Positions 1 through 64,000 of a stretch of DNA of 64,000 nucleotides are shown here, one piece after another. This stretch comes from Geoalkalibacter halelectricus (GTDB lineage: Bacteria > Desulfobacterota > Desulfuromonadia > Desulfuromonadales > Geoalkalibacteraceae). Each line of letters opens with the position of its first letter. The stretch's first letter is position 1. Location: assembly GCF_025263685.1 (NCBI RefSeq), contig NZ_CP092109.1, forward strand, positions 4,031,001 through 4,095,000, written 5' to 3'. The translations under genes were made by a program, and so were the position numbers. The notes beneath the pieces were generated by a model that saw only the letters and a list, made by a program, of their open reading frames with translations, was not told the DNA's origin and did no database searches.

Positions 1-45
1 GCCTTGGCTTATTCTGCCGGGATTTGAATCCCGACAGGAGGCGCC

Positions 46-645
46 ATGGCAAGGAGGCCCATTCCCATGATCGAACTCGACGAGTTGTTGTACCGCTGGC
101 AGCAGGGGCACACCATCTCTCAACTTTCCCGCAGCCTCGGCCAGTCCCGGCAGACCGTGCGCAAGTACCTGCGGCAGGCCGAGAAACACGGCTTGAGCCG
201 TGACGGCGATCAAGCCCAGCGTTCCCGGGTGCTGGCGGCTATGCGCGCTGCCGGAGGCAAGCCTGCGGTGGCGTCATCGCCGTCTCATCGGCGGCTGGCG
301 CCCTATCAAGAGCAGATCCGCTGCTGGCTTTCGGAGCCGGACATGACCATGAAACAAATCTGGCGCCTGTTGCGCGAGCGCGGTGTGAAGCTGAGCTATC
401 CGAGCGTCAAACGCTATGTCCACAGCACCGTGGCGCCGGCCACTCCCAGGGTGACGGTGCGGATTGAGACGCCGCCGGGGCAGCAGGCCCAGGTTGATTT
501 TGGCAGCGCCCGGGTGCGCTTCGGCGAGACGGTGCGTCAGCTCTGGGTGTTCGTGCTGACGCTCTCCTTCAGCCGTCACCGCTTCGTGCGCTTCGTCGAG
601 CGCCAGGATCTGCCAAGCTGGCTCGACTGTCACGTGCGCGCCGCC
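46..645 (+). pseudogene. istA: IS21-family transposase IstA, N-terminal fragment
   Basis: About 200 residues of an IS21 IstA. The N-terminal helix-turn-helix (ISQLSRSLGQSRQTVRKYL, about residues 25-45) and the start of the catalytic core (QVDFGSARV, first catalytic Asp near 150) are visible. An intact IstA is about 400-500 residues. The match stops near base 645, where the reading frame runs into antisense sequence of a HEPN-like gene. A ribosome site (GGAGG) precedes the ATG at 46. No IstB follows, so this copy is dead or is cut by an assembly join. Confidence 0.85.
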
Positions 646-872
646 ATGCGCAGGGTATCTTTGGGGGACGGTTTAAAAACAAAACCTTTTTCCTGTAAAA
701 AGTCTTTTAATACCTTCCAGGCTAGATCAAGGGTAAACTCAAAGCGCTGGATCAGACCATTACGCTCCAGCTCATTCAAATTTTCCTGATTGATGGCTTC
801 TTCAAGACGCAGATAGGCTTTCTCATAATTTGCGAACCTCTGTTGCCAACGAACATCTTTATCGTCCATCAC
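643..872 (-). pseudogene. HI0074-type nucleotidyltransferase substrate-binding protein, C-terminally cut
   Basis: The N-terminal 75 or so residues match the HI0074/HEPN-like partners of minimal nucleotidyltransferases: an all-helical start, then RFEFTLDLAWKVLKDFL. Full-length relatives are about 130-145 residues, so roughly half is missing. The gene breaks at base 643 against the IstA fragment. The last 110-111 bases before the break (643-753) recur exactly, in inverse orientation, at 11942-12053. No nucleotidyltransferase gene is seen immediately upstream (bases 873-956). Confidence 0.7.
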
Positions 873-956
873 ATTGTCCTCTTAAACATCCAGTTTTTGC
901 ATCGCTTCCGATAAGGGAGACTCATTATTTCGACCCTTGAAGTTTCCTCTGCAGAA

Positions 957-1260
957 TGAACGCTGACACTGGGGTCGGACCAAGCCAAACACCCGCTTTT
1001 AGGACACATTCAACTGACTGTTTCACAGTAAAGATAACCGAAAATCCCCGCCATTTTGACTGTAAAAGTAGCTGCTGGGTCAAATCTTTATTGTTGACAA
1101 GCTCTTTACCCTTCATCGCCGGCAATTGGGATTTGCCCCTCTTTGCGCCTTTGCGGCTTTGCGTGAAACCCGAGCCTGAAAACCTGTCTCACGCCCGTTC
1201 GCTGCGCTCTCTCAAGACGCAAAGAACGCGGAGAAAAACTTTTTGGTGAACGCGGATCAA
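957..1260 (+). repeat. Composite repeat (A terminus, B terminus, CTTTGCG tail)
   Basis: Base 971 starts GGGGTCGGACCAAG (terminus A). Base 1077 starts GGGTCAAATCTTTATTG (terminus B), followed by a tail rich in CTTTGCGCC/CTTTGCGGC that runs to about 1250. The same three parts recur at 2473, 3785, 9190, 9800, 10200, 11500, 22180 and 23080. The tail resembles the inverse of 10360-10520. The open frames here are not convincing as genes. Confidence 0.75.
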
Positions 1261-1304
1261 GGCGGATGTAAACCTTTAAAACCCAAATATCCCCCGCATC
1301 CCTT

Positions 1305-1385
1305 TTATCCCTGCGTGTAGGAAAGAATAGCTTCGGCAGCCTCCTTCATGTCGCGAAGGTATAAGAACGCAGTGCGCTTAGACAT
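1305..1385 (-). pseudogene. HepT (DUF86 HEPN toxin), 26-codon N-terminal remnant
   Basis: An ATG at 1385 overlaps the stop of the upstream MntA gene, as is usual in mntA-hepT operons. The frame reads MSKRTAFLYLRDMKEAAEAI, a typical DUF86 start (L.DI..A...I), and then meets TAA at 1307-1305. The rest of the toxin, including the R-x4-H-x-Y active site, is absent, and composite-repeat sequence follows. The antitoxin is therefore left without its toxin. It is too short to be functional. Confidence 0.6.
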
Positions 1386-1680
1386 AGACTATCTCTTTTT
1401 CAACGAACGTTCTCGCTTCAGGTTTTAACGCACTCTCGATCCCCAAATCGACCTTTCTTCCCAATTCATTTTCCAAGTGACGTTTGAACGCCAGGAAGTT
1501 ATGAAGATTTTTTTTCTCGGGCTCCATTTCGATGGCAATATCGATATCGCTTCCTTCGGTCTGCTCATGGCGGGCGAAGCTTCCGAAGATGCCTATTTTA
1601 TAAACACCGTATTTTTCGTGAAAATCCTGTTTGTGCAGTTTGAAAAACGCAAGAATTTGATCTTCGTTTTTTTCTGGCAT
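1378..1680 (-). CDS. mntA: MntA-type minimal nucleotidyltransferase (antitoxin)
   Basis: A 100-residue protein from the ATG at 1680 with the nucleotidyltransferase signature GSFARHEQTEGSDIDI (G33, S34, D45, D47) and a third acidic site in KVDLG (about D78). In characterised MntA-HepT pairs this enzyme transfers AMP from ATP to a tyrosine of the HEPN RNase HepT and neutralises it. Its toxin partner survives here only as 26 codons. An in-frame ATG further upstream (1785) is possible but lacks family similarity. Confidence 0.8.
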   Translation of the reverse strand: MPEKNEDQILAFFKLHKQDFHEKYGVYKIGIFGSFARHEQTEGSDIDIAIEMEPEKKNLHNFLAFKRHLENELGRKVDLGIESALKPEARTFVEKEIVYV

Positions 1681-1741
1681 GGGATCTCTCCTTTTTCCGG
1701 AGGTCGAGCCAACGGGGTCGGGCTTCCAAGATGCCAACTTA

Positions 1742-2032
1742 TCAGACAGTTCCCAGGAGTCTCTTGCCGTGAACAACTGCAACAACCATCACAGTAGTTT
1801 CATCCACCCGATAAATAACTCGGAAACTGAAAGCGAAGACCTCCCTGAAGGACTCGTCGCTTTTCTCCGGCACGATCCGCCCCGACAGCGGAAACTGGCC
1901 CAAATGTCTTGTCACAGCCACAATCTTGGCCACGACAGCGCGGGCGTAAAAAGGGGAATCTTTTTCGATATACTCTGCGATAGCCTCGACGTCGGCTAAC
2001 GCCTGTGGCGACCAGATTAATCGATGAGCCAC
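1742..2032 (-). CDS. RelE/ParE-family toxin
   Basis: A 96-residue protein with the RelE/ParE fold signature: the N-terminal W(S)PQALADVEAIAEYI helix, a central GRIVPE, then FREVFAFSFRVIYRV and a C-terminal VVAVVHGKR strand. ParE members poison gyrase and RelE members cut mRNA; the sequence alone leans to ParE. It overlaps its upstream antitoxin (2017-2205) by 16 bases, so the two are probably translationally coupled. The length is normal and there is no sign of disruption. Confidence 0.8.
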   Translation of the reverse strand: MAHRLIWSPQALADVEAIAEYIEKDSPFYARAVVAKIVAVTRHLGQFPLSGRIVPEKSDESFREVFAFSFRVIYRVDETTVMVVAVVHGKRLLGTV

Positions 2033-2205
2033 TTTTTCAGGCGGATCTCCGCCTCCTCCTGGCTGGAGGTGCCTTGCTCTTCCGCGACCTGAAGGCCGTG
2101 TCGAATCTTTTCAATGACATAGAGGTGATACTGCACATCTTCCAAAGAGCAGTCTTCGGGAAGCTTATCCAAAAGACTTCTGACTTCATCTTTAGCCGTA
2201 TCCAT
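2017..2205 (-). CDS. Small antitoxin partner of the ParE/RelE toxin
   Basis: A 62-residue, highly charged protein (KDEVRSLLDKLPEDCSLEDVQYHLYVIEKI) of the type that precedes ParE/RelE toxins. It is helical with no clear DNA-binding motif visible. Its end overlaps the toxin start. The pair sits inside one repeat-bounded block with the MntA remnant. Its role is inferred from position, length and composition. Confidence 0.65.
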   Translation of the reverse strand: MDTAKDEVRSLLDKLPEDCSLEDVQYHLYVIEKIRHGLQVAEEQGTSSQEEAEIRLKKWLID

Positions 2206-2333
2206 CTGTTTTGCTCCTCGTCGGAGGGGTGAGGGGGACAGGCACCTGCGGAGCCAGTCCCCTTGATCGCTACAGCAAATCTGGATGTTTTACCCCCAAC
2301 CAGGGCAGGATAACAAATTCAGCGCGACAAGCG

Positions 2334-2472
2334 TCATAGGGGCTGCCGACAGATATCTTTTCGATGGCCTACCCGAATCACTTCAACAACAAGGACATCT
2401 TTCACGATGTTGTAAACGACCCGATAATCTCCGGTTCTGGCGCGAAAGATTCTCTCTGTTCCCGTGACTCTT
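2334..2472 (-). pseudogene. RelE toxin, C-terminal remnant
   Basis: The minus strand reads GTERIFRARTGDYRVVYNI and ends in VIRVGHRKDICRQPL before TGA at 2336-2334. RxxxGDYRVVY and VGHRKxIY are hallmarks of the RelE C-terminus. The 5' half is missing: the fragment begins exactly where terminus A (2473-2485) starts. Insertion or recombination at the repeat therefore removed the N-terminus and any antitoxin. It is too short to appear as an ATG-started gene. Confidence 0.75.
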
Positions 2473-2860
2473 GGGTCGGACCAAGCAAACCAGCCGATTT
2501 TTCAACACATTCAATCAAAAATCACCCTCATTTCCCCCCTTAAGAGCCCAATTCGACCACCAAAATCAACAGGGATGGGCAGGATGAACAGGATAAAACC
2601 GATAACATAACTCCAAAGCTTCTGCCTTTATCCGACCTTATCCGCTCTGATCTGCGTTCGAAAAAAAGTCTTTAAAGCCTGTTGGCGAACGCAGATAACG
2701 GCCGATCAAGGCGGATGAAAGACTTAAAGGCAAATCCTGCTCTTGTAGTTAAAACCAAAAAACTTGCTCTTCCCCTAGCTCTTCCAGATTTTATCCGCTT
2801 TTATCCGCTCTTATCTGTTTTTTTTGGGGGGGGGCAAATCTTTATTGTTGACAAGCCCTT
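2473..2860 (+). repeat. Composite repeat (A to B)
   Basis: Starts GGGTCGGACCAAGC at 2473. It continues with a purine-poor stretch (CACCCTCATTTCCCCCC), an AACAGGGATGGGCAGGATG segment and several degenerate TTATCCGC/CTTATC motifs, and ends with terminus B at 2831-2855. The CTTTGCG-type tail follows to about 3010. No gene is visible in 2473-3046. A poly-G run of nine lies at 2826-2834. Confidence 0.7.
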
Positions 2861-3046
2861 AATCCAACCTTGTCCGCATTCGGTCCATGCCTCTCTTTGC
2901 GCCTTGGCGGCTTTGCGCGAAACCGAATTGCGAAAAACCTGCCCTCACGCCCATTCGCTTCTGCTTTCTCAAACCGCAAAGACACAAAAAACAGTCTTTT
3001 TGAACAATAACGGCGGGCCAAAGGACGGCGGGTCATCCCGCATCAG

Positions 3047-3436
3047 TTACCTGAGCCTCTCACTCACCGTTTCAAAAACCCAGCTTGCATATTCCTGAAA
3101 CTTTCTGGCGTCATCCAATTTGGGGCGACCACTCGGCAACAACCCGAGCTCTCCCGGATACCTGGCCTCAATATAAAGCGAGTCAAGGGTCTTCAGCAGC
3201 GGCAAATCCATCACCGCCCCGACAAAATCCTCAACCTTGCCATAGAGGGTCACGAGATTGTGGATCCTGGGCGCCTCGATGCCATGTTCTTCGAGCAGCG
3301 CCTTGAATACCTTCTCGATGCACTGCTGTGCGTGGAATGCGACGATGTGAGCCAAATGCTCATCGTTGAGGATTCTCTCGATGACATCCAAGTCGTCCTT
3401 TGCCGCCCTCAGCCACTCCTCAGTGAGCCTTTTCAT
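3047..3436 (-). CDS. HEPN-domain protein (partner of MNT at 3420)
   Basis: 129 residues from the ATG at 3436. The helical HEPN fold is seen as VAFHAQQCIEKVFKALLEEHG, then APRIHNLVTLY, and YIEARYPGELG near the end, which is the PF05168-type HEPN rather than HepT/DUF86. No R-x4-H ribonuclease motif is obvious. It overlaps the nucleotidyltransferase gene by 17 bases. Such pairs are TA-like modules; whether this HEPN subtype is an RNase or a substrate-binding partner is not known from sequence. Confidence 0.8.
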   Translation of the reverse strand: MKRLTEEWLRAAKDDLDVIERILNDEHLAHIVAFHAQQCIEKVFKALLEEHGIEAPRIHNLVTLYGKVEDFVGAVMDLPLLKTLDSLYIEARYPGELGLLPSGRPKLDDARKFQEYASWVFETVSERLR

Positions 3437-3761
3437 ACAAAACCTTCCCACCGGCTGCAATTTTCCTGGAAAACATGCTTTCCATCTCAATAAACTTCCG
3501 ATGCATGGCTTTGGTATGGACAATCAAATCAATCGGCACTTTTTTTTCGATTTCAGTGATCGATTCGGCGACCCGAAGATATATTGCATTTTTCTCGGCA
3601 AAATCCCGCGGCATGAAATCATCATCCGTTACAACCAGCAGATCGATATCACTCTCCGGGCCAGGTTCGCCATACGCGTGAGACCCGAAGAGGATTATCT
3701 TGAAGGGATCGGTGGTCTTGAGCTTCTCAACCAACTGAGATTTAAGATCCTCGGTCAACAT
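3420..3761 (-). CDS. Minimal nucleotidyltransferase (MNT)
   Basis: 113 residues from the ATG at 3761, with GSHAYGEPGPESDIDLLVV carrying the G-S and D-x-D catalytic elements and PIDLIVH as the third acidic strand. Family members transfer a nucleotide to a protein or small substrate, and paired HEPN proteins are typical partners. It overlaps the downstream HEPN gene. A longer start at 3800 would begin inside repeat-like sequence and is less likely. Confidence 0.8.
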   Translation of the reverse strand: MLTEDLKSQLVEKLKTTDPFKIILFGSHAYGEPGPESDIDLLVVTDDDFMPRDFAEKNAIYLRVAESITEIEKKVPIDLIVHTKAMHRKFIEMESMFSRKIAAGGKVLYEKAH

Positions 3762-3784
3762 CGCTTTTCTCTTTGGAATGCCAG

Positions 3785-4241
3785 AGGCGGACAACGCCAA
3801 CCCCCGCTATTACGACACATTCAACCCGAAAAAACTCTCATTTCCCCCTTAAGAGAATCTTTTGACCACCAAAATCGACAGGGATGGGCAGGATGAACAG
3901 GATAAAACCGATAACAAAACTCCAAAGCCTTGTTTTGGTTTTGAAATGTCCAAATCTTCTGCCTTTTTCCGACCTTATCCGCTCTGATCTGCGTTCGATA
4001 AAAAGTCTTTAAAGCCTGTTGGCGAACGCAGATAACGGCCGATCAAGGTGGATGAAAGACTTAAAGCCAAACGGGAGCCGGGGCCAAATCTTTACTGTTG
4101 ACAAGCCCTTCATCCAACTTTATCCGCAGTCGGTCCATGCCTCTCTTTGCGCCTTGGCGGCTTGGCGCGAAACACAACCACGAAAAAACCTCACCTCACG
4201 CCCGTTAGCTTATGCTCTCTCAGGCCGCAAAGACGCTAAGG
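3785..4241 (+). repeat. Composite repeat, inverse copy of 11475-11941
   Basis: A degenerate A terminus (GGCGGACAACGCCAAC near 3787) is followed by ACACATTCAACCC, CCACCAAAATCGACAGGG, TTATCCGC motifs, terminus B at 4080-4105 and the CTTTGCGCC tail to 4240. Together with the HEPN fragment that follows, this stretch is nearly the reverse complement of 11226-11930. The two therefore form a large inverted duplication of about 700 bp. No gene is seen in it. Confidence 0.75.
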
Positions 4242-4495
4242 TTAATCATCCTCGGAGACACTCTCGTCCAGAAAGAGCCTGATTTCATCGAAAATAGTTT
4301 TCACTGCCTGCCGATAGCGCGCGATGTCACCGGGCGAAGGCCGACCATGAGGCAACATACCTAGATCCGAGGGATAGCGAGCCTCAAGGTAGACGGTGCT
4401 CAGTTCGCCGAGAATATCCTCATCGCATTGAACCGCAAAGAAGCACTGAACCAACCCGTTTAGGCGAATAAGGTCGTGGGTGCGCGGCACCTTTT
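4242..4495 (-). pseudogene. HEPN-domain protein, C-terminal fragment
   Basis: About 84 residues (KVPRTHDLIRLNGLVQ to LDESVSEDD) matching the C-terminal two thirds of the HEPN gene at 11063-11473. In this copy the codon at the YPSDLG position is sense (TCG), whereas the 11-kb copy has TAG. The 5' third is replaced at base 4496 by a transposon end. Functional protein is unlikely. Confidence 0.8.
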
Positions 4496-4605
4496 CAAAC
4501 AATGATAATGATCAAATCCAATTTAATCTGAAATTCTCATTCACCTCTCTAACACATTCTGAAAATAACCTGCCAGTTTTTATCAACCCAGTGTGGGAAC
4601 TAACA
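4496..4605. mobile_element. Solo right end (110 bp) of the ExeA-type transposon
   Basis: Identical to 21900-22009, the terminal 110 bases of the transposon at 18887-22009, and ending in GGGAACTAACA. No transposase is attached. It is exactly the same length as several other solo IS ends in the window, which points to an assembly boundary. Confidence 0.85.
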
Positions 4606-5294
4606 TCGGGTTTGGCGAGGATACCGAAGCGCATCTGGTAGAGGTATTCCGGAACGTCTGCATGGTGGAGGTGGAGGATGATGGCCTGCGCTTCGATCCG
4701 CAGAGCATTGTGGCCGAGGCGATTCGTGAAGAGATGGAATACGGCGGCGTCCGGGTGCGGCTGACTGCGACCCTGGACGGTGCCCGCATCTCGCTCCAGA
4801 TTGATGTCGGTTTCGGCGATGTCGTTACTCCCGCACCCGAGGAGGTCGACTATCCGACCCTGCTCGATCTGCCCGCGCCGCACTTGCGCGTCTATCCGCG
4901 CGAGTCGGTCGTGGCGGAGAAGTTCCAGGCAATGGTCCATCTGGGCATGGCCAACAGCCGGATGAAAGATTTCTACGATGTCTGGATGCTCTGCAGGCTC
5001 TTCGAGTTCGACGGGGCCACTCTGGCCCAGGCTGTGGAGCGTACTTTCGAGCGGCGGCGAACCACCGTCCCCGCCGAGGCGCCCCTTTCACTGACCGTCG
5101 AGTTCCATGGCGATCCGGGAAAAGTGCTACAGTGGGGTGCGTTCCTCGGCCGAAATGGTCTGGAAGGAATGGGGACAACCTTGGAAGCGGTGGCCGGTGC
5201 CATAGAGGGTTTCCTGATGCCGATCTGCCTGGCCCTCCGCTCCGGGGAGCGTTTCGAGGCGACTTGGCCTATGGGTGGGCCTTGGCGGCGGTAA
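4606..5294 (+). pseudogene. AbiEii/AbiGii-type nucleotidyltransferase toxin, 5'-truncated
   Basis: About 229 residues with family features: IDVGFGD near residue 70, LDLPAPHLRVYPRESVVAEKFQAMV, then RMKDFYDVWML. These are the conserved C-terminal parts of AbiEii abortive-infection toxins, which are type IV TA nucleotidyltransferases. The N-terminal GG(T)xL and D-x-D catalytic block is missing because the coding sequence starts directly at the transposon end. No AbiEi antitoxin is present. GC-rich with strong codon bias. Nothing is seen in 5295-5399. Confidence 0.8.
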
Positions 5295-5399
5295 CCGCCT
5301 GTGCTTATTCAGGAGGTCGACCGACCCAATTTTTGGGGGATTTTTACAGCCCCTACCGAACAAAAATTCAGCGACGCTGTCCCTCCAACGCCCCTTGGT

Positions 5400-5666
5400 T
5401 CAGTCTGTCAAATACTTTTCAACAAACGACCTCTGCTTGAGTATTGCAAGCCCCCGGAAGCCTCTGACATCAAGAAGATGTTTGTCGCCACTGACAATCA
5501 GCTTACTGCCACTGGACAGGGCGCAGGCGATAAACTTGTCATTGTCCGGGTCCGCACTTACGGCCTCGCAAAGGGGCTCGGGCTGACACATTTCAGCCTC
5601 GACGACTACCATTTCCAGCATTCTCGTGAAACCGTATCGTCCTAATGCCAGGCCCCCAGCTTCCCC
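5400..5666 (-). pseudogene. PIN-domain toxin (COG1569-like), C-terminal part
   Basis: Contains DPDNDKFIACALSSGSKLIVSGDKHLLDV, the second half of a PIN RNase domain with its conserved D-x-DN and GDxHLL elements. The ORF proper begins at 5621. Homologous-looking sequence continues upstream (LGRYGFTRMLEMVVVEAEM) to a stop near 5666, so the N-terminal catalytic Asp region is lost. Partner antitoxin not found. Confidence 0.7.
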
Positions 5667-5690
5667 CCTCCCCTATTTCCTCTACGAGCA

Positions 5691-5771
5691 CCTCTCAAAA
5701 TCCGAGGCATCTGAGGACGCCACCGGAGAGCGGAACCCTGCCTCTCAAAACCTTCATTTCGCGTTTTGAGA
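5691..5771. promoter_or_regulatory. Putative recombination (res-like) site upstream of the serine recombinase
   Basis: CCTCTCAAAA occurs at 5691 and again at 5741. The second copy is the left arm of an inverted repeat (TCTCAAAAC 5743-5751, GTTTTGAGA 5763-5771) about 30 bases before the recombinase start. Repeated and inverted short boxes next to a resolvase gene fit a res or crossover site. Inference. Confidence 0.45.
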
Positions 5772-5802
5772 AGGATTTCGCAAAAGCTTAGGAGATTTTG
5801 AC

Positions 5803-6429
5803 ATGTTGGTGGGATACGCGCGGGTGTCGACCGTCGGCCAGAAACTCGATGTTCAACTCGGCCAACTCAAGGAGGCAGGCGTCGAGAAGCTCTTTCAGGA
5901 AAAGGCTTCGGGGGCCAAGGCGGATCGGCCGCGGTTATTGGCCCTTCTGGACTTTGTGCGCGAGGGCGATACGGTCATCGTCACCAAGCTCGACCGGATT
6001 GCCCGAAGCACCAAGGATCTTCTGCAGATCATCGATCACCTGGAGGAAAAAGAGGTGCGGTTCAGGGTGCTCAACATCAACCTCGATACCGCCACTCCCA
6101 CCGGCAAACTGATGCTGACCATGCTCGGCGCCATTGCCACCTTCGAGCGCGAGATGATGCTGGAGAGACAAGCCGAAGGGATGGCCAGGGCCAAGGCCGA
6201 AGGCAGGATCAAGGGAAGACCTGCGACGGCCAGAGCACAGACAGTCAAGGTAGTGGAACTGGCGGAGAAAGGGCTGAATCGTAAGGAAATTGCAGCCACC
6301 TGCAAAATTTCTCTGGCGAGTGTTTATCGGATACTGGCGAGGATGGACGACTGGGGAAACCCATATCCAAATCAAGGGATCAACAAAAATACACGCTTGC
6401 ACGGAAACCGTGATAGCGATAAGATTTGA
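5803..6429 (+). CDS. Serine recombinase (resolvase/invertase family)
   Basis: 208 residues. The N-terminal catalytic domain has GYARVST with the nucleophile serine near residue 9, DRPRLLALLDFVREGDTVIVTKLDRIARS (conserved R-x-x-R region), and TPTGKLMLTMLGAIATFEREMMLERQ. The C-terminal HTH_7 reads RKEIAATCKISLASVYRILA. This is the Tn3-resolvase/Hin arrangement. The tail after residue 185 is unusual and may be an extension caused by a lost stop. A res-like repeat lies upstream. No Tn3 transposase is nearby. Confidence 0.9.
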   Translation: MLVGYARVSTVGQKLDVQLGQLKEAGVEKLFQEKASGAKADRPRLLALLDFVREGDTVIVTKLDRIARSTKDLLQIIDHLEEKEVRFRVLNINLDTATPTGKLMLTMLGAIATFEREMMLERQAEGMARAKAEGRIKGRPATARAQTVKVVELAEKGLNRKEIAATCKISLASVYRILARMDDWGNPYPNQGINKNTRLHGNRDSDKI

Positions 6430-6446
6430 AGGGAGGGTTTCTTCGG

Positions 6447-6737
6447 ATGATTTTATCTTTTGCGGACAAGGTGACGGAATCTCTTTACCACGGATTTGAA
6501 ACAAAGGGAGTCCGATTGTTGCCGCCAGAGGTGGCGAAAAAAGCTCTCAACAAACTGGACATGCTTAACGGCGCGCACGACCTGATGGACTTGCGATCCC
6601 CACCCGGCAATCGACTGGAAGCCCTACAGGGTGATATGGCGGGTCTGTTCAGCATTCGAGTCAACAATCAATGGCGGATCGTTTTCCGTTGGCAAAACGG
6701 AAATGCGCTTGAGGTTCGACTCATCGATTATCACTAG
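6447..6737 (+). CDS. higB: HigB-type RelE-fold toxin
   Basis: 96 residues from the ATG at 6447. Signature features are KVTESLYHG, the central LEALQGDMAGLFSIRVNNQWRIVFRW and the C-terminal EVRLIDYH, typical of the HigB plasmid-maintenance killer family that cuts mRNA on the ribosome. Toxin precedes antitoxin, as expected for higBA. The antitoxin starts 22 bases downstream. Confidence 0.9.
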   Translation: MILSFADKVTESLYHGFETKGVRLLPPEVAKKALNKLDMLNGAHDLMDLRSPPGNRLEALQGDMAGLFSIRVNNQWRIVFRWQNGNALEVRLIDYH

Positions 6738-6759
6738 GCCATTTCAAAGGAGCACTTCA

Positions 6760-7047
6760 ATGATCCCATCGCGACGCATCCCTGCCCATCCTGGAAAAAT
6801 TCTCAAGGAAGAATTCCTTGACGAACTCGGAATCACGCAAGTCGCACTTGCGACCCATATCAAGGTTCCCGTTCAGCGCATCAATGAAATTGTGCGCGGC
6901 AAACGCGGAATCACCTCCGAGACGGCGTGGCTGCTGGCCCAAGCCCTGGACACCACACCGGAATTCTGGCTCAACATGCAGATAGCCCACGATCTCGCTG
7001 CAAATCGCCCAGAACGAACCGTTGAAAAACTGCGCCAGGCAAGTTAA
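6760..7047 (+). CDS. higA: HigA-type antitoxin (XRE family)
   Basis: 95 residues starting at the ATG at 6760 after an AAAGGAG site. It begins with the family motif HPGKILKEEFLDELGITQ, followed by a helix-turn-helix (VALATHIKVPVQRINEIVRGKRGIT) and TTPEFWLNMQ, all diagnostic of HigA/VapI antitoxins. It should bind HigB and repress the operon. Intact. Confidence 0.9.
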   Translation: MIPSRRIPAHPGKILKEEFLDELGITQVALATHIKVPVQRINEIVRGKRGITSETAWLLAQALDTTPEFWLNMQIAHDLAANRPERTVEKLRQAS

Positions 7048-7056
7048 CCCTGGCCA

Positions 7057-7212
7057 TCAATCCTTTTGGCGGAAATGAAGCTCAATTCGCTCGTTGGGAT
7101 CAAAAGGATCGGCTCCTTCCTTGAAAACCCGCATGCTGCAAATCTCGGGAGAGGATTTGCGGGGCCGAGCCCTACTCTTTCTCAGTATTTGGCTTAGAAA
7201 TTTTAAGGTCAT
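7057..7212 (-). CDS. Small basic protein downstream of HigA-like gene
   Basis: A 51-residue frame preceded by AAGGAGAG 7 bases before the ATG at 7212 and starting 14 bases after the HigA-like stop, so it is probably co-transcribed. It reads MTLKFLSQILRKSRARPRKS and continues to IELHFRQKD. Basic, with no recognised domain. It could be a third TA component or a neighbour. Not recognised. Confidence 0.45.
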   Translation of the reverse strand: MTLKFLSQILRKSRARPRKSSPEICSMRVFKEGADPFDPNERIELHFRQKD

Positions 7213-7226
7213 TTCCCGTCTCTCCT

Positions 7227-7505
7227 TTACGCCGCCAGAGGTTTAACAGGCGGCTGCTCTCTCTTCAGGGCCTGACTAAGATCATAATTTGCCTGAAGCG
7301 TCATCCAGAAGCGGGCCGTACTCACTCCGGCTCGCTCAAGGCGTACCGCCAGATCCGGACTTATGGCTGCGCGGCCGTTGACAACCCGCGAAAGGGCAAC
7401 GCGGGACATGCCCAGCCTTGTAGCAGCCTCCTTAACCTCAAGGCCTAAAGGCACGAGCACATCCTCTCGCAAGATTTCTCCGGGATGGGGAGGGGTTTTC
7501 ATCAT
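7227..7505 (-). CDS. higA: HigA-family antitoxin without visible toxin
   Basis: 92 residues, starting PPHPGEILREDVLVPLG and followed by the helix-turn-helix AATRLGMSRVALSRVVNGRAAIS and ARFWMTLQANYDL. This is another VapI/HigA antitoxin, distinct from the one at 6760. No HigB gene is readable in the 170 bases upstream, so it is an orphan or has lost its toxin. A good ribosome site (AGGAG) precedes the start. Confidence 0.85.
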   Translation of the reverse strand: MMKTPPHPGEILREDVLVPLGLEVKEAATRLGMSRVALSRVVNGRAAISPDLAVRLERAGVSTARFWMTLQANYDLSQALKREQPPVKPLAA

Positions 7506-7560
7506 AGCTTATCTCCTCTTGGATCAGCTTGGACCATGTGTATCACCATGCCTTACACAA

Positions 7561-7602
7561 GTCAAAAAAAGGGGAAGCAACCCCAATCGGGTGCTTCCCC
7601 TT
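7561..7602 (-). terminator. Rho-independent terminator
   Basis: A stem GGGGAAGCA / TGCTTCCCC with a 12-base loop, followed on the minus strand by a run of seven T. It lies 80 bases after the lipoprotein stop and probably ends that transcript. Confidence 0.75.
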
Positions 7603-7682
7603 TCACCTCGCGGCGGAACCATCCGCCTCTCCAAGGTCTTTTCCGGCAGAGGATTGTCCATCCACCACCGAAAGAGTGCGGT

Positions 7683-7997
7683 TCATTCGTTCAGAGGAGT
7701 TGCCTCGGCGCCGGCCACTATTTCAGAGGGCTTTCGGCCTGCGGCCTTTTTTCCCTCGGCCGACTGCTGTTCCTGGTTCTGTTCCAGCACCTCGCCTTCC
7801 AAGGGCGGCGACGATCCCGAAACCGCGCCAGCCACCGTCGAGGCCGCCCAGACCGGCAGATAGATCAGCGCCCCCAGGGGACTGGTGGCGCCCGCCAGCC
7901 GGGTGTTTTCCTCGGCCTTCTTGAGGCCCTGGGCGCCGCATCCAAAAAGAGCCGGCAGCCAGAGCCCCGCCAACAACAACGCAACCAACTTTATCAT
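7683..7997 (-). CDS. Small lipoprotein of unknown function
   Basis: 104 residues with a lipoprotein signal (LVALLLAGLWLPALFGC, Cys at about 20) followed by a low-complexity, Glu/Gln/Ala-rich tail after a short hydrophobic patch (ALIYLPVWAASTVAGAVSG). It is likely anchored in the membrane. It starts 22 bases after the RadC remnant stop and could share its transcript. No family recognised. Confidence 0.65.
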   Translation of the reverse strand: MIKLVALLLAGLWLPALFGCGAQGLKKAEENTRLAGATSPLGALIYLPVWAASTVAGAVSGSSPPLEGEVLEQNQEQQSAEGKKAAGRKPSEIVAGAEATPLNE

Positions 7998-8018
7998 GCG
8001 TTCCTCCCTTGTTTGAGA

Positions 8019-8173
8019 TCACAGCAGGCCACGATCGGCGAAGGAGCTATAGCGCCCCTCGCCGATGATGACGTGATCGAGCACGCGAATGCCGAGCAAC
8101 TCGCCGGCCTCCTTCAGCCGCTTGGTGATTTCGAGATCCTCGCGGCTGGGGGTCGGATCGCCCGAGGGGTGAT
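8019..8173 (-). pseudogene. radC: RadC-like JAB-domain protein, C-terminal remnant
   Basis: The minus strand reads [20 protein letters not shown] and ends [17 protein letters not shown], the JAMM metal-binding motif (H-N-H-P-S-G-D) and C-terminus of RadC. The 5' part is replaced at 8174 by the end of the recombinase-trio element. The first His codon is half provided by the element end. A RadC N-terminal fragment that stops just before this motif lies at 60657-60986 on the same strand. Confidence 0.85.
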
Positions 8174-8283
8174 TGTGTAATGTGAAGCTGCCAGTAATGT
8201 GAAGTGGGGCCGGAATCGTTTCCAGCAAATCAGTCACAGTAAGCATCTGGAAGGGCGTGCACTGTTGCAGCCCTTCCAGGCAC
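8174..8283. mobile_element. Solo 110-bp end of the recombinase-trio (RIT) element
   Basis: The reverse complement of 15476-15585, starting TGTGTAATGTGAAGCTGCC. It is exactly 110 bases long, and base 8284 begins an IS4 end. It interrupts radC. Confidence 0.9.
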
Positions 8284-8393
8284 CCTGGGGGATTTTTGGT
8301 TGTTTGGCGATAACCAATTCTACCACAGTTGATGGCGCTTTTGTTTAATAATTACAAGTACTTGTCGATTTTTTTCAGCCTGCGAAAGTTGAG
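8284..8393. mobile_element. Solo 110-bp end of an IS4-family element
   Basis: Identical to 57600-57709 and ending in the terminal GCGAAAGTTGAG of the IS4 copy at 56158-57709. It abuts the 110-bp RIT end without a gap. No transposase is attached. Confidence 0.9.
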
Positions 8394-8415
8394 TCAATAA
8401 TAAAGATTTGACCCC
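8394..8415 (-). repeat. Terminus B of the composite repeat
   Basis: TCAATAATAAAGATTTGACCCC, the inverse form of terminus B. It borders the MNT-HEPN cassette that begins 38 bases further on. Confidence 0.7.
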
Positions 8416-8452
8416 GCAGCTAGAGACCGCCAGTGCAAGGGGAGGATTTACC

Positions 8453-8722
8453 ATGATTTCTGAAAGAGACAGGGAAGCCGTCCTGGCAATTGCCCGCAAA
8501 TATAAGGTGCCTACGGTATTGCTGTTTGGCTCCTCCCTTGCGGATGGCGTTGAAGCACGGGACATCGACCTGGCGATAGAAGGTCTTGCCGATGTCGACT
8601 ACTTTGCGTTTTACGGCGAGTTGCTGTGCGCACTTTCCAAGCCCGTGGATGTCGTTGACCTGTCGAAAAAGTCAAAATTTACCGAAATGGTCAGACGCGA
8701 GGGAGTTCGCCTCGATGCCTGA
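8453..8722 (+). CDS. Minimal nucleotidyltransferase (MNT)
   Basis: 89 residues from the ATG at 8453 (GGGGAGG site upstream). The catalytic block [18 protein letters not shown] carries G-S and D-x-D, and PVDVVDL is the third acidic strand. It overlaps the start of the downstream HEPN gene by 8 bases, which indicates translational coupling. By analogy with MntA it would modify and silence its HEPN partner. Confidence 0.8.
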
Positions 8723-9131
8723 TTACCGCCAGCGCATGGACGCCGAGTACGAAGCAATCGAGCGGACCTTGTCGGCGTTTCCAGCCGGGCATCTTGCCGA
8801 ATTGACTCAATTAGAACTGGCCGGTGTCGCCGCGTTGCTCCACAATTTTTATAACGGGCTGGAGAATGTGCTCAAACAGGTGTTCAGAGCCAGAGGTGTC
8901 GCAATTCCATCCGGAGCCTCCCGGCAACGCGATTTGTTGCTGGCCGCCGGCAGGGCGAAAATTCTCTCAGCCGTACTTGTCGGAGAACTCAGCCGCTATC
9001 TAGCCTTTCGCCACTTCTTCAGCCATGCCTACGCGTTGGATCTTTACCCGGAGAGAATGGAACCCCTGGTGCGACAAGTCGCAGAGATTTTTGAGGGGTT
9101 TCGGGAAGAGATTGATCGGTTGGAATTATAA
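8715..9131 (+). CDS. HepT-like HEPN ribonuclease toxin
   Basis: 138 residues. It is helical throughout, with [17 protein letters not shown] in the middle and the HEPN catalytic motif R-x4-H (RHFFSHAY, about residues 102-109) that forms the RNase site in HepT toxins; the following Tyr corresponds to the AMPylated residue. Coupled to the upstream MNT. The last third is duplicated at 22010-22174. Confidence 0.8.
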
Positions 9132-9189
9132 GGCGCCAGGGAAAAGGGCCTTTGCGCGTTTTTGGGTTCACCATCCTGTCCATCCCTGT

Positions 9190-9284
9190 TGATTTTGCGG
9201 GTCAAAAGAGGTCCATAGGGTGGAAATGAGGGTGTTTTGGGTTGAAAAAGTCGAGAAAACGGCTGGTTGGCTTGGTCCGACCCC
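9190..9284 (-). repeat. Composite repeat ending in terminus A
   Basis: CCCTGTTGATTTTGCGGGTCAAAAG, GGGTGGAAATGAGGG and finally GGTTGGCTTGGTCCGACCCC, with the terminus at 9271-9284. It follows the MNT-HEPN cassette on its 3' side and directly precedes the next cassette. Nearly identical to 22200-22328. Confidence 0.75.
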
Positions 9285-9343
9285 AGAGTTCGGGGCAGAG
9301 TTCTTGGTGGCTCATGCTCACCGGCTGAAGATGGGAGTGCTTC

Positions 9344-9544
9344 ATGTCTACGGCTTTGAAGATGGAAATTGACCCACGAGAAATTATCGCTGCGGTCAAA
9401 AAAATGAAAAAGCAAGATCGCGAAGAATTTATTGAAGATCTTCTTGCGGCCACTTGTCCGGAATATCTGACCAGCATTCGGGAAGCCAGGACTGAGTACA
9501 GAGCCGGTAAGGTTGCAAGCCACGAGGATGTCTTCGGCTCGTGA
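9344..9544 (+). CDS. RelB-like antitoxin
   Basis: 66 residues, acidic and helical (DPREIIAAVKKMKKQDREEFIEDLL), ending REARTEYRAGKVASHEDVFGS, a tail often seen in antitoxins paired with RelE toxins. Its stop overlaps the GTG start of the toxin by 4 bases. Probably binds and inhibits the toxin and autoregulates. Confidence 0.75.
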   Translation: MSTALKMEIDPREIIAAVKKMKKQDREEFIEDLLAATCPEYLTSIREARTEYRAGKVASHEDVFGS

Positions 9545-9795
9545 GTTATCGGCTTGTTTACACCCAGCGTGCTCTCAAGGATATCCAAAAACTTGAACCG
9601 CGGGTCAAAGCCCGTATCGGCAAGGCTCTTCTGCGGTTCGAGCAGGATCCGCTTAGGCATGCCAAGCCGCTAACCAATGCAGATCTTGGAACCTATCGGT
9701 TCAGGGTGGGAGAATTTCGCATAATTTTCGATATTGAGGGCAAGGATATCGTCATTTTGCGAGTAGGGCATCGGCGGCAGATTTATAGAGGCTGA
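9541..9795 (+). CDS. relE: RelE-family mRNA interferase toxin
   Basis: 84 residues from a GTG at 9541. It shows YRLVYTQRALKDIQKL, the basic centre RFEQDPLRHAKPL, LGTYRFRVGEFRIIFDI and the C-terminal ILRVGHRRQIYRG, which is the complete RelE pattern including the Arg/Tyr catalytic surface. It forms an overlapping operon with the upstream antitoxin inside a repeat-bounded cassette. Confidence 0.85.
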   Translation: MSYRLVYTQRALKDIQKLEPRVKARIGKALLRFEQDPLRHAKPLTNADLGTYRFRVGEFRIIFDIEGKDIVILRVGHRRQIYRG

Positions 9796-9799
9796 GGGC

Positions 9800-10706
9800 G
9801 ATTTTGGGGATTGAATTTCATGTACAGCCGCCAAGGCACAAAGAGAGGAATGGACCGACTGCGGACAAGGTTGGATGAAGGGCTTGTCAACAATAAAGAT
9901 TTGACCCCCAATTAACCCTTTGACCCCCAATTAACCCCCAATTAAAAACTCAGTGGTGAAAAGCTTTATGGGTTTAATGCTCAGGTCAGACCAAGAGCCA
10001 GGAGCCGCTGAGACACAAAGACCACGGAGAATGGCAAAGGCAAGAGATGTGGAATCATTCGGATTACCGAGTCTGACCCATGAAAATAACCCCAAGGGGT
10101 TGATTTTGAAAGCAAAAAGGCGCGATGATTGCACCCTGACAAAGATCCGGCAAGCGGGGTGATCTGCCTGGAGGTTGCAGGTGGGGGTGCGCAGGGGCGA
10201 TTTTCTTAAAGTTCACCATCCTGCTCATCCTGTGTGCCCCTGTTGATTTTGGTGGTCAAAAGGGGTTCTTAAGGGTGGAACTAGGGTGGTTTCGGGTTGA
10301 ATGTGTTGCAAAAACGGGCGGTTGGCTTGGTCCGACCCCAGAGTTCTTGCTCGAAAAGCCTTTCTCCGCGTTCTTTGCGTCTTGAGAGAGCGCAGCGAAC
10401 GGGCGTGAGGCAGGTTTTTGGGTTTGGTTTTCACGCAAAGCCGCCAAGGCGCAAAGAAGGGCAAATCCCAATTGCCGGCGATGAAGGGTAAAGACCTTGT
10501 CAACAGTAAAGATTTGACCCCGAGCCCCCCAGATCAGAGCGGATAAGGTCGGATAAAGGCAGAATCTTTTGAGTTTTGTTATCGGTTTTATCCTGTCCAT
10601 CCTGTGCATCCCTGTTGATTTTGGTGGTCAAAAGGTGCTCTTAAGGGGGAAATGAAGATGGTTTCGGGTTGAATGTGATGAAAAATCGCGAGTTTGACTT
10701 GGTCCG
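9800..10706 (-). repeat. Run of composite repeats (B, short tandem, A, B, A)
   Basis: Terminus B at 9883-9908 is followed by a short tandem in which CCCCCAATTAA occurs three times (9905-9948). Then come a stretch with no convincing gene (9950-10200), terminus A at 10326-10339, a CTTTGCG tail, terminus B at 10496-10521 and terminus A at 10698-10710. It appears to be successive insertions with their passengers lost. A weak 69-codon frame at 9953-10162 has no family features. Confidence 0.7.
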
Positions 10707-10730
10707 TCCCGGCGACCAGGGGAGATTCAT

Positions 10731-11066
10731 ATGAATTCTGAGCATGCCGAAATAATCGGCAGGATTAAAAGTCGCCTCATGCAGTTGCGGCCCCACAAGG
10801 TCATTCTTTTCGGGTCCCATGTTTGGGGGACGCCTGACGCCGACAGTGATATTGATCTGGTCGTAGTTCTTGATGACGAGTCGCTGCCCACCACCTATGC
10901 TGAAAGGATGAAGAACGTATTAAAGGTAAGAAAGTGTGTGGCCGACATCAATCGAGAGGTGCCTCTCGATCTTTTGGTTTACAGCAGAAAAGAGTGGCAA
11001 AAGTTTATTGAAACCAACAGTTCATTCAGCCGAGATATTAGGGACAAGGGGCAAGAGTTGCTATGA
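10731..11066 (+). CDS. Minimal nucleotidyltransferase (MNT)
   Basis: 111 residues, with ILFGSHVWGTPDADSDIDLVVV (G-S and D-x-D) and VPLDLLVYSR as the third acidic strand. Closely similar in layout to the MNT at 3420-3761, suggesting paralogous cassettes. It ends with a 4-base overlap with the HEPN gene. The partner is broken in this copy, so the module may be inactive. Confidence 0.85.
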   Translation: MNSEHAEIIGRIKSRLMQLRPHKVILFGSHVWGTPDADSDIDLVVVLDDESLPTTYAERMKNVLKVRKCVADINREVPLDLLVYSRKEWQKFIETNSSFSRDIRDKGQELL

Positions 11067-11473
11067 ATCCCGCTGCGCGTGAATGGCTGGCCAAGGCCAG
11101 AGAAGATTTTTTGGCTGTCGAAAGACTCGCGGATGACGATGGCTTGTCCAATGTCGCCGCTTTTCATGCCCAACAGTGCGCTGAAAAAAGCCTTAAGGCA
11201 GTATTGGAGGCATCTGGGCAAAAGGTGCCGCGCACCCACGACCTTATTCGCCTAAACGGGTTGGTTCAGTGCTTCTTTGCGGTTCAATGCGATGAGGATA
11301 TTCTCGGCGAACTGAGCACCGTCTACCTTGAAGCTCGCCATCCCTAGGATCTAGGTATGTTGCCTCATGGTCGGCCTTCGCCGGGTGACATCGCGCGCTA
11401 TCGGCAGGCAGTAAAAACTATTTTCGATGAAATCAGGCGCTTTCTGGACGAGAGTGTCTCCGAGGATGATTAA
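11063..11473 (+). pseudogene. HEPN-domain partner with an internal TAG stop
   Basis: The frame starts MNPAAREWLAKAREDFLAV and shows FHAQQCAEKSLKAVLEASG and PRTHDLIRLNGLV, a PF05168-type HEPN. At 11345-11347 a TAG interrupts EARHP/DLGMLPHGRP. The frame then continues to TAA at 11471-11473. The 4242-4495 copy has a serine codon at this point. One base change therefore inactivates or truncates the protein to 94 residues. Confidence 0.85.
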
Positions 11474-11474
11474 C

Positions 11475-11941
11475 CTTAGCGTCTTTGCGGCCTGAGAGAG
11501 CATAAGCTAACGGGCGTGAGGTGAGGTTTTTTCGTGATTGTGTTTCGCGCCAAGCCGCCAAGGCGCAAAGAGAGGCATGGACCGACTGCGGATAAAGTTG
11601 GATGAAGGGCTTGTCAACAGTAAAGATTTGGCCCCGGCTCCCGTTTGCCTTTAAGTCTTTCATCCGCCTTGATCGGCCGTTATCTGCGTTCGCCAACAGG
11701 CTTTAAAGACTTTTTATCGAACGCAGATCGGAGTGGATAAGGGCGGATAAAGACAGTAGATTTGGACATTTCAAAACCAATACAAGGCTTTGGAGTTTTG
11801 TTATCGGTTTTATCCTGTTCATCCTGCCCATCCCTGTCGATTTTGGTGGTCAAATGGGGCTCTTAAGGGGGAAATGAGGATGGTTTCGGGTTGAATGTGT
11901 TGCAAAAACGGGCGGTTGGCTTGGTCCGACCCCAGAGTTCT
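11475..11941 (-). repeat. Composite repeat (CTTTGCG tail, B, A), inverse of 3785-4241
   Basis: GCGTCTTTGCGGCCTGAGAG tail, terminus B at 11610-11635, then GTTATCTGCGTTCGCC and GTTATCGGTTTTATCCTG segments, and terminus A at 11920-11933. It follows the MNT-HEPN cassette on its 3' side. No gene is present. Confidence 0.75.
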
Positions 11942-12053
11942 CGATCCAGCGCTTTGAGTTTACCCTTGATCTAGCCTGGAAGGTATTAAAAGACTTTTTA
12001 CAGGAAAAAGGTTTTGTTTTTAAACCGTCCCCCAAAGATACCCTGCGCATGGC
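11942..12053 (+). pseudogene. HI0074-type HEPN-like gene, internal fragment
   Basis: The reverse complement of 643-753 (110-111 identical bases), reading IQRFEFTLDLAWKVLKDFL. It begins just after terminus A and stops at the recombinase-trio element. The exact length again matches the 110-bp overlaps seen elsewhere. Confidence 0.8.
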
Positions 12054-12054
12054 T

Positions 12055-12086
12055 TGTGTAATGTGAAGCTGCCAGTAATGTGAAGT
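12055..12086 (+). repeat. Left terminal inverted repeat of RIT element
   Basis: 32 bases beginning TGTGTAATGTGAAGCTGCC and ending AATGTGAAGT, a perfect inverse of 15554-15585. The two ATGTGAAG boxes within it are candidate recombinase-binding sites. Confidence 0.9.
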
Positions 12087-12209
12087 CGCCCTCTCCGATG
12101 ACCTGTTCTACTCCACTTTCCCAGTAGAAGCCGCCTTTTGACTCCACATTATTCTGATGTCGGTATCCTTTTCCTACGTGCATTCAATCGGGAGAAAGGA
12201 GACAGAACT

Positions 12210-13466
12210 ATGCTTGAGTACTGGTACAAGGAACGGCGGACTTTGGCAGATTTTCGGCGGGGGCCACTTGGCCCATACATGGACGGACTTGCAGCACGCC
12301 TACAAGAGAGGGCGTATTCAAGAAGTTTCGCAGTCCGGGTGCTTGGTAACTGCTGCCTTTTCAACAGTTTTCTCATTGACCAGAGGATAAAACGTGGCAA
12401 GGAGATAACATTGGCGCACTTTGAATCATTTATCGATGCCTACCTTGCAGATTTCAAAACTGCTAGCAAGCGGTACGTCGGGCGTGGATATGTGTGGGGC
12501 AGCTTGAAGCACTTGCTCTCATATCTGGTTGACATTTGTGTTATGAAACCGCTTGCCCCCAAACCACTCCCGCCGCAATATCGCTGGGTACTTGAACCGT
12601 ACCTGTACCATTTGCAAGAGGAGCGACAACTCAAGGCGAATACCATCCAGAATTACCGGCAGGCATTGTGCCGTTTTCTCGACGGCCTGGGTGAGAGAAC
12701 CACCCGCAAGGGCATGAAGGCATTGAAAGCTGAAAACCTTGAAGATTACATCACGCAACACATCAAGGAGAGTCCGGAAAATCTGCGGAACTTGGTAGGC
12801 TACCTGAAAGGCTTCCTCCGCTTTTGCGCTCTCCAGGGGTATGTCGTCAAGGATTTTTCCAGTGTTATCCCCTCCATACCTGCCTATCGCCTGGCATCTC
12901 TGCCCAAAGGGATGGAAGACACAGACTTGCAGCGAACCCTGAACGTCATTCCCAAGGGAACCGCTGTTGGAGCAAGAGATACTGCCATCATGTTGCTTAT
13001 GATGGCCTACGGCATTCGCGGCATGAGCGTGGTTGAACTATGCCTTGAAGATATTGACTGGCAACGCTCTACCATTCTGATCCGGGCAAGAAAGGGTGGC
13101 AAAGAAGTCGTGCTCCCTCTGCTGGAGGCTGTCGGTGAAGCGATTATCCAATACCTCCATCATCGTCCGGAGACCCGGTTCCGAGAAGTTTTCCTCGGTG
13201 TGCGGGCTCCCCATTTCCCGCTCAACGGCCAGGATATATCCACACTCGTCCGTAAGTACATGTCCAACGCAGGGGTGAAGAAACCCAAGAGCGGAACGAA
13301 TACCTTGCGACATTCGTGGGCAATCCGAGCGTTGGCAGAAGATTCACCGATGAAAGCCATTGCTGATGTCTTGGGGCACCGCTGCCTGAACACCACTTTC
13401 ATCTATGCCAAGGCCGATCTCAAGATGCTTCGGCAGGTGGCCATGCCATGGCCGAAAGAGAGGTGA
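12210..13466 (+). CDS. Tyrosine recombinase, first gene of trio
   Basis: 418 residues from the ATG at 12210, which has AAAGGAG upstream. An N-terminal SAM-like core-binding domain is followed by the catalytic domain. Active-site residues are visible: Arg in MAYGIRGMSVVEL, H-x-x-R in LRHSWAIRA, the GHR box of VLGHRCLNTT and the nucleophile Tyr in TFIYAKAD. It probably acts together with the two following recombinases to move the element. It lies 3 bases upstream of the second gene. An upstream ATG at 12138 is less likely. Confidence 0.9.
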   Translation: MLEYWYKERRTLADFRRGPLGPYMDGLAARLQERAYSRSFAVRVLGNCCLFNSFLIDQRIKRGKEITLAHFESFIDAYLADFKTASKRYVGRGYVWGSLKHLLSYLVDICVMKPLAPKPLPPQYRWVLEPYLYHLQEERQLKANTIQNYRQALCRFLDGLGERTTRKGMKALKAENLEDYITQHIKESPENLRNLVGYLKGFLRFCALQGYVVKDFSSVIPSIPAYRLASLPKGMEDTDLQRTLNVIPKGTAVGARDTAIMLLMMAYGIRGMSVVELCLEDIDWQRSTILIRARKGGKEVVLPLLEAVGEAIIQYLHHRPETRFREVFLGVRAPHFPLNGQDISTLVRKYMSNAGVKKPKSGTNTLRHSWAIRALAEDSPMKAIADVLGHRCLNTTFIYAKADLKMLRQVAMPWPKER

Positions 13467-13469
13467 GAC

Positions 13470-14462
13470 ATGGCGACATGCATATTCCGTAGTTCCGTTG
13501 CCGCCAGTCTCCAGACTTTCTGGGAGATGCGATGCGCCCTCGGCCGTAAGGGTGAGAGTGACAGGAAGATCCTTTCCTATCTGGATCGCTTCCTGATGTC
13601 AGAACTGAAACCAGGAAAGCCGATAACTGCCGATCTCGCAGAGCGCTGGTTCAAGTCGATGGAACACCTGAATGCCGGGACCAGGCTCAATCGCATGTCC
13701 ATCATGCGTCAGTTCTGCGCGTATCTGAGCAATTTTGACCCACGGACATGCGTTATTCATCAGAGTTTCCTGCCGCGTAGAAACCGCCCGGCACCACATA
13801 TCTATTCGCCGCAAGAAATGAATCTGATTCTGGATGCTGCCGGCAAAATAGGTCCGGAGGGCAGCCTTCGTCCCATGCTCATTTACACCATTATCGGCCT
13901 GCTCTACAGTACCGGTTTGCGCATCGGGGAAGCCTTGAACCTTCTACTGGCAGATGTGGATATCGAAGGGGAGTTGCTGACGATTCGGGACACCAAGTTC
14001 AAGAAGTCCAGATATGTCCCCTTGTCGCCTTCCACCGCTCGCCAGCTTGCGTACTTTCTCCATCAACGAGAGGTCGCAGGCTCCCCCACGGTTTCGACTG
14101 CGCCGGTTTTTATCAGTCCATCCGGAAGGGCATATAGACCTGGACGGATTTGCACAATCTTTCTTGAAATTCTCAGAGATGTGGGGTTGCGTGGTCCAAA
14201 AGGAGCACGTGGGCCTCGCATTCATGACTTACGCCACAGCTTTGCCGTGAACAGGCTGGCTCAATGGTATCGTCAGGGAGAGAACATCAATGCCAAGCTG
14301 CCTTTACTGGCAACATATCTCGGGCACTCCTCGCTCGTTGGCACCGAAACATATCTGCATGCCACTGCTGAGCTTCTTGAACTGTCGAACATTCGATTCA
14401 AGAATCATTTTGCTGTTCCGTACCTGAAGCGAAGCAAAGGGGGGAACCATGGCACAAAATAA
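13470..14462 (+). CDS. Tyrosine recombinase, second gene of trio
   Basis: 330 residues. Catalytic residues: Arg in YSTGLRIGEALNL, HDLRHSFAVNR (H-x-x-R), YLGHSSLVGTETYLHAT (GH and nucleophile Tyr). An N-terminal core-binding domain with NRMSIMRQFCAYL is present. Its stop overlaps the start of the third gene by 14 bases, supporting one operon. It may bind DNA together with, rather than substitute for, its neighbours. Confidence 0.9.
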   Translation: MATCIFRSSVAASLQTFWEMRCALGRKGESDRKILSYLDRFLMSELKPGKPITADLAERWFKSMEHLNAGTRLNRMSIMRQFCAYLSNFDPRTCVIHQSFLPRRNRPAPHIYSPQEMNLILDAAGKIGPEGSLRPMLIYTIIGLLYSTGLRIGEALNLLLADVDIEGELLTIRDTKFKKSRYVPLSPSTARQLAYFLHQREVAGSPTVSTAPVFISPSGRAYRPGRICTIFLEILRDVGLRGPKGARGPRIHDLRHSFAVNRLAQWYRQGENINAKLPLLATYLGHSSLVGTETYLHATAELLELSNIRFKNHFAVPYLKRSKGGNHGTK

Positions 14463-15465
14463 TGGCATAGGCCTCCCCATTCGTCGTTTCTTTGAAGACC
14501 ACTTGGTCGCTCAGCGGGGAATGAGCTCAAACACGGTGCTGTCGTACCGGGACACCTTCAAACTTTTTCTCCAATTTGCAGTGGAACGTTGCCGGAAGCC
14601 CTGTGTCGATCTTGCCATTGATGACCTTTCCGACCGGTTGGTCAGGCAATTTCTGGAACACCTTGACCGCGGGCGAAAGAATGGAACGGGAACCCGCAAC
14701 GTCAGACTGGCTGCCATTCATGCCTTCTTCAAGTATCTTGCCGCAACCGATCCCCGCTACATTGCCCAATGCCAGGCGATTCTTGCCATACCGTTCAAGC
14801 GGCACGCCAGACACGTATTGGGATACCTGGAAAAGGAAGAGGTCCAACATATCTTCAGACACATAGATCTCCGGGCATCACAAGGACGGCGGGATAATGC
14901 ACTGTTGCGTCTCCTCTACAACAGCGGAGCACGGGCGCAGGAAATTGTAGACCTCAACGTCAATCATCTCCGGTTCAGTCGCCCATATTGTGTGCTGATC
15001 CATGGCAAGGGACAGCGTGAGCGAACCTGTCCACTCTGGGATGAAACGATACAGGCCATCAAAGCAACCATTGAAGACCGACATCTCCGCCTGTCAGACA
15101 GTGTCCCACTCTTTATAAATGCCAGAGGAGAACGCCTTACCCGTTATGGCTTACGATATCTGATTGCACAACGAGTGGCGGCAGCGACAGGGACATGCCC
15201 GTCGTTATCCACCCGAAAGATTACCCCTCACACCTTCCGACACACGACCGCCATGCATCTGCTGCAATCGGGAGTTGATCTGAACATGATTCGTTCATGG
15301 CTCGGGCACTCTTCGATTGAGACCACCAATCTGTATGTCGAGATTGATCTGGATATGAAGCAGAAAACGTTGCAGGCCAGCGAAAAACTTTTACCGAAAA
15401 TCAGCAAGAGGGGACCGTCATGGCGACGTGACCCGAGTATCTTGGAGTGGTTGAGATCTCTATAG
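14449..15465 (+). CDS. Tyrosine recombinase, third gene of trio (XerD-like)
   Basis: 338 residues, the most XerC/D-like of the three. N-terminal SAM-like domain (GMSSNTVLSYRDTFKLFLQF), then LYNSGARAQEIVDL (catalytic Arg), TPHTFRHTTAMHLLQ (H-x-x-R), WLGHSSIETTNLYVEID (GH...Tyr). All active-site residues are intact. It ends 88 bases before the right inverted repeat. Confidence 0.9.
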   Translation: MAQNNGIGLPIRRFFEDHLVAQRGMSSNTVLSYRDTFKLFLQFAVERCRKPCVDLAIDDLSDRLVRQFLEHLDRGRKNGTGTRNVRLAAIHAFFKYLAATDPRYIAQCQAILAIPFKRHARHVLGYLEKEEVQHIFRHIDLRASQGRRDNALLRLLYNSGARAQEIVDLNVNHLRFSRPYCVLIHGKGQRERTCPLWDETIQAIKATIEDRHLRLSDSVPLFINARGERLTRYGLRYLIAQRVAAATGTCPSLSTRKITPHTFRHTTAMHLLQSGVDLNMIRSWLGHSSIETTNLYVEIDLDMKQKTLQASEKLLPKISKRGPSWRRDPSILEWLRSL

Positions 15466-15553
15466 TTATGTGAAGTGCCTGGAAGGGCTGCAACAGTGCA
15501 CGCCCTTCCAGATGCTTACTGTGACTGATTTGCTGGAAACGATTCCGGCCCCA

Positions 15554-15585
15554 CTTCACATTACTGGCAGCTTCACATTACACAA
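15554..15585 (-). repeat. Right terminal inverted repeat of RIT element
   Basis: Exact inverse of the left 32-base end. The next base (15586) belongs to an IS5 transposase fragment, whereas the left end abuts a HEPN-like fragment, so no target-site duplication is recognisable. Confidence 0.9.
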
Positions 15586-15808
15586 AAAAGGCTCAGCCAT
15601 CGATGGGCGCACCACCCGGCATGAGGGCTACCGCATCAGCCAGCGCGTGCGCAAGTGTATCGAAGAAATCTTTGGGTGGGTCAAGACTACGGGAGGAATG
15701 CGTAAAACGCGGCATCGAGGACTTGAGCGGGTCGGCTGGATGTTTGAGTTCTCTATGACCGCTTACAACCTTGTACGAATGCGCAATTTGATCTGGGCGA
15801 CAGGCTGA
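15586..15808 (+). pseudogene. IS5-family transposase, C-terminal fragment
   Basis: About 70 residues, including IDGRTTRHEGYRISQRVRK, the catalytic Glu region EEIFGWVKTTGGMRKTRHRG and TAYNLVRMRNL, the characteristic end of IS5/IS1031 DDE transposases. The N-terminal 250 or so residues are missing, with the RIT end lying directly upstream. The IS right end is probably near 15900. Confidence 0.8.
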
Positions 15809-16140
15809 AAAAGGCACAAAACCGCCCATTAATCCAAAAAAACGGTGCCAAAAGACTCAAAAAACTTCAAAACCAAGGGTTTCGGCCCGGAACCAAAGAA
15901 AACACAGGTTGTCAAAGATCGAAAAAATCACTGTCGGGAGCGTAGAGGGCAACCCCCGATTAGTTTTTCAACGGCCTGATAGGGCCGGTGTCATGGGGAT
16001 TGCGGCTCTCTGTTGAGCAGGTAAGAATGATGATGGGTGCCCGGCTGATGCCATCAAGTGAGAAGTCACCAGCAACTGAGAAATGTTTACAAGGCCAGAG
16101 ATCGCGAGCCGAAGCGGTTGTCTCTGGCTCCAGGCAGCCC
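15809..16140. other. Gene-free stretch between IS5 fragment and bacterioferritin
   Basis: Contains the presumed 3' end of the IS5 copy and then sequence without a convincing frame on either strand. TTGTCAAAGATCGAA at 15912 resembles the end of the IS1380 element at 51375-51402 but is not identical. Nothing else seen. Confidence 0.4.
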
Positions 16141-16144
16141 ATCC

Positions 16145-16186
16145 AAGCCAAGATGCCCCCTGGTCCGCCAGAGGGCATCTTGGCTT
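16145..16186. terminator. 14-bp hairpin downstream of bacterioferritin
   Basis: AAGCCAAGATGCCC and its exact inverse GGGCATCTTGGCTT separated by 14 bases, 8 bases past the bfr stop on the minus strand. The stem is strong but no T-tract follows, so it may be a stabilising 3' structure rather than an intrinsic terminator. Confidence 0.6.
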
Positions 16187-16193
16187 GAAATCT

Positions 16194-16658
16194 TTAACCG
16201 ATCTGCTCAGCCAGATAAAGCTGAAGCCCCATCTGCTCGATTTGATCTTTTTGAGACTCCAGCCAGTCGATATGTTCTTCTTCGTCTTTGAGGATCGCTT
16301 CCAGAATGGTTTTCGTTCCGTTATCCCCAACCTCGGCAGCAAGGCGAATGCTTTCGTTGTAGCCCTTGATCGCACTTTCTTCGGCATTCCAGTCGTTCGC
16401 GTGCATTTTTTCGACCGTTTTACCTATGGAAATCTTGTCAAGTTTTGACACAATGGGCTGACCTTCCAAAAACAGGATACGCTCAATGAGTTTTTCAGCG
16501 TGTTTCATCTCCGAAATAGAGCGTTTCTTGATAACTTCCTTCAGGCTGGCGTAACCCCAATCCTCGCACATCTCGGCATGGACAAAATACTGGTTGATGG
16601 CTGTAAGTTCTTCTCTCAGGCGGTCATTGAGCGATTGAATCAGTTTTTCATTTCCTTT
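16194..16658 (-). CDS. bfr: Bacterioferritin
   Basis: 154 residues from the ATG at 16658 (AGGAG site 7 bases before). Ferroxidase ligands are conserved: E18, E51 and H54 in RSISEMKHAE, E93/E94 in WNAEESAI, and E126 and H129 in DEEEHIDWLE. M52, the haem-binding methionine between subunits, is present. The protein oxidises Fe(II) and stores iron as a 24-subunit shell in the cytoplasm. It is the best-preserved housekeeping-type gene here. No adjacent bfd or fur gene, and no clear Fur box seen. Confidence 0.95.
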   Translation of the reverse strand, partial: KGNEKLIQSLNDRLREELTAINQYFVHAEMCEDWGYASLKEVIKKRSISEMKHAEKLIERILFLEGQPIVSKLDKISIGKTVEKMHANDWNAEESAIKGYNESIRLAAEVGDNGTKTILEAILKDEEEHIDWLESQKDQIEQMGLQLYLAEQIG

Positions 16659-16973
16659 CATGTGCGCTCTCCTTTTTAGGTAAAGTTCCACAGAAGTCTA
16701 TCCTTTCCCTGGCGATTGGCAAGAAACCGGTCGCCTCTCTCGTCTGGTTTAAATTCAGGGGTGTTTCTTCTTGCGGGAATCCGGGGCCAAGCGAGCTAAG
16801 GTTTTACACACAAATCCAGCGTCTCGACCACCTTTCCGCCACCCCGGAAACGCGCATGGCGGGGGGATTTCTCAACCTGCTGGCCGCCACCTTCGGGTTT
16901 TTCCTGGGGCTGTTCACCCGCCCTTGGAAGGCGGACGATTCCCGTATCGCCCGCCGCCGCATGTCTCGCCTAT

Positions 16974-17072
16974 ATTTTCCTGCGGGCGATGATCCTCACC
17001 CTGCGCCGGGGCGGTATCGCCTGGCGCGGCACCTTTTATCCCCTGAACGAGTTGCGGAAGAACCGGGTTTGA
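16974..17072 (+). pseudogene. Glycosyltransferase-like C-terminal remnant
   Basis: The frame ending in TGA at 17070-17072 reads ILTLRRGGIAWRGTFYPL then NELRKNRV. The pattern TLRRGGIxWRGTFYPLxELRxxxV is common at the C-terminus of family-2 glycosyltransferases of deltaproteobacteria. The upstream part is lost or frame-shifted: a neighbouring frame encodes a membrane-like stretch (FLNLLAATFGFFLGLF). Assigned from one motif only. Confidence 0.4.
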
Positions 17073-17244
17073 GTAAAGGCTGCGACATGGATCTGGTGAT
17101 CGAAACGGTACTTGGTCCGGATTGCGCCCCCCGATCTCCAGACTCCATGCCAGTATGTCGGTTGTACCTTTTTCTGGATGCCCGTGGACGTGATCCGGCA
17201 TTGCTTAATTCCTGGCTGTGCATTAGCCTAAGACAACCTAACCC

Positions 17245-17416
17245 GACCCGGGATGATCGGCCTTCGGCCTCAATCCTTGACCCGGGATGATCGGCCTTCG
17301 GCCTCAATCCCTGACCCGGGATGATCGGCCTTCGGCCTCAATCCCTGACCCGGGATGATCGGCCTGACGGCCTCAATCCCTGACCCGGGATGATCGGCCT
17401 GACGGCCTCAATCCCT
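17245..17416. repeat. Five tandem repeats of 34-35 bp
   Basis: Units start at 17245, 17279, 17313, 17347 and 17382, each beginning GACCCGGGATGATCGGCC. Units 1-3 continue TTCGGCC and units 4-5 TGACGGCC. Each unit contains a GGCC(TTC)GGCC mini-hairpin and a CCCGGG palindrome. The array lies 104 bases upstream of the SEC-C gene. No coding sense seen. Confidence 0.9.
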
Positions 17417-17519
17417 GGCTAATAGCTGGCATCCCTTCGGGATGCTTACATATGGAGGGTTCAGAGCCATTAGCCGGTGGTTGAGCGGAGCGACACCACC
17501 GGGATGCTCATGACAAAGG

Positions 17520-18536
17520 GTGATGCCTGTGAAAATCGGACGCAATGAACCCTGCCCCTGCGGCAGCGGCCTTAAGTACAAAAAATGCTGTGCCGACCGA
17601 CAGACGAGCGATGCGCCCCCCGGTGGCACGGCCGCTGTGATGGATGAGGTGCACGAGCAACTCAAGGGGCGCAATTTCGGTTCCTTGGAAGAAGCCAACG
17701 CCTTTATCGCCGGCTACATGCAGAAAAGAAACCAGGCACCCTTCGAAGATTTCTTCGGGTTGTCCTCCGATCAGATGCACTGCTTTCTGAACTTTCCCTT
17801 TTCCTCGCCCGATCTGATCACCTTCCCCTCCTGCCTGAATGCACCGCCCCAGGCGCCCATTATGGCCCTGTTCAACCTGCTGGTCGAGGGAATCGGAGAA
17901 AAAGGCCTTAAGCCCACCGCCACCGGAAACCTCCCGCGCGACTTCTGCCGCCAGACGGCTCGGACCTATCTCGGAGAAGAACGGTATCAGGAATACTCCC
18001 GCTATGGAGAGATTCGCTCGGAACCGGAATTCTTCGATCTGCATGTCACCCGCCTGGTGGCAGAGCTTGCCGGATTGATCCGCAAATACAAGGGCAAGTT
18101 CATCCTGGGCCGGGAGTGCCGAGCCCTGCTCGCCGACAAGGGTCTGGCGGGCATCTACCCAAGGCTGTTCCGCGCCTTTGTGGAGGAATACAACTGGGCC
18201 TACCGCGACGGTTGGCAGGAAATCCCTTTCATTCAACATTCTTTTCTGTTCACCCTTTACCTGCTGAAAAAACAAGGGGCCGAGTGGCAGACGAACCGGT
18301 TCTATGAGGATTGCTTCCTGCGCGCCTTCCCGCAGGTAGTGAACGACGTCGAGCCCGTCGGCGAATACTATTCCTCAGAGGATGTTTTGCGCATTTCCTA
18401 TTCTCTGCGCTGCCTGAAGGGGTTTTTGGATTTTATGGGCCTGGCGGAAAGCGAGGAGGATTCTGAAAGGTCAATTTGTGAAGGATTTCGTCTGAGGAAG
18501 CGCCCGCTTCTCGATGAGGTGGTGCGGGGGCTGTAG
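17520..18536 (+). CDS. SEC-C motif protein of unknown function
   Basis: 338 residues from a GTG at 17520, with an ATG one codon later (17523) equally possible. The N-terminus carries the SEC-C zinc motif [17 protein letters not shown] (C-x-C-x8-C-C), as in SecA tails and many uncharacterised proteins. The remaining 300 residues are helical, without a recognised catalytic motif. The motif suggests metal-dependent contact with a protein or ribosome partner. Full length; no operon partners are visible. Confidence 0.85.
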
Positions 18537-18774
18537 ATGGTGGGATGAAGGGGGAGGGGGGCGACGCTGGTCGCGCGGAATGGAAATGAGAGGCTCTCAT
18601 GAGTGGATTACGGCAAATTCAGGGAAAATGACCCTTGAAATCAGGTTTTTCCTGATAGGCATGGCTAGGATTGTTTGGTAGGTTTGACACTCGTGCAAAT
18701 TCTGTTGAGGGGCGGGGTCATCCTTTGAAAAGGGTCGCCCTTATGCCTTCACCGCACAGGGGTTGAAATGCTGA
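18537..18774. other. Gene-free stretch
   Basis: No convincing frame. CGGGGTCATCCTTTGAAAAGGGTCGCCC at 18713-18740 vaguely resembles a GGGGTC terminus but lacks the rest of A or B. Nothing else seen. Confidence 0.4.
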
Positions 18775-18886
18775 GGCTCTTCGCTGTTTCAAGTGGGTTG
18801 AGGGAATTTGAGCTTGCCGGCAATGAGGTACGCCATGGCAATCAGGTTGTCGGGATTGCGATAGCCTCTTGCCTTGGCTTTGGCCG
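18775..18886. mobile_element. Solo right end of the ISL3 element (about 110 bp)
   Basis: Starts GGCTCTTCGCTGTTTCAAG, the inverse of the ISL3 terminus at 63352, and runs to TGGCCG. It encodes the last 35 or so codons of the ISL3 transposase only. It is directly followed by the left end of the ExeA-type transposon. Confidence 0.9.
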
Positions 18887-19015
18887 TGTTAGTTCTCAGA
18901 TTGGCCTGCACGTAAATTCCTGATTATCTTGATACTCCTTTCAGATTATTTTGATCCGCCCCGAAAGCCGGTCTTGGCTTTCGGGGCGGTGCTGTGGGTG
19001 GGTTTGGTGGTTCGG

Positions 19016-19165
19016 TCAGAGTGGTTCGTTGGTGTCGCTCGGTTCCAGGCAATGGCCATCGTCATGGGCCGCCAGCAGGCGGCAGTAGTCTTTGAGAATC
19101 TGCTCCATTTGCCGCACCAGATCGAACAACTCTGCAGCAACCTGTCTGTGTTGTGTTTCTTTCAT
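19016..19165 (-). CDS. Small accessory protein of the transposon
   Basis: 49 residues (KETQHRQVAAELFDLVRQM then LLAAHDDGHCLE), helical and acidic, starting 14 bases after the ATPase stop. Last gene of the transposon operon. No family recognised. Possibly a DNA-binding or regulatory helper. Confidence 0.5.
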   Translation of the reverse strand: MKETQHRQVAAELFDLVRQMEQILKDYCRLLAAHDDGHCLEPSDTNEPL

Positions 19166-19178
19166 CGGATTTTCTCCA

Positions 19179-19982
19179 TCAGAACAGTTCCGAGGCCGCC
19201 CGCCGGACATGTTCGGCGGTAACGAGTTGTGATTTTTCGCTGGTGGCGGCGATCAGGGCGCCCCGTGCCAGGTGGTTGGCCTTGCGGAACAGTCCGCCGG
19301 AGCCCTGGTGGATGGCGGTGACCGCCTGTGCGTCAAAGGGGGAATGTTTCAGTCCAGCGATTTTCAGGTGATGATCCAGGTAGCGCTCCATCCCCTCGCG
19401 GTTGACCTCCTGCAGATGCCTGCGGGCAACGATGCGCGAGGCCAGCGGCACGGCGGTGCGATAGAGCAGGTTGTCGGCCAGGTTGTTCTGCCCGGCGAGG
19501 ATGATCGGCAGGTAGGGTTTGGAATCCCCCTCGAACTGGGTCAGGGTGTGCAGTTCGGCAAAGACGTCGAGACGCAAGAGCGATGCCTCGTCGATGATCA
19601 GCACCGGTTGCTGCTTCTTGCTCTGCACCAAGGCCAGGATCTGGGTGCGGATCAGCCCGGTGAGGATGGCGCGCGACGAGGAGGCGGTCTGGATATCGAG
19701 TTCGGCCAGCAATTGCCGGTAAACTTCGAGAATCGAGCCCGAAGTTGCAGTGACCCACAAGGGTTTGTACTTGGAGGGATGGAGCCCTCCAGCGACCCAG
19801 CGCAGGGCGGTCGACTTGCCGGCGCCAACTTCGCCGGTGACCAGGGCGATGGCGCCCAACTCGATGGTGTAGAGAATCCGCTGCTGGACTTCGCGCAGGT
19901 CGTCCGTCTTGAGAATGGCATCCAGCGCCAGGTCGGCAGCAAAGGGCTGGCCCTTGAGGCCGAAGAAGGTATGGTAGCTCAT
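19179..19982 (-). CDS. ExeA/TniB-like AAA+ ATPase
   Basis: 267 residues starting MSYHTFFGLKGQPFAADL (the ExeA-type FGL..xPF opening). Walker A is TGEVGAGKST and Walker B VLIIDEAS, with a following sensor region GQNNLADNL and a C-terminal lid domain. In transposons of this design the ATPase selects the target and activates the transposase. Its start overlaps the transposase stop by 4 bases. Confidence 0.85.
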   Translation of the reverse strand: MSYHTFFGLKGQPFAADLALDAILKTDDLREVQQRILYTIELGAIALVTGEVGAGKSTALRWVAGGLHPSKYKPLWVTATSGSILEVYRQLLAELDIQTASSSRAILTGLIRTQILALVQSKKQQPVLIIDEASLLRLDVFAELHTLTQFEGDSKPYLPIILAGQNNLADNLLYRTAVPLASRIVARRHLQEVNREGMERYLDHHLKIAGLKHSPFDAQAVTAIHQGSGGLFRKANHLARGALIAATSEKSQLVTAEHVRRAASELF

Positions 19983-21268
19983 GGCGTCTGCTCCCCTTTG
20001 GCAAACGAGAGTTGCCCCTGTTGGACACCGGTCTCTGAGGTCTTGTTGTTCTGATCCCTTCCGACTGCGGCATTGATGTGGGGATCGAGCGGCACGAGAA
20101 AGCCCTGGGGCTCGCCGCGCAGCACGATCTCAACCCTGGTCGGTGTCTCTTCATGAAACAGCAGGCTGACCTGCTCGCCGATCAGGCGAGTCGGGGCCTC
20201 GAAACAGCGGCCGTCGATGGAGACACTGCGGTCCTTGTTGACCCGCCGGCGCACCTCCTTGCGAAAGTGGTCGTCCAGATCGATGGGTGGTTTACGGATC
20301 AATTCCAGGTGAGAGGCGAAACGCTCCAGCGGCGGCTGGCCGGTGGAGGAATGGGGGCGGCGGTGATAGCTCTGCTGAATCCAGTGATCCAGTGCCTGGT
20401 TGAGATCCTCCAGTGTCTCTGCGGCTAAAGCGGCGAGCAACTGACTTCTGACAGTGCGGAAGAAGCGCTCGATCTTGCCGCGCCCCTGTGGCGTGTAAGG
20501 GGGGGTGTGGGTGATGGCGATCCCCAGGCAGGCGCAGACTTTTTCCAGATGGCGGCTGCGAAAGGCGGAACCATTGTCGACATAGAGCTTGCGCGGCAGC
20601 CCCCGCGTGGTCAGGGCGGCGCGGTAGACCTTGAGAAAGCTGGCCAGATTCTCCGAGAGCATGAAGCGGGCCTGGGTGATCAACCGCGAATGATCATCGA
20701 GAAAGGCGATCAGGTAGCTCTTGCGCTTCTTGCCGTCAACCAGCACATGCGGTCCATGCATGACATCGGACTGCCAGATATCATTGGGAAACTCCGCTTC
20801 AAAGCGCCGTCGGTCAACCGGGTCGCTGCCGGGCCGACCCGAGAGACCGGCTTTCTTGAGCACCCGGTAGGCGGTCGACAATCTCAAGGTGTAACCGGGC
20901 GACACCAGCCCTTTCTTCTCCATCTCCTCGATCAGGTGCGCCACTGGCAGCAGAGGCTTGGCCTTGCGCAGCCGCACCAGAGAGAGCACCGTGTCCTCAT
21001 CCACCTGACGGCAACAGCCGATATCGCTGCGCGGAACGGGTTTCAGGGCATCAAGTTGCCGCCCGCTCTTCTCGTAGATGCTCACCCAGCGCCGGATGGT
21101 GTTGTCACAGATGCGGGTGCGCGTTGAGTGCGGAATATTCCAGCGCACAGCCGCTTTCTGCTTGATCCGCCGGCTGCGTTCACCATGCTCCAGGCGGGTG
21201 GCTCCAACCAGATCACTGATCACCCCGAAGCGGAACAAGGCCACATCTTCTCGTTCTTTGTCTGTCAT
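19979..21268 (-). CDS. DDE transposase (rve/Mu-type integrase core)
   Basis: 429 residues from the ATG at 21268 (AGGAGAG site upstream). It has an N-terminal HTH region (CDNTIRRWVSIYEKSG), then the rve core with Asp in WQSDVMHGPHVLVDG, Asp in RKLYVDNGSAFRS and Glu in QGRGKIERFFRTV, and a C-terminal Mu-C-like domain (FEAPTRLIGEQVSLLF). Catalyses strand transfer of the 18887-22009 element. All three acidic residues are present. Confidence 0.9.
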   Translation of the reverse strand: MTDKEREDVALFRFGVISDLVGATRLEHGERSRRIKQKAAVRWNIPHSTRTRICDNTIRRWVSIYEKSGRQLDALKPVPRSDIGCCRQVDEDTVLSLVRLRKAKPLLPVAHLIEEMEKKGLVSPGYTLRLSTAYRVLKKAGLSGRPGSDPVDRRRFEAEFPNDIWQSDVMHGPHVLVDGKKRKSYLIAFLDDHSRLITQARFMLSENLASFLKVYRAALTTRGLPRKLYVDNGSAFRSRHLEKVCACLGIAITHTPPYTPQGRGKIERFFRTVRSQLLAALAAETLEDLNQALDHWIQQSYHRRPHSSTGQPPLERFASHLELIRKPPIDLDDHFRKEVRRRVNKDRSVSIDGRCFEAPTRLIGEQVSLLFHEETPTRVEIVLRGEPQGFLVPLDPHINAAVGRDQNNKTSETGVQQGQLSFAKGEQTP

Positions 21269-21353
21269 AAGCACTCTCCTTGAAAAAATGGGGGAAAGCA
21301 CTCCTGTATCATCCCGAACAAAAAGGCGGCAGGGAGACACTGCGGTAGGGTGG

Positions 21354-21854
21354 CTACCCGGTATCGACGTTGCCACGCTCGAATGAACGGCTGGCCGGCA
21401 CATGACCACGGTCAAGGAGCTCTTCAAAGGCGGCCACGGCCGAACCACAAAAGAGACCCAGGACGACACCGGTCATCCGTCGCAGACGCCGCCACCACTG
21501 TCGTTGCCGAGCCCTTGGCACGTCACGGCGCCAGTGACCGGCGTCAGAACGATGAGAGATGGATTGGGTGATTTCGGTGATCGTGGAGCGAAACCGGCGC
21601 CAGTAGCCGACCGGTTTCAGACGATGAACCGCCCGACAGCAGGAACAGCGCAGACGCCGCAGCAAAACAGGCTCTAAAAGACAGGAAAAATAGGCGGGAA
21701 CGAACCCATGCCACCATAACGGTTGGCCGCAACACGGGCAGCCGCACGGCTTGACCCAGGGAAAATCTTTGCCCAGACGCGCAATCTCATTGACGTCGGC
21801 TGCAACAGACAGTACCAATAAAGTAACTCCTTGCCGGGACGGCAATCCCTGCAT
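21354..21854 (-). CDS. DUF6431-like zinc-binding protein of the transposon
   Basis: 166 residues, with a zinc-ribbon-like centre (PCGCPCCGQPLWWHGFVPAYF then LRRLRCSCCRAVHRL) and basic, Arg/Trp-rich stretches (RQRQWWRRLRRM). Always next to the transposase here (second copy at 52353-52892). Probably binds the element ends or RNA. The name DUF6431 is from memory and unverified. Confidence 0.65.
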   Translation of the reverse strand: MQGLPSRQGVTLLVLSVAADVNEIARLGKDFPWVKPCGCPCCGQPLWWHGFVPAYFSCLLEPVLLRRLRCSCCRAVHRLKPVGYWRRFRSTITEITQSISHRSDAGHWRRDVPRARQRQWWRRLRRMTGVVLGLFCGSAVAAFEELLDRGHVPASRSFERGNVDTG

Positions 21855-22009
21855 GGAGGGGGCGATGGGGCTCCGTTAAAGCCTCATCGCCCTGCCTCTC
21901 AAACAATGATAATGATCAAATCCAATTTAATCTGAAATTCTCATTCACCTCTCTAACACATTCTGAAAATAACCTGCCAGTTTTTATCAACCCAGTGTGG
22001 GAACTAACA

Positions 22010-22174
22010 CTCAGCCGTACTTGTCGGAGAACTCAGCCGCTATCTAGCCTTTCGCCACTTCTTCAGCCATGCCTACGCGTTGGATCTTTACCCGGAGAGA
22101 ATGGAACCCCTGGTGCGACAGGTTTCGGAGATTTTTGGCCGGTTTCGGGAAGAGATTGATCGGTTGGAATTATA
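22010..22174 (+). pseudogene. HepT-like HEPN gene, C-terminal fragment
   Basis: A copy of 8966-9131 that includes RHFFSHAY. The first 111 bases are identical, after which the copies diverge (VSEIFGRF instead of VAEIFEGF). It directly abuts the transposon end. No start codon or MNT partner is attached. Confidence 0.85.
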
Positions 22175-22179
22175 AGGCG

Positions 22180-22372
22180 TCAGGGAAAAGGGCCTTTGCG
22201 TGTTTTTGGGTCACCATCCTGTCCATCCCTGTTGATTTTGGTGGTCAAATCAGGCCCATAGGGTGGAAATGAGGGTGTTTTTGGGTTGAAAAAGTCGAGA
22301 AAACGGCTGGTTGGCTTGGTCCGACCCCGGCGACAATTATTTTTGTAGTATAAAGATTTGGCCCCATTTCTG
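22180..22372 (-). repeat. Composite repeat with termini A and partial B
   Basis: Close copy of 9150-9284. Terminus A at 22315-22328 is followed by a shortened B (TAAAGATTTGGCCCC, 22351-22365) just before the MntA-HepT operon. Confidence 0.75.
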
Positions 22373-22386
22373 CCTCGGGAGAAATC

Positions 22387-22701
22387 ATGGCAAGGATAAA
22401 AAAAGAAAATCTCGATGTGCAACAGGTGGCTGAACGTCTCCGTCAGGAAATCCCGCGTCTGCGCCGTGACTACTCAGTTCGATCTCTTGGCCTATTTGGG
22501 TCATACGTTCGTGGTGAGCAACGTCGCGGCAGCGATCTCGATGTTTTGGTTGAGTTTTCTGAAGTACCCGGAATGCTGCGCTTTCTTGATCTTGAACGAG
22601 ATATCTCACGGTTAGTGGGCATACCTGTCGACCTGGTGCAGAAGGAAGCTCTCAAACCTGCTATCGGCCGGCGAATCGAAAAAGAGGTTCTGCCGATATG
22701 A
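22387..22701 (+). CDS. mntA: MntA-type nucleotidyltransferase antitoxin
   Basis: 104 residues. [24 protein letters not shown] contains the G-S and D-x-D active site and [11 protein letters not shown] the third acidic position. In this family polyAMPylation of HepT neutralises the toxin. A CGGGAG site precedes the ATG. The stop overlaps the hepT start by 4 bases, the classical mntA-hepT arrangement. Both genes are intact. Confidence 0.9.
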
Positions 22702-23066
22702 AAGAGCCGCGTTTGGTTCAAGATTATCTGAGCGATATCCTCGATGCGATGGACAAAGCTGAAGATTTCACTGACTCAATGAACCTTCAGGCATTCAAGA
22801 AAGATGATAAAACCGTTTTTGCTGTCATTCGGAGCCTGGAAATCATTGGCGAAGCGGCTAAAAAGATACCGGCTCATTTGAGACGGAGATTCCCTGATAT
22901 CCCGTGGAAAAGTTTAGCGGGAATGCGCGACAAGTTGATTCATGATTATGTCGGTGTGAGTCTTGAGGTTGTCTGGCGTACCGTAAAGGAAGATATCCCA
23001 ACAGTGCGGCCAGTTTTGAACGATATGCTGGAGACAGTTCGGGACGAAGAGGCTAATCGACCTTAA
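22698..23066 (+). CDS. hepT: HepT (DUF86) HEPN ribonuclease toxin
   Basis: 122 residues with [18 protein letters not shown] (HEPN helix 2) and the active-site motif R-x4-H-x-Y in [12 protein letters not shown]. The Tyr is the AMPylation site known from HepT. Normal length. Operon partner of the upstream MntA. The pair is bounded by repeats on both sides and is the most canonical TA module of the window. Confidence 0.92.
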
Positions 23067-23079
23067 GACGTGGAAGATG

Positions 23080-23274
23080 TCGAAAAATGGCATAGTCCTG
23101 GCTCCTTGGCTCATTTCTTCGCATTCTTTGCGACTTGAGAGAGCGCAGCGAACGGGCGTGAGGCAGGTTTTTTGAGTTCGGGTTTCACGCAATGTCGCCA
23201 AGGCGCGAATAGAGATATACCCACCCGCGGGCAAAGAGGGATGAAGGACTTGTCAACAATAAAGATTTGACCCC
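23080..23274 (-). repeat. Composite repeat tail and terminus B
   Basis: GAGAGAGCGCAGCGAACGGGC and GTCGCCAAGGCGCGAA (CTTTGCG tail), then terminus B at 23249-23274 ending GATTTGACCCC. It lies on the 3' side of mntA-hepT. The very next base starts the Wzz remnant. Confidence 0.75.
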
Positions 23275-23409
23275 GTTTGTTGACCTTCGCCGCCGGTTTT
23301 CTGGCTGTGCTGGTCGCCTTCATCCGCAAATTCGGCCGCAATCTCACCGGCGAAGACCGTCAGCGTTGGGAGCAGATCAAGGACTCTTTGCGTTTGCGTA
23401 AACGGTAAT
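23275..23409 (+). pseudogene. Wzz-type chain-length determinant, C-terminal remnant
   Basis: The frame reads LLTFAAGFLAVLVAFIRKF followed by GEDRQRWEQIKDSLRLRKR and TAA at 23407-23409. A final membrane helix with a short charged cytoplasmic tail is typical of Wzz/GumC polysaccharide co-polymerases. The 5' part is missing up to the GACCCC boundary at 23274. It marks an interrupted polysaccharide locus. Confidence 0.55.
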
Positions 23410-23480
23410 TGGTTGTTTTTTAGTGGAAAAAAGTGCCATCATGGCTTGTCGAAGCTGACTCGGAGAAGCGACTGGGGGGT

Positions 23481-23870
23481 ATGAAACCACAAGATACAGC
23501 CTCTTTAAAGGCTTTATTCGAAGCGATACCTGAACTCGAGCTGGCGGTGCTTATCGGCAGTCGCGCCCGCAAGGAAGCAACTGCGGATAGCGATTGGGAT
23601 ATCGCCCTGCAGTGGCATCGTCGCGACTCATTCTCCGAACAACTGGCGGCCACGGAAAATTTGCGCAGGCAATTATCACATCACCTCAAAGTCCCAGAAG
23701 CATCTATCGATTTGATCGATCTTCCGCGTGCAGGGCTGACCATGCGTGCCGTTGTTGCCGAAGAAGGAATTGTTTTAAATGCTCAGGATAGTTTGATCTG
23801 GAAGCGGTTTTTGCAACGCGTCTGGCGAGAGCTGGAAGAATACTACTGGGACGAAATCTATGCGAATTGA
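23481..23870 (+). CDS. MntA-like nucleotidyltransferase
   Basis: 129 residues from the ATG at 23481 (GGGGGG site); a GTG at 23433 would add 16 residues. VLIGSRARKEATADSDWDIALQW has the G-S and D-x-D site, and ASIDLIDLPRAG the third acidic strand. Longer C-terminus than the 22387 MntA, ending WRELEEYYWDEIYAN. Overlaps the HepT gene by 11 bases. Confidence 0.85.
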   Translation: MKPQDTASLKALFEAIPELELAVLIGSRARKEATADSDWDIALQWHRRDSFSEQLAATENLRRQLSHHLKVPEASIDLIDLPRAGLTMRAVVAEEGIVLNAQDSLIWKRFLQRVWRELEEYYWDEIYAN

Positions 23871-24288
23871 CCTTTATCAGCAAGAAACAGCGGTGATCGC
23901 GCAAGCCCAGACCGCACTTCTTGACGAAGCACGCGAAGCTGTCTTAACCGGCAGAGAGTTGTCGCGTCTGGAGCAAAACGGGGTCTTGCATGCCTTTCAG
24001 GTCCTCATTGAGAACGCCATCGGTAAAGCCAAACAGACGTTGAAGCAAGGGGGCAAGACCGTTCCGATTTCTGCCTATGACAGTTTTATGATGTTGTCCG
24101 ATATGGGCATTGTCTCATCTTCAAATCTGGATGCGTGGAACGCGGCCATCGGTTTGCGTAACCGCATTGTGCACGATTATATGAATATCGATATAAAGCT
24201 CGTATTGAAACTCGTTGAAAACGAGCAGTATCGTTTTGTGACCGACTTTTTGCTGGCGCCGATACCGAACCAATCAAATGAAAAATAG
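23860..24288 (+). CDS. HepT-like HEPN ribonuclease toxin
   Basis: 142 residues: NGVLHAFQVLIENAIGKAK as HEPN core helix and GLRNRIVHDYMNID carrying R-x4-H-x-Y. This is the DUF86 family but a different branch from the 22698 HepT. Coupled to the upstream nucleotidyltransferase. Intact and probably active. Confidence 0.87.
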   Translation: MRIDLYQQETAVIAQAQTALLDEAREAVLTGRELSRLEQNGVLHAFQVLIENAIGKAKQTLKQGGKTVPISAYDSFMMLSDMGIVSSSNLDAWNAAIGLRNRIVHDYMNIDIKLVLKLVENEQYRFVTDFLLAPIPNQSNEK

Positions 24289-24344
24289 CGGTGCTCGATG
24301 CCCTCTTTATTCGGGATGTCAAAGATTTTAGAAGGTAGGACGAC

Positions 24345-24569
24345 ATGCAGGCATTGCGACTAATTCGACAGGCTGACCAGGATGGGAGGCTGAGTGTGCA
24401 ACTGCCTTCTTGTATGGAGATGGGGAGGTTGGTCGAATTGATCATTTTACCGATTGATGCGGATCGTTCTGCGGAAGGTGAAACTTGTGCCGTGCCGTTG
24501 GAGTATTATAGTGGCTTTGCCGCCAAGGTGCTAGGCGCACCCTCAGAGGACGCTTGGAATGACGTATAG
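24345..24569 (+). CDS. Probable orphan antitoxin
   Basis: 74 residues beginning ALRLIRQADQDGRLSVQLP and ending GAPSEDAWNDV. Short, acidic, with an N-terminal strand region of the kind seen in antitoxins of PIN-domain toxins. No toxin follows: 53 bases downstream a second antitoxin-like start appears instead. Family not recognised with certainty. Confidence 0.5.
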   Translation: MQALRLIRQADQDGRLSVQLPSCMEMGRLVELIILPIDADRSAEGETCAVPLEYYSGFAAKVLGAPSEDAWNDV

Positions 24570-24621
24570 CACTGCGTGCCCTGGTCTCATTCTTAGTGGA
24601 GCGAACTGTAAGGAGCCATTC

Positions 24622-24701
24622 ATGCCGAACACGCTTCGAGACGGAATAAAAAAACTTAGTATTCCCCAAAGAATTCTTCTGGTTGAGGACATTTGGGACG
24701 A
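24622..24701 (+). pseudogene. Addiction-module antitoxin (TIGR02574-like), N-terminal remnant
   Basis: AAGGAG site and ATG at 24622. Reads MPNTLRDGIKKLSIPQRILL then VEDIWDDRAG, the hallmark L(S)xxERIxLVExIWD of this antitoxin family. It is cut after 27 codons by an IS3 end at 24702. The partner RelE-type toxin is missing. Confidence 0.7.
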
Positions 24702-24808
24702 TAGAGCTGGTACCAAAATTTCGGACAGTGCATTAAGGTGGACAGCCACGCACTGACGAAAGAGAGGTTCCAATGAGCAAAACGAAACGCAAGCGCTATT
24801 CTGCCGAG
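24702..24808 (+). mobile_element. Solo left end of an IS3-family element
   Basis: TAGAGCTGGTACCAAAATTT start, an AAGAGAGG ribosome site and the first codons of orfA ([12 protein letters not shown]). Same fragment as 30328-30437 (inverse) and 35125-35234. No orfB and no right end. Confidence 0.85.
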
Positions 24809-24809
24809 T

Positions 24810-24918
24810 AGCCTGAGGGAGGCGGCGGCAAGAAGGCTCGGGCCGCTTGCCTCTGGAACAAACACACAACGGGAATTTTAATTGTCGCTGGCCGGGAAAA
24901 ATAGTTGACGTTGATCAC
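24810..24918. mobile_element. Solo left end (109 bp) of the IS21 element
   Basis: The reverse complement of 27598-27706. It abuts the IS3 fragment on one side and a terminator-like hairpin on the other. Confidence 0.85.
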
Positions 24919-24947
24919 CCCCGATTTGCCGTTCGGGGGCTTTTCCT
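24919..24947 (+). terminator. Terminator-like hairpin
   Basis: CCCCCGA then TCGGGGG with an 8-base loop, followed by CTTTTCC. It isolates the downstream RHH/RelE pair from upstream transcription. Confidence 0.6.
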
Positions 24948-25068
24948 ATAATGCGGCAATTTTCACTCATCCCCAAAAGTGCTATTTGAACCTTGACGCC
25001 AGTTAGTCCTGGTGTTTAAAATGTTAAACAAGTTAGCACTCAAGGAAAACCTATCCTGGGGGAAAGGG

Positions 25069-25281
25069 ATGATCGGACTAAGAGATAAAGAGATTGAGGC
25101 TAGATTGGAAAATCTGGCTCAGAAGACGGGCAGAAGCAAGTCGTTTTACGTGCGACAAGCCCTCCAAGAATTTTTGGAAGACCGGGAAGACTACCTGCTC
25201 GGCCTCGCGCGGTTGGAAGCCGGCGGCCGCCGCGTTAGCCTTGAAGAGGCGGAGAAAGAACTAAATGGTCTGGAGAGTTGA
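25069..25281 (+). CDS. Ribbon-helix-helix antitoxin
   Basis: 70 residues from the ATG at 25069 (GGGGGAAAGG site). MIGLRDKEIEARLENLAQKT then GRSKSFYVRQALQEFLED is a CopG/RelB-type ribbon-helix-helix fold (strand, two helices, with the N-cap GRSKS). Should bind the operon promoter as a dimer. The stop overlaps the toxin start region by about 17 bases. Confidence 0.85.
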   Translation: MIGLRDKEIEARLENLAQKTGRSKSFYVRQALQEFLEDREDYLLGLARLEAGGRRVSLEEAEKELNGLES

Positions 25282-25523
25282 AATAGGCCCTTGATGATTT
25301 GCGTCGGTTGGATCATGAGCCGCGCCGGCGTATTCTGAAATATTTTCGGGAGAGACTTGAGGGGGCCAATAACTCCAGGCAATTTGGTAAACCTCTGGTC
25401 GGTGACAAGGCTGGTTTTTGGCGGTACCGTATCGGGGATTACAGGGCCATTTGCCACTTGGAGGATCAGGTTCTTACGATCTTGGTGGTCGAGGTAGGGC
25501 ACAGGAAAAACATCTACGACTGA
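25265..25523 (+). pseudogene. RelE-family toxin with N-terminal frameshift
   Basis: The natural ATG at 25265 gives MVWRVEIG and then TGA. One frame over, the RelE body continues as LDDLRRLDHEPRRRILKYF, KPLVGDKAGFWRYRIGDYRA and VEVGHRKNIYD to 25523. A small deletion near 25288 has broken the frame, so only a shortened product from TTG at 25299 is possible. Otherwise all RelE elements are present. Confidence 0.7.
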
Positions 25524-25532
25524 AAAAATGCA

Positions 25533-25563
25533 TATGGCCACCCCGGGATGCCCGAGGTGGCCA
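25533..25563. terminator. Hairpin between convergent genes
   Basis: TGGCCACC / GGTGGCCA arms with a CCGGGATGCCCGA centre that can pair further. Lies just after the RelE stop and before the converging recombinase fragment; a probable bidirectional terminator. Confidence 0.6.
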
Positions 25564-25572
25564 ATGAATTCC

Positions 25573-25728
25573 TACGAGTCTTTTTGACCATTTTCCGCAT
25601 AAAGCCTATAGACGGATGACCGGGCGATGCCATAGTGCTCCGCAATTTCCGTTTTGCTGCACCCGGGAGCCTCGAAATCCCTGATCAGGGCACGGATTTC
25701 CCCTTTCGTCAATTTCAGTAGTATTCGT
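25573..25728 (-). pseudogene. Recombinase-type HTH, C-terminal remnant
   Basis: The minus strand reads LLKLTKGEIRALIRDFEAPG then CSKTEIAEHYGIARSSVYRL and YAENGQKDS, stop at 25573. SxxEIAxxxGIxRSSVYRL is the HTH_7-like DNA-binding tail of serine recombinases. No catalytic domain remains. Too short to be seen as an ATG-started gene. Confidence 0.55.
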
Positions 25729-25936
25729 GGAACTCACGGTTTTTCAGACGCAAAAAGCCCTCAATCCGTTGCTTGAGAGCTTTTTGCGTAATTCGCTATT
25801 TTTAGAACAGGCCCGGTATGCCTATTTCGCGAAACCTGATAAGGGAGAGCTTATCGAAATTATTGACAAGGAGCTTCCTGAAAATTGCTCCTTCCCATTC
25901 GTCCAGCAGTCAGTGGCTGAGTTTCGAGCTTGCTAA
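25727..25936 (+). CDS. Hypothetical 69-residue protein (weak)
   Basis: GTG-started frame with protein-like composition (FLRNSLFLEQARYAYFAKP) overlapping the 3' end of hicB on the opposite strand. No ribosome site and no family. May be a remnant. Confidence 0.2.
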   Translation: MELTVFQTQKALNPLLESFLRNSLFLEQARYAYFAKPDKGELIEIIDKELPENCSFPFVQQSVAEFRAC

Positions 25937-26242
25937 GCGGTTGAGGCTGACACCGGCTTCGGCCGCCTCGATGGCCAGTTGCCGATGAACCTCGGGTGGG
26001 ACGCGGACCATAAACTTGCCGCTGAAGCGTTTGGTGGCGATCGGTCCCGGGACCAGTTCGTGGTTGGCGTGCATATCCTCAACAACCTCGGCGACAAGTT
26101 TCCGAATCCCTTTCAGGGCCGCCTCGGGGGTCTGTGCCAGCCAACTCAAGCTGGGAAATTCGGCGCAGAGCCCGATGTGCTCTCCGTCTTCTTCCGACCA
26201 AGTGACCCGGTAGGTGTATTTGTCATCTTTCTGTTGAGCCAT
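25910..26242 (-). CDS. hicB: HicB-type antitoxin
   Basis: About 110 residues. The N-terminal HicB/DUF1902-like half has YTYRVTWSEEDGEHIGLCAEFPSLSWLA, followed by a C-terminal ribbon-helix-helix (GKFMVRVPPEVHRQLAIEAAE then GVSLNRLASSKLSH). Neutralises HicA and represses the operon. Overlaps hicA by 20 bases. Confidence 0.9.
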   Translation of the reverse strand: MAQQKDDKYTYRVTWSEEDGEHIGLCAEFPSLSWLAQTPEAALKGIRKLVAEVVEDMHANHELVPGPIATKRFSGKFMVRVPPEVHRQLAIEAAEAGVSLNRLASSKLSH

Positions 26243-26486
26243 CTTCAACCTCCAAACGCTCTATGGCCTTGATTACCTGTTTAACCTGATAGGCTTTTCC
26301 CTTTCCCTTGTCGTTCTGAATGTTTACCCTCGGATCGCCTGGCCACGGGGTCTTATAAACCCGGTGGCTGCTTTTGGATTGCCGAGGCTCTCCGAAAAAG
26401 TGGTCACACACTTTGCAGAGATCAGCAAACCGCACTCCAGCCGGGTTACGCCGCATGATATCCAGAATTTCATTCAGAGAAGGCAT
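26223..26486 (-). CDS. hicA: HicA-type toxin
   Basis: 87 residues from the ATG at 26486. NEILDIMRRNPAGVRFADLCKVCDHFFGEPRQSKSSHRVYKTP keeps the dsRBD-like HicA layout with the active-site His in SSHRVYKTPW, and ends GKAYQVKQVIKAIERL. Toxin-first order, with a promoter/operator directly upstream. Intact. Confidence 0.85.
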   Translation of the reverse strand: MPSLNEILDIMRRNPAGVRFADLCKVCDHFFGEPRQSKSSHRVYKTPWPGDPRVNIQNDKGKGKAYQVKQVIKAIERLEVEDGSTER

Positions 26487-26492
26487 GGTCAA

Positions 26493-26521
26493 ATGGTATC
26501 AATATTGATACTTAGTGTCAA
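26493..26521 (-). promoter_or_regulatory. hicAB promoter with palindromic operator
   Basis: On the minus strand: TTGACA (26521-26516), 17-base spacer, TACCAT (26498-26493). The spacer and -10 box contain the perfect palindrome GTATCAATATTGATAC (26496-26511). Its position suits autorepression by the HicB ribbon-helix-helix domain. Confidence 0.75.
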
Positions 26522-26862
26522 GGTGAATACTGGGTATGGTTGGGAAAACGCCCTTTTTTTTGGGGCTTGGGGAATGCCATCTCGTAGAAGAGGATTAATA
26601 ATGCGCCCAAGATTCCCACAGATGCCAGCAACCAAAGCAATCCAGCACAACTTCTGAGACAATTCCGTAACTACAGATGTTAGCAAGTACCTCTCTCCAA
26701 TACCTTTGGCCCCCTGTCTTCCTCCCCAATAAATTTTCGCATGTCAATCTTGTCCCGGTCGAAGTGCGTCATGAGTTGTCGCCGCAATGGTTTACTCTGA
26801 AATAATTCATGCGTGGAACTGGAAAGACGCCTTACGTTTTCGATAAATAACAGAGGCAAGCT

Positions 26863-27490
26863 ATGTGCGGATATTGTACAGAAAAGATAGTATTCAGCAT
26901 TCTTGAGCGGCAAAGGGCCAACTGCATTGGCCAGCTTGATCCAGTTTTTGAATGTGAATATTTTCTCCAGGAAGAGGAAAACGTTCCCGTTGCCTTGAAT
27001 GCCATTTCCGCCGAAATGGGCCAGCCAAAGATCTCCCCTAGTCCTGGTTCTTCGGCACTAACGTTTTTGTGTCGAGGCCTTGAATTGCTTCTTCAGCAAG
27101 GGTTTGATTCTCCATCCTACCAGAAACTTTTAGGGAACCATCTCTTCCGCGTAGCGCTTAAGGCGGTGTGTTCGCCGAAATCACGTAAGAAGTTTTGCCA
27201 ACTGTCTTCGGAAAAAGGATTCGGTTCCCTGAGCCTTCTCTATGAGCAGGCGACCTTCACTGATGGTGACATGGCGAAGCGACTTCAACTCAGTGCTGAT
27301 CGCAAAGCCGAAGCAGAATCCCTCCTTCAGCATTACATCAACTGGTGGCTGCTGGGCCATGGTTTGCAAAAAGACAAACAGCATGAATCTACAATCTCGA
27401 TATCCAGCCATCACACCTTCTATTCCCTCTTTCTCGCTGTCTGGTACAGTGTTGTTCTTCTTGGGCCAGAGCCGGAAGGTCAACAGTTTT
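26863..27490 (+). pseudogene. Unknown gene, 3'-truncated by an ISL3 end
   Basis: About 209 residues (opening MCGYCTEKIVFSILERQ) with several Cys and aromatic clusters and a hydrophobic stretch near the cut (FYSLFLAVWYSVVLLG). No recognised family. The last 36 codons of the frame are from the ISL3 end, so the natural C-terminus is lost. Medium GC content. A 77-codon antisense frame (26680-26913) overlaps its start but looks random. Confidence 0.45.
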
Positions 27491-27597
27491 GGCTCTTCGC
27501 TGTTTCAAGTGGGTTGAGGGAATTTGAGCTTGCCGGCAATGAGGTACGCCATGGCAATCAGGTTGTCGGGATTGCGATAGCCTCTTGCCTTGGCTTT
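27491..27597. mobile_element. Solo ISL3 right end (107 bp)
   Basis: Starts GGCTCTTCGCTG and ends in TTGGCTTT, the same fragment as 18775-18886 and 32807-32916. It directly abuts the IS21 left end. Confidence 0.9.
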
Positions 27598-27707
27598 TGA
27601 TCAACGTCAACTATTTTTCCCGGCCAGCGACAATTAAAATTCCCGTTGTGTGTTTGTTCCAGAGGCAAGCGGCCCGAGCCTTCTTGCCGCCGCCTCCCTC
27701 AGGCTTC

Positions 27708-27953
27708 CTACAGGTAATGCCGCTGAAGTTCCCTGGCCTTTTTCTGGCTGTACCCGATGTCCGCCCTGGACACATCGTAGACGTAGGTCGGGTGGTCAAA
27801 GCCTGACTTGATGATCAGTCCAGCGTTGCAGTCGGTGATCATGGTGACGCTGCCATGGCCGCGGCAGGGGAACCGCGTCGTATTCTCAGGGGTGAACTCC
27901 ACCTCAAGCGTCTCCAGGCGGCCTTTCCGAGGGTTATAGACTAAGCATTCCAT
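27708..27953 (-). CDS. Small passenger protein of IS21
   Basis: 81 residues ([20 protein letters not shown] ... [14 protein letters not shown]), overlapping the istB stop by 13 bases. A conserved Cys-His pattern is not obvious. Third genes of this type are unusual in IS21; it may be a regulatory helper or a passenger. Family not recognised. Confidence 0.55.
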
Positions 27954-28750
27954 GGTATGTCCTCTTGTGGGGAATTTTGGCCAGGCTCTGACTGGGACTG
28001 CGCCTTGTGCGATTCTTCCAGACGGTAGCTGGGGATGTTGAGTTCCAGGATGACGCTGTGGTGAACGAGCCGGTCGATGGCGGCCGCCGTGGTCATGGGG
28101 TCTTTAAAGATCTGCTCCCACTTCGAGAAGGGCAGATTGCTGGTGAGCATGATGCTGCCGCGCTCATAGCGGTCGGCCAGCAGGGTGAAGAGGACCTCCA
28201 TCTCCTCGCGACTTTGCTGCACATACCCGATGTCGTCGATGATCAGCGCCTCGTACTTTGCGTACTGCTTGAGGACGCGTGAGAGCCTCAGATCCCTCTT
28301 GGCGATGAGAAGCTCCTGCACCAGCAGGCTGCATGGCGTAAAGCGTACCGGCCGGCCCTGATGAACCAGTTCCTGTGCCAGCGCGCACAGCAGATGGGTC
28401 TTGCCGCTGCCGGGGTTGCCGAAGGCCAGTACGTTTTCTTTATGATCCAGGAACTTGCCCTTGAGGAGCTGGGTGAGCTGGGTATCGAGCTTGCGCGGCA
28501 GTCGCTTGCGGTTGAACGCCTTGAGGTTTTTCTCCAGCGGCAGCTTGGAGTCCTTGAGCAGACGCGCTGTTCTGGCGTTGCGGCGCTCTTCGCGCTCGCG
28601 CTCGGCCAGCTCCAGCAGGTAGCTCTCGTACTCCCAGTTGTCCCGGCGGGCAGCGATTGCGGTCTCCTGATAGCAGCGCCGGATGGTGGGCAGGCGCAGT
28701 TCGGTAAGGCGGCGGTGCAGGCGGAGAGCGTTCTCCTTCTCAGATTGCAT
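27941..28750 (-). CDS. istB: IS21 helper ATPase IstB
   Basis: 269 residues from the ATG at 28750. Walker A is FGNPGSGKTH, Walker B ALIIDDIGYVQQS, and sensor I SIMLTSNLPFSKW, the usual IstB order, with an N-terminal helical domain (LRLPTIRRCYQETAIAA). IstB binds target DNA and stimulates IstA. It overlaps the istA stop by 11 bases. Confidence 0.92.
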   Translation of the reverse strand: MQSEKENALRLHRRLTELRLPTIRRCYQETAIAARRDNWEYESYLLELAEREREERRNARTARLLKDSKLPLEKNLKAFNRKRLPRKLDTQLTQLLKGKFLDHKENVLAFGNPGSGKTHLLCALAQELVHQGRPVRFTPCSLLVQELLIAKRDLRLSRVLKQYAKYEALIIDDIGYVQQSREEMEVLFTLLADRYERGSIMLTSNLPFSKWEQIFKDPMTTAAAIDRLVHHSVILELNIPSYRLEESHKAQSQSEPGQNSPQEDIPWNA

Positions 28751-30245
28751 ACGCCATCGCCTCCATGGACAAGAGACGGTCGTAGCTCGCAAGATCGACC
28801 GCGGCGACGCCGATCTCGGCAACCGGCGAGGCAATCGGCTCGACATGGATCAGGTTCTCCACGGCCTGCGCCGTGATGGGTTGCCGTCCGCACAGCTCGC
28901 GCAGGGCCGCCGCGACCGCCGCTTCGCTCTCTTTCGCCGCCAGCGCCAGGATCTTCAAGTACTCGCGCGCCGCCACTTGCGGCGTGTGGCGCTCTTTGAG
29001 CTCATCATAGGCGAGCCGGAAGCAACTGCCGGGGAACATCTCCTCGCGGTAGCGGTAATTCTCGAAGGCGCCCGGCTTGCGCTGCAGCTGATCGATGACG
29101 TGGCGGTAGTTGATGAGATGGCGGCACTTACCACGCAGGCGGGGCAGCGTCTCCACGCGCTTCTGGGCGTAGTAAAGGTCGAGATGGTCGGCAAAAAGCG
29201 CGACGTGCAGGCTCTCGCCGATCAGGCGACTTTCGACGGAATAGGTGTTGTTGCTGACCCGGATGGTGCTGGCTCTGCTGACCGTGACCTCAAGACGGGT
29301 ACAGCTTTCCAGCCGTCTGTGCGGCAGGGGATGCAGCATGCGTTGCTCCTCCCACAAGCGCTCGCGGCGACCACGGTTGAGCCGGGCGAAGAGCTCGCGC
29401 AGAAAGCCCCGGTACTCCGCGATGCTCTCAAAGTCGAAGCTGCCGCGCAGAAGAAGGGCCTGCCGAACCGCCCTCTTCAAGCGGTGGTTGCTCTGCTCCA
29501 CGTCGCCATTCTCGTTGGGACTGCCGGCCTGCGTCTTGCGACCGCTCAGGCCGTAATGTCTGAGCAGGGCCTGGTAGCGTTGGGTGAACTCCTGCTGATG
29601 CAGGGCATTGTGCACCGCCGCCGTCAGCCGGTCGGTTTGGTGGGCCTGCGGCACGCCGCCGAGTTCCCACAGCGCCGCCTGCAGCCCCTCGCTGAGACTC
29701 TCGAAGCTCTCCGAGTAGCAGATGCTGCCGGTTTCCCAGTTGGAGTAGGTGAGCACGAAGTGATAGATGAGGTGGTCGAACGGCTGCTTGGCGATGGTGA
29801 TGCCGAGCTTGCCCATGTGGGTGAAATCAGACTGGGCCAACTCGCCGGGGCGGTGCAGTTGGGGGAAGAACGTTTCCTTGGCGGGGCCTTCCAGGGCACG
29901 CCAGCGCTTCACGCGACGCTGCAGGGTGCGCAGTTGGCCGTCGGAGAACGTGTCGGGAAAGCGGCGCTGAAGGTCCTCGAAGAGGGTCTTTGCCTCCAGC
30001 CCCGGGTTATCGGCAAGCTTCTCACGAACTTGCTCCCAATGGGTCTCAAAAGGGTCTGGCCTGGTTCGCCAGGTGTGTTCAACCTTGAGTTCGCTGGGCA
30101 GTTTGCCCGCCTTGACGTACTTGCGGGCGGTCTTTTCGTCCATGCCGGCTTTGGCTGCGGCAATGGCGCCTGTGGCTTGCGTTTTCATCAACTTGAATAA
30201 CCTCCTTACCTGTTGATCGGTGACCATCCGCCATCCTTTCTCCAA
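28740..30245 (-). CDS. istA: IS21 transposase IstA
   Basis: About 495-501 residues. The N-terminal HTH is AIAAAKAGMDEKTARKYV. The rve core has Asp in LAQSDFTHMGKLG, Asp in PQAHQTDRLTAAV and Glu in NENGDVEQSNHRL. The C-terminal domain has VSNNTYSVESRLIGE. Complete and probably functional. The start at 30227 (MVTDQQ) is as plausible as 30245. Confidence 0.92.
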   Translation of the reverse strand: MEKGWRMVTDQQVRRLFKLMKTQATGAIAAAKAGMDEKTARKYVKAGKLPSELKVEHTWRTRPDPFETHWEQVREKLADNPGLEAKTLFEDLQRRFPDTFSDGQLRTLQRRVKRWRALEGPAKETFFPQLHRPGELAQSDFTHMGKLGITIAKQPFDHLIYHFVLTYSNWETGSICYSESFESLSEGLQAALWELGGVPQAHQTDRLTAAVHNALHQQEFTQRYQALLRHYGLSGRKTQAGSPNENGDVEQSNHRLKRAVRQALLLRGSFDFESIAEYRGFLRELFARLNRGRRERLWEEQRMLHPLPHRRLESCTRLEVTVSRASTIRVSNNTYSVESRLIGESLHVALFADHLDLYYAQKRVETLPRLRGKCRHLINYRHVIDQLQRKPGAFENYRYREEMFPGSCFRLAYDELKERHTPQVAAREYLKILALAAKESEAAVAAALRELCGRQPITAQAVENLIHVEPIASPVAEIGVAAVDLASYDRLLSMEAMAYAI

Positions 30246-30327
30246 AGATGGACGGAACTTTATAACCCCTTAAAAATTCCGGGAATTATAATTGTCGCCG
30301 AACCGGAGGTTTAATTGTCGCTGATCA

Positions 30328-30437
30328 GAACTCGGCAGAATAGCGCTTGCGTTTCGTTTTGCTCATTGGAACCTCTCTTTCGTCAGTGCGTGGCTGTCCA
30401 CCTTAATGCACTGTCCGAAATTTTGGTACCAGCTCTA
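30328..30437 (-). mobile_element. Solo 110-bp left end of the IS3 element
   Basis: Inverse orientation of 35125-35234: orfA start codons, ribosome site and terminus ending GAGCTCTA-side at 30437. No other IS3 part. Confidence 0.85.
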
Positions 30438-30549
30438 TTTTGGGATCCCACTGATCCACACCAATGACGATTTAATTACAGGTTTTCACAACAAAAACTC
30501 TTGTGCATCTAATCTAGCGATTCGCAAGTGCGTGTGTGGAGGTTTTTGC

Positions 30550-30990
30550 ATGGATAGTTTTCAAGGGGAGTTCCACGCTGAGTTTGTCAATGGTGGCATT
30601 TGTTTGCCTATGAAGTTTGCTCGGGTTTTTAGACAATATCCTTCCGACAAACTCGCTTTGTTTAAAATTGAGGAGGATAACCAATGTCCTAAGATAAAGG
30701 GGCAGTTGGGTCTGGCCGAGTTAGGTACTGATAACGAGCTTGGTCCATACATGCAATTTTCTGAAAAGCCATTTGTAATCGAAAAACCATTATCTTCACC
30801 ATGGCGAATAATGCTCCCACCAGAATTTGTCGAGGCAATGGGGTTGCGTGATGGAGATACGCTTGTATTGGCAGGCATGTTTGAACATGTGGTGATTGCT
30901 ACACAAGAAATTTATCAACGTGTCACGGCGCATTCTCAGGAACTTCTTCTGCAATGCCTGAAAAACGATACCGATAAAGAGGAACAATGA
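30550..30990 (+). CDS. MraZ/AbrB-like protein
   Basis: 146 residues from the ATG at 30550 (GTGGAGG site). The first half carries FVNGGICLPMKFARVF; the second carries SSPWRIMLPPEFVEAMGLRDGDTLVLAGMFEHV, a MraZ/SpoVT-AbrB swapped-hairpin repeat. Two such repeats are the MraZ layout, but the gene is far from any cell-wall cluster, so it may be a divergent paralogue or an antitoxin-like regulator. First gene of a putative three-gene group. Confidence 0.6.
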   Translation: MDSFQGEFHAEFVNGGICLPMKFARVFRQYPSDKLALFKIEEDNQCPKIKGQLGLAELGTDNELGPYMQFSEKPFVIEKPLSSPWRIMLPPEFVEAMGLRDGDTLVLAGMFEHVVIATQEIYQRVTAHSQELLLQCLKNDTDKEEQ

Positions 30991-31047
30991 GGCCATTCGC
31001 AGCGCAAATTCATATTTGGCCATGAAAAAATGCACCATGCCTAACCA

Positions 31048-31062
31048 CGACAAAATTTGTCG
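31048..31062. promoter_or_regulatory. 15-bp palindrome upstream of the 31110 gene
   Basis: CGACAAAATTTGTCG, a perfect inverted repeat with one central base, 48 bases before the start codon. A possible operator for the upstream MraZ/AbrB-like protein. Inference. Confidence 0.5.
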
Positions 31063-31109
31063 CGAGCCCATGCGATGATTGATTCAACACCAACACAGGA
31101 GGAATCATC

Positions 31110-31469
31110 ATGGCACGAGTGGCGACTGAAACAGCAGAGATTCTTGCAGCTCTTTTTAACGAAAATTTTCGCGGTGGCGAGAGTGAACGCTATCGCATCG
31201 GCTGGGCTGAGTTACGCAGCATTGCCGGAGTGAAGCGACTGACTTGCGATTACCTCAACCAGATCAATGAGACACTCCAGGAAACAGGCTATCTCCTCGT
31301 CACCTGCGATAATTATTTCGTGGTCGCCGGAGAAAATGATTTTTCCGATGACCGGCGTGTTCCTCAGCGGTTGGTGGAGAAATACCTCTACGATGAGGAT
31401 GAAGATTCGGAAGATATTGACGATTTTGAGGCGGAGGATGAAGACGACGAAGAGGATGATCTGCTCTGA
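31110..31469 (+). CDS. Unknown protein with acidic C-terminal tail
   Basis: 119 residues after an AGGAGG site. The N-terminal 85 residues look folded (ILAALFNENFRGGESERYRIG ... GYLLVTCDNYFVVAG); the last 30 are almost all Asp/Glu (DEDEDSEDIDDFEAEDEDDE). Such tails often mimic nucleic acid or bind basic proteins. No family is recognised. Probably co-ordinated with the 31562 gene, separated by a hairpin. Confidence 0.6.
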   Translation: MARVATETAEILAALFNENFRGGESERYRIGWAELRSIAGVKRLTCDYLNQINETLQETGYLLVTCDNYFVVAGENDFSDDRRVPQRLVEKYLYDEDEDSEDIDDFEAEDEDDEEDDLL

Positions 31470-31496
31470 ATGTGATAAGTGATGGCGATTCATGAA

Positions 31497-31544
31497 AAGA
31501 TCCACCTCCGGTCAGTCCAAAGCGGAAGCCCGGAGGTGGATCTT
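31497..31544. terminator. 15-bp perfect hairpin between two genes
   Basis: AAGATCCACCTCCGG (31497-31511) and its inverse CCGGAGGTGGATCTT (31530-31544) with an 18-base loop. No long T-tract follows, and the right arm lies close to the ribosome site AGGAGG of the next gene. Could be an attenuator or a translation-control element rather than a plain terminator. Confidence 0.6.
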
Positions 31545-31561
31545 AGTGAAAGGAGGCCCTG

Positions 31562-32128
31562 ATGGTTTTGGCAGAGCAAGTCGCTGCTCAGACAACCCCC
31601 CGCATCATGACGGTGTGCATCGGTTCATTTGGCAGAATGGTTGGTAGGCAGATCAAGCGCACCGTGAAGAATGCCCCCTGCATTGTTCCTGATCTATACG
31701 GCGACCTCCAACTGGATTCGCCAGAAATAAAAAGCCGAATTGTCCGCTCGGACGTTATTTTCCTAGTGCTGGATGTTCGGGATTCGCTATCTCTTACTTC
31801 CGCCAAGCGCCTAATTGAAGAGGTAATCCCAGGGGAAACACTGAAAGCGATCCTGACTTGGGATTTAGCCGAAGACCAAGCGGAAGAACCTCATGCCCGC
31901 TTACTTAAAGATTATGCCTTGCCTTGCGCCTGCCTCGTTGCTTCTCCTCTCAGTCTCGGTCCTTCGCACGAAGATCTGTTGGACAAGTTCGGGATCGAGA
32001 TGATCGCCACGTGGCTGATCTGCCAATTTGTGGAGAAGGTTCTCCGGCGAATAAACAACAGTAAAAATTTGGACATCGAGTTTGAAAATCTCAAGTTCTC
32101 GCTGTGCCAAGGAGGCTTTGTCTCATGA
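31562..32128 (+). CDS. Unknown protein, possibly nucleotide-binding
   Basis: 188 residues. Begins with a strand-loop-helix TVCIGSFGRMVGRQIKRTV resembling a Rossmann or P-loop-like turn, then SDVIFLVLDVRDSLSLTSAK and LKAILTWDLAED, alternating strands and helices. The pattern recalls tubulin/FtsZ- or TrkA-like nucleotide folds, but no diagnostic motif is complete. Strong ribosome site. A further tiny frame follows with its own AAGGAGG. Confidence 0.5.
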   Translation: MVLAEQVAAQTTPRIMTVCIGSFGRMVGRQIKRTVKNAPCIVPDLYGDLQLDSPEIKSRIVRSDVIFLVLDVRDSLSLTSAKRLIEEVIPGETLKAILTWDLAEDQAEEPHARLLKDYALPCACLVASPLSLGPSHEDLLDKFGIEMIATWLICQFVEKVLRRINNSKNLDIEFENLKFSLCQGGFVS

Positions 32129-32160
32129 ATGATGTGTCAAAAAGGCGTAAGTTCCACTAA
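32125..32160 (+). pseudogene. Start of a fourth gene, cut after 11 codons
   Basis: ATG at 32125 overlapping the previous stop, with AAGGAGG 11 bases before. The frame MNDVSKRRKFH ends at TAA (32158-32160). Good initiation signals but no body; probably the 5' stub of a lost downstream gene. Confidence 0.35.
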
Positions 32161-32281
32161 AGTTGCGTGTTAGTACTCATAACTTTTTAAGTACATGTTC
32201 AGTCGCATTGGCAGCGCCGCGTAGAACCACAGGCTGTGCCAAGTGGAGTTGTGCTCTTGATTAACACTCATCTACCCTATT

Positions 32282-32566
32282 TTAACGTCCAGCCCTAAGT
32301 TCGAGAAGTAAACTGTAAGACGTTACAAAATTGACCGCTTCCAATGCGGACCAAAGAGATACCACTGCTTGGCTCTGAATCCCCTCTCGATCTATGAAAT
32401 AGCCAATAAAGTGATCCTCAGACCAAACGAACTTAAAATCAAGAGACCTGACTGTATTATATTTCAAATATATTGTCTTCTTCTCTTGACTAATGTTGAG
32501 TTCAACGCCTTCGATTTCATCCAAAACTTCTAATTTATCTACTATGTTGTCGATGATGTGTGCCAT
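32282..32566 (-). CDS. Unknown small protein
   Basis: 94 residues with a clear GGAGA site before the ATG at 32566. IIDNIVDKLEVLDEIEGVEL then DFKFVWSEDHFIGYFIDREG and SLWSALEAVNFV suggest a compact alpha/beta protein. AT-richer than its neighbours, suggesting transfer. No family recognised. The 32161-32281 gap is empty. Confidence 0.5.
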   Translation of the reverse strand: MAHIIDNIVDKLEVLDEIEGVELNISQEKKTIYLKYNTVRSLDFKFVWSEDHFIGYFIDREGIQSQAVVSLWSALEAVNFVTSYSLLLELRAGR

Positions 32567-32696
32567 AAAATAATCTCCATTTAATATATTGCTGTATTTG
32601 TGTTAACATGCAAAATTCTCTGATAAATACTTGAATTTTCAAAATAATCAACAACTAAAACTGTCACATATTTCTTCGTAGTTGTTTTCAATATTT

Positions 32697-32806
32697 CTGA
32701 AGTTTAGAGTTTCGCGATCTTTGAAAATTTGCCGAAGTCGTAAAAATAGTGCTTGACAGGACGACCACCTTGTGTGGCCGCGCCTTCAAAGCGATTGATA
32801 TTGGAG
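32697..32806 (+). mobile_element. Solo 110-bp left end of the IS701-like element
   Basis: Identical to 53046-53155, starting CTGAAGTTTAGAG and stopping in the loop of the hairpin that normally precedes the transposase gene. Confidence 0.9.
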
Positions 32807-32916
32807 GCCAAAGCCAAGGCAAGAGGCTATCGCAATCCCGACAACCTGATTGCCATGGCGTACCTCATTGCCGGCAAGCTCAAATTCCCTCAACCCACTT
32901 GAAACAGCGAAGAGCC
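32807..32916 (+). mobile_element. Solo 110-bp ISL3 right end
   Basis: Identical to 63243-63352 and ending GAAGAGCC. Joined without a gap to the IS701-like end on its left and truncated hsdS on its right. Confidence 0.9.
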
Positions 32917-33981
32917 AGATTGAATCACTTCGGAATTGCATTGATATTTAATATAATCTCTATTGTAATCCTTGCTGTTAAAATCAGTTATTTTTGCGGC
33001 ATTTTCAGTTAGTTGAGCGTTATCAAGATTGTCTGGAACTGTTCCAAAAAGCCCTAAAGTTCCAGCTATGGTCACATAGACGTCATTTTTAGAAATTTTA
33101 TATGCCCTTATCAGCGGTTCAATATTCTCAGGAACATACTTGAGATCGCGTTGATCAATAGTTCCATCAACCATATCTGTTACACGAAGATAAGGGAATG
33201 GTGTCATTACATCAGCAAAATCCTGCCCTGCTGGCAGTCGCTTCCCACCTTTAACATTAGCGAAATCGCCAATTCTTGCCACCTCCCACTCCTTCGGCAC
33301 CAATCCCAGTTCCGTCTGTTTGTACAAATGGGGCGCATCCTCATGCCGTGGACGTAGCCGTCCGTTTGCATCTAGCCCACGGGTGAACAGGTCGAGCATC
33401 ATCCCCTGTTTGATGGCCTTGTATTTGGCAATGGAGGCTTCGGTCTTTTCGATCACGGAGTTAACGGTGGAGAGAATGCGGGCGATTTTGCGCTGTTCGG
33501 GAAGGGTGGGACATGGAATTTTTAGCTTATTAATATCTTTTAGAACAAGCCTCTTTAAAGCACTCCCTGATTGCAGCTGATATAATTGCCTATTAAAAAT
33601 ATCCGAGCGTAGAATTGTGTACAAATAATCAGGGTCAATCTTACCATTTGTGCGTAATATTGCGATTGAAGATAACAATACAATCTTTCTATGATCTCGA
33701 TAAACAACTACTCTTCCAATTGTTCCGTCTTTTGACAACAATACGTCGTTATGTTTAGGAGAACAGTTTTGTCTACATAAAAAATCAAATTCTGCAGTAG
33801 ATATTCTAGTACATGAATTATAATTTATTCCCCATTCTGTCATATCCTTAACGTTGGCAATTATTTCACCATCAGCTTGCGGAACAGGACTGAAATGAGA
33901 GCCATCGGTAATAAGCTCACATAAATGACTTAACTCTTGAATTTTCCAAATTATAGGACAAAGATTCTGATTAGTATTCAT
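32917..33981 (-). pseudogene. hsdS: Type I restriction specificity subunit HsdS, 3'-truncated
   Basis: About 355 residues. The first target-recognition domain (CELITDGSHFSPV... DVLLSKDGTIG) is followed by the conserved spacer helix LPEQRKIARILSTVNSVIEKTE... GMMLDLFTRGLD. The second domain starts LGLVPKEWEVARIGDFANVKGGKRL and stops before its own spacer helix; the last seven codons of the frame come from the ISL3 end. HsdS recognises a bipartite DNA site. It starts 11 bases before the HsdM stop. Truncation should abolish or alter specificity. Confidence 0.9.
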
Positions 33982-35124
33982 ACCCCAGCTCCTTCAGGAA
34001 GCCGGTAAACACCAGACTTGCCTCGTCCCGCTCCAACAAAATACTGTGCAGCGGCTGGTGATAATTATCCCAGAGCCAATCCAGAGCTGTCCGCAGGTCG
34101 CGGCCATACTGGGCCAGATATTCGGCCACCGTGCCGTGCAGTGTGCGCTGCCAACGGACCAGGATCAGCCGCTTTGCCTCGACCTCGTCGATCTTCTTCC
34201 GTGCCTCTTCCACCAGCGCCGCCTTGCGCTCCTTGATCTCCTTGATAATTTTTTTGCAGCTCTTCAGCTCGGCCTCAAGCTCATGGTGCCGGGCAATGCG
34301 GGCTTCTTCCGCTGAAATTTCCTTCTCCAGCACCGTACTCTGTCCGGTCAGTTGCTCAAGTTCAGCGGTAACCGCAGCGGTTGACTCTCCGGCTTTTTTC
34401 AGCGCCGCCACCTGCTTGGTGCGGTTCTTGACCTCCCGCGTCAGCTCTTTCAGCTCGCCACCCTTTTCCTTGATGGCACCCTTCACCTCGGCCAGCTCGT
34501 CTTTGGGCCAGACCTCGTAATCATCTTCGCTCCAGGCACCTTCCTCCAGATCGTTCACCTCTTTGAACAGCGCGGTCAGCTCATCGCGGCGGGCCTCGTT
34601 GTCCCGCAACTCCTTCAACACTTCGGGGAACTGGCTCTGCAGGATCTCCTCATCAGGGATAAGCTCGGCATTCCAGCCACTGGCGGCTACGCTGCGCAGG
34701 TCGGTGTAGAGCGCGTTCCAGTAGGCGGCGAAGGCCCCCCGGCTCTTGAAGTCGTCCAGAATCCCCAATGCACCGATGCTGCCGGTGATGGTGCCGGAAA
34801 AGCGGTGATACAGGTCAAAGACGTTCTTTTCCGTTGGCAGCGCCTCCAAGTCCGGCAAGTGGGTTTGCCACCAGCTCTCCAGTGCAGAGGTAAAGGCAGC
34901 ATGTTTGCCTGCAATCTCTTCACTCTGGTCAAGAATTCCCTTGATCGCCTCTTTCTTGGTAATGGTCGGGAGGTATTGCATATACCCGGGCTTCAGAGGG
35001 GCAAAGAGTCTCTCCCGCAGACCGTTGTAGTTACTCCAGTAGAGTGACAACGCGTCCACTTCCGGCTCGGGGATACCGCCGTGCAGGTGGGCGTGGACAT
35101 CATGAGGCGCGGCAGGTGGGCTGT
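33971..35124 (-). pseudogene. hsdM: Type I methyltransferase HsdM, C-terminal part
   Basis: Coding sequence is traceable from 35124 (HDVHAHLHGGIPEPEVDALS) to the stop at 33971. It is the C-terminal portion: a helical/coiled-coil region (KELTREVKNRTKQVAALKKA, LEAELKSCKKIIKEIKERK) and LRTALDWLWDNYHQPLHSIL. The SAM-binding and NPPF catalytic motifs would lie upstream and are lost at the IS3 end. Operon with hsdS. Confidence 0.85.
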
Positions 35125-35234
35125 TAGAGCTGGTACCAAAATTTCGGACAGTGCATTAAGGTGGACAGCCACGCACTGACGAAAGAGAGGTTCCAATGAG
35201 CAAAACGAAACGCAAGCGCTATTCTGCCGAGTTC
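35125..35234 (+). mobile_element. Solo 110-bp IS3 left end
   Basis: Same fragment as 24702-24808 and 30328-30437, ending in GCCGAGTTC within orfA. The next base starts another IS end. Confidence 0.85.
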
Positions 35235-35346
35235 TGAGCGGCTGAGGATGGCAAGAGAAAGATCGGCAGATAAGGTTGGGTAAAACCCGTAGGCGGGATT
35301 GCTAGGAGGCTGTCGGACTATCCATGAGCCGACTGCAAATCCGGCG
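35235..35346 (+). mobile_element. Solo end of an unidentified IS
   Basis: TGAGCGGCTGAGGATGGC to GGAGGCTGTCGGACTATCC and GCAAATCCGGCG, repeated exactly at 41803-41914. GAGGCTGTCGGAC is a terminus often seen in IS1182/IS5-type elements. The transposase is absent from the window. Confidence 0.7.
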
Positions 35347-35355
35347 ACAGCATTC

Positions 35356-36320
35356 GGGGTCGGACCAAGCCAACCCATTGATATTCCACAGGATTAGGTC
35401 TTGAAATAAGCGTTTTTCACCCTTATAGCCTAATTTTTCAGGCTGAAATCAGCGCCATAGCTCTCTTCCGGTTCACACAAAACGAACAAATCGCCTTGTC
35501 CGACGATGTTGCGGCTTTTCCCCCCTGCGCCGAGCAAATCCTGGGTTCCGAGAACAAACGATTCACTTCCGACGGCAAGGCTTTTACTCCAGGCCTCGTT
35601 GCGCCCCAAGTCATTGGTGCGCAAGGCCTCCTGCACCCACTCGTTGTGAATATCCACCAGTGCAGGTAAGCTGCCGATGCCGGCAGAGCTCGCCAAGGCA
35701 TCAAGATCAAGGAGTCGATTGCGACGCCGCTGTCCCTGAATCTCAAGGTACCCGCCATGCCGCCACTCTTCGGGGTGGCTGACCGCACCTGCCCGAACCA
35801 TGTTCAGATCGATGTATACCAGGCAACGCAACAGATGCTCGCCCGATTCTATGGCGGTCGCATGGTAGCGATCTTCCCAGAAAGCCCCTTTGCGCTCTTT
35901 GCGTTGATTATATTCCTGCCCGGTGCGCCCGGCGAGCAACTGCATGGCCGAAGGGATGCAATTGGTCGCGCCCTGATCCCTGACCAGTAGATGAACATGA
36001 TTGCTGGTCACCACGTAGTTGAGAATTTGCAGGCGATAGCGTTTGCGCGCTTCGCCGAGCCAGAAAACAAAGCGGTTCCGGTCGTGGGCGAATTTGAGAA
36101 GAAATTCTTTTTTGTGGCAACGATGCGTGATGTGCCAGATGTAACCGGGGACATAGTGACGATTGGCCCGTGGCATGATTCCCCTCCCCTATCAATTTCA
36201 TACCGATTGCAGGACATAAATGCGATTTTGCCCCCCCCAAAATCGAGCCATAGGGGAATTTTTGAGGTGTTTTTTTGACTGTTTCCTTCTTGTTTCGGTC
36301 GGTTACCTTGGTCCGACCCC
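35356..36320 (-). mobile_element. RAYT unit bounded by inverted GGGGTCGGACCAAG
   Basis: The transposase-like gene lies between GGGGTCGGACCAAG (35356-35369) and its exact inverse CTTGGTCCGACCCC (36307-36320). The 14-bp terminus is identical to terminus A of the TA-cassette repeats. Upstream of the gene the sequence holds the CCCTATGGCTCGATTTTG region; part of it recurs at 47905-48098. Confidence 0.8.
35430..36176 (-). CDS. REP-associated tyrosine transposase (RAYT, Y1/HUH)
   Basis: 248 residues. The Y1 transposase core is ARRANged as GYIWHITHRCHKKEFLL, VTSNHVHLLVRD (HUH motif), WEDRYHATAIES (catalytic-Tyr region near residue 103) and LVYIDLNMVRAGAVSHPEEW. The last 90 residues are a C-terminal extension typical of RAYTs. 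These proteins nick REP-type hairpins next to a conserved tetranucleotide. Here the substrate candidates are the GGGGTC-terminated repeats. Confidence 0.9.
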   Translation of the reverse strand: MPRANRHYVPGYIWHITHRCHKKEFLLKFAHDRNRFVFWLGEARKRYRLQILNYVVTSNHVHLLVRDQGATNCIPSAMQLLAGRTGQEYNQRKERKGAFWEDRYHATAIESGEHLLRCLVYIDLNMVRAGAVSHPEEWRHGGYLEIQGQRRRNRLLDLDALASSAGIGSLPALVDIHNEWVQEALRTNDLGRNEAWSKSLAVGSESFVLGTQDLLGAGGKSRNIVGQGDLFVLCEPEESYGADFSLKN

Positions 36321-37205
36321 ATGACCCCCATTCTGGTCGGTGTTGATGACGCAGCGGAAACCCCAGGAAACTACTTCATAGTTCAACAACTCTGCCGTTT
36401 TCCCTCGAATAACGACGGAACTTCCTCCGGGAGAGTTGCGAATACCTCCGCCCCGATAAACTTTTTCCGTGCCCGTTTTCGGCCCCTGGGGATTGATCCC
36501 GGGAGATTTGCTGTAATATTCCGGATCATACCAGTCCGCCACCCACTCATAAACATTGCCGCTCATGTCGTAAAAACCCAAGGGGTTGGGTGGAAACTTT
36601 CCCGGCGGATAAGGATACCTGTTGGAATCATCCGTATAGTTGACCCCCGGCTCAATAAGACCGGTGTCGGTGGCGAAGGGCACCACTTTGCCCCGGCTGC
36701 GCGCCGCATATTCCCACTGGGCTTCGGTGGGCAGGGCAAAGGGCAGCCCGGTTTGCTCACCGAGCCAGGCACAGTAATCGTTGGCCCCCTGCCAGCTCAC
36801 GCCTGCCGGGTGTTCGGGGGAGCGCCAGGGGACTCCGAGTTGGCGCTGCATGGTCGGCGCGCGTCCGGTCGCGGCGGTGAAGACGTCATGCTCGCCGTAG
36901 GTGATCTCGTAGCGGCCCATGTAGTAGCTGTCGAGGGTGACTTTGTGGGCAGGGCGGGAATCTTGGTACATGGGATGGAAATAGCCATAAACTTCGTCGC
37001 CGAAGGTGTTAATAAAAGTCGTTTTCTGATCGCCCATCATAAAGCTGCCCCCTTCGACGAAAATCATAGCGCCCAGGGTGCGCTCGATCAGCGCTTGAAT
37101 TTCCGGATCGGCATGGGGCAAATTCGATCCTTGAGCCGCCTTGGGTGGGCTGCAGGCGCTTAATATAACGAAGAGCAGGATCCACAATAAACTCTTCACC
37201 TTCAT
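36303..37205 (-). CDS. FGE/SUMF1-fold lipoprotein (copy 1), C-terminus replaced by repeat
   Basis: 300 residues from the ATG at 37205. Lipoprotein signal WILLFVILSAC, then the formylglycine-generating-enzyme-like fold: MIFVEGGSFMMGD, YYMGRYEITYGEHDVF, HPAGVSWQGANDYCAWLG, LPTEAQWEYAARS, GNVYEWVADWY, SWGFRCV. The last codons, GVGPR and stop, are read from terminus A (GGG GTC GGA CCA AGG TAA). Family members oxidise Cys or are non-enzymatic binding proteins; here it is probably periplasmic or outer-membrane anchored. Follows a large effector-like gene fragment. Confidence 0.85.
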   Translation of the reverse strand: MKVKSLLWILLFVILSACSPPKAAQGSNLPHADPEIQALIERTLGAMIFVEGGSFMMGDQKTTFINTFGDEVYGYFHPMYQDSRPAHKVTLDSYYMGRYEITYGEHDVFTAATGRAPTMQRQLGVPWRSPEHPAGVSWQGANDYCAWLGEQTGLPFALPTEAQWEYAARSRGKVVPFATDTGLIEPGVNYTDDSNRYPYPPGKFPPNPLGFYDMSGNVYEWVADWYDPEYYSKSPGINPQGPKTGTEKVYRGGGIRNSPGGSSVVIRGKTAELLNYEVVSWGFRCVINTDQNGGHGVGPR

Positions 37206-37212
37206 CTCCTTG

Positions 37213-37470
37213 CTAAGCCAACGCGATACCGTTGTCACGCACTGCGGCGGTATGGACTTGAGGTTGGCTGGCCAATTTGGACACGTTCTTCAAGAATTGC
37301 CTCATTCTGATAAATTCGCGCTCTTGCGCCCCGTCGAGAAAACGATACAGGATGCTTTCTCCCTCACGCCAGGTCCAATCATCAATGCCGGATTCCGGCG
37401 CGGGGCGTAGACAGAGCTGGCACCGATGTTCGGACAGGGGGGCGGCGGAAATAAGGTGGAAAGCCTTCAT
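37213..37470 (-). pseudogene. C-terminal fragment of the large effector-like protein (copy 1)
   Basis: The last 55 residues (ESGIDDWTWREGESILYRFL ... VRDNGIALA) match the C-terminus of 49033-49731. The first 28 residues are unrelated to that copy. It is followed after 7 bases by the FGE-like lipoprotein, the same gene order as at 49 kb. A fragment between IS21 and the lipoprotein gene. Confidence 0.6.
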
Positions 37471-37592
37471 GGTTATGCCGCCAGCCGGAGTGCCGGACCG
37501 GCGTAGCCGGGCCGGGGTTTTTTGTCAGGCGACACTATAAATTGACCCCCTAGCGACATCAGGAATTGACCCCCTCCCGACGTGGAGGAAGC

Positions 37593-38900
37593 ATGCAAAA
37601 TATGAGATACATGGTCCCCGTTTTTAATGCCGAGAAGACGAGGGACCTTATGCAGACACCTGATGACGTGGCCGCGATGTTGCGGCTACATGTGCTTGGC
37701 TGGGGTGCCAAGCGCATCGCCCGGGAATTGGGCATCAGCAAGAACACCGTCAAGCACTACCTTCGCCAGGGCGGTTGGAGCGCCTATCGGTCACCCTCCA
37801 GAAGCAAAGCCTTGGATGGTCTGGAGTCGTGGCTGGAGCAGTGCTTTATCCAGCATGGCGGAAACGCCGATGTGGTGCGTCAGGAACTGGCCCGTGTGCA
37901 TGGCATCAGCGTGTCGCTGCGCACGGTGGAGCGTGGCGTCCAGCCGTTTCGGCAGCAGCTTGTAGCGGCGGCCAGGGCCACATTACGCTTCGAAACGCCG
38001 CCGGGGCGCCAGCTTCAGATTGATTTCGGCACCGCCCGGGTAACCATTGGCCCTGAGGTCGTGCGCATCTCTTTGTTCGTGGCCACCCTGGGATATTCAC
38101 GCCGTCCCTTCGTTGCCGCCTTCACCCATGAGCGCCAGTCGGCCTGGTTGGCGGGAATCGAGGGCGCTTTTGCTCACTTCGGCGGCATTGTCGAGCAGGT
38201 TTTGCTCGATAATCCCAAGGCCCTGGTGCTTCGCCACGACCCACAGACGCGGGAAGTGAGCTTCAACGAACGCTTTATTGCTTTTGCCCGCTATTGGGGC
38301 TTTACTCCACGGGCCTGCGCCCCTTACCGCGCCCGCACCAAGGGCAAGGACGAATCCGGAGTCAAGTACGTTAAGCGCAACGCCATCGCCGGGCGCAGTT
38401 TCGCAAGCTGGGAGGAGTTGCAATCCCACTTGACCCGCTGGATGCGCGAGGTCGCCGATGTGCGTGTGCATGGCACCACCGGCGAACGACCCATCGAGCG
38501 TTTTGAGCGCGACGAGCGCAAAGCGCTACGGCCTCTGAATGGGCGCCCGCCCTTCCAACAAAGCCGCGAGTTGCGCCGGAGGGTTGCCAGCGACGCCTGT
38601 GTCGAGGCGGATACCAACGCTTACAGTGTCCCTTGGCGCCTGATCGGCCAGCAGGTCAGCGTTCAGATTGCTGAAACCGAACTTGTCGTCTTCCAAGGCA
38701 CTCAAGAAGTTGCCCGGCATCCTGTCTGTGCCGGGCGCAGACAGCGGGTGATCAATCCCAGCCATCTGGTCGGCATTGTCGGTATGGCGCCACGTGCGCT
38801 TGTTGCTTCAGATCCGCCGGATCTTCCACGGCCCCCGCAGCCAAGCCCTTTGCTGCGGCCGCTAGCTGAGTACGAGGCGGTGGCAGGAGGTGCGTGGTGA
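37593..38900 (+). CDS. istA: IS21 transposase IstA
   Basis: 435 residues from the ATG at 37593 (GTGGAGGAAG site). HTH: GAKRIARELGISKNTVKHYL. Core: Asp in QLQIDFGTARV, Asp in QVLLDNPKALV and Glu in RTKGKDESGVKYVKR, the IstA DDE. C-terminal SACSVPWRLIGQ-type domain (ADTNAYSVPWRLIGQQVSV). Complete. The stop overlaps istB by 4 bases. Confidence 0.92.
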   Translation: MQNMRYMVPVFNAEKTRDLMQTPDDVAAMLRLHVLGWGAKRIARELGISKNTVKHYLRQGGWSAYRSPSRSKALDGLESWLEQCFIQHGGNADVVRQELARVHGISVSLRTVERGVQPFRQQLVAAARATLRFETPPGRQLQIDFGTARVTIGPEVVRISLFVATLGYSRRPFVAAFTHERQSAWLAGIEGAFAHFGGIVEQVLLDNPKALVLRHDPQTREVSFNERFIAFARYWGFTPRACAPYRARTKGKDESGVKYVKRNAIAGRSFASWEELQSHLTRWMREVADVRVHGTTGERPIERFERDERKALRPLNGRPPFQQSRELRRRVASDACVEADTNAYSVPWRLIGQQVSVQIAETELVVFQGTQEVARHPVCAGRRQRVINPSHLVGIVGMAPRALVASDPPDLPRPPQPSPLLRPLAEYEAVAGGAW

Positions 38901-39694
38901 AAGTGGATCATGACCGGCTTTTGCAAATGCTCACGCGCCTTCAACTCATCGCCATCCGTGAGCAACTCGATAGCCTGCTCGATGAGGTCGCCCGGCGCGA
39001 TTTCAACTTCCGTGAAGCCCTGGCTTTCCTCTGTGAAGCGGAGGTCGCCTACAAAGATCAACGACGTATCCGCATGGGCACCAGCATCGCCAAGTTTCCT
39101 TTCGTACGCACCCTGGACGGTTTCGACTTCGAGGCTCAGCCTTCCCTCGATCCGAAGCAGATCCGAGAACTGGCAACTTGCCGATGGGTGGCCAACGGCG
39201 ACAGTGTGCTGCTGCTCGGACCGCCTGGTGTTGGCAAATCCCATTTGGCAGTCGCTTTGGGACGCGAGGCGATCCGCTGCGGCTACTCGACGCTGTTCAT
39301 TACCGCCACGGCCCTAATGACGAGCCTCTCCAAAGCTCATCTGGACGGCAAGCTGGAAGAGCGTTTGATGCATTTTGGCAAACCCAAGCTACTCATCATC
39401 GACGAAATCGGCTATCTGCCATTTGAGACCAATGCCGCCCATCTGTTTTTCCAACTCGCTTCGCGCCGTTATGAGCGCGGCAGCCTTCTGTTGACCAGCA
39501 ACCGCAGTGTTGGCGAATGGGGCGAGGTTTTTGGCGATCCGGTCGTGGCCACCGCCATCCTCGACCGGGTCTTGCATCATAGCCATGTCGTCACAATCCG
39601 AGGCGAAAGCTATCGTCTGCGGGAGAAGCGCCGCTCGGGCCTTTTGCAAACAGCCCACCAAACATCAACCCCAACCCCGGGGGGTCAATTCTGA
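38897..39694 (+). CDS. istB: IS21 helper ATPase IstB
   Basis: 265 residues from a GTG at 38897. Walker A is LLGPPGVGKSHL, Walker B LLIIDEIGYLPF, sensor SLLLTSNRSVGEWGEVFGD. The N-terminal helical IstB domain MLTRLQLIAIREQLDSLLDE is present. Regulates target choice for IstA. Intact. Confidence 0.93.
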   Translation: MKVDHDRLLQMLTRLQLIAIREQLDSLLDEVARRDFNFREALAFLCEAEVAYKDQRRIRMGTSIAKFPFVRTLDGFDFEAQPSLDPKQIRELATCRWVANGDSVLLLGPPGVGKSHLAVALGREAIRCGYSTLFITATALMTSLSKAHLDGKLEERLMHFGKPKLLIIDEIGYLPFETNAAHLFFQLASRRYERGSLLLTSNRSVGEWGEVFGDPVVATAILDRVLHHSHVVTIRGESYRLREKRRSGLLQTAHQTSTPTPGGQF

Positions 39695-39731
39695 ATGTCG
39701 CCGGGGGGTCAGTTTCTGATGTCGCTTGACA

Positions 39732-41746
39732 CTCATAAAATCCAAGAAACTGAAATCGTTGTTCTTGAGTTGGTGATAAACGAACAAGCAGAATTCGGCG
39801 ATGGTGTTGCCGTGGACGGAAAAAACAAAGCCGCCACCGCCGCCGAGGCCCCAGACCAAATGCGCCTTGGCGCTGATAATGAAGCGACCTCGTTCGTATT
39901 CAATGAAAAAATCGCCCTTGACGCCTGCGCCGACCCCGGCAGTCCCCTCATACCCCACCTGCGCCAGCGTCCCCCAATAGCCGCCGCGCTCGGGATTTTG
40001 CCATTCGGCGGCGCCGCTGACCTCGCAGCCGCGCTTGAGTCCGGCAAAGGCTTGCCCGCCGAGTCTTTGGCCGTTGCTCTCCTCGGGGTCGGTGCGGGTT
40101 GCGCCGCGTGCTTCGACCTTGCCGCTTGGCGCGATGTCGAAGTGCACCTGGTTGGCCACCTGGAAGCTGGCTCCGGCAAAGCCGGTGAGGGCGGTTTGCA
40201 GCTTGGCGCGGATCGGGCCGCAGTCGAATTGCTTGACCTCTCCTTGCCGTGGTCCGCTCTCGATACGGTAGCCAAAGCGCAGGGGATGGCCTTCGGCCCT
40301 GGGGATGTAGCCGTTGAAGTCGGTGCGCGCTTCGGCCAGGGTGAGCTTGACCGCGAGCTCGGTGCTGAGCCCGAAGGTTTTGTCGGCGAAATCGACGCTG
40401 TTTCTGAGGCTTGCGCCGTGGGTGTAGCGCAGGATCTGCGCCTGGGAGGAAACATCGAAACGGCGGTTGGGATTGTTGGGCGGCAGCAGCAGATTGCTCA
40501 GGCGGCAATTGACGCCTTGGGCCCAGGTGGAAAGGGTTTGGCTGTGGGGTTCGACCAGATCCCAGGTGAAGTGCAGGTGCTTTTGCCCGAAAACCTCCTT
40601 GAGCCGGTCGAACTTGAGTTGCTCGCCCTCGATCAGGGTGCCCTGGGTCATGTCCTTGATGCGGTGATGACGCCAGGAGAGCGCGATGTCCCGGGAGTCA
40701 AGATACGCGTATCTGCCGCCGCGCAGGCCGATGACCTCGGTGAGGCGACAGGTCTCGGTGTCGGCGTCGATCAGCGGCGCCAGGGTGCGGTCGAGGTGCT
40801 GCTTGGCCGCGGCGATGCGCTCCTCATCCCCTGCGGCATAGCTTTGTTCTAACGCGGCGACGGCTTCTTCGAAAGGTGCCGCGGCGGCCTGGAAAGCCGC
40901 ATCATCCTGCTCTTCGAGCAGATAGAAGGTGTTGGTGCCCAACTCGTAGAGGATCTCGGCCACGGGGATGATCTCTTCAACCAGGCGCAGCCGGATCTGG
41001 TGGAGATCGCTGCCGCCGGGCGCCTCGGCGCGGGCGCTGAGCTGATAATCGCCGGCGGCGTCGGCTTCAAGAAGACCGCGCCACTGGGAGGCGCCGAAGG
41101 GGCGGCGGGCGGCCTGGGTGAACTGGCCGCTGTGTCCGCTGGCGAGATTGTGCCAGACGACGCGGATGTTTTGGGCGTCGTAGGCGTTGCCTTCGACGGA
41201 AAAGCGCTGCGACGCCAGGGGCAAAACGGCCCCGTCGGCGGGTGACTTGATGCGCACCCCGGGCGTGGGTTCGCAAGTGCCGCGGACGACGGGACGCGCC
41301 CAGGGCGGCGCGACGGCGGCTAATCCGCCCGCCGCGCCGCCCCGAGGGCGGGTGGAGGTGCGCCGGGCCAGGGCATAGTGCTTTTGCGCAAAGTCGAGGC
41401 GGCTGAGATCGGCGATGGGCGCCCAGCCGTTTTTGTGCTCGGCGAACAGTTGCAACTGCGCTCCCGGGCGTCGGTAGCGCGCCTGCTCGGGGTCGACGAC
41501 GATCCAGTCGCTGTAATGGGGAGAGAGCTGTTTTTTGAGATTGCTGGGCAGGGTTTCGACGGCGATGCCGCGCCAGGGCCGCGGCGGCTCTTGCGGGGGA
41601 GGCTTCGGCCAGGGATCGTGCCGGAATGGGTCGCGCCGGTGGTCGGCACTGCTCGAAAAGGGCGAATCGAAGGCGTTCCGGAATCCACCGCACGCCGAGC
41701 CGCGGCGCATAAACGGATCAGAAGAATAATGTTCTTCGATGGGCAT
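39732..41746 (-). CDS. Large effector-like protein, N-terminal part (split)
   Basis: About 670 residues (opening PIEEHYSSDPFMRRG). It has a Pro/Arg-rich start, an Ig-like segment (RIKSPADGAVLPLASQRFSV ... ADAAGDYQLSARAEAP), a helical middle (AAFQAAAAPFEEAVAALEQ) and a Gly-rich C-terminal region (GAGVKGDFFIEYERGRFIIS ... GLGGGGGFVFSVHGNTIAEF) that recalls large type VI secretion effectors. No enzyme motif recognised. Coding ends at the IS21 boundary, and the last 113-115 bases recur at 49617-49731, where the C-terminus continues. The true protein is therefore probably about 870 residues. Confidence 0.5.
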
Positions 41747-41802
41747 GGCTCCCCTCCTGCAATTTATTTCATTATAAATTCACACGAAGAGGTAATTTGC
41801 CA

Positions 41803-41914
41803 TGAGCGGCTGAGGATGGCAAGAGAAAGATCGGCAGATAAGGTTGGGTAAAACCCGTAGGCGGGATTGCTAGGAGGCTGTCGGACTATCCATGAGCCGA
41901 CTGCAAATCCGGCG
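41803..41914 (+). mobile_element. Solo end of an unidentified IS (copy 2)
   Basis: Identical to 35235-35346. It separates the effector-like gene from AT-rich sequence on the right. No transposase attached. Confidence 0.7.
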
Positions 41915-42040
41915 GTTGAATGCAATATGGCGAAAAGAAACAAGCCTGATTTGCGTAATAAACCACTCAGGCTGTCCGGGGAAAGTAATAGGTGCTTAAC
42001 TTACAAAACTAACCAACAAGTTGTTAGTTTTCGATGTTGG

Positions 42041-43675
42041 TTATGCTGCTGTTTTTGTCATCATTAAATTTTTGAAGTTCTGACATTCATTATGGATGGA
42101 CAACATTAATTTATCCATTTCGAGTAACTTATCTTTGTGATGCTCCTGCCAGTTGGTGTTGATAACTGAACATACCATAGGCAAATCATTTGTCAGCATG
42201 CATAATATTGCTGCAATATTTTTGATGCCCTTTTCGGTCAATTCATACCTGATGCTACCGTTAATTTTCCTCACAAGGCCTTTACCTCTAAACTTTTTTA
42301 TATCATATGAGGCTTTACGGCTTGAGAAACTGTTATCAAAAAATGGTTTTAGCTCTTGTGAAAGATCCTTGCTTGTGAAGCCACCTGGCTTCATGGATAA
42401 ACTCAACAATGCCAAGGCAACTATTTTTGTCCTTCTTTTCATAAAGTCAATGCCTGCAAGCCTGTTTGATCCGGTTGCTGCTGGCTTTGCCATATCTTCA
42501 AAAGTTTGATCATCAATTAAAGCAAGGTGTGCAAAGTCAAGATTGGAAAGGAAACTTCCCATGATTGTTTCCAGCTTTTCAACAATCTCTGAAAATGATT
42601 CGATGCCACGTTTGCATTTTAAATCTTTGGCGTTGTGAACAACCACCTCTGCCCTTAAAGTGCGCTCGCCTTTGTCATACAACTTGACTGTTAATCTGCC
42701 AAAGTGTATTTTAAAGATTGTCAGATTGTAATCAGGTTTCTCGATACGCACTTCAGGTGCAGGGGCTGTGGATTTATGGTTATACGGACGGGTCTTCTTG
42801 CCAAATATCATTTTTAGCCTTTTTATGCTCAGGCGACCCCGTGTAAGATCAATTATTTTTTGATAGACATCGTCCATCTGGCGTCCCCTTTTGAACAATA
42901 AATTACGGCTGTATTCTATCTGGTAAATAGAAAATTTGTAATGAAAGCCCGTATCCTGTTGCTGCTTTTTGTCCATGACAAACCACAAACAGGAATAAAC
43001 CCACCTTTGGCAGACCTGCTCAAATTGCCCGTTGAATTTCAAGGTGTCTGCAATCTGAGACAGCTTTTCTCCATCATTATATGATGTAAAACAGTTACCT
43101 TCTTTTGTTACTTGAAGTTTGGAATAACCCTCTTGACGCTCTACCCAATCATGCCCGTTTAAAATAATGTTACAACTAAAGGGCGGGTGTGCACACATTC
43201 GGATTGTGATATGTCCCCATTCTTTATCCATTATATGAAAGTAAAAATGGTTTACTAATGAGGTCTTCTTCTTTCTGCGTATATCTATACTGCCATTGTC
43301 AAATCGCTTGACTTCCCACAACAGACTTGGTGCTCGTGAAACAAATACTGCGAAAATACCAATGAAACCTCGATCTTGAGGTTTTAATATTTCTGCTTCA
43401 ATGTGTTTACGCTCTCCGGTTGGAAAATATACAAAAGGAATGTCTTTCTTCTTGCAAAAAGATTGAACACGTCTGCTAAAACGTCCAGCATAACGCATCA
43501 TACTGGCATCGCTCATATCCTTGTCACTACCTTCCATTGTCCGGTACCAATTTCTAACTCCACCCGGAACTAATAGCATCGGACTATAGGCATTTAAAAC
43601 GATTCGGTCAATACAGTTATATTCACCTTCCAATAAAGGCTGATAATGTTTTGTTAAGTTATCTTTTGATTTCAT
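42041..43675 (-). CDS. Conserved protein of unknown function (544 aa)
   Basis: Motifs I associate with a widespread uncharacterised family: DRIVLNAYSPMLLVPGGVRNWY, RYAGRFSRRVQSF, PTGERKHIEAEIL, NHFYFHIMDKEWGHITIRM and FKIHFGRLTVKLYDKGERTLRAE. A C-terminal winged-helix-like region (YELTEKGIKNIAAIL) follows. Relatives are often multicopy, so a mobile or replication role is possible. AT-rich. A 50-base exact fragment of it lies at 59188-59237. Function unknown. Confidence 0.6.
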   Translation of the reverse strand: MKSKDNLTKHYQPLLEGEYNCIDRIVLNAYSPMLLVPGGVRNWYRTMEGSDKDMSDASMMRYAGRFSRRVQSFCKKKDIPFVYFPTGERKHIEAEILKPQDRGFIGIFAVFVSRAPSLLWEVKRFDNGSIDIRRKKKTSLVNHFYFHIMDKEWGHITIRMCAHPPFSCNIILNGHDWVERQEGYSKLQVTKEGNCFTSYNDGEKLSQIADTLKFNGQFEQVCQRWVYSCLWFVMDKKQQQDTGFHYKFSIYQIEYSRNLLFKRGRQMDDVYQKIIDLTRGRLSIKRLKMIFGKKTRPYNHKSTAPAPEVRIEKPDYNLTIFKIHFGRLTVKLYDKGERTLRAEVVVHNAKDLKCKRGIESFSEIVEKLETIMGSFLSNLDFAHLALIDDQTFEDMAKPAATGSNRLAGIDFMKRRTKIVALALLSLSMKPGGFTSKDLSQELKPFFDNSFSSRKASYDIKKFRGKGLVRKINGSIRYELTEKGIKNIAAILCMLTNDLPMVCSVINTNWQEHHKDKLLEMDKLMLSIHNECQNFKNLMMTKTAA

Positions 43676-43722
43676 TCGCCAAAGCTATTCATTTGATCGG
43701 ATGTAACATCCCGCTTTGCGGC

Positions 43723-43748
43723 TTTTTTTCAGGCTTGTCCTGAAAAAA
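43723..43748. terminator. Hairpin with T/A tracts
   Basis: TTTTTTTCAGG / CCTGAAAAAA around CTTGT. Suits a bidirectional terminator between the 42041 gene and the 43762 gene. Confidence 0.55.
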
Positions 43749-43761
43749 CATAGACCCTAAG

Positions 43762-44031
43762 TTGAAAAGTTATGATGATGACCAACGAGCTTTTGGAGTA
43801 ATCGTAATACTTCCCTTTTTTTTCACAGCTAATGTATTGACCATTTTTTATAAACTGGAAATTAGTTATGTAAAGTTCTTTTTAATCTTCTTTTTTGTTT
43901 TGACCTACTTCCTTTTTTACCATAAAAAAAAGTACTTGACTATATGTCGCAATTTTGAATTAAAAAAATATCAACAATTAGAAATCGGGCATTCTTTGGT
44001 ATTTTTATATGCAATTTTAACTTTATTTTAA
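43762..44031 (+). CDS. Small AT-rich membrane protein
   Basis: 89 residues with two to three hydrophobic helices (VIVILPFFFTANVLTIFYKL; FFLIFFFVLTYFLFY; LVFLYAILTLF). Very AT-rich with Lys/Phe-rich codon use unlike the GC-rich blocks, consistent with a Bacteroidota origin. No family. Bases 44032-44140 show nothing. Confidence 0.35.
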   Translation: MKSYDDDQRAFGVIVILPFFFTANVLTIFYKLEISYVKFFLIFFFVLTYFLFYHKKKYLTICRNFELKKYQQLEIGHSLVFLYAILTLF

Positions 44032-44140
44032 ATTCATGTTTATGTAAATTGTTATTATGTTAACATAGTTATCGGCATAACACAAATCGTTCTATAGACC
44101 AATTTCCATTATTATTCCATTATTTTTCTCGACCATAAAA

Positions 44141-44171
44141 AGAAACTTCCTTTGTGTTGAAGGAAGTTTCT
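44141..44171. repeat. 31-bp target duplication of IS1182 (left), a terminator-type palindrome
   Basis: AGAAACTTCC/GGAAGTTTCT arms around TTTGTGTTGAA. Exactly repeated at 45744-45774 on the other side of the IS. In the right copy the arm is followed by TTTTTCTTTT, as in an intrinsic terminator. Confidence 0.9.
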
Positions 44172-45743
44172 GAGGTTGTTGAAAAAGTCATGTTATAGAG
44201 ATGAAGCATGACTTTTTCGCGTCTAAAAATCAGTTTTTAAGGTTTGTCATGCTTTGAGACAGGGTTTTTCTATCCCCTTTTATCAAGGATGGTGGCAATT
44301 TTTTTCACATTAAGCGCAGTCGCCGTTAACAGCGCCTGTGCTTTAACTCCCTCTGACCCACGATAGTGAGCGTATCGCATCCCGCTTAATTCTTTCATAT
44401 CGGCGAAGACCCGTTCAACGGTTTCTTTACGCCTTTGGTAGAGCGCTTTTCCCTCCGGCGTCTTCATAAAAGCTCTCACTTCATCGGCATAATGTTCTTT
44501 GATGTGACGCCTGATGGTTCGTGATTGATTTTCTTCTATGACGCCTTCAGTGTTGCTTTCGTAGAGGCATTTTTCCCGTTTAGGACAATTTCTGCATATT
44601 TCAGGATCGCTGCGGTACTCGACATATCCTTCTCGCGTCGTGGTGACGTACCTGAGAACCTGCCCTTCAAAGCAGGTGTATTCGTCCCGCTGAGGATCAT
44701 ATTCAAACCAGTATTTGCTTTTCTTGCCCTTTTTACCAGCGTACTTCCTTGGTCCAATGACAGGTGTCAGATTTCTTTCCACCAGTGCTTCTAAGACATT
44801 GAGGTTAAAGTAGCCTGCATCTGCACCCACATAAGTGGGAATGATTTTCAGGGTTTCAAATATTTCATCCAGGTTTTCGATGTAAACGGTGGCGTCATGG
44901 ACGTTTCCGGGTGTGACGCTTAGTCCCAGGATGATGTTGTTCTCACCGTCAACAGTGCCGTGTATTAAATGGTAGAAGCCCACAGGTTTGCGATCTCTGT
45001 GCATGTATCCGCTGGAGGGATCGGTGGTACTGATTTTAGTGTTTTTCCGAATAACTTTATCAGCTGCCGGTTTTAAGGATTTCTGTCCTTTGGTTTCTCT
45101 TTTCTCATTGACCAGTGTCAGTAAGGACTCATCTTCTGAGACGGTGATTTCTTTTTCTTCGTTTGTGTATTTTGAATTGCTGGCATTGGCTCGGATATGG
45201 GTTGAATCGGTGTAAAAGATTTTTCCTGATACCAGTTTGTTTTCCATTGCCAGAAGCACCACTTCGTTCATGATCTCTTCATACACCTTCGCATCTTTAA
45301 ACCGCCCTGTCCTGTTGTAGCTGATGGTGGTGTGGTCGGGGATGGTATCGGTGATGCCATAACCTAAAAACCAGCGGTAGGCCATGTTATGATGGATTTC
45401 TTCGGCTAATCTTCTTTCTGAAGGGATGCCATACAGTGCCTGGATCAGGGACATCTTGAACAGTACCACTGGATCAATGGATGGCCGGCCCATGGTATCG
45501 GCATAGTAGTCTTCTACTAGATCATAGATAAATCTAAAAGAAACATGTTTTTCGATCTTTCTCAGTAAGTGGTCTTCTTTTACCAGCTGTTCCAACATCA
45601 CTAATTCGGCTTTTAGCTGAACATGGTCTCTCTTTGTCATCATTCGAATCACCCCTTATATCTATATTCGACATCTAAGGGCGAATCTCCTTTTTGCCTG
45701 CAAAGAAAAAAAGCCTATTTTCATAGACTTTTTCAACAACCTC
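44172..45743 (-). mobile_element. IS1182-family element (complete)
   Basis: 1572 bp with perfect 18-bp ends GAGGTTGTTGAAAAAGTC. Flanked by an exact 31-bp duplication of a hairpin. One transposase gene on the minus strand. The intact duplication shows a genuine insertion event, independent of any contig joins. Confidence 0.92.
44270..45643 (-). CDS. IS1182-family transposase
   Basis: 457 residues from the ATG at 45643 (AAGGGG site). N-terminal DUF772-type domain (YADTMGRPSIDPVVLFKMSL ... RRLAEEIHHNMAYRWFLG). DDE core with FYTDSTHIRANAS, VGADAGYFNLNVLEAL and ETVERVFADMKELSGMRYAHYRG. A zinc-like CRNCPKREKC insertion is present. Complete and likely functional. Confidence 0.93.
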   Translation of the reverse strand: MMTKRDHVQLKAELVMLEQLVKEDHLLRKIEKHVSFRFIYDLVEDYYADTMGRPSIDPVVLFKMSLIQALYGIPSERRLAEEIHHNMAYRWFLGYGITDTIPDHTTISYNRTGRFKDAKVYEEIMNEVVLLAMENKLVSGKIFYTDSTHIRANASNSKYTNEEKEITVSEDESLLTLVNEKRETKGQKSLKPAADKVIRKNTKISTTDPSSGYMHRDRKPVGFYHLIHGTVDGENNIILGLSVTPGNVHDATVYIENLDEIFETLKIIPTYVGADAGYFNLNVLEALVERNLTPVIGPRKYAGKKGKKSKYWFEYDPQRDEYTCFEGQVLRYVTTTREGYVEYRSDPEICRNCPKREKCLYESNTEGVIEENQSRTIRRHIKEHYADEVRAFMKTPEGKALYQRRKETVERVFADMKELSGMRYAHYRGSEGVKAQALLTATALNVKKIATILDKRG

Positions 45744-45774
45744 AGAAACTTCCTTTGTGTTGAAGGAAGTTTCT
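45744..45774. repeat. 31-bp target duplication of IS1182 (right)
   Basis: Exact copy of 44141-44171, followed by a T-rich tract. Probably the original terminator position before insertion. Confidence 0.9.
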
Positions 45775-45815
45775 TTTTCTTTTGTCACTGGAAAGAAGTA
45801 TTTATCATATATGAA

Positions 45816-46085
45816 TCAAACCCTTATGCGGCAATCCAATGCCATAAACTGATTGCGTTGCTGGTCCCAGGCAACCGGGTTTAGGTCTACCTCACAGATT
45901 GCTGGTATTTCCTGTAACATGGTGCTGAAGCCGGTCATCATTTCTACCAGCTCGTTTACCGGCAGCTTTTCGCCTCCCCGGTAACCATCCAGCAATGGGT
46001 AGCTTTTTAGTTTTTCCAACATATGCCAAGCCTCCTGCTCATTGATCGGAGCCAGCTTAAGTGCAACATCCTGTGCGCCCAGCAT
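45816..46085 (-). pseudogene. ADP-forming acyl-CoA synthetase / ATP-grasp domain, C-terminal fragment
   Basis: About 85 residues: DVALKLAPINEQEAWHMLEK then SYPLLDGYRGGEKLPVNEL and ICEVDLNPVAWDQ ... ALDCRIRV. The pattern LAPxxxxEAxxMLxxxxxxPLLxGxRG ... EVDLNP is the end of the ATP-grasp_5 domain of acetate-CoA ligases (ADP-forming). The 5' part is cut at the group II intron. AT-rich side of the junction. Confidence 0.75.
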
Positions 46086-47904
46086 GGGCGCACTCTTGTG
46101 GGTGCAAGTCCCACCGTAAGTTGATCACGGCGAACGAAGTGAAGCGCAACTGCACGAGGGCGACCGAGTGTGGGGAGGAAGCGTGGAGCGAAGCTGCGAG
46201 CCGATGGACAAGAACCGGATAGAAGGCGCTGCCGAGCAGGGCGAGCGGGCATGAAACCGCGAAGCTCTCGTGATCAAGGCGAGGCGGCGTAAATTCGGCG
46301 GTTGTGCAGCGAAGGAGTGCGTTCTTACCTGGGGAGATCTCGCCTTGTGCCTGAAAGGGCGACGGAAATGGGTCCGGAGCGAGAAGTCAGCAGAGGTCGT
46401 AGTAGTCGCCGGGACGGGACGAAGGACCGAACGAGAAGGAGAGCCGACGGCCATGTCGCTCGCACGCGTCACGCACCAGATGCCCGGATTGCCGGGGCGC
46501 ATCGGAAGAGGGGCAGGTGAAGCCGAGCCCGAACCGGTTCGTGGTGAAACGCGGACGGCGCGAGATGGAGACGGGAGCTCGGGGCGCGAGGATCTGTTGC
46601 GGCAGGTTCTGGCGCGAGAGAACATGGCTCGGGCGTGGAAGCGCGTCAAAGCCAACGGCGGCAGTGCCGGGGTGGACGGGCGGTCAATCGCGGAAACGGC
46701 GGAACACCTCAAGACTCACTGGCCAACGATTCGGGAAGCGATTCTGAACGGGACCTACCGGCCGGAGCCGGTCAGGCGCGTGCGGATTCCAAAGTCCGGC
46801 GGCGGCGAGCGGGAACTGGGGATACCGACGGTGACGGATCGACTGATCCAGCAAGCCCTCCTGCAAGTTTTGCAAGCGAGGATCGACCCGACATTCTCCG
46901 AACACAGCTACGGGTTTCGCCCCGGACGCCGGGCGCACGATGCGGTGCGCATGGCGCGACGCCACGTGCAGGAAGGATATCGCGTGGTGGTGGATGTGGA
47001 TTTGGAGAGGTTCTTTGACCGGGTCAATCACGACATCCTGATGGAACGGCTATCGAGACGGATCGAGGATAAGGCCGTGCTGCGGCTGATCCGACATTAC
47101 CTTGCGGCCGGGGTGATGGATGGTGGTGTGGTCATGGAACGGCACGAGGGGACGCCGCAAGGCGGCCCGTTGTCGCCGCTATTGGCCAATGTACTGCTCG
47201 ACGAGGTGGATCGGGAACTGGAGCGGCGCGGTCATCGCTTTGTTCGCTACGCCGACGACTGCAACGTGTACGTGCGCAGCCGTCGTGCGGGCGAGCGCGT
47301 GTTGGCCGGTCTGCGCCGATTCTACGCCCGGCTCCATCTAAGGGTCAACGAAGCCAAGAGCACCGTGGCACCGGCCTCTAGCCGCAAGTTTCTGGGATAC
47401 AGTCTCTGGTATGGTCCCGGCGGTCAGGTCAGGTACCGAGTTGCAAAGAAGGCACTGGAGACCTTCAAACAGCGCATCCGGCAAATCACGCGCCGCTCAT
47501 GCGGGCGGAGTCTGCCGGAAGTGGCGGAACGCCTCAGGAGTTACCTGCCCGGCTGGAAGCGCTACTTCCAGCTGGCGCAGACGCCGAAGGTGTTCCGGGA
47601 ACTCGACGAGTGGATACGGCACCGGTTGCGGGCATTGCAACTCAAGCACTGGCGGCGGGGAAAGACGATGTACCGGGAGCTGTTGGCATTGGGTGCGTCA
47701 GAGATAGACGCCCTAAGGGTTGCGAGGAACAGTCGCCGGTGGTGGCGTAACAGCCGTCTGGCACTGAACCGCGCCATGCCGATTGCCCACTTCGACCGGA
47801 TCGGTGTTCCCCGGCTCTCATAACCTCAACTTCTCGAACCGCCCGGTGCGGACCCGCATGCCGGGTGGTGTGGGAGGGGAGCGGTCAGAGAGCCTGACCG
47901 CCCC
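46073..47904 (+). mobile_element. Group II intron with reverse transcriptase
   Basis: Begins GTGCGCCCAGCATGGGCGCAC (5' stem) and TGTGGGTGCAAGTCCCACC (domain I loop). Carries an RT/maturase gene and ends with a domain V-like hairpin (CCGCCCGGTGCGGACCCGCATGCCGGG-type, 47838-47870) and a domain VI-like stem (GCGGTCAGAGAGCCTGACCGC, 47881-47901). Exons do not match each other: 5' ATP-grasp, 3' RAYT repeat. Exact ends approximate. Confidence 0.8.
46453..47823 (+). CDS. ltrA: Group II intron reverse transcriptase/maturase
   Basis: 456 residues from the ATG at 46453; the true start may be further downstream. RT motifs: NGGSAGVDGRSIAE, IPKSGGGERELGIPTVTDRL, SYGFRPGRRAHDAV, VVDVDLERFFDRVNHD, TPQGGPLSPLLANV and RYADDCNVYVRS (catalytic YADD). 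Maturase (GIIM) domain SLPEVAERLRSYLPGWKRYF. Splices and mobilises the intron RNA. No HNH endonuclease domain seen. Confidence 0.93.
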   Translation: MSLARVTHQMPGLPGRIGRGAGEAEPEPVRGETRTARDGDGSSGREDLLRQVLARENMARAWKRVKANGGSAGVDGRSIAETAEHLKTHWPTIREAILNGTYRPEPVRRVRIPKSGGGERELGIPTVTDRLIQQALLQVLQARIDPTFSEHSYGFRPGRRAHDAVRMARRHVQEGYRVVVDVDLERFFDRVNHDILMERLSRRIEDKAVLRLIRHYLAAGVMDGGVVMERHEGTPQGGPLSPLLANVLLDEVDRELERRGHRFVRYADDCNVYVRSRRAGERVLAGLRRFYARLHLRVNEAKSTVAPASSRKFLGYSLWYGPGGQVRYRVAKKALETFKQRIRQITRRSCGRSLPEVAERLRSYLPGWKRYFQLAQTPKVFRELDEWIRHRLRALQLKHWRRGKTMYRELLALGASEIDALRVARNSRRWWRNSRLALNRAMPIAHFDRIGVPRLS

Positions 47905-48098
47905 CGTGATGTGCCAGATGTAACCGGGGACATAGTGACGATTGGCCCGTGGCATGATTCCCCTCCCCTATCAATTTCATACCGATTGCAGGACATAAAT
48001 GCGATTTTGCCCCCCCAAAATCGAGCCATAGGGGAATTTTTGAGGGCTTTATTGACTGTTTCCTTTTTTGTTTCAGTCGGTTACCTTGGTCCGACCCC
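47905..48098 (-). repeat. RAYT 5' end fragment ending in terminus A
   Basis: The first 110-112 bases equal 36126-36237, encoding the RAYT N-terminus (MPRANRHYVPGYIWHIT). The rest is a diverged copy down to CTTGGTCCGACCCC at 48085-48098. It lies directly downstream of the second FGE-like gene, as the complete RAYT unit does for the first. Confidence 0.8.
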
Positions 48099-48128
48099 AT
48101 GACCGCCATGCTCAGCCTAAGCCGAACC

Positions 48129-49025
48129 TCAGCGATCCGCGCTCACCGGCAGCGGCTGGTCGGTGTTGATGACGCAGCGGAAACCCCAGGAAGCCGTCGC
48201 CTCTCTTTCAAAGGTGCCGGCACCCCTGATCACGGTACTGCTTGAGCCCGGTGAACTCCCCACGCCGCCACCCCGATAAACCTTTTTTTCACCAGTGGGG
48301 GGTCCCTGAGGATTGATTCCGGGGGATTTGTTGTAGTACTCCGGGTCGTACCAGTCGGACACCCACTCATAAGCATTGCCGCTCATGTCGTGAAAACCTA
48401 GAGGGTTTGGCGGAAATTGCCCGACGGGAAGAGGCCAATCGAGGGGCTCAGGGTAATTGACTCCCGGCTCGATCAGGCCCGTATCCGTGGCAAACGGGAC
48501 CACCTTGCCGCGACTGCGCGCGGCGTATTCCCACTGCGCCTCGGTGGGCAGCGCGAAAGGCAGACCCGTTTGCTCGCCGAGCCAGGCACAGTAATCGTTG
48601 GCCCCCTGCCAGTTCACACCCGCGGGGTGATCGGGGCCGCCCCGCCAGGGTTCACTGATGTCATCCGCCATCGTTGGTCTGCGGCCGGTCACCTTTGAAA
48701 AAAGATCGTGCTCGCCAAAGGTGATCTCGTAGCGGCTCATGTAGTAGCTGTCGAGGGTGACCTTGTGGGCGGGGCGGGAGTCTGCATACATGGGATGGAA
48801 ATAACCATAAACCTCATCTCCGAAAACATTGACAAACGTGCTTTTTGTATCGCCCATCATAAAGCTGCCCCCTTTGACGAAAATCATCTCGCCAAGTGTG
48901 CGCTCAATCAGCGCTTGAATTTCCATATCGCCATGGGGCAAATTCGTCCCTTGAGCCGCCTGGGGCTGGCTGCAGGCGCTTAATAAAACGAGGAGTATGA
49001 TCCACAATTGATTCTTCACCTTCAT
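48129..49025 (-). CDS. FGE/SUMF1-fold lipoprotein (copy 2)
   Basis: 298 residues, about 75 percent like copy 1 by eye. Lipoprotein signal LWIILLVLLSAC, MIFVKGGSFMMGD, YYMSRYEITFGEHDLF, HPAGVNWQGANDYCAWLG, LPTEAQWEYAARS, GNAYEWVSDWY, SWGFRCVINTDQPLP. The natural C-terminus (PVSADR) is kept here. The paired Cys of catalytic FGE enzymes are not evident, so it is probably a binding or partner protein. Starts 7 bases after the effector-like gene; same operon. Confidence 0.85.
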   Translation of the reverse strand: MKVKNQLWIILLVLLSACSQPQAAQGTNLPHGDMEIQALIERTLGEMIFVKGGSFMMGDTKSTFVNVFGDEVYGYFHPMYADSRPAHKVTLDSYYMSRYEITFGEHDLFSKVTGRRPTMADDISEPWRGGPDHPAGVNWQGANDYCAWLGEQTGLPFALPTEAQWEYAARSRGKVVPFATDTGLIEPGVNYPEPLDWPLPVGQFPPNPLGFHDMSGNAYEWVSDWYDPEYYNKSPGINPQGPPTGEKKVYRGGGVGSSPGSSSTVIRGAGTFEREATASWGFRCVINTDQPLPVSADR

Positions 49026-49032
49026 CTCCTTG

Positions 49033-49731
49033 CTAAGCCAACGCGATGCCGTTGTCGCGCACTGCGGCGGTATGAACTTGAGGTTGGCGAGTCAAGTTGG
49101 AAGCGTTCTTCAAGAACTGCCTCATTCTGATAAATTCACGTTCTTGCGCCCCGTCGAGGAAACGATACAGGATGCTTTCCCCCTCACGCCAGGTCCAATC
49201 ATCAATGCCAGCTTCCGGCGCGGGGCGCAGTCGGCTTCCATCCATGGTGAGGTGTTCCATGATTTCTTTGTATTCGTTCCAGGTCTGAATGGTTTCGAGA
49301 ATGGTCAAAATAGCATCTTCCTGAAGCTCGGCTCTGAGAGGAAAGGGCCATTGGCTTTGACAAAGAGCGCGCAAAAGTCGTCCCTTCCCTTCCGGCGCCT
49401 GAAAAAGCACAAGGTCGGGATTGCGCAAAATCCGCTCGGCCAAACGCATGGCCTCCTGCTGATTAACCCGAACGTCCTGCAAATTTCTTAGCGCACGTTG
49501 GATTGATGTCCGCATGACATCTCGGAATTCGACGCCCTTTTCATAGGCAACTTCTATCAGCTCTCCCGCCAACAAAACGTAAGACCGTAAGATATCGAAA
49601 TACCTGAATGCATCTTCACTCATAAAATCCAAGAAACTGAAATCGTTGTTCTTGAGTTGGTGATAAACGAACAAGCAGAATTCGGCGATGGTGTTGCCGT
49701 GGACGGAAAAAACAAAGCCGCCACCGCCGCC
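49033..49731 (-). CDS. Large effector-like protein, C-terminal part
   Basis: About 232 residues continuing the 39732 protein: the shared GGGGGFVFSVHGNTIAEF ... SFLDFMS is followed by EDAFRYFDILRSYVLLAGEL, helical segments (SIQRALRNLQDVRVNQQEAM; MRLAERILRNPDLVLF) and the end AAVRDNGIALA. Helix-rich with a hydrophobic patch. Joined to the first part it gives an estimated 870-residue protein followed by the lipoprotein gene. The nine N-terminal codons (MRTDTSLIQ) belong to foreign sequence. Confidence 0.5.
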   Translation of the reverse strand, partial: GGGGGFVFSVHGNTIAEFCLFVYHQLKNNDFSFLDFMSEDAFRYFDILRSYVLLAGELIEVAYEKGVEFRDVMRTSIQRALRNLQDVRVNQQEAMRLAERILRNPDLVLFQAPEGKGRLLRALCQSQWPFPLRAELQEDAILTILETIQTWNEYKEIMEHLTMDGSRLRPAPEAGIDDWTWREGESILYRFLDGAQEREFIRMRQFLKNASNLTRQPQVHTAAVRDNGIALA

Positions 49732-49839
49732 CTGAATCAGTGAGGTGTCAGTTCGCACCCCTGGTTTTGGCTCGCGAGCCCTTTTTCGCGAGTCGTTTTG
49801 AGTGTCACCCCCGCCCGTCCGGGTTGTTTTGTCGGGCTG

Positions 49840-51402
49840 ACGGTGCTGTTCTTTGACAATTCAGCTGATTTTTACAGGATGTTGCCTTTCCGTGGCTGTT
49901 TCAGGGCGAGCGATGGCGCCCCCATCCTGATGGTGGGGCTGTTCAGTGCCCTGGTTGTCGTGATCCCGCTCAACCATAAGCGAACCGTCGGTAGGTTCTG
50001 CTGAAGGCGTCATACTGATCATGGGCATGCCGACTGAAGCGCAACGTCAGGGTGTGCGCGTGACGGATGAAACGCCCGGCGAAGTAGACCAGATCCTGAA
50101 TCACCGTCTTGAGCCGGCGGCGCTGTTTGGCCCGCCGACGCTGCTTGCCGCTCATCAGGCCGACCTGGCCCACGGCGCGCAGAATGTTGTAGGCCAGCCC
50201 GGCACAGTGCATGACCAGAGTGTTGGTGGCGAACTTGCCTGACGGCAGTCGCTCAAGGCCCATATCGCTCTTGAGTTCGGAATGGTACTGCTCGCACAGC
50301 GCATGTCCCTTGTAGAGTTCAATCACCTTGTCCTTGGCAACCGACAGGCTGGTCCACCAGCCTTCGATTTCAATGTCCGGGACCAGCAGCTCGGTGCCGT
50401 CTTTTTCGAAATAGCGCTCCGTGGCCCGCAACACGCGCCGCAGCTTGATGGTCTGCTTCTCACCATCCTCGTCCTGGTAGGTGCGTTCGATGGTTTGCGT
50501 CATGATGGCGATCCGGCCTTTTTTGTCCTGCTGGATCATCTTGCCGTGGGCAAAGACCTCGCCGGCTCTGGCCGGCACGTCGGTCCCCCGGGGATTCCAC
50601 TTGACGATGAAGTCGACGTTCTCTTGCTTGAGGGCCACCAGAGTCGCCATGGCATCGTGGGCGCTGTCCAGCCGCACCAGCAGGGGAGCCTCGGTCAACT
50701 GCCGGCTCTTATGGATCGCCCGCAGCAAAAAGGGGACAAACCCCTCCTGGGCATGTTGGGAACCGGGACGATGCTCGATTTCCAGACACCAGCCCTCCAG
50801 CCCCAGCCAGGCCGCAATCGGGGCGAAGCCGTGGAACTTGCGATAGGTCCAGGAGGCCCCCTCTTTCTTGGTGTTGGAGTTGTCCTGGGTGAAGACATCC
50901 AGGTCCAGCGGCATGTGCCCGGTCTCAAGCGTCGAGAATTCGGCCTTGGCTTTTTTGAGAAACTCCACCGTGCAGAAGTCGACAATGCGCATGGTCGCCT
51001 CGGCCACGGCATCCATTCGTTGACGCAGGGTCTCCGGGGACGGGACCTTGTTGACACCCAAGGCCGCAGCGAAGAACGCGTCATCCTCGAAAAAGGGCCG
51101 GATCGCCTCGAAGTCGCTCTTTCCCTGGCAGAGCAGGCCGAGATAACAACGCAGCACATCGGCCGTGGCAACACCCTTGCAGGGCGCCGCCTTGGCGACC
51201 CGCGAGTTCAACGACGTGAACCTGTTGATCGCCAGGCCGACCAGGGCCACGCCGGACTGGGAGGTGTAGAATTCGCTGTCGGACTGCTCGATGTTGAACC
51301 GCGGAAAAGTCACGAAAAAATCTCCATGGGTGAAATTCAAAGCGGTTCGATAATAGCAGAAAAGACGAACAAAATCAGCTGATTGTCAAAGATCGAACAG
51401 GA
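49840..51402 (-). mobile_element. IS1380-family element
   Basis: Inverse end sequences CTTTGACAATTCAGCTGATTT (about 49852) and AATCAGCTGATTGTCAAAG (about 51375), with CAACAGG/CCTGT-like tips. One transposase gene. Bases 49732-49839 between the effector fragment and the IS show nothing recognisable apart from a GCTCGCGAGCC palindrome. Confidence 0.8.
49970..51340 (-). CDS. IS1380-family transposase
   Basis: 456 residues. LRCYLGLLCQGKSDFEAIRPFF and SPETLRQRMDAVAE in the N-terminus. DDE core: LDLDVFTQDNSNTKKEG, PLLVRLDSAHDAMATLVAL and YKGHALCEQYHSELKSDMGLERLPSG (Y..E...K signature). Ends in a basic tail (GKQRRRAKQRRRLKTV). Complete and apparently functional. Confidence 0.93.
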   Translation of the reverse strand: MNFTHGDFFVTFPRFNIEQSDSEFYTSQSGVALVGLAINRFTSLNSRVAKAAPCKGVATADVLRCYLGLLCQGKSDFEAIRPFFEDDAFFAAALGVNKVPSPETLRQRMDAVAEATMRIVDFCTVEFLKKAKAEFSTLETGHMPLDLDVFTQDNSNTKKEGASWTYRKFHGFAPIAAWLGLEGWCLEIEHRPGSQHAQEGFVPFLLRAIHKSRQLTEAPLLVRLDSAHDAMATLVALKQENVDFIVKWNPRGTDVPARAGEVFAHGKMIQQDKKGRIAIMTQTIERTYQDEDGEKQTIKLRRVLRATERYFEKDGTELLVPDIEIEGWWTSLSVAKDKVIELYKGHALCEQYHSELKSDMGLERLPSGKFATNTLVMHCAGLAYNILRAVGQVGLMSGKQRRRAKQRRRLKTVIQDLVYFAGRFIRHAHTLTLRFSRHAHDQYDAFSRTYRRFAYG

Positions 51403-51404
51403 AA

Positions 51405-52307
51405 TTACGATTGCAAGCTCACGGATTCAGGAGCCAGGTTGAGCTCCTCCAGGGTCTGCCCGGCAAAGGTGCCGAGCAGCTGGCTTCTGACGGTGCGGAA
51501 GAAGCGCTCGATCTTGCCACGCCCCTGCGGGGTATAGGGGGGCGTGTGAGTGATGGCGATCCCTAGGCAGGCGCAGACCTTCTCCAGGTGACGGCTGCGG
51601 AAGGCGGAGCCGTTGTCGACATACAGCTTGCGTGGCAGCCCCCGGCAGGTCAGCGCCTCCCGGAAGACCGACAGAAAGCCGGCCAGGTTCTCCGACAGGG
51701 TAAAGCGACCCTGGGTGATCAGCCGGGAGTGGTCATCCAGAAAGGCGATCAGGTAGCTCTTGCGTTTCTTGCCCTCGACCACCACCTGCGGCCCGTGCAT
51801 CACATCCGCCTGCCAGATGTCGTTGGGGAACTCCGCCTCGAAGCGGCGCCGGTCGACCGGATCGCTGCCGGGCCGCCCCGAAAGACCGGCGTTTTTCAGC
51901 ACCCGGTAGGCGGTGGACAACCTCAGGGTGTAGCCGGGTGAGACCAGCCCCTTTTTCTCCATCTCATCGATCAGCTGCGCCACCGGCAACAGCGGCTTGG
52001 CCTTGCGCAAGCGCGCCAGGGAAAGGACCGTGTCCTCATCCACCTGGCGGGTGCGGCCGAGGTCGCTGCGTGGCGCAGGCTTGAGAGAATCGAGCTGCCG
52101 GCCGCTCTTCTCGTAGATGGCCACCCAGCGACGGATGGTGTTGTCGCAGATCCGGGTGCGCGCCGAATGGGGGATGTTCCAGCGCGCTTGCGCCTTCTCT
52201 TTGATCCTGCGGCTCCGTTCGCCATGCTCCAGGCGGGTTGCACCCACCAGATCGCTGATCACCCCGAAGCGAAACAGGGCCACCTCTTCCCGTTCTTTGT
52301 CTGTCAT
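51405..52307 (-). pseudogene. DDE transposase of the ExeA-type transposon, 3'-truncated
   Basis: The first 290 or so residues parallel the 19979 transposase (DVMHGPQVVVEGKKRKSYLI, YVDNGSAFRSRH, GRGKIERFFRTVRSQLL), so all three acidic residues remain. It stops after LEELN, where the sequence changes to the IS1380 side. The C-terminal domain and the ATPase gene are missing. A diverged copy, not an identical duplicate. Confidence 0.85.
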
Positions 52308-52352
52308 GAGCACTCTCCTTGAAAAATGGGGAAAGCACTCTCTGTATCACTG

Positions 52353-52892
52353 CTAGCGCAACGGCGACAGGCAGACACTGCGGTAGGGTGGCGGACCAGG
52401 TCCGGAATTGTCACGATCAAAGGAGGTACTGACAGGGATAACGCCGTGAGCAAGCAGCTGTTCGAACGCCTCAGAAACAGAGCCACAAAACAGCCCCAGA
52501 ACGACGCCGGTCATCCGCTGCAGACGCCTCCACCACTGCCGTTGGCGGGACCTCGGCAGAGCTGGATACCAGCGCTTGACATCGCAACGATGGGAGATTG
52601 AGTGAGAGATCTCGGTGATGGCAGAGCGGAACCGGTGCCAGTAGCCGGCCGGCTTCAGACGATGAACCGCCCGGCAGCAGGAACACCGCAGGCGGCGCAG
52701 GAAAACCGCGACAGGCAGACAGGAAAAATAGGCGGGAACAAACCCGTGCCACCACAGCGGTTGCCCACAACACGGACACCCGCTCGGTTTGACCCAGGGA
52801 AAATCTTTCCCCAGACGCGCAATCTCATTGACGTCGACGGCAACTGACAGTACCAATAAAGCAACTCCTTGCCGGGAGGCCAATCCCTGCAT
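52353..52892 (-). CDS. DUF6431-like zinc-binding protein (copy 2)
   Basis: 179 residues, very similar to 21354-21854 with the same PSGCPCCGQPLWWHGFVPAYF and RRLRCSCCRAVHRLKPAGY elements and a different, longer C-terminus (VSTSFDRDNSGPGPPPYRSV). Upstream of the truncated transposase. Same accessory role presumed. Confidence 0.65.
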   Translation of the reverse strand: MQGLASRQGVALLVLSVAVDVNEIARLGKDFPWVKPSGCPCCGQPLWWHGFVPAYFSCLPVAVFLRRLRCSCCRAVHRLKPAGYWHRFRSAITEISHSISHRCDVKRWYPALPRSRQRQWWRRLQRMTGVVLGLFCGSVSEAFEQLLAHGVIPVSTSFDRDNSGPGPPPYRSVCLSPLR

Positions 52893-52935
52893 GGAGGGGG
52901 CGGTGGAGCTCCGTTAAAGCCCACCGCCCTGCCTC

Positions 52936-53045
52936 AAAACCATGACGATAATCAGATGCAATTTAATCTGAGATTCTCATTGCCCTCTCTAACACATTCT
53001 GAGAATAACCTGCCAGTTTTTATCAACTCAGTCTGGGAACCAACA
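52936..53045 (-). repeat. Right end of the truncated ExeA-type transposon
   Basis: A diverged version of 21900-22009 ending GGGAACCAACA (inverse TGTTGGTTCCC). Shows which bases of the terminus are conserved between the two copies: TCTCTAACACATTCTGA and AATAACCTGCCAGTTTTTATC. Confidence 0.85.
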
Positions 53046-53124
53046 CTGAAGTTTAGAGTTTCGCGATCTTTGAAAATTTGCCGAAGTCGTAAAAATAGTG
53101 CTTGACAGGACGACCACCTTGTGT

Positions 53125-53173
53125 GGCCGCGCCTTCAAAGCGATTGATATTGGAGCGCTTTGAAGGCGCGGCC
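53125..53173. promoter_or_regulatory. 18-bp hairpin just upstream of the transposase gene
   Basis: GGCCGCGCCTTCAAAGCG (53125-53142) and its exact inverse (53156-53173) with a 13-base loop, 39 bases before the start codon. It could block read-through transcription or translation from outside the IS. The solo copy at 32697 ends inside this loop. Confidence 0.65.
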
Positions 53174-53211
53174 TCTGGAAGAAGATCTTACCCTTTCTTC
53201 CGGAGGCCGCT

Positions 53212-54519
53212 ATGGACACCAAGGGATACGGCCATATCCCCAATGCCCTGTTCGACGCTATCACATTTTTGGCTCAGGCGCTGCCCAAACGTTCGGTTCC
53301 GACCTTTCTGGAGTTGCTCTTCGGTGCGATGCTCACCCAGAACGGGTTTGTCACCGAGGCCTGGCTGGCGATCAAGCCGCGGCGCCATTGGAGCAGTTAT
53401 TTCAAATGGCTCCAGAAGGGGCGCTGGTCCTGGGTGGCCCTCGGGCTGCAAACGGCCCGCCTAGCTCTGCAGCGCACCGATGCCCGGCGCTGCTTTGTCG
53501 CCATTGACGATACGCTGATCTTTCGCGGTTCTCGCAAGGCGCCCGAGTCACGCATTCACCACCAGCATGGCCGCAAAGCCAACCGCCCCGATTATGTCCG
53601 GGGCCAAAACTGGGTGAGCCTGGCATTGGTGCTGCCGCAGGGTTGGCGATCCCTGGCGCTGCCGGTTCTCTCGCGCCTGCCCAGAGCCACCGGCAACGGC
53701 GGCAAACTGGTGGCGGCCAAGACCTTGTTGCGGGTGGCTCGGCGGGTGTTCCGGGAGCGCCTGGTGACGCTTTTGGTCGACTCCTGGTACATGCGCAAGT
53801 CCCTGCTGCTTCCAGCCCAAGCCATGGGCTACAAAGTCATCGGCCAGGTGCGTAAGGATACGGCACTTTATCTGCCGCCACCGCCTCACGACGGTAAGCG
53901 CGGGCGGCCGAGAAAGTATGGCGACAAGTTGACGCAGGCGCGTGTCGATCAACTGCCGGTAGTGACCCAAAGGATCTTTCTCTACAACGGTTGGAAGACG
54001 TTGCACTATCGCAGTTGCGAGGCCCTGGCCTATTTCCTCAATGGACAACGCGTCCGGGTCGTCTGGTCACAGATCGAGAACGAGGACGGAACCTTGCGTC
54101 AAACCCGCCTGATCCTGTGCACCGACCTGAGCTTGTCGGCAACGCGTATTCTGTTGGCCTACAACCGCCGCTGGTCCATCGAAGATCTGTTCAACCAGCT
54201 CAAAAACCGCTGGGGCTGGAAGGACGCCTGGCAGCAGAGCCGTCAGGTGTTGCACCGCTGGACGCAGATTCTCTCGACCAGCTATGCGCTGCCGCAGTTG
54301 CTGGCGCAGATGAACAGCGAGGAGGTGAAAACCCTGGCCTCCATGTCGCCTTGGCGGCATAAGCAACCCGTGACGGCAGGGCGTGTGCGCCAAGGGCTGC
54401 AACGGATTTTTGCCCATGTCGATATCCGCAGCCACTGGAACCCGAAAACGGGAAAATTCATGGCCCAAAATCAGGCAAGCAGGCCGGGGCGACCACCGAA
54501 TCAACGCAAAGCGGCTTAA
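53212..54519 (+). CDS. IS701/IS4-type transposase
   Basis: 435 residues. N-terminal FDAITFLAQALPKRSVPTFLELLFG; core FVAIDDTLIFRGSRKAPESR and IHHQHGRKANRPDYVRGQNW; VTLLVDSWYMRKSLLLPAQA; and LLAYNRRWSIEDLFNQLKNRW (Y-x2-R-x3-E signature). Complete. The C-terminus is basic. Confidence 0.88.
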   Translation: MDTKGYGHIPNALFDAITFLAQALPKRSVPTFLELLFGAMLTQNGFVTEAWLAIKPRRHWSSYFKWLQKGRWSWVALGLQTARLALQRTDARRCFVAIDDTLIFRGSRKAPESRIHHQHGRKANRPDYVRGQNWVSLALVLPQGWRSLALPVLSRLPRATGNGGKLVAAKTLLRVARRVFRERLVTLLVDSWYMRKSLLLPAQAMGYKVIGQVRKDTALYLPPPPHDGKRGRPRKYGDKLTQARVDQLPVVTQRIFLYNGWKTLHYRSCEALAYFLNGQRVRVVWSQIENEDGTLRQTRLILCTDLSLSATRILLAYNRRWSIEDLFNQLKNRWGWKDAWQQSRQVLHRWTQILSTSYALPQLLAQMNSEEVKTLASMSPWRHKQPVTAGRVRQGLQRIFAHVDIRSHWNPKTGKFMAQNQASRPGRPPNQRKAA

Positions 54520-54550
54520 CTTCGGCAAATTTTTGTTATCAATGAACGCT

Positions 54551-55023
54551 TCCCCTGGCCAGCCTGTGCTGACTCGGGGAGAGGTGTAACTCTAAAGTCC
54601 AGTACGGGGTTATTCATATTGAATCCCTTTGGGGATTCTGACCAAATACTCAAAAAAGCGGACCGGTTGATTTATGGATTGTACGTGTTGAGCCAGGAGA
54701 AAAAAATAGTGGAGGGCAACCTCTAAGCCCGAAGGGCTTGAATTTGAATAACCCCGGGTCACAACCCGGGGATTATGACCGCTTAACCCTGCGGCAACTC
54801 TGAAGGAGTTGAATGTTAATTTTACCAATAAATTCAACCACTCCGTGGTTGCCCTTCCCGGTGCCGTCAACTTGCCCCGCATGCAATACGGGGTTATTCA
54901 TATTGAATCCCTTTGGGGATTCTGACTAAATGCGCTAATTTTACTCAAAAATAGCTGACCGGTGTAATCAGCAACTTTGCCTACCCAAATTTTCGCAATA
55001 AAAAAGTACCACTTAATTAAATA
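54551..55023. repeat. Bacteroidota-type hairpins and a 40-bp direct repeat
   Basis: A 40-bp sequence starting TACGGGGTTATTCATATTG occurs at 54604-54643 and 54890-54929. Between the copies are AAGCCCGAAGGGCTT (54725-54739) and CCCCGGGTCACAACCCGGGG (54752-54771). Such GAAGGG and CCCGGG hairpins are familiar around Bacteroidota REP-like elements. No gene visible. Confidence 0.6.
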
Positions 55024-55995
55024 ATAGGTATAGGCGTTTAGGGCGCCTTCCCTTTATATTGGTTTAAGCGGTTAGCAGATTTATTGACCATTCTTTTTAT
55101 AAGGGTGTTGAACAATACCCCTTCAGAATTTCTTCGGTTAAACCTAAAATGATACTCATCCAGATAACCTTGCAAGTGTTCTTTGCTGCAATGGTGATGT
55201 ATCCCTCTTAACCATCCTTTGATATTCATAATGTGGATATGGACATCAGGGAAGCCTTTGCCTGAAAGTGAAGGTATCTGCTTAAGGTTAGGGTAGTCTT
55301 TTTTCAGTGGCTTATATCCCGTCCATTCATCAGTCTTAATAACAGCATCTTTGGATATATGTTTTTCGAAAAAAGGGATAAACGATTTTGATGAGTAATC
55401 ATCCAATACTTGTGCATAAGCCCTTCCTACGCCTTTTTCGACTATCTCAAGTGCCATGATAACAATCTTTTTGCTGCCATGGGAACGGCCTCTTTTCTGT
55501 TCCTCCGGGCCACCAATTACAAACTCGTCAACATGGACTTCCCCGGTTAAAGGGTATCTGCCACTACTTTGCATTGCCTGCTGGATTTTCCATTTGAACG
55601 CCCAACATGTTTTTTGTCTGAGACTAAACTCCTTCGATAGCTCCACTGTTGATATTCCCTTTTTCCTGGAAGATAACTTGAATAATATATGAAAAGCAAT
55701 GTGTTTTGAAAACTTAAGCTTATCGAATGCTGTTCCGGCTGTCGGGCTTTCATCATACTTGCATCTCAGGCATCTTCTAGAGAATGGACGTTTACCTATA
55801 CAGTATTTGTTATGCCCACACTTCCTGCATATGAAACCTGAACTATGCCATTTAGCAATGCTAAGATATTCATAGCAAGTTGCTTCATCCGGGAAACGCT
55901 GAAAAAACTCAATGGAATTCAAACTATCAAAATCTAAGTGTTCATTCATACTGTAAAGGTATCAAATTCAGGGATACCTAAACGCCTATACCTAT
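55024..55995 (-). mobile_element. IS1595-family element
   Basis: Inverse ends ATAGGTATAGGCGTTTAGG and CCTAAACGCCTATACCTAT. One transposase gene. AT-rich, of Bacteroidota type. Flanks are AT-rich as well. Bases 55996-56157 show nothing. Confidence 0.85.
55038..55949 (-). CDS. IS1595-family transposase
   Basis: 303 residues. An N-terminal zinc ribbon (ICRKCGHNKYC ... CLRCKYDESPTAGT) and a DDE/ISXO2-like core: VHVDEFVIGGPEEQKRGRSH, AVIKTDEWTGYKPL, LDEYHFRFNRRNS. All expected residues are visible, so probably active. Confidence 0.92.
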   Translation of the reverse strand: MNEHLDFDSLNSIEFFQRFPDEATCYEYLSIAKWHSSGFICRKCGHNKYCIGKRPFSRRCLRCKYDESPTAGTAFDKLKFSKHIAFHILFKLSSRKKGISTVELSKEFSLRQKTCWAFKWKIQQAMQSSGRYPLTGEVHVDEFVIGGPEEQKRGRSHGSKKIVIMALEIVEKGVGRAYAQVLDDYSSKSFIPFFEKHISKDAVIKTDEWTGYKPLKKDYPNLKQIPSLSGKGFPDVHIHIMNIKGWLRGIHHHCSKEHLQGYLDEYHFRFNRRNSEGVLFNTLIKRMVNKSANRLNQYKGKAP

Positions 55996-56157
55996 AATCT
56001 TAACATGGCACTTGAGTTTTTTATTGTGAATGAACAGTATGTAAAAAAAGGATTGTGATCTAATATGGTATGTAAATATTTCTTACCGCATTTTCTAATT
56101 TATTGTAAAATTGATTGAAGGCATTCATTATTCGATTTCCCCCGTTCGAGGGGCTTG

Positions 56158-57709
56158 CTCAACTTTCGCACCGCCCGATGCGGTGGTAAAAGGTTGAAAC
56201 TGCGTTGATCTTTTAGAATTTAGCGGTCGGAAGTAGCAACGAGCGCCGCAATAAGTCCGGTATTTGCGCTATAAAGGCCGCCAACATGGCCATGATCGGC
56301 GCCGCCACTGTTTCGGCAAAGCTTTTGACCAGTTGCTCCAATTGATCCAACAGAAGCCGCAAGGCTTCAGCGAAACTCACCTGGCGCAGTTCATCACAGC
56401 CGGCATGGAACAAGCTGCCCAGGGTACGCGGATCTTTGCTGGTGCGCCGCGCCAGCGCCAGCATGATGTAGCGCGCAAAGACGATGCTCGTGTGAGCGAC
56501 CAGCGCATCGTAGCTGCGGCTCTGAAACTCTTTGGCCAAGTTGAGGTAACTCTTGGTGATTTTAAAAAACACCTCGATATCCCAGCGGCGCTTATAAAGC
56601 GCGATGATTTGCTCATCGGCCAGTTCAACATCGGTAGAGAGAAGTGCCAGCCATTTCTTTTTGCTGCGATCTCTGACAAAAACGATTTTGGCCATGACCG
56701 CTTCGCCCTCGGCATTTTTGCCCAACTCAACCAGAGCCGAGGCGAGAACTTTAGCTCGCCCCCGGCGCTTGTACACGCTTTTGTACAGATCATCCAGGGT
56801 GAGATCGAAGCCCTTGTAGCCGTAAGTGATGGTCTTCATCGCCTTGAGCATGCAGATGACCTGCTGTTTTTGCTCAAGTAATCCGATGATCACCGAGGGA
56901 AAGGCAAACCAGCTGTCAAAGAGCAGGTAGTCAGCACTGATGCCGCTGTTGCGTGCTTGCATGAGGAGCTCTTTGAGCATTTCGGGCGCCTTTCGCAGGC
57001 TCTCGGCCCGACGCCTAAATCCGTTGGTACGCTTGTCAACGGCGGCCATCTCGGTCAGACGGTTTTTCTTATTTGCGGAACTCAGCAGTGAAAACGAGAT
57101 CGGCACATAAGTTGAGCCATCCGACCACCCCAGGGTCAGCAGCCGAAAGCCGCGATAATAGCGCTTTTGGTTATGGTCGTGGACACGCGCAAGCAGTTCG
57201 ACTTTTTTACTGCGATCGCGGCTGTAGAGCGAGTCATCGACGATGAAAACCTTGGGCGTCTCTTGCGCGGTGAGCGGCAGGATCTGCGTGCGGATGACGG
57301 CTGCGCTCAGCAAGTGCAGAAACTTACGCCAGTTGGCATGCACCGAGTTCAAAAACCGATAGACCGTATCCTTGCCGATCTCGGCGCCCGAACCGGCCGC
57401 TTGCAGATAGCGAAAAAGGTTCTTTCCGGTGAAGGCCAGACAGAAGATGACCCGCATCACCGCCACAGGGGCGATTCCGCACTGCTTGAGAATATTGCTT
57501 TGCCTTAAGAGTAGTGCGATGCGCTGGTTTTCAAAGAACGAATCAATTTGGTTCTGACATGAAAGAAGATCTGCTACAATACGATTCAAAGCGTCATCTC
57601 CTGGGGGATTTTTGGTTGTTTGGCGATAACCAATTCTACCACAGTTGATGGCGCTTTTGTTTAATAATTACAAGTACTTGTCGATTTTTTTCAGCCTGCG
57701 AAAGTTGAG
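56158..57709 (-). mobile_element. IS4-family element (complete)
   Basis: 1552 bp; ends CTCAACTTTCGCA and inverse TGCGAAAGTTGAG. One transposase gene. GC-rich inside AT-rich flanks. The 110-bp right end occurs alone at 8284-8393. Confidence 0.88.
56213..57589 (-). CDS. IS4-family transposase
   Basis: 458 residues. VFIVDDSLYSRDRSKKVEL, SADYLLFDSWFAFPSVI and the IS4 signature Y-x2-R-x3-E-x6-K in LYKRRWDIEVFFKITKSYLNL are intact, giving the D-D-E triad. N-terminal FCLAFTGKNLFRYLQAAGSG. C-terminal helical domain. Likely functional. Confidence 0.93.
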   Translation of the reverse strand: MNRIVADLLSCQNQIDSFFENQRIALLLRQSNILKQCGIAPVAVMRVIFCLAFTGKNLFRYLQAAGSGAEIGKDTVYRFLNSVHANWRKFLHLLSAAVIRTQILPLTAQETPKVFIVDDSLYSRDRSKKVELLARVHDHNQKRYYRGFRLLTLGWSDGSTYVPISFSLLSSANKKNRLTEMAAVDKRTNGFRRRAESLRKAPEMLKELLMQARNSGISADYLLFDSWFAFPSVIIGLLEQKQQVICMLKAMKTITYGYKGFDLTLDDLYKSVYKRRGRAKVLASALVELGKNAEGEAVMAKIVFVRDRSKKKWLALLSTDVELADEQIIALYKRRWDIEVFFKITKSYLNLAKEFQSRSYDALVAHTSIVFARYIMLALARRTSKDPRTLGSLFHAGCDELRQVSFAEALRLLLDQLEQLVKSFAETVAAPIMAMLAAFIAQIPDLLRRSLLLPTAKF

Positions 57710-57859
57710 TATTTTTATTCTCTGATACCAGAAATAGAAATTTGAAGATAGTGTTCCTGAATGATTCAATCCTTGAATTATCGAATACTTCTAAAATATC
57801 AACTGTCTTTCACAGAACTTATTTGAATTTTACATGCACTTTATAATACTCCCCAAAAT
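57710..57859. other. AT-rich gene-free stretch
   Basis: Between the IS4 terminus and the left end of the IS3 element. No frame of note on either strand and no repeat recognised. Confidence 0.4.
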
Positions 57860-57902
57860 TCAGACCACAGGTTAAAGTGGAAAAACCTTATTAATTTTAC
57901 TT

Positions 57903-58199
57903 GTGGAAACTATGAAAAAAACGAGAAGAAAATTCAGTTCAGCTTTTAAAACTCAGGTAGTTTTAGAGGCAATCAAAGAGCGAGAAAGTTTATCGGAGCT
58001 ATCAACACGCTTTGAGGTTCACCCAAATGTTATATCGAATTGGAAAAGAGAATTTCTCTCCAAGGCTTCCAATGTGTTTGAGCGCACGTCAAAAGAACCG
58101 GAGAACGAGAAAGAAAAGCAAGAACTCTATGCCAAAATTGGGCAGTTAGAGATGGAAAAGGAATGGCTAAAAAAAATTTCAAGAAGGGCCGGTCTATGA
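57903..58199 (+). CDS. IS3 OrfA (HTH protein)
   Basis: 98 residues; start GTG at 57903 or ATG at 57912. MKKTRRKFSSAFKTQVVLEA, helix-turn-helix LSELSTRFEVHPNVISNWKR, then a leucine-zipper-like LYAKIGQLEMEKEWLKK. OrfA binds the IS ends and, fused to OrfB by -1 frameshifting, makes the transposase. Overlaps orfB by 37 bases. Confidence 0.9.
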   Translation: METMKKTRRKFSSAFKTQVVLEAIKERESLSELSTRFEVHPNVISNWKREFLSKASNVFERTSKEPENEKEKQELYAKIGQLEMEKEWLKKISRRAGL

Positions 58200-59023
58200 A
58201 AGAATTGAGAAGCTTTATTTCTGATAGTGAAATGTTAAGCATTCGAAAGCAATGTGAATTAATAGACATGAACCGCAGCATTTACTACTATAAACCTTGT
58301 GCAGAGAAGCCAGAAAACCTTCACTATATGCGCCTGATGGATGAGTTTTGGCTTAAGCATCCTACTTATGGAGTATTGCAAATGCAAGATTTTTTAAAAG
58401 GTAAAGGGTATAGTGTAAATCACAAGCGAGTACGTAGGCTTTTGCGTAAAATGGGGATAATGGCAATATATCCCAAAAAGAATTTAAGCAAGTTGGGTCA
58501 TGCCAGTTATATTCGCCCCTATCTATTGCGCAACCTTACCATTGAGAGGCCCAATCAGGCTTGGGCCATTGACATAACCTACATCCCTATGGAAAAAGGG
58601 TTTATGTACCTGACGGCTATAATAGATTTGTATAGCCGGTATGTTGTAGGATGGGACATATCCAACAGCCTGGAGGCTACTCATTCATTAGAAGTGCTAA
58701 AGAAAGCTATAAAAACCCATGGTGCACCAGAGATTATTAACTCCGATCAAGGAAGTCAGTTTACCAGTGCTCTGTGGACAAACTACCTGGATAATGCTGA
58801 AATAAAAGTAAGTATGGATGGTAAAGGCAGAGCCATTGATAATATATTTATCGAACGCCTGTGGAGAACAGTTAAGCAGGATTATGTATACTTGCACCCA
58901 GCACAAAACGGCTGGGAACTGCATCAGGGTTTAAAAGATTTCTTTATCAGATACAACACAAAGAAAACACACCAGGGGATAGGACGCAGAATCCCTTTAA
59001 TGGTTTATCAACAATGTGCGTAA
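58163..59023 (+). CDS. IS3 OrfB (DDE transposase)
   Basis: 286 residues. HTH_21 region CELIDMNRSIYYYKPC; rve core IERPNQAWAIDITYIPMEKG (first Asp), EIINSDQGSQFTSALWTNYL (second Asp) and DNIFIERLWRTVKQDYVYLH (Glu). A run of eight A (58169-58176) in the orfA overlap suits programmed -1 frameshifting. Complete. Confidence 0.92.
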   Translation: MAKKNFKKGRSMKELRSFISDSEMLSIRKQCELIDMNRSIYYYKPCAEKPENLHYMRLMDEFWLKHPTYGVLQMQDFLKGKGYSVNHKRVRRLLRKMGIMAIYPKKNLSKLGHASYIRPYLLRNLTIERPNQAWAIDITYIPMEKGFMYLTAIIDLYSRYVVGWDISNSLEATHSLEVLKKAIKTHGAPEIINSDQGSQFTSALWTNYLDNAEIKVSMDGKGRAIDNIFIERLWRTVKQDYVYLHPAQNGWELHQGLKDFFIRYNTKKTHQGIGRRIPLMVYQQCA

Positions 59024-59058
59024 GTTATCAACAAAAGAAAAAAGGACCAAAAAAGAAA

Positions 59059-59109
59059 ACTGTTAATATCGAGAATAACTCTAACGAGTTATTTCCCGAT
59101 ATTAACAGT
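59059..59109. terminator. Nested two-part hairpin after orfB
   Basis: Outer arms ACTGTTAATATCG (59059-59071) and CGATATTAACAGT (59097-59109); inner arms ATAACTC (59075-59081) and GAGTTAT (59086-59092) with a 4-base loop. No T-tract directly after. May end the IS transcript or act as a structural site. Confidence 0.5.
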
Positions 59110-59187
59110 ATGAATAATAATAATATTAAACAATTAAATCAACTTAGTATTTTGTTCTTGTGGTCTAAAGAATAGGTAGTATTATAC

Positions 59188-59237
59188 AGGTATGAATTGA
59201 CCGAAAAGGGCATCAAAAATATTGCAGCAATATTATG
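59188..59237 (+). pseudogene. 50-bp fragment of the 42041-type gene
   Basis: Encodes YELTEKGIKNIAAIL and is identical to the antisense of about 42212-42261. No other part of that gene is nearby. From 59238 to 59624 nothing is recognisable except small GAAAAC(A)AGTTTTC-type palindromes. Confidence 0.7.
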
Positions 59238-59723
59238 ACACAACACCTTCGGCAAACACCACTCTTGATCCTGCTGCGAAAACAAGTTTTCGGAGTTTCA
59301 TGTGATTTCGCCTTAGTGGCTTTTTCGGGCTTAAGTTTGTGGCAAATTGACTTTTTTGTGGGGGAACTCTTTAATTAAGACTGATTATAAATTAGAGTCA
59401 TACAAAGCATTATTTCACTTATTTGTATGGGTATTTTGGCCGCCTGCCGTATTTAATAATTTTAACCACAACATCTGCCGGCCAACCCTTGCCTTTTTTT
59501 GCCCCAGGTTGTATATTTGAGTCCACTCCGAAAACATGTTTTCGGGAATTCGTGAAATTATTACCTTTTTTAATCATCTGGCTGTCTGCCAATAAGATTA
59601 ATTCGTGTCATTTGGTGCATACATATTCCGGTGAAAGTGAACAGTGTGTTCCGGTGAAAGTGAACAGTTTTTTATTTTGCGATTTCACGGATTAAAAATA
59701 AATAAAAAATTCAGTTTAAGGTT

Positions 59724-60458
59724 TTATTTTTTAGCTTTAGATTTTCTAAGAGATTCTCCCTTTAGGTCTATGCGGTGTGCTGTATGGATTAGCCTGTCAA
59801 GTATTGCATCTGCGATTGTGTGATCTTCAATAAGTTCATACCATTTACTGATAGGGATTTGTGATGTGATGATGGTTGATTTAGCAGAATGCCTTTCCTC
59901 TATAATATCGAGTAAGATTAGTTGGTTTTGATTATCTATGGGTTGTAGTCCAAAGTCATCAATGATTACCAAGTCTTGATTTTCAATAACTTTTAGTTCT
60001 TTCATGTAGGATCCATCAGCTTTGGACATGCTGAGTTTAGAAAATATCTTGGAAAGATTTAAATACATTACCTTGTATCCTTTCAGGCAGGCTTGGTAAC
60101 CAAAGGCACTCGCCAGATAACTTTTTCCTGTTCCGGTGGCTCCGGTAATAATAATGTTTTGTCCTTGCTCAATAAAGCTGCAATCAGCCAGTCGTAGCAT
60201 GGTGTTTTTATCCAGATTACGTTGAGGGGCATAATTGATGTCTTCGATAGATGCACTATAGCGAAAGCGGGCTTGCCTGATGAGCCTGTCGGTTTTTCGA
60301 TTTAGACGCTCAGTCCACTCTGATTCAATCAAAGAACCAATAAGTTGATCGGCAGTAATGTCGTTATGTGCGCCTGTTTGCAGAGCCGTTTCAAAACAGC
60401 TAAGCATGCCATAGAGGCGCATTTCTTTCATTTTTTCTAAGGTTTGATTGTTGTTCAT
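59724..60458 (-). CDS. istB: IS21 helper ATPase IstB (Bacteroidota-like)
   Basis: 244 residues. MKEMRLYGMLSCFETALQTG opening, Walker A ITGATGTGKSYLA, Walker B DLVIIDDFGLQPI, sensor STIITSQIPISKWYELIED. AT-rich codon use. Intact, but its istA is truncated, so the element should not move on its own. Confidence 0.92.
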   Translation of the reverse strand: MNNNQTLEKMKEMRLYGMLSCFETALQTGAHNDITADQLIGSLIESEWTERLNRKTDRLIRQARFRYSASIEDINYAPQRNLDKNTMLRLADCSFIEQGQNIIITGATGTGKSYLASAFGYQACLKGYKVMYLNLSKIFSKLSMSKADGSYMKELKVIENQDLVIIDDFGLQPIDNQNQLILLDIIEERHSAKSTIITSQIPISKWYELIEDHTIADAILDRLIHTAHRIDLKGESLRKSKAKK

Positions 60459-60487
60459 TTCAAAATAGGATTAAAGTTTAAGTTTGA

Positions 60488-60656
60488 TTATTGGTAATAA
60501 TGAGCTCCTCTTATGTTTTCGTGAAAAGGAATTTGTACTTGTATCGTATGTTCTTCAAGGGGTTGCTTGTCAAGACTTTTATCCAAAATACTGTAGACGC
60601 TTTGATACGAATGAGTTTTATAGTAAAGGGCTCGCTTGCAGGCATTATTAAGGCGT
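60488..60656 (-). pseudogene. istA: IS21 IstA, C-terminal fragment
   Basis: The minus strand reads RLNNACKRALYYKTHSYQSV then YSILDKSLDKQPLEE and HENIRGAHYYQ before TAA at 60490-60488, the IstA end (I(R)GxxYY). The 5' 400 or so codons are missing. Confidence 0.75.
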
Positions 60657-60986
60657 TGTTTACTTGTTGCTGAGCAGCGCCGACTTGTAGACCTCGCGCG
60701 GATGGACGATGCTCGCGGTCATGGACCCCACCGATACCAGATCGTAGCAGAGAATGCGATTTTTGGAATCGAGGTGCAGGGCCACGAAATGCTCCTTGGT
60801 TTCTTGCGCCAGATCACCGAACAGGTTGAAGACCGCCTCCGAGGAATGCACCCGAGCGCGCACCCAGGGCGGAGCCTTTTCGCGAATGGTGACCGTGTGA
60901 AACACCGCCTTGATGCAGCGCAGGCGGATGGCTCGGGTTTGCTGGTCAGCCGCTTCCAGTGGTCGGGAAAACAGATCAAGAGTCAT
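60657..60986 (-). pseudogene. radC: RadC-like JAB protein, N-terminal part
   Basis: About 106 residues: VFHTVTIREKAPPWVRARVH, SSEAVFNLFGDLAQETKEHF, VALHLDSKNRILCYDLVSVG and ASIVHPREVYKSALLSN, the RadC MPN+ domain up to the strand before the metal-binding HNHPSGD motif. It ends at the IS21 fragment. The missing C-terminal part matches the remnant at 8019-8173 on the same strand. RadC-like proteins of this length are common on integrative elements and plasmids. Confidence 0.85.
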
Positions 60987-61083
60987 GGGCGTGTCTCCCT
61001 GGGGGCGAACACGCCTCCCCCTTGGGGGGCAGGTGTCGCCCCCGGCAAGGGTTTACTTGATGTTTTTTTAAGCCTGGGCTCTT

Positions 61084-61359
61084 TCAGCCGCAGACGCTTC
61101 GTCGCTGATAGTTCGAGGTCTCCTCCCTGGTCTCCAGGGGAGCCTCCGCTACGAGTCGCAGCAGCTGTTCCCCAAGCGCCCGGATGCGGGCGGGATCAGC
61201 CGGCCACACACGGATCACGATGTCGCCGATGCCGAGCTTGAGCACCGGTTCGTTCTCCCCGGGAAAATCCGGGTGGACATCGATCCAGGCGGTCAGTGGC
61301 GCCGCCCGGCGGGGTTCATCAGGCAGGGTGACCGCCCAGGCTTCGAGTTTGATCTCCAT
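61084..61359 (-). CDS. Hypothetical protein
   Basis: 91 residues (MEIKLEAWAVTLPDEPRRAA ... VIRVWPADPARIRALGEQLL), overlapping the start-side of the upstream TSCPD gene by 41 bases. Strand-rich start and amphipathic end; no family recognised. Part of a small minus-strand cluster with primase and RadC genes that looks like phage or ICE cargo. Confidence 0.55.
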   Translation of the reverse strand: MEIKLEAWAVTLPDEPRRAAPLTAWIDVHPDFPGENEPVLKLGIGDIVIRVWPADPARIRALGEQLLRLVAEAPLETREETSNYQRRSVCG

Positions 61360-61729
61360 GAGTCGTTATCCTTTCTGTATCCTGACCCGATTGCGCATGC
61401 AGTCGGATGGCGCGGCCGATGGCATCGACGCAAGAGTTCACCATCTCGCCCTCGTCCTCCACCGGCGGGCGATGACAGCCGTGGCCGAGCAGGGCCTTGA
61501 CGGCATCGCCGACCTCCATGCCCGAGCGCAGCCCGTAGGAAGTCACCATGGTCAGGGCGTTGGCGACGAGGCTTGCGCAGGTGCCGCTTTTGCCGAAGCG
61601 CACGAAGACCTCCATGAGTCGCTGCGTTTGCGGGTCGTTGTTAAGGGTCACGTAGAGCTTGCCGCAGGGCGAGTTCATCACCAGGGTTTGCCCGTGCACG
61701 CATTTGGGGCGGTGACGTTTGGGCGTCAT
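61319..61729 (-). CDS. TSCPD-domain protein
   Basis: 136 residues. MNSPCGKLYVTLNNDP and EVFVRFGKSGTCASLVANAL then LRSGMEVGDAVKALLGHGCH match the TSCPD domain (S/TPCG(K/S)xxV ... GKxGxC...), the metal-binding tail also found in class II ribonucleotide reductases. Stand-alone copies occur on mobile elements, of unknown role. Complete. Confidence 0.7.
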   Translation of the reverse strand: MTPKRHRPKCVHGQTLVMNSPCGKLYVTLNNDPQTQRLMEVFVRFGKSGTCASLVANALTMVTSYGLRSGMEVGDAVKALLGHGCHRPPVEDEGEMVNSCVDAIGRAIRLHAQSGQDTERITTHGDQTRSLGGHPA

Positions 61730-61800
61730 GAGCGTTCTCCTTATTCTGGATGTTCAGGGGCGGGGGAAGCCCGGTGACTTTTTGGCGTCCCTCGAACAGT

Positions 61801-62043
61801 TCAAAGAAGAGTGCGCACCGCCTCGACAAAGCTCAGGCCGTCGCGCTCCATGAGCAAGGCGATGGTGTCCCAGCCCTTGCCGCCTGTCTTGGGTCGACAA
61901 CCGGCGAAGCAGATCAGCACGTTGTGCTTGATGGACGCCGACGGCCTGCGATCCTCGTGAAAGGGGCAGCACACCAGGGCGTTTGGGTGACTGGGACTTT
62001 GCGCCAGAAGGGTTTCCATGGGCACGGCGCGCGCGGCGTCGAG
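61801..62043 (-). pseudogene. CHC2 zinc-finger primase-like fragment
   Basis: From 62025: METLLAQSPSHPNALVCCPF, HEDRRPSASIKHNVLICFAG, CRPKTGGKGWDTIALLMERD and SFVEAVRTLL. The C-P-F-H-E-D-x-x-P-S and CF-x-C pattern is the CHC2 zinc-binding domain of DnaG-type primases. The frame stops at 61801, and the ISL3 element cuts the 5' end at 62044. Either a short CHC2 protein or the remnant of a primase. Confidence 0.7.
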
Positions 62044-63352
62044 GGCTCTTCGCTATTCCGTGTGGGTAATGGTATGAAGGTGTGAATCATCCCATGCCCC
62101 GGAGGTTTTGATTTTCAATGAATCCTGAAACGCTTTTTGCTGTTGCCCTTGGAATTGCTCCCCCCTGGGAGGTTGTCGGCGTCGACTTCTCTCAAGAGAC
62201 CAAACGGCTCGACATCCGCATCGATTTCCCGCGGGGCGCCCAGTTCGCCTGCCCCGTCTGTGGAGCCGACGCTCCGGTTCACGATACGACCGAGAAGAGT
62301 TGGCGGCATCTGAACTTTTTCCAGTACGAAGCCTATCTGACGGCCCGGGTGCCGCGCACCAACTGCCCCAACCAGGGTTGTGGTATCAAGCAGGTGGTCG
62401 TGCCGTGGTCCCGTGCCGGTTCCGGGTTTACCCTGTTGTTCGAGGCTTTGGTGATGGCCCTGGCCCGGCAGATGCCGGTCAATGCCATCGCGCAACTGCT
62501 GCAGGTCCACGACACCCGGCTGTGGCGCATCATCCGCAGCTATGTCGATGCCGCCCGAGCCGACGAGGATTACTCCGGCGTGACCCGTCTGGGTGCAGAT
62601 GAAACCAGTGCCCGGCGGGGGCATGACTATGTCACCTTCTTTTTCGACATGGACGCCCGTAAGCTGCTGTTCGGAACCCATGGCAAGGACCATACGACGG
62701 TGGAGCGCTTCGTGGCCGATTTCGCGGCGCATGGTGGCACCGTGGACAACGTCACCGACGCCTGCATCGATATGTCCAAATCCTTCATCAAGGGGCTACA
62801 GGAGCAGTTCCCCAACGCGGTGCTGACCTTCGACCAGTTTCACGTCATCAAGCTGATGAACGACGTGCTGGGCAAGATCCGCGCAGAAGAAGCCCGGCAG
62901 TTTCCCGAAGAGTTGCGCAAGACCCGCTATCTGTTCCTGAAGAACCCCGATCGCTTGACTGACGAGCAGGAGCAGCGGCTGCGCAGCCTGACCCGCTTCG
63001 ACCTGGGGAGCATCAAGGCCTACATTCTCAAGCTGGGCCTGCAATTCGTCTATTTTGCCGAAAGCCGCCAGGAGGCGGAAATCCTCCTCAAGCGCTGGTA
63101 CCGCCGGGCGGTTCGCAGCAAGGTCGACCGGATCGTTAAACTGGCCAAAACTATCAAAGCACACTGGCAGGGAATCTTGAGCTACTTCGACTCACGCCTG
63201 ACCAACGGCTTCTTGGAAGGGGTCAACAGCCTCGTCCAGGCGGCCAAAGCCAAGGCAAGAGGCTATCGCAATCCCGACAACCTGATTGCCATGGCGTACC
63301 TCATTGCCGGCAAGCTCAAATTCCCTCAACCCACTTGAAACAGCGAAGAGCC
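62044..63352 (+). mobile_element. ISL3-family element (complete)
   Basis: 1309 bp; ends GGCTCTTCGCTATTCCG and inverse GGCTCTTCGCTGTTTCAAG. One transposase gene. Inserted between a primase fragment and an istB fragment. Solo right ends of this IS occur at 18775, 27491 and 32807. Confidence 0.92.
62118..63338 (+). CDS. ISL3-family transposase
   Basis: 406 residues. N-terminal zinc-binding [20 protein letters not shown], then HTH ([19 protein letters not shown]), and core [59 protein letters not shown] and [20 protein letters not shown], the complete ISL3 DDE order. Probably active, given several copies of its end. Confidence 0.94.
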
Positions 63353-63892
63353 GGCCTGGGTCATGGTCATGGGTTTGAGGCCGAAGTCGTCGATGATGAG
63401 CAGGTCCGGGGCGAGCAGTCGGCGCAGTTCGGCATCCCATGAGTTGTCGGCGCGGGAGGACTGCAGAGTGCGAAAGAGTTTGACCGCCTTGAGAAACAAG
63501 ACCGAGCGCCCCGATCGGCAGGCGTGGTGACCCAGGGCCTGGGCGAGGTGGGTCTTGCCGGTGCCGGCGGGTCCGTAGAGCAGAACATGCTCGCGCCGCT
63601 CGATGAACAGCCCGGTGGCCAGATCGCGGATGGCGGCGGGATTGAGGGTGGGAGAGCCTGCGAAGTCGAACTCCTCCAGGGTCTTGGGCTCCTCGAAACT
63701 GGCACGTTGCAGACGCAACCGCAGACTCTGGGTCTTGCGGCGCTCGATCTCGTCCTGCAACAGCAGTTGGAGAAACTCCAGGTAGCCGAGTTGATCCTGG
63801 CGGGCCTGCAGCAGCCGCACATCGAGGGTGTCGAGCATGCGGCCGAGCTTAAGGGTCTTGAGTTGGCTGGTCAGGGCGGCGCTCGCGCTCAT
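63353..63892 (-). pseudogene. istB: IS21 IstB, 3'-truncated by ISL3
   Basis: About 178 residues: LKTLKLGRMLDTLDVRLLQA, Walker A LLYGPAGTGKTHLAQALG, Walker B LLIIDDFGLKPM, then ISL3 sequence. The sensor and C-terminal parts are lost. The ATG at 63892 overlaps the istA stop. Confidence 0.88.
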
Positions 63893-64000
63893 CGGCCCAC
63901 CTCCTTGGCGGCAAAGCTATCCGCCGGGTGGAGAAAGCCCAAGGCCTGTTCGGTCAGCGGCGCCGGGCTAAGTTCCTGAGTGGATTTCCAGTAGAGCGGA
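63889..64000 (-). pseudogene. istA: IS21 IstA, C-terminal end, running off the window
   Basis: The minus strand reads PLYWKSTQELSPAPLTEQAL then GFLHPADSFAAKEVGR and TGA at 63891-63889. Continues beyond the window edge, so whether the gene is complete cannot be judged. Confidence 0.7.

Follow-up and report, generated by a model that had tools for sequence, protein, structure and literature searches.

Three clustered genes of Geoalkalibacter halelectricus may be a partly decayed piece of a WYL-controlled accessory module built on division-machinery paralogs

Results and discussion

Three neighbouring genes of Geoalkalibacter halelectricus (genes 1 to 3, Table 1) are best explained, in our view and with middling confidence, as the surviving and partly decayed piece of an accessory module of the Desulfuromonadia, controlled by a WYL regulator, built on paralogs of the division machinery and acting on division after damage or infection. 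The genes lie in a 64,000-nucleotide stretch of DNA, here called the window, which covers positions 4,031,001-4,095,000 of a record made up of one 4.13-Mb 'contig'. As in the original prediction, which had been made from the letters of the window alone, all three are open reading frames, each placed behind a GGAGG-type ribosome site.

Table 1. Positions of the features discussed, in window coordinates
Feature	Position	Strand	Basis or remark
Contig with genes 1-3	30328..32807	.	About 2.5 kb; each end is a ~111-bp repeat shared with other contigs of the record
Gene 1 (146 aa), MraZ paralog, divergent, two AbrB-type repeats	30550..30990	+	MraZ profile
Palindrome CGACAAAATTTGTCG, probable operator of the gene 2 promoter	31048..31062	.	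Recurrence in relatives
Gene 2 (119 aa), probably a winged helix, tail acidic	31110..31469	+	Family and predicted topology
Hairpin between genes 2 and 3, 15-bp arms 31497-31511 and 31530-31544	31497..31544	+	Fold score
Gene 3 (188 aa), degenerate FtsZ paralog, N-terminal part without the C-terminal domain	31562..32128	+	Homology via L064
Palindrome CGTCATGAGTTGTCG before the window MCGYC gene	26767..26781	.	Site scan
MCGYC-family ORF, on a separate contig	26863..27600	+	Coding to about 27484, then insertion sequence

The three genes stand alone on a short contig

Exact repeats of at least 40 bp in the window and the 19 kb that follow it show a sharp peak at 111 bp and do not exceed 115 bp; this one length accounts for 23 of the 60 pairs between 107 and 115 bp. 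These repeats of about 111 bp abut end to end at many points, including 642/643, 8283/8284, 22009/22010, 24809/24810, 27597/27598, 35234/35235, 37522/37523 and 62043/62044. The IS21 element at 27598-30438 is present once in full and as 20 end stubs (108-117 bp, 98-100% identical), 11 of which fall within the final 71 kb; the joint at 30327/30328 was placed from where these stubs end and begin. The lengths between joints from 22010 on, obtained by subtraction, are 2800, 2788, 2730, 2479, 2428 and 2288 bp, a steady decrease from which the contigs seem to be sorted by length. The record looks like a concatenation of length-sorted de Bruijn contigs sharing ends of about 111 nucleotides. If it is made of joined contigs, genes 1-3 stand alone and nothing beyond 30328-32807 is a known neighbour; the location of the operon among accessory genes, on which a possible defence or plasmid-maintenance role had been based, is an artefact of the assembly, the role itself being conceivable but hypothetical, and operons or islands that run across the joints are spurious. 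The two IS21 end stubs lying side by side at 24701-24917 likewise represent a contig joint rather than a miniature element. Elsewhere in the window, fragments of type I restriction-modification genes, for specificity and methylase subunits, occupy 32890-35059, on a separate contig, and a REP-associated tyrosine transposase-like protein, scoring slightly under the NCBIfam cut-off, is encoded at 35430-36176.

Gene 1 resembles MraZ

By profile comparison gene 1 is MraZ-like, in agreement with the MraZ/AbrB-like regulator first proposed. A profile built from five MraZ proteins of the order, for which the loci L033 and L037 yielded no ORF, recognizes it with an E-value of 2.9e-8 at Z = 4000. Gene 1 has both repeats, the second being strong against this profile and the first, taken alone, weak (0.2). 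With general models the matches to Pfam MazE (0.003) and MraZ (0.096) were both below cut-off, the MraZ scores reaching 13.1 of 23 bits for Pfam and 15.9 of 162 bits for NCBIfam. The genome has its own MraZ at G000:C1:89955-90476, beside an ORF that we take to be RsmH-like. Among relatives, the gene preceding gene 2 is weakly MraZ-like in G146 (0.0096); a different gene, presumably HipA-like, is found there in G010, and G166 is likewise without gene 1 at that place.

A toxin-antitoxin or known defence operon, in which gene 1 would be a MraZ/MazE-like antitoxin and gene 3 the toxin, could draw on the weak MazE match, but the presence of both MraZ repeats and the absence of gene 1 before gene 2 in G010 and G166 argue against it, as does the fact that no PADLOC model matched any of the three genes at E-values up to 1. 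We consider such an operon very improbable, and the earlier statement that the genes belong to no nameable toxin-antitoxin or defence family stands.

Gene 3 is the front part of a degenerate FtsZ paralog

We are highly confident that gene 3 derives from FtsZ, and its alignments identify it as the GTPase-domain part of an FtsZ paralog lacking the GGGTGTG signature. Taken alone, it gave no FtsZ or tubulin-type Pfam match at E-values up to 5, PF00091 included. Its sure relatives among 147 related genomes are a protein of G010 (77% identity) and a broken copy in G030, and a profile made from the copies in the window and in G010 then retrieved a 279-amino-acid relative in G166 (L064), making four of the 277 genomes of the class in all. 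This L064 protein, which is 34% identical to gene 3 over the aligned length, contains FtsZ_C above the Pfam cut-off (6e-7), and its C-terminal half aligns with solved FtsZ (1.7e-12). Gene 3 ends where the C-terminal domain of FtsZ begins, and FtsZ_C is absent both from it and from the DNA downstream; the G010 protein has the same cut-down form. The T4 loop GGGTG[TS]G has been lost from gene 3, which reads LDVRDSLSLTSA where AGMGSGTGTGA is expected.

More distant relatives in G154, G189, G203 and G226 have FtsZ_C with no Tubulin match at E-values up to 0.1, while FtsZ_C falls below cut-off in that of G264. Intact FtsZ paralogs adjoin the degenerate ones in G226 and G264, and the members found in G229 and G212 are less degenerate, with GGATGT and GGETGT replacing GGGTGT. 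The family profile A9 covers solved FtsZ end to end at 7e-57, a score much of which may be carried by two of its 14 rows (L125 and L127) that are nearer to ordinary FtsZ. The normal FtsZ of the window genome is encoded at C1:73442-74386. The family supplies FtsZ paralogs devoid of the GTP signature but endowed with FtsZ_C, and would show what effect these have on a living Z-ring. Several of the distant FtsZ-like relatives (L081 6805-7752; L083 5332-6237 and 6380-7252) begin with a Tat-like RRxF motif that is not found in gene 3; export or membrane binding would be most surprising in a relative of FtsZ.

Outside these genomes no relative of gene 3 was found by a single-protein search of the genome contig collection, by a search of the viral contig collection with alignment A3, or in the plasmid collection. 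Weak matches in G052 and G054 were judged to be fortuitous once the ORFs, which we take to be purF-like and wza-like, had been read; another weak match is in G083. Gene 3 had been described as a putative nucleotide-binding protein from its Rossmann-like start, and a fold of the FtsZ/tubulin kind, recognized by sequence through L064, fits that description. Of the structure prediction and remote-homology search proposed for checking it, the profiles provided the link to FtsZ, but neither gene 2 nor gene 3 gave a significant fold match: for gene 3, Foldseek returned nothing at E-values up to 0.001 with a single-sequence model (pLDDT 60, pTM 0.60). The supposed stub of a fourth gene amounts to an 11-codon ORF after gene 3, for which nothing was found.

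Gene 2 and FtsZ-like genes belong to an accessory gene set

The family of gene 2 is present in 36 of the 277 genomes of the class and in three of 297 genomes drawn across the phylum, one of these being outside the class; named carriers include Pelotalea chapellei DSM 13688, Desulfuromonas sp. CSMB_57, an uncultured Desulfuromonadales and an uncultured Geobacteraceae. The protein is small and probably DNA-binding, a winged helix with an acidic tail: a model from five sequences (pLDDT 67.5, pTM 0.52) has the topology H-E-H-H-E-E followed by an unstructured acidic tail, Foldseek matched this model to nothing at E-values up to 0.001, and a TubR chain is among its weak, non-significant fold matches (E-value of 1.3). 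Gene 2 was not matched in the phage collection and had one weak match in the plasmid collection (3e-3). Four gene 2 relatives at a spacing of about 6.95 kb occur in G261 (C1:209156-230303, partly covered by L119).

A gene order conserved nowhere else had been named as what would refute the proposed operon, and the order of genes 2 and 3 does recur. A FtsZ-like gene directly follows gene 2 in the window and in G010, G166, G205, G229 and G153 (where it is a 149-aa piece), and the weakly MraZ-like gene before gene 2 in G146 extends the resemblance to the other side. Gene 2 was found in 11 of the 15 genomes with three or more FtsZ-family matches, as against 25 of the 262 others; in 6/9 against 13/248 when genomes giving rows to the profiles are removed; and in 21 of the 54 genomes with two or more matches against 15 of 223, counts which all ignore the relatedness of the genomes and in which split genes can inflate the number of matches. 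The neighbourhood of gene 2 was read in 29 of its 36 genomes (all except G148, G217, G227, G237, G254, G265 and G272), and a FtsZ-family gene is within the stretch in only 10 of the 29, so that gene 2 also lives without FtsZ; in G264 such a gene lies about 13 kb away.

Clustering by blastp shows that FtsZ and FtsA paralogs, an AAA+ ATPase, a protein with the cysteine motif MCGYC, a DUF2779 protein and a WYL regulator recur around gene 2. Pfam names among these recurrent families are DUF2779 (with RNase_H_2 and Cas4-like matches), WYL/WCX and ankyrin, and the MCGYC protein matched no Pfam family. The fullest operon, in G226 (L084 5073-13454), carries on one strand a FtsA-like gene, a degenerate FtsZ, an intact FtsZ paralog, the AAA+ gene (720 aa), the MCGYC gene, another FtsA-like gene, gene 2 and an ankyrin piece. 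When ten partner proteins were compared with PADLOC models, matches were limited to the AAA+ (IetA, 8e-38), DUF2779 (Cas4, 2e-5), WYL and ankyrin proteins, and no title found among open-licence papers describes such a gene set. We consider it likely that gene 2 and the FtsZ-like genes are parts of one accessory gene set equipped with an operator. The MCGYC gene of the window genome is itself split by an insertion sequence, presumably ISL3-like, its second piece lying outside the window at L059 11365-11832; imperfect inverted ends GGCTCTTCGCT are found on both sides of the insertion and the 8-bp flank ACAGTTTT on both pieces.

A palindrome recurs before genes of the set

The 15-bp palindrome upstream of gene 2, noticed when the window was first read, is real and its form recurs. 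The pattern CG[AT]C-N7-GTCG is found about 62 bp (60-68 bp, within a range of -56 to -70) before 18 of 35 distinct gene 2 starts and is missing from the other 17. In 2000 shuffles, this range, which was chosen after seeing the sites, gave a mean of 0.008 and a maximum of 2; anywhere in the 130 bp upstream the count is also 18/35, with a shuffle mean of 0.06 and a maximum of 2. The 35 upstreams include L064 and were obtained by dropping L114 and L116, copies of L084 and L068, and by merging identical sequences (37 to 35); the gene 2 ORF of G149 (L126) had been missed in ORF selection. DNA similar to TATGAGATACT, a possible -10 element, often follows the palindrome. As the site is kept in G010 and G166, where gene 1 is absent, it belongs to the promoter of gene 2 rather than to gene 1, whose protein had been suggested for a binding test on it.

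The looser pattern CG[AT]C-N7-G[AT]CG occurs 67 times in 402 kb of loci against 21 times in one shuffle, two of the 67 being counted twice because both L084 and L114 were kept. Sites are near the starts of all six distinct AAA+ genes; that of L081 is 17 bp inside the predicted start, and in L115 the gene is incomplete. The same holds for 7 of the 11 WYL genes, 5 of the 13 whole or partial DUF2779 genes and, with the window's own included (site at 26767), 4 of the 9 distinct genes for MCGYC proteins. It is because only part of the WYL, DUF2779 and MCGYC genes is covered that our overall confidence stays at the middling level given above.

The hairpin between genes 2 and 3, which had been suggested to regulate the last gene, also exists as predicted, with perfect arms, the right one ending 17 bases upstream of the gene 3 start. 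Its fold z-score is -3.96 in the window and -3.59, with one pair broken, in the G010 relative, the only one in which it was seen; it is not in the third relative, L064.

These sites bear on another explanation, by which the genes would be the segregation module of a mobile element, similar to plasmid TubZ/TubR, in which the palindrome would serve as a centromere-like site and a winged-helix protein as adaptor to a FtsZ-like filament. A tubulin-family gene immediately preceded by a small winged-helix-like one, the non-significant TubR match of gene 2 and the insertion-sequence repeats at the contig ends are what such a module might look like, but the sites are single and stand before several different genes instead of forming an array at one place, the GTP signature of gene 3 has been lost, FtsA-like and WYL proteins are among the partners, and gene 3 is unmatched in the plasmid collection. 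A segregation module seems improbable.

The WYL regulator is a candidate binder

Such sites and a WYL gene are also present at loci of G093 and G154, two genomes in which gene 2 was not found, which makes the WYL protein the better candidate for binding the palindrome. Full copies of this WYL family are present in G010 and G166, with such sites upstream; the window genome has no full member, only one N-terminal match (positions 1-125, 2e-18) and two weaker WYL matches. The solved chains nearest to the family are 7u02, 7tzv, 9cu3, 9pfq and 8tp8 (1.5e-15 to 7.5e-15), of which 7tzv (1.5e-15) and 9pfq (6.7e-15), aligned over the WYL part and not the DNA-binding part, are both DriD, according to the available part of PMC12340889. 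DriD is described there as a WYL activator that is itself activated by single-stranded DNA, has didA among its targets and binds the consensus ATACGAC-N7-GTCGTAT at sites overlapping the -35 element; the product of didA suppresses septum synthesis (PMC4211646, available part). The palindrome, which was defined from the loci before being compared with this consensus, has the form of the core of the published DriD site, the outer ATA/TAT not being kept in the window site. Control of the gene set by a WYL regulator of the DriD type is, on this evidence, slightly favoured.

The main rival for the window's own copy is that the module was once active and that what is left in the window is now without function. 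Gene 3 stops at the start of the FtsZ C-terminal domain with none of that domain following, the MCGYC gene is split (26863-27484 and the piece outside the window), and the genome has only the N-terminal match to the WYL family. On the other hand, the ribosome sites and the operator are intact, and G010 combines the same cut-down gene 3 with a full WYL gene. In comparison with G010, dN/dS is 0.20 for residues 1-160 of gene 3, the last 28 residues being too diverged for scoring, and 0.28 for gene 2, values that speak for constraint but, as averages over two branches, are compatible with a recent loss here. The module in the window genome does look partly decayed; a complete loss of function is a lesser, though serious, possibility.

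How the gene set could act

Under our preferred reading of a WYL-controlled module, single-stranded DNA arising from damage or infection would trigger the DriD-like activator, which would bind the palindrome in the -35 region and turn the genes on, gene 2 perhaps helping to regulate the set. The FtsZ-like and FtsA-like proteins would then alter or stall septum formation, the pseudo-GTPase FtsZ-like protein serving as a partner unable to turn over, and the AAA+ and nuclease-like proteins would act on DNA. That the set acts on cell division in damage or infection is a tentative proposal. More doubtful still is the fullest version of it, an undescribed conflict or damage-response system of the Desulfuromonadia in which a DriD-like WYL activator sensing single-stranded DNA would induce paralogs of FtsZ and FtsA, a pseudo-GTPase among them, which take over or jam the Z-ring, while DNA is acted on by the AAA+ protein and by a nuclease of the Cas4/DUF2779 type and one shared palindrome joins scattered loci into a regulon. 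If true, these bacteria would possess an accessory division apparatus that is induced through a WYL switch and not as part of the SOS response, with a control site that is short and fixed in position.

Comparison with known systems

The closest parallel is DriD/DidA of Caulobacter crescentus, which, in the available parts of PMC12340889 and PMC4211646, has a WYL regulator, an operator core CGAC-N7-GTCG overlapping the -35 element and a target gene that acts on cell division. It differs in that DidA is a small inhibitor (PMC4211646), whereas the partners here are FtsZ and FtsA paralogs, an AAA+ protein and gene 2; the WYL family described here aligns with DriD in the WYL part only, and its control by single-stranded DNA is putative. 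BrxR-type regulators share with our gene set a WYL regulator, inverted-repeat operators and a location in accessory islands, but repression by BrxR involves a pair of 11-bp repeats separated by 5 bp (PMC9122601), unlike the DriD form of the present site, and the word FtsZ is absent from the available text of that paper.

Gene 1 has the two AbrB-type repeats, the FxGEF start and a similar tail in common with MraZ, and differs from it in being a second copy outside the dcw cluster. The gene 3 family is homologous to canonical FtsZ and its relatives keep FtsZ_C, but gene 3 has neither the GGGTGTG loop, nor a PF00091 match, nor the C-terminal domain. Like FtsZl1 and FtsZl2, which are divergent FtsZ-family paralogs kept alongside a normal FtsZ (PMC2875224), the members of this family stand beside a normal FtsZ. 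As far as the available part of PMC2875224 goes, loops T1, T4, T6 and T7 are retained in FtsZl2, which is not associated with other genes, and nothing in FtsZl1 resembles a known C-terminal domain; the gene 3 family is the reverse, T4 being lost, FtsZ_C kept in the relatives and the gene associations strong.
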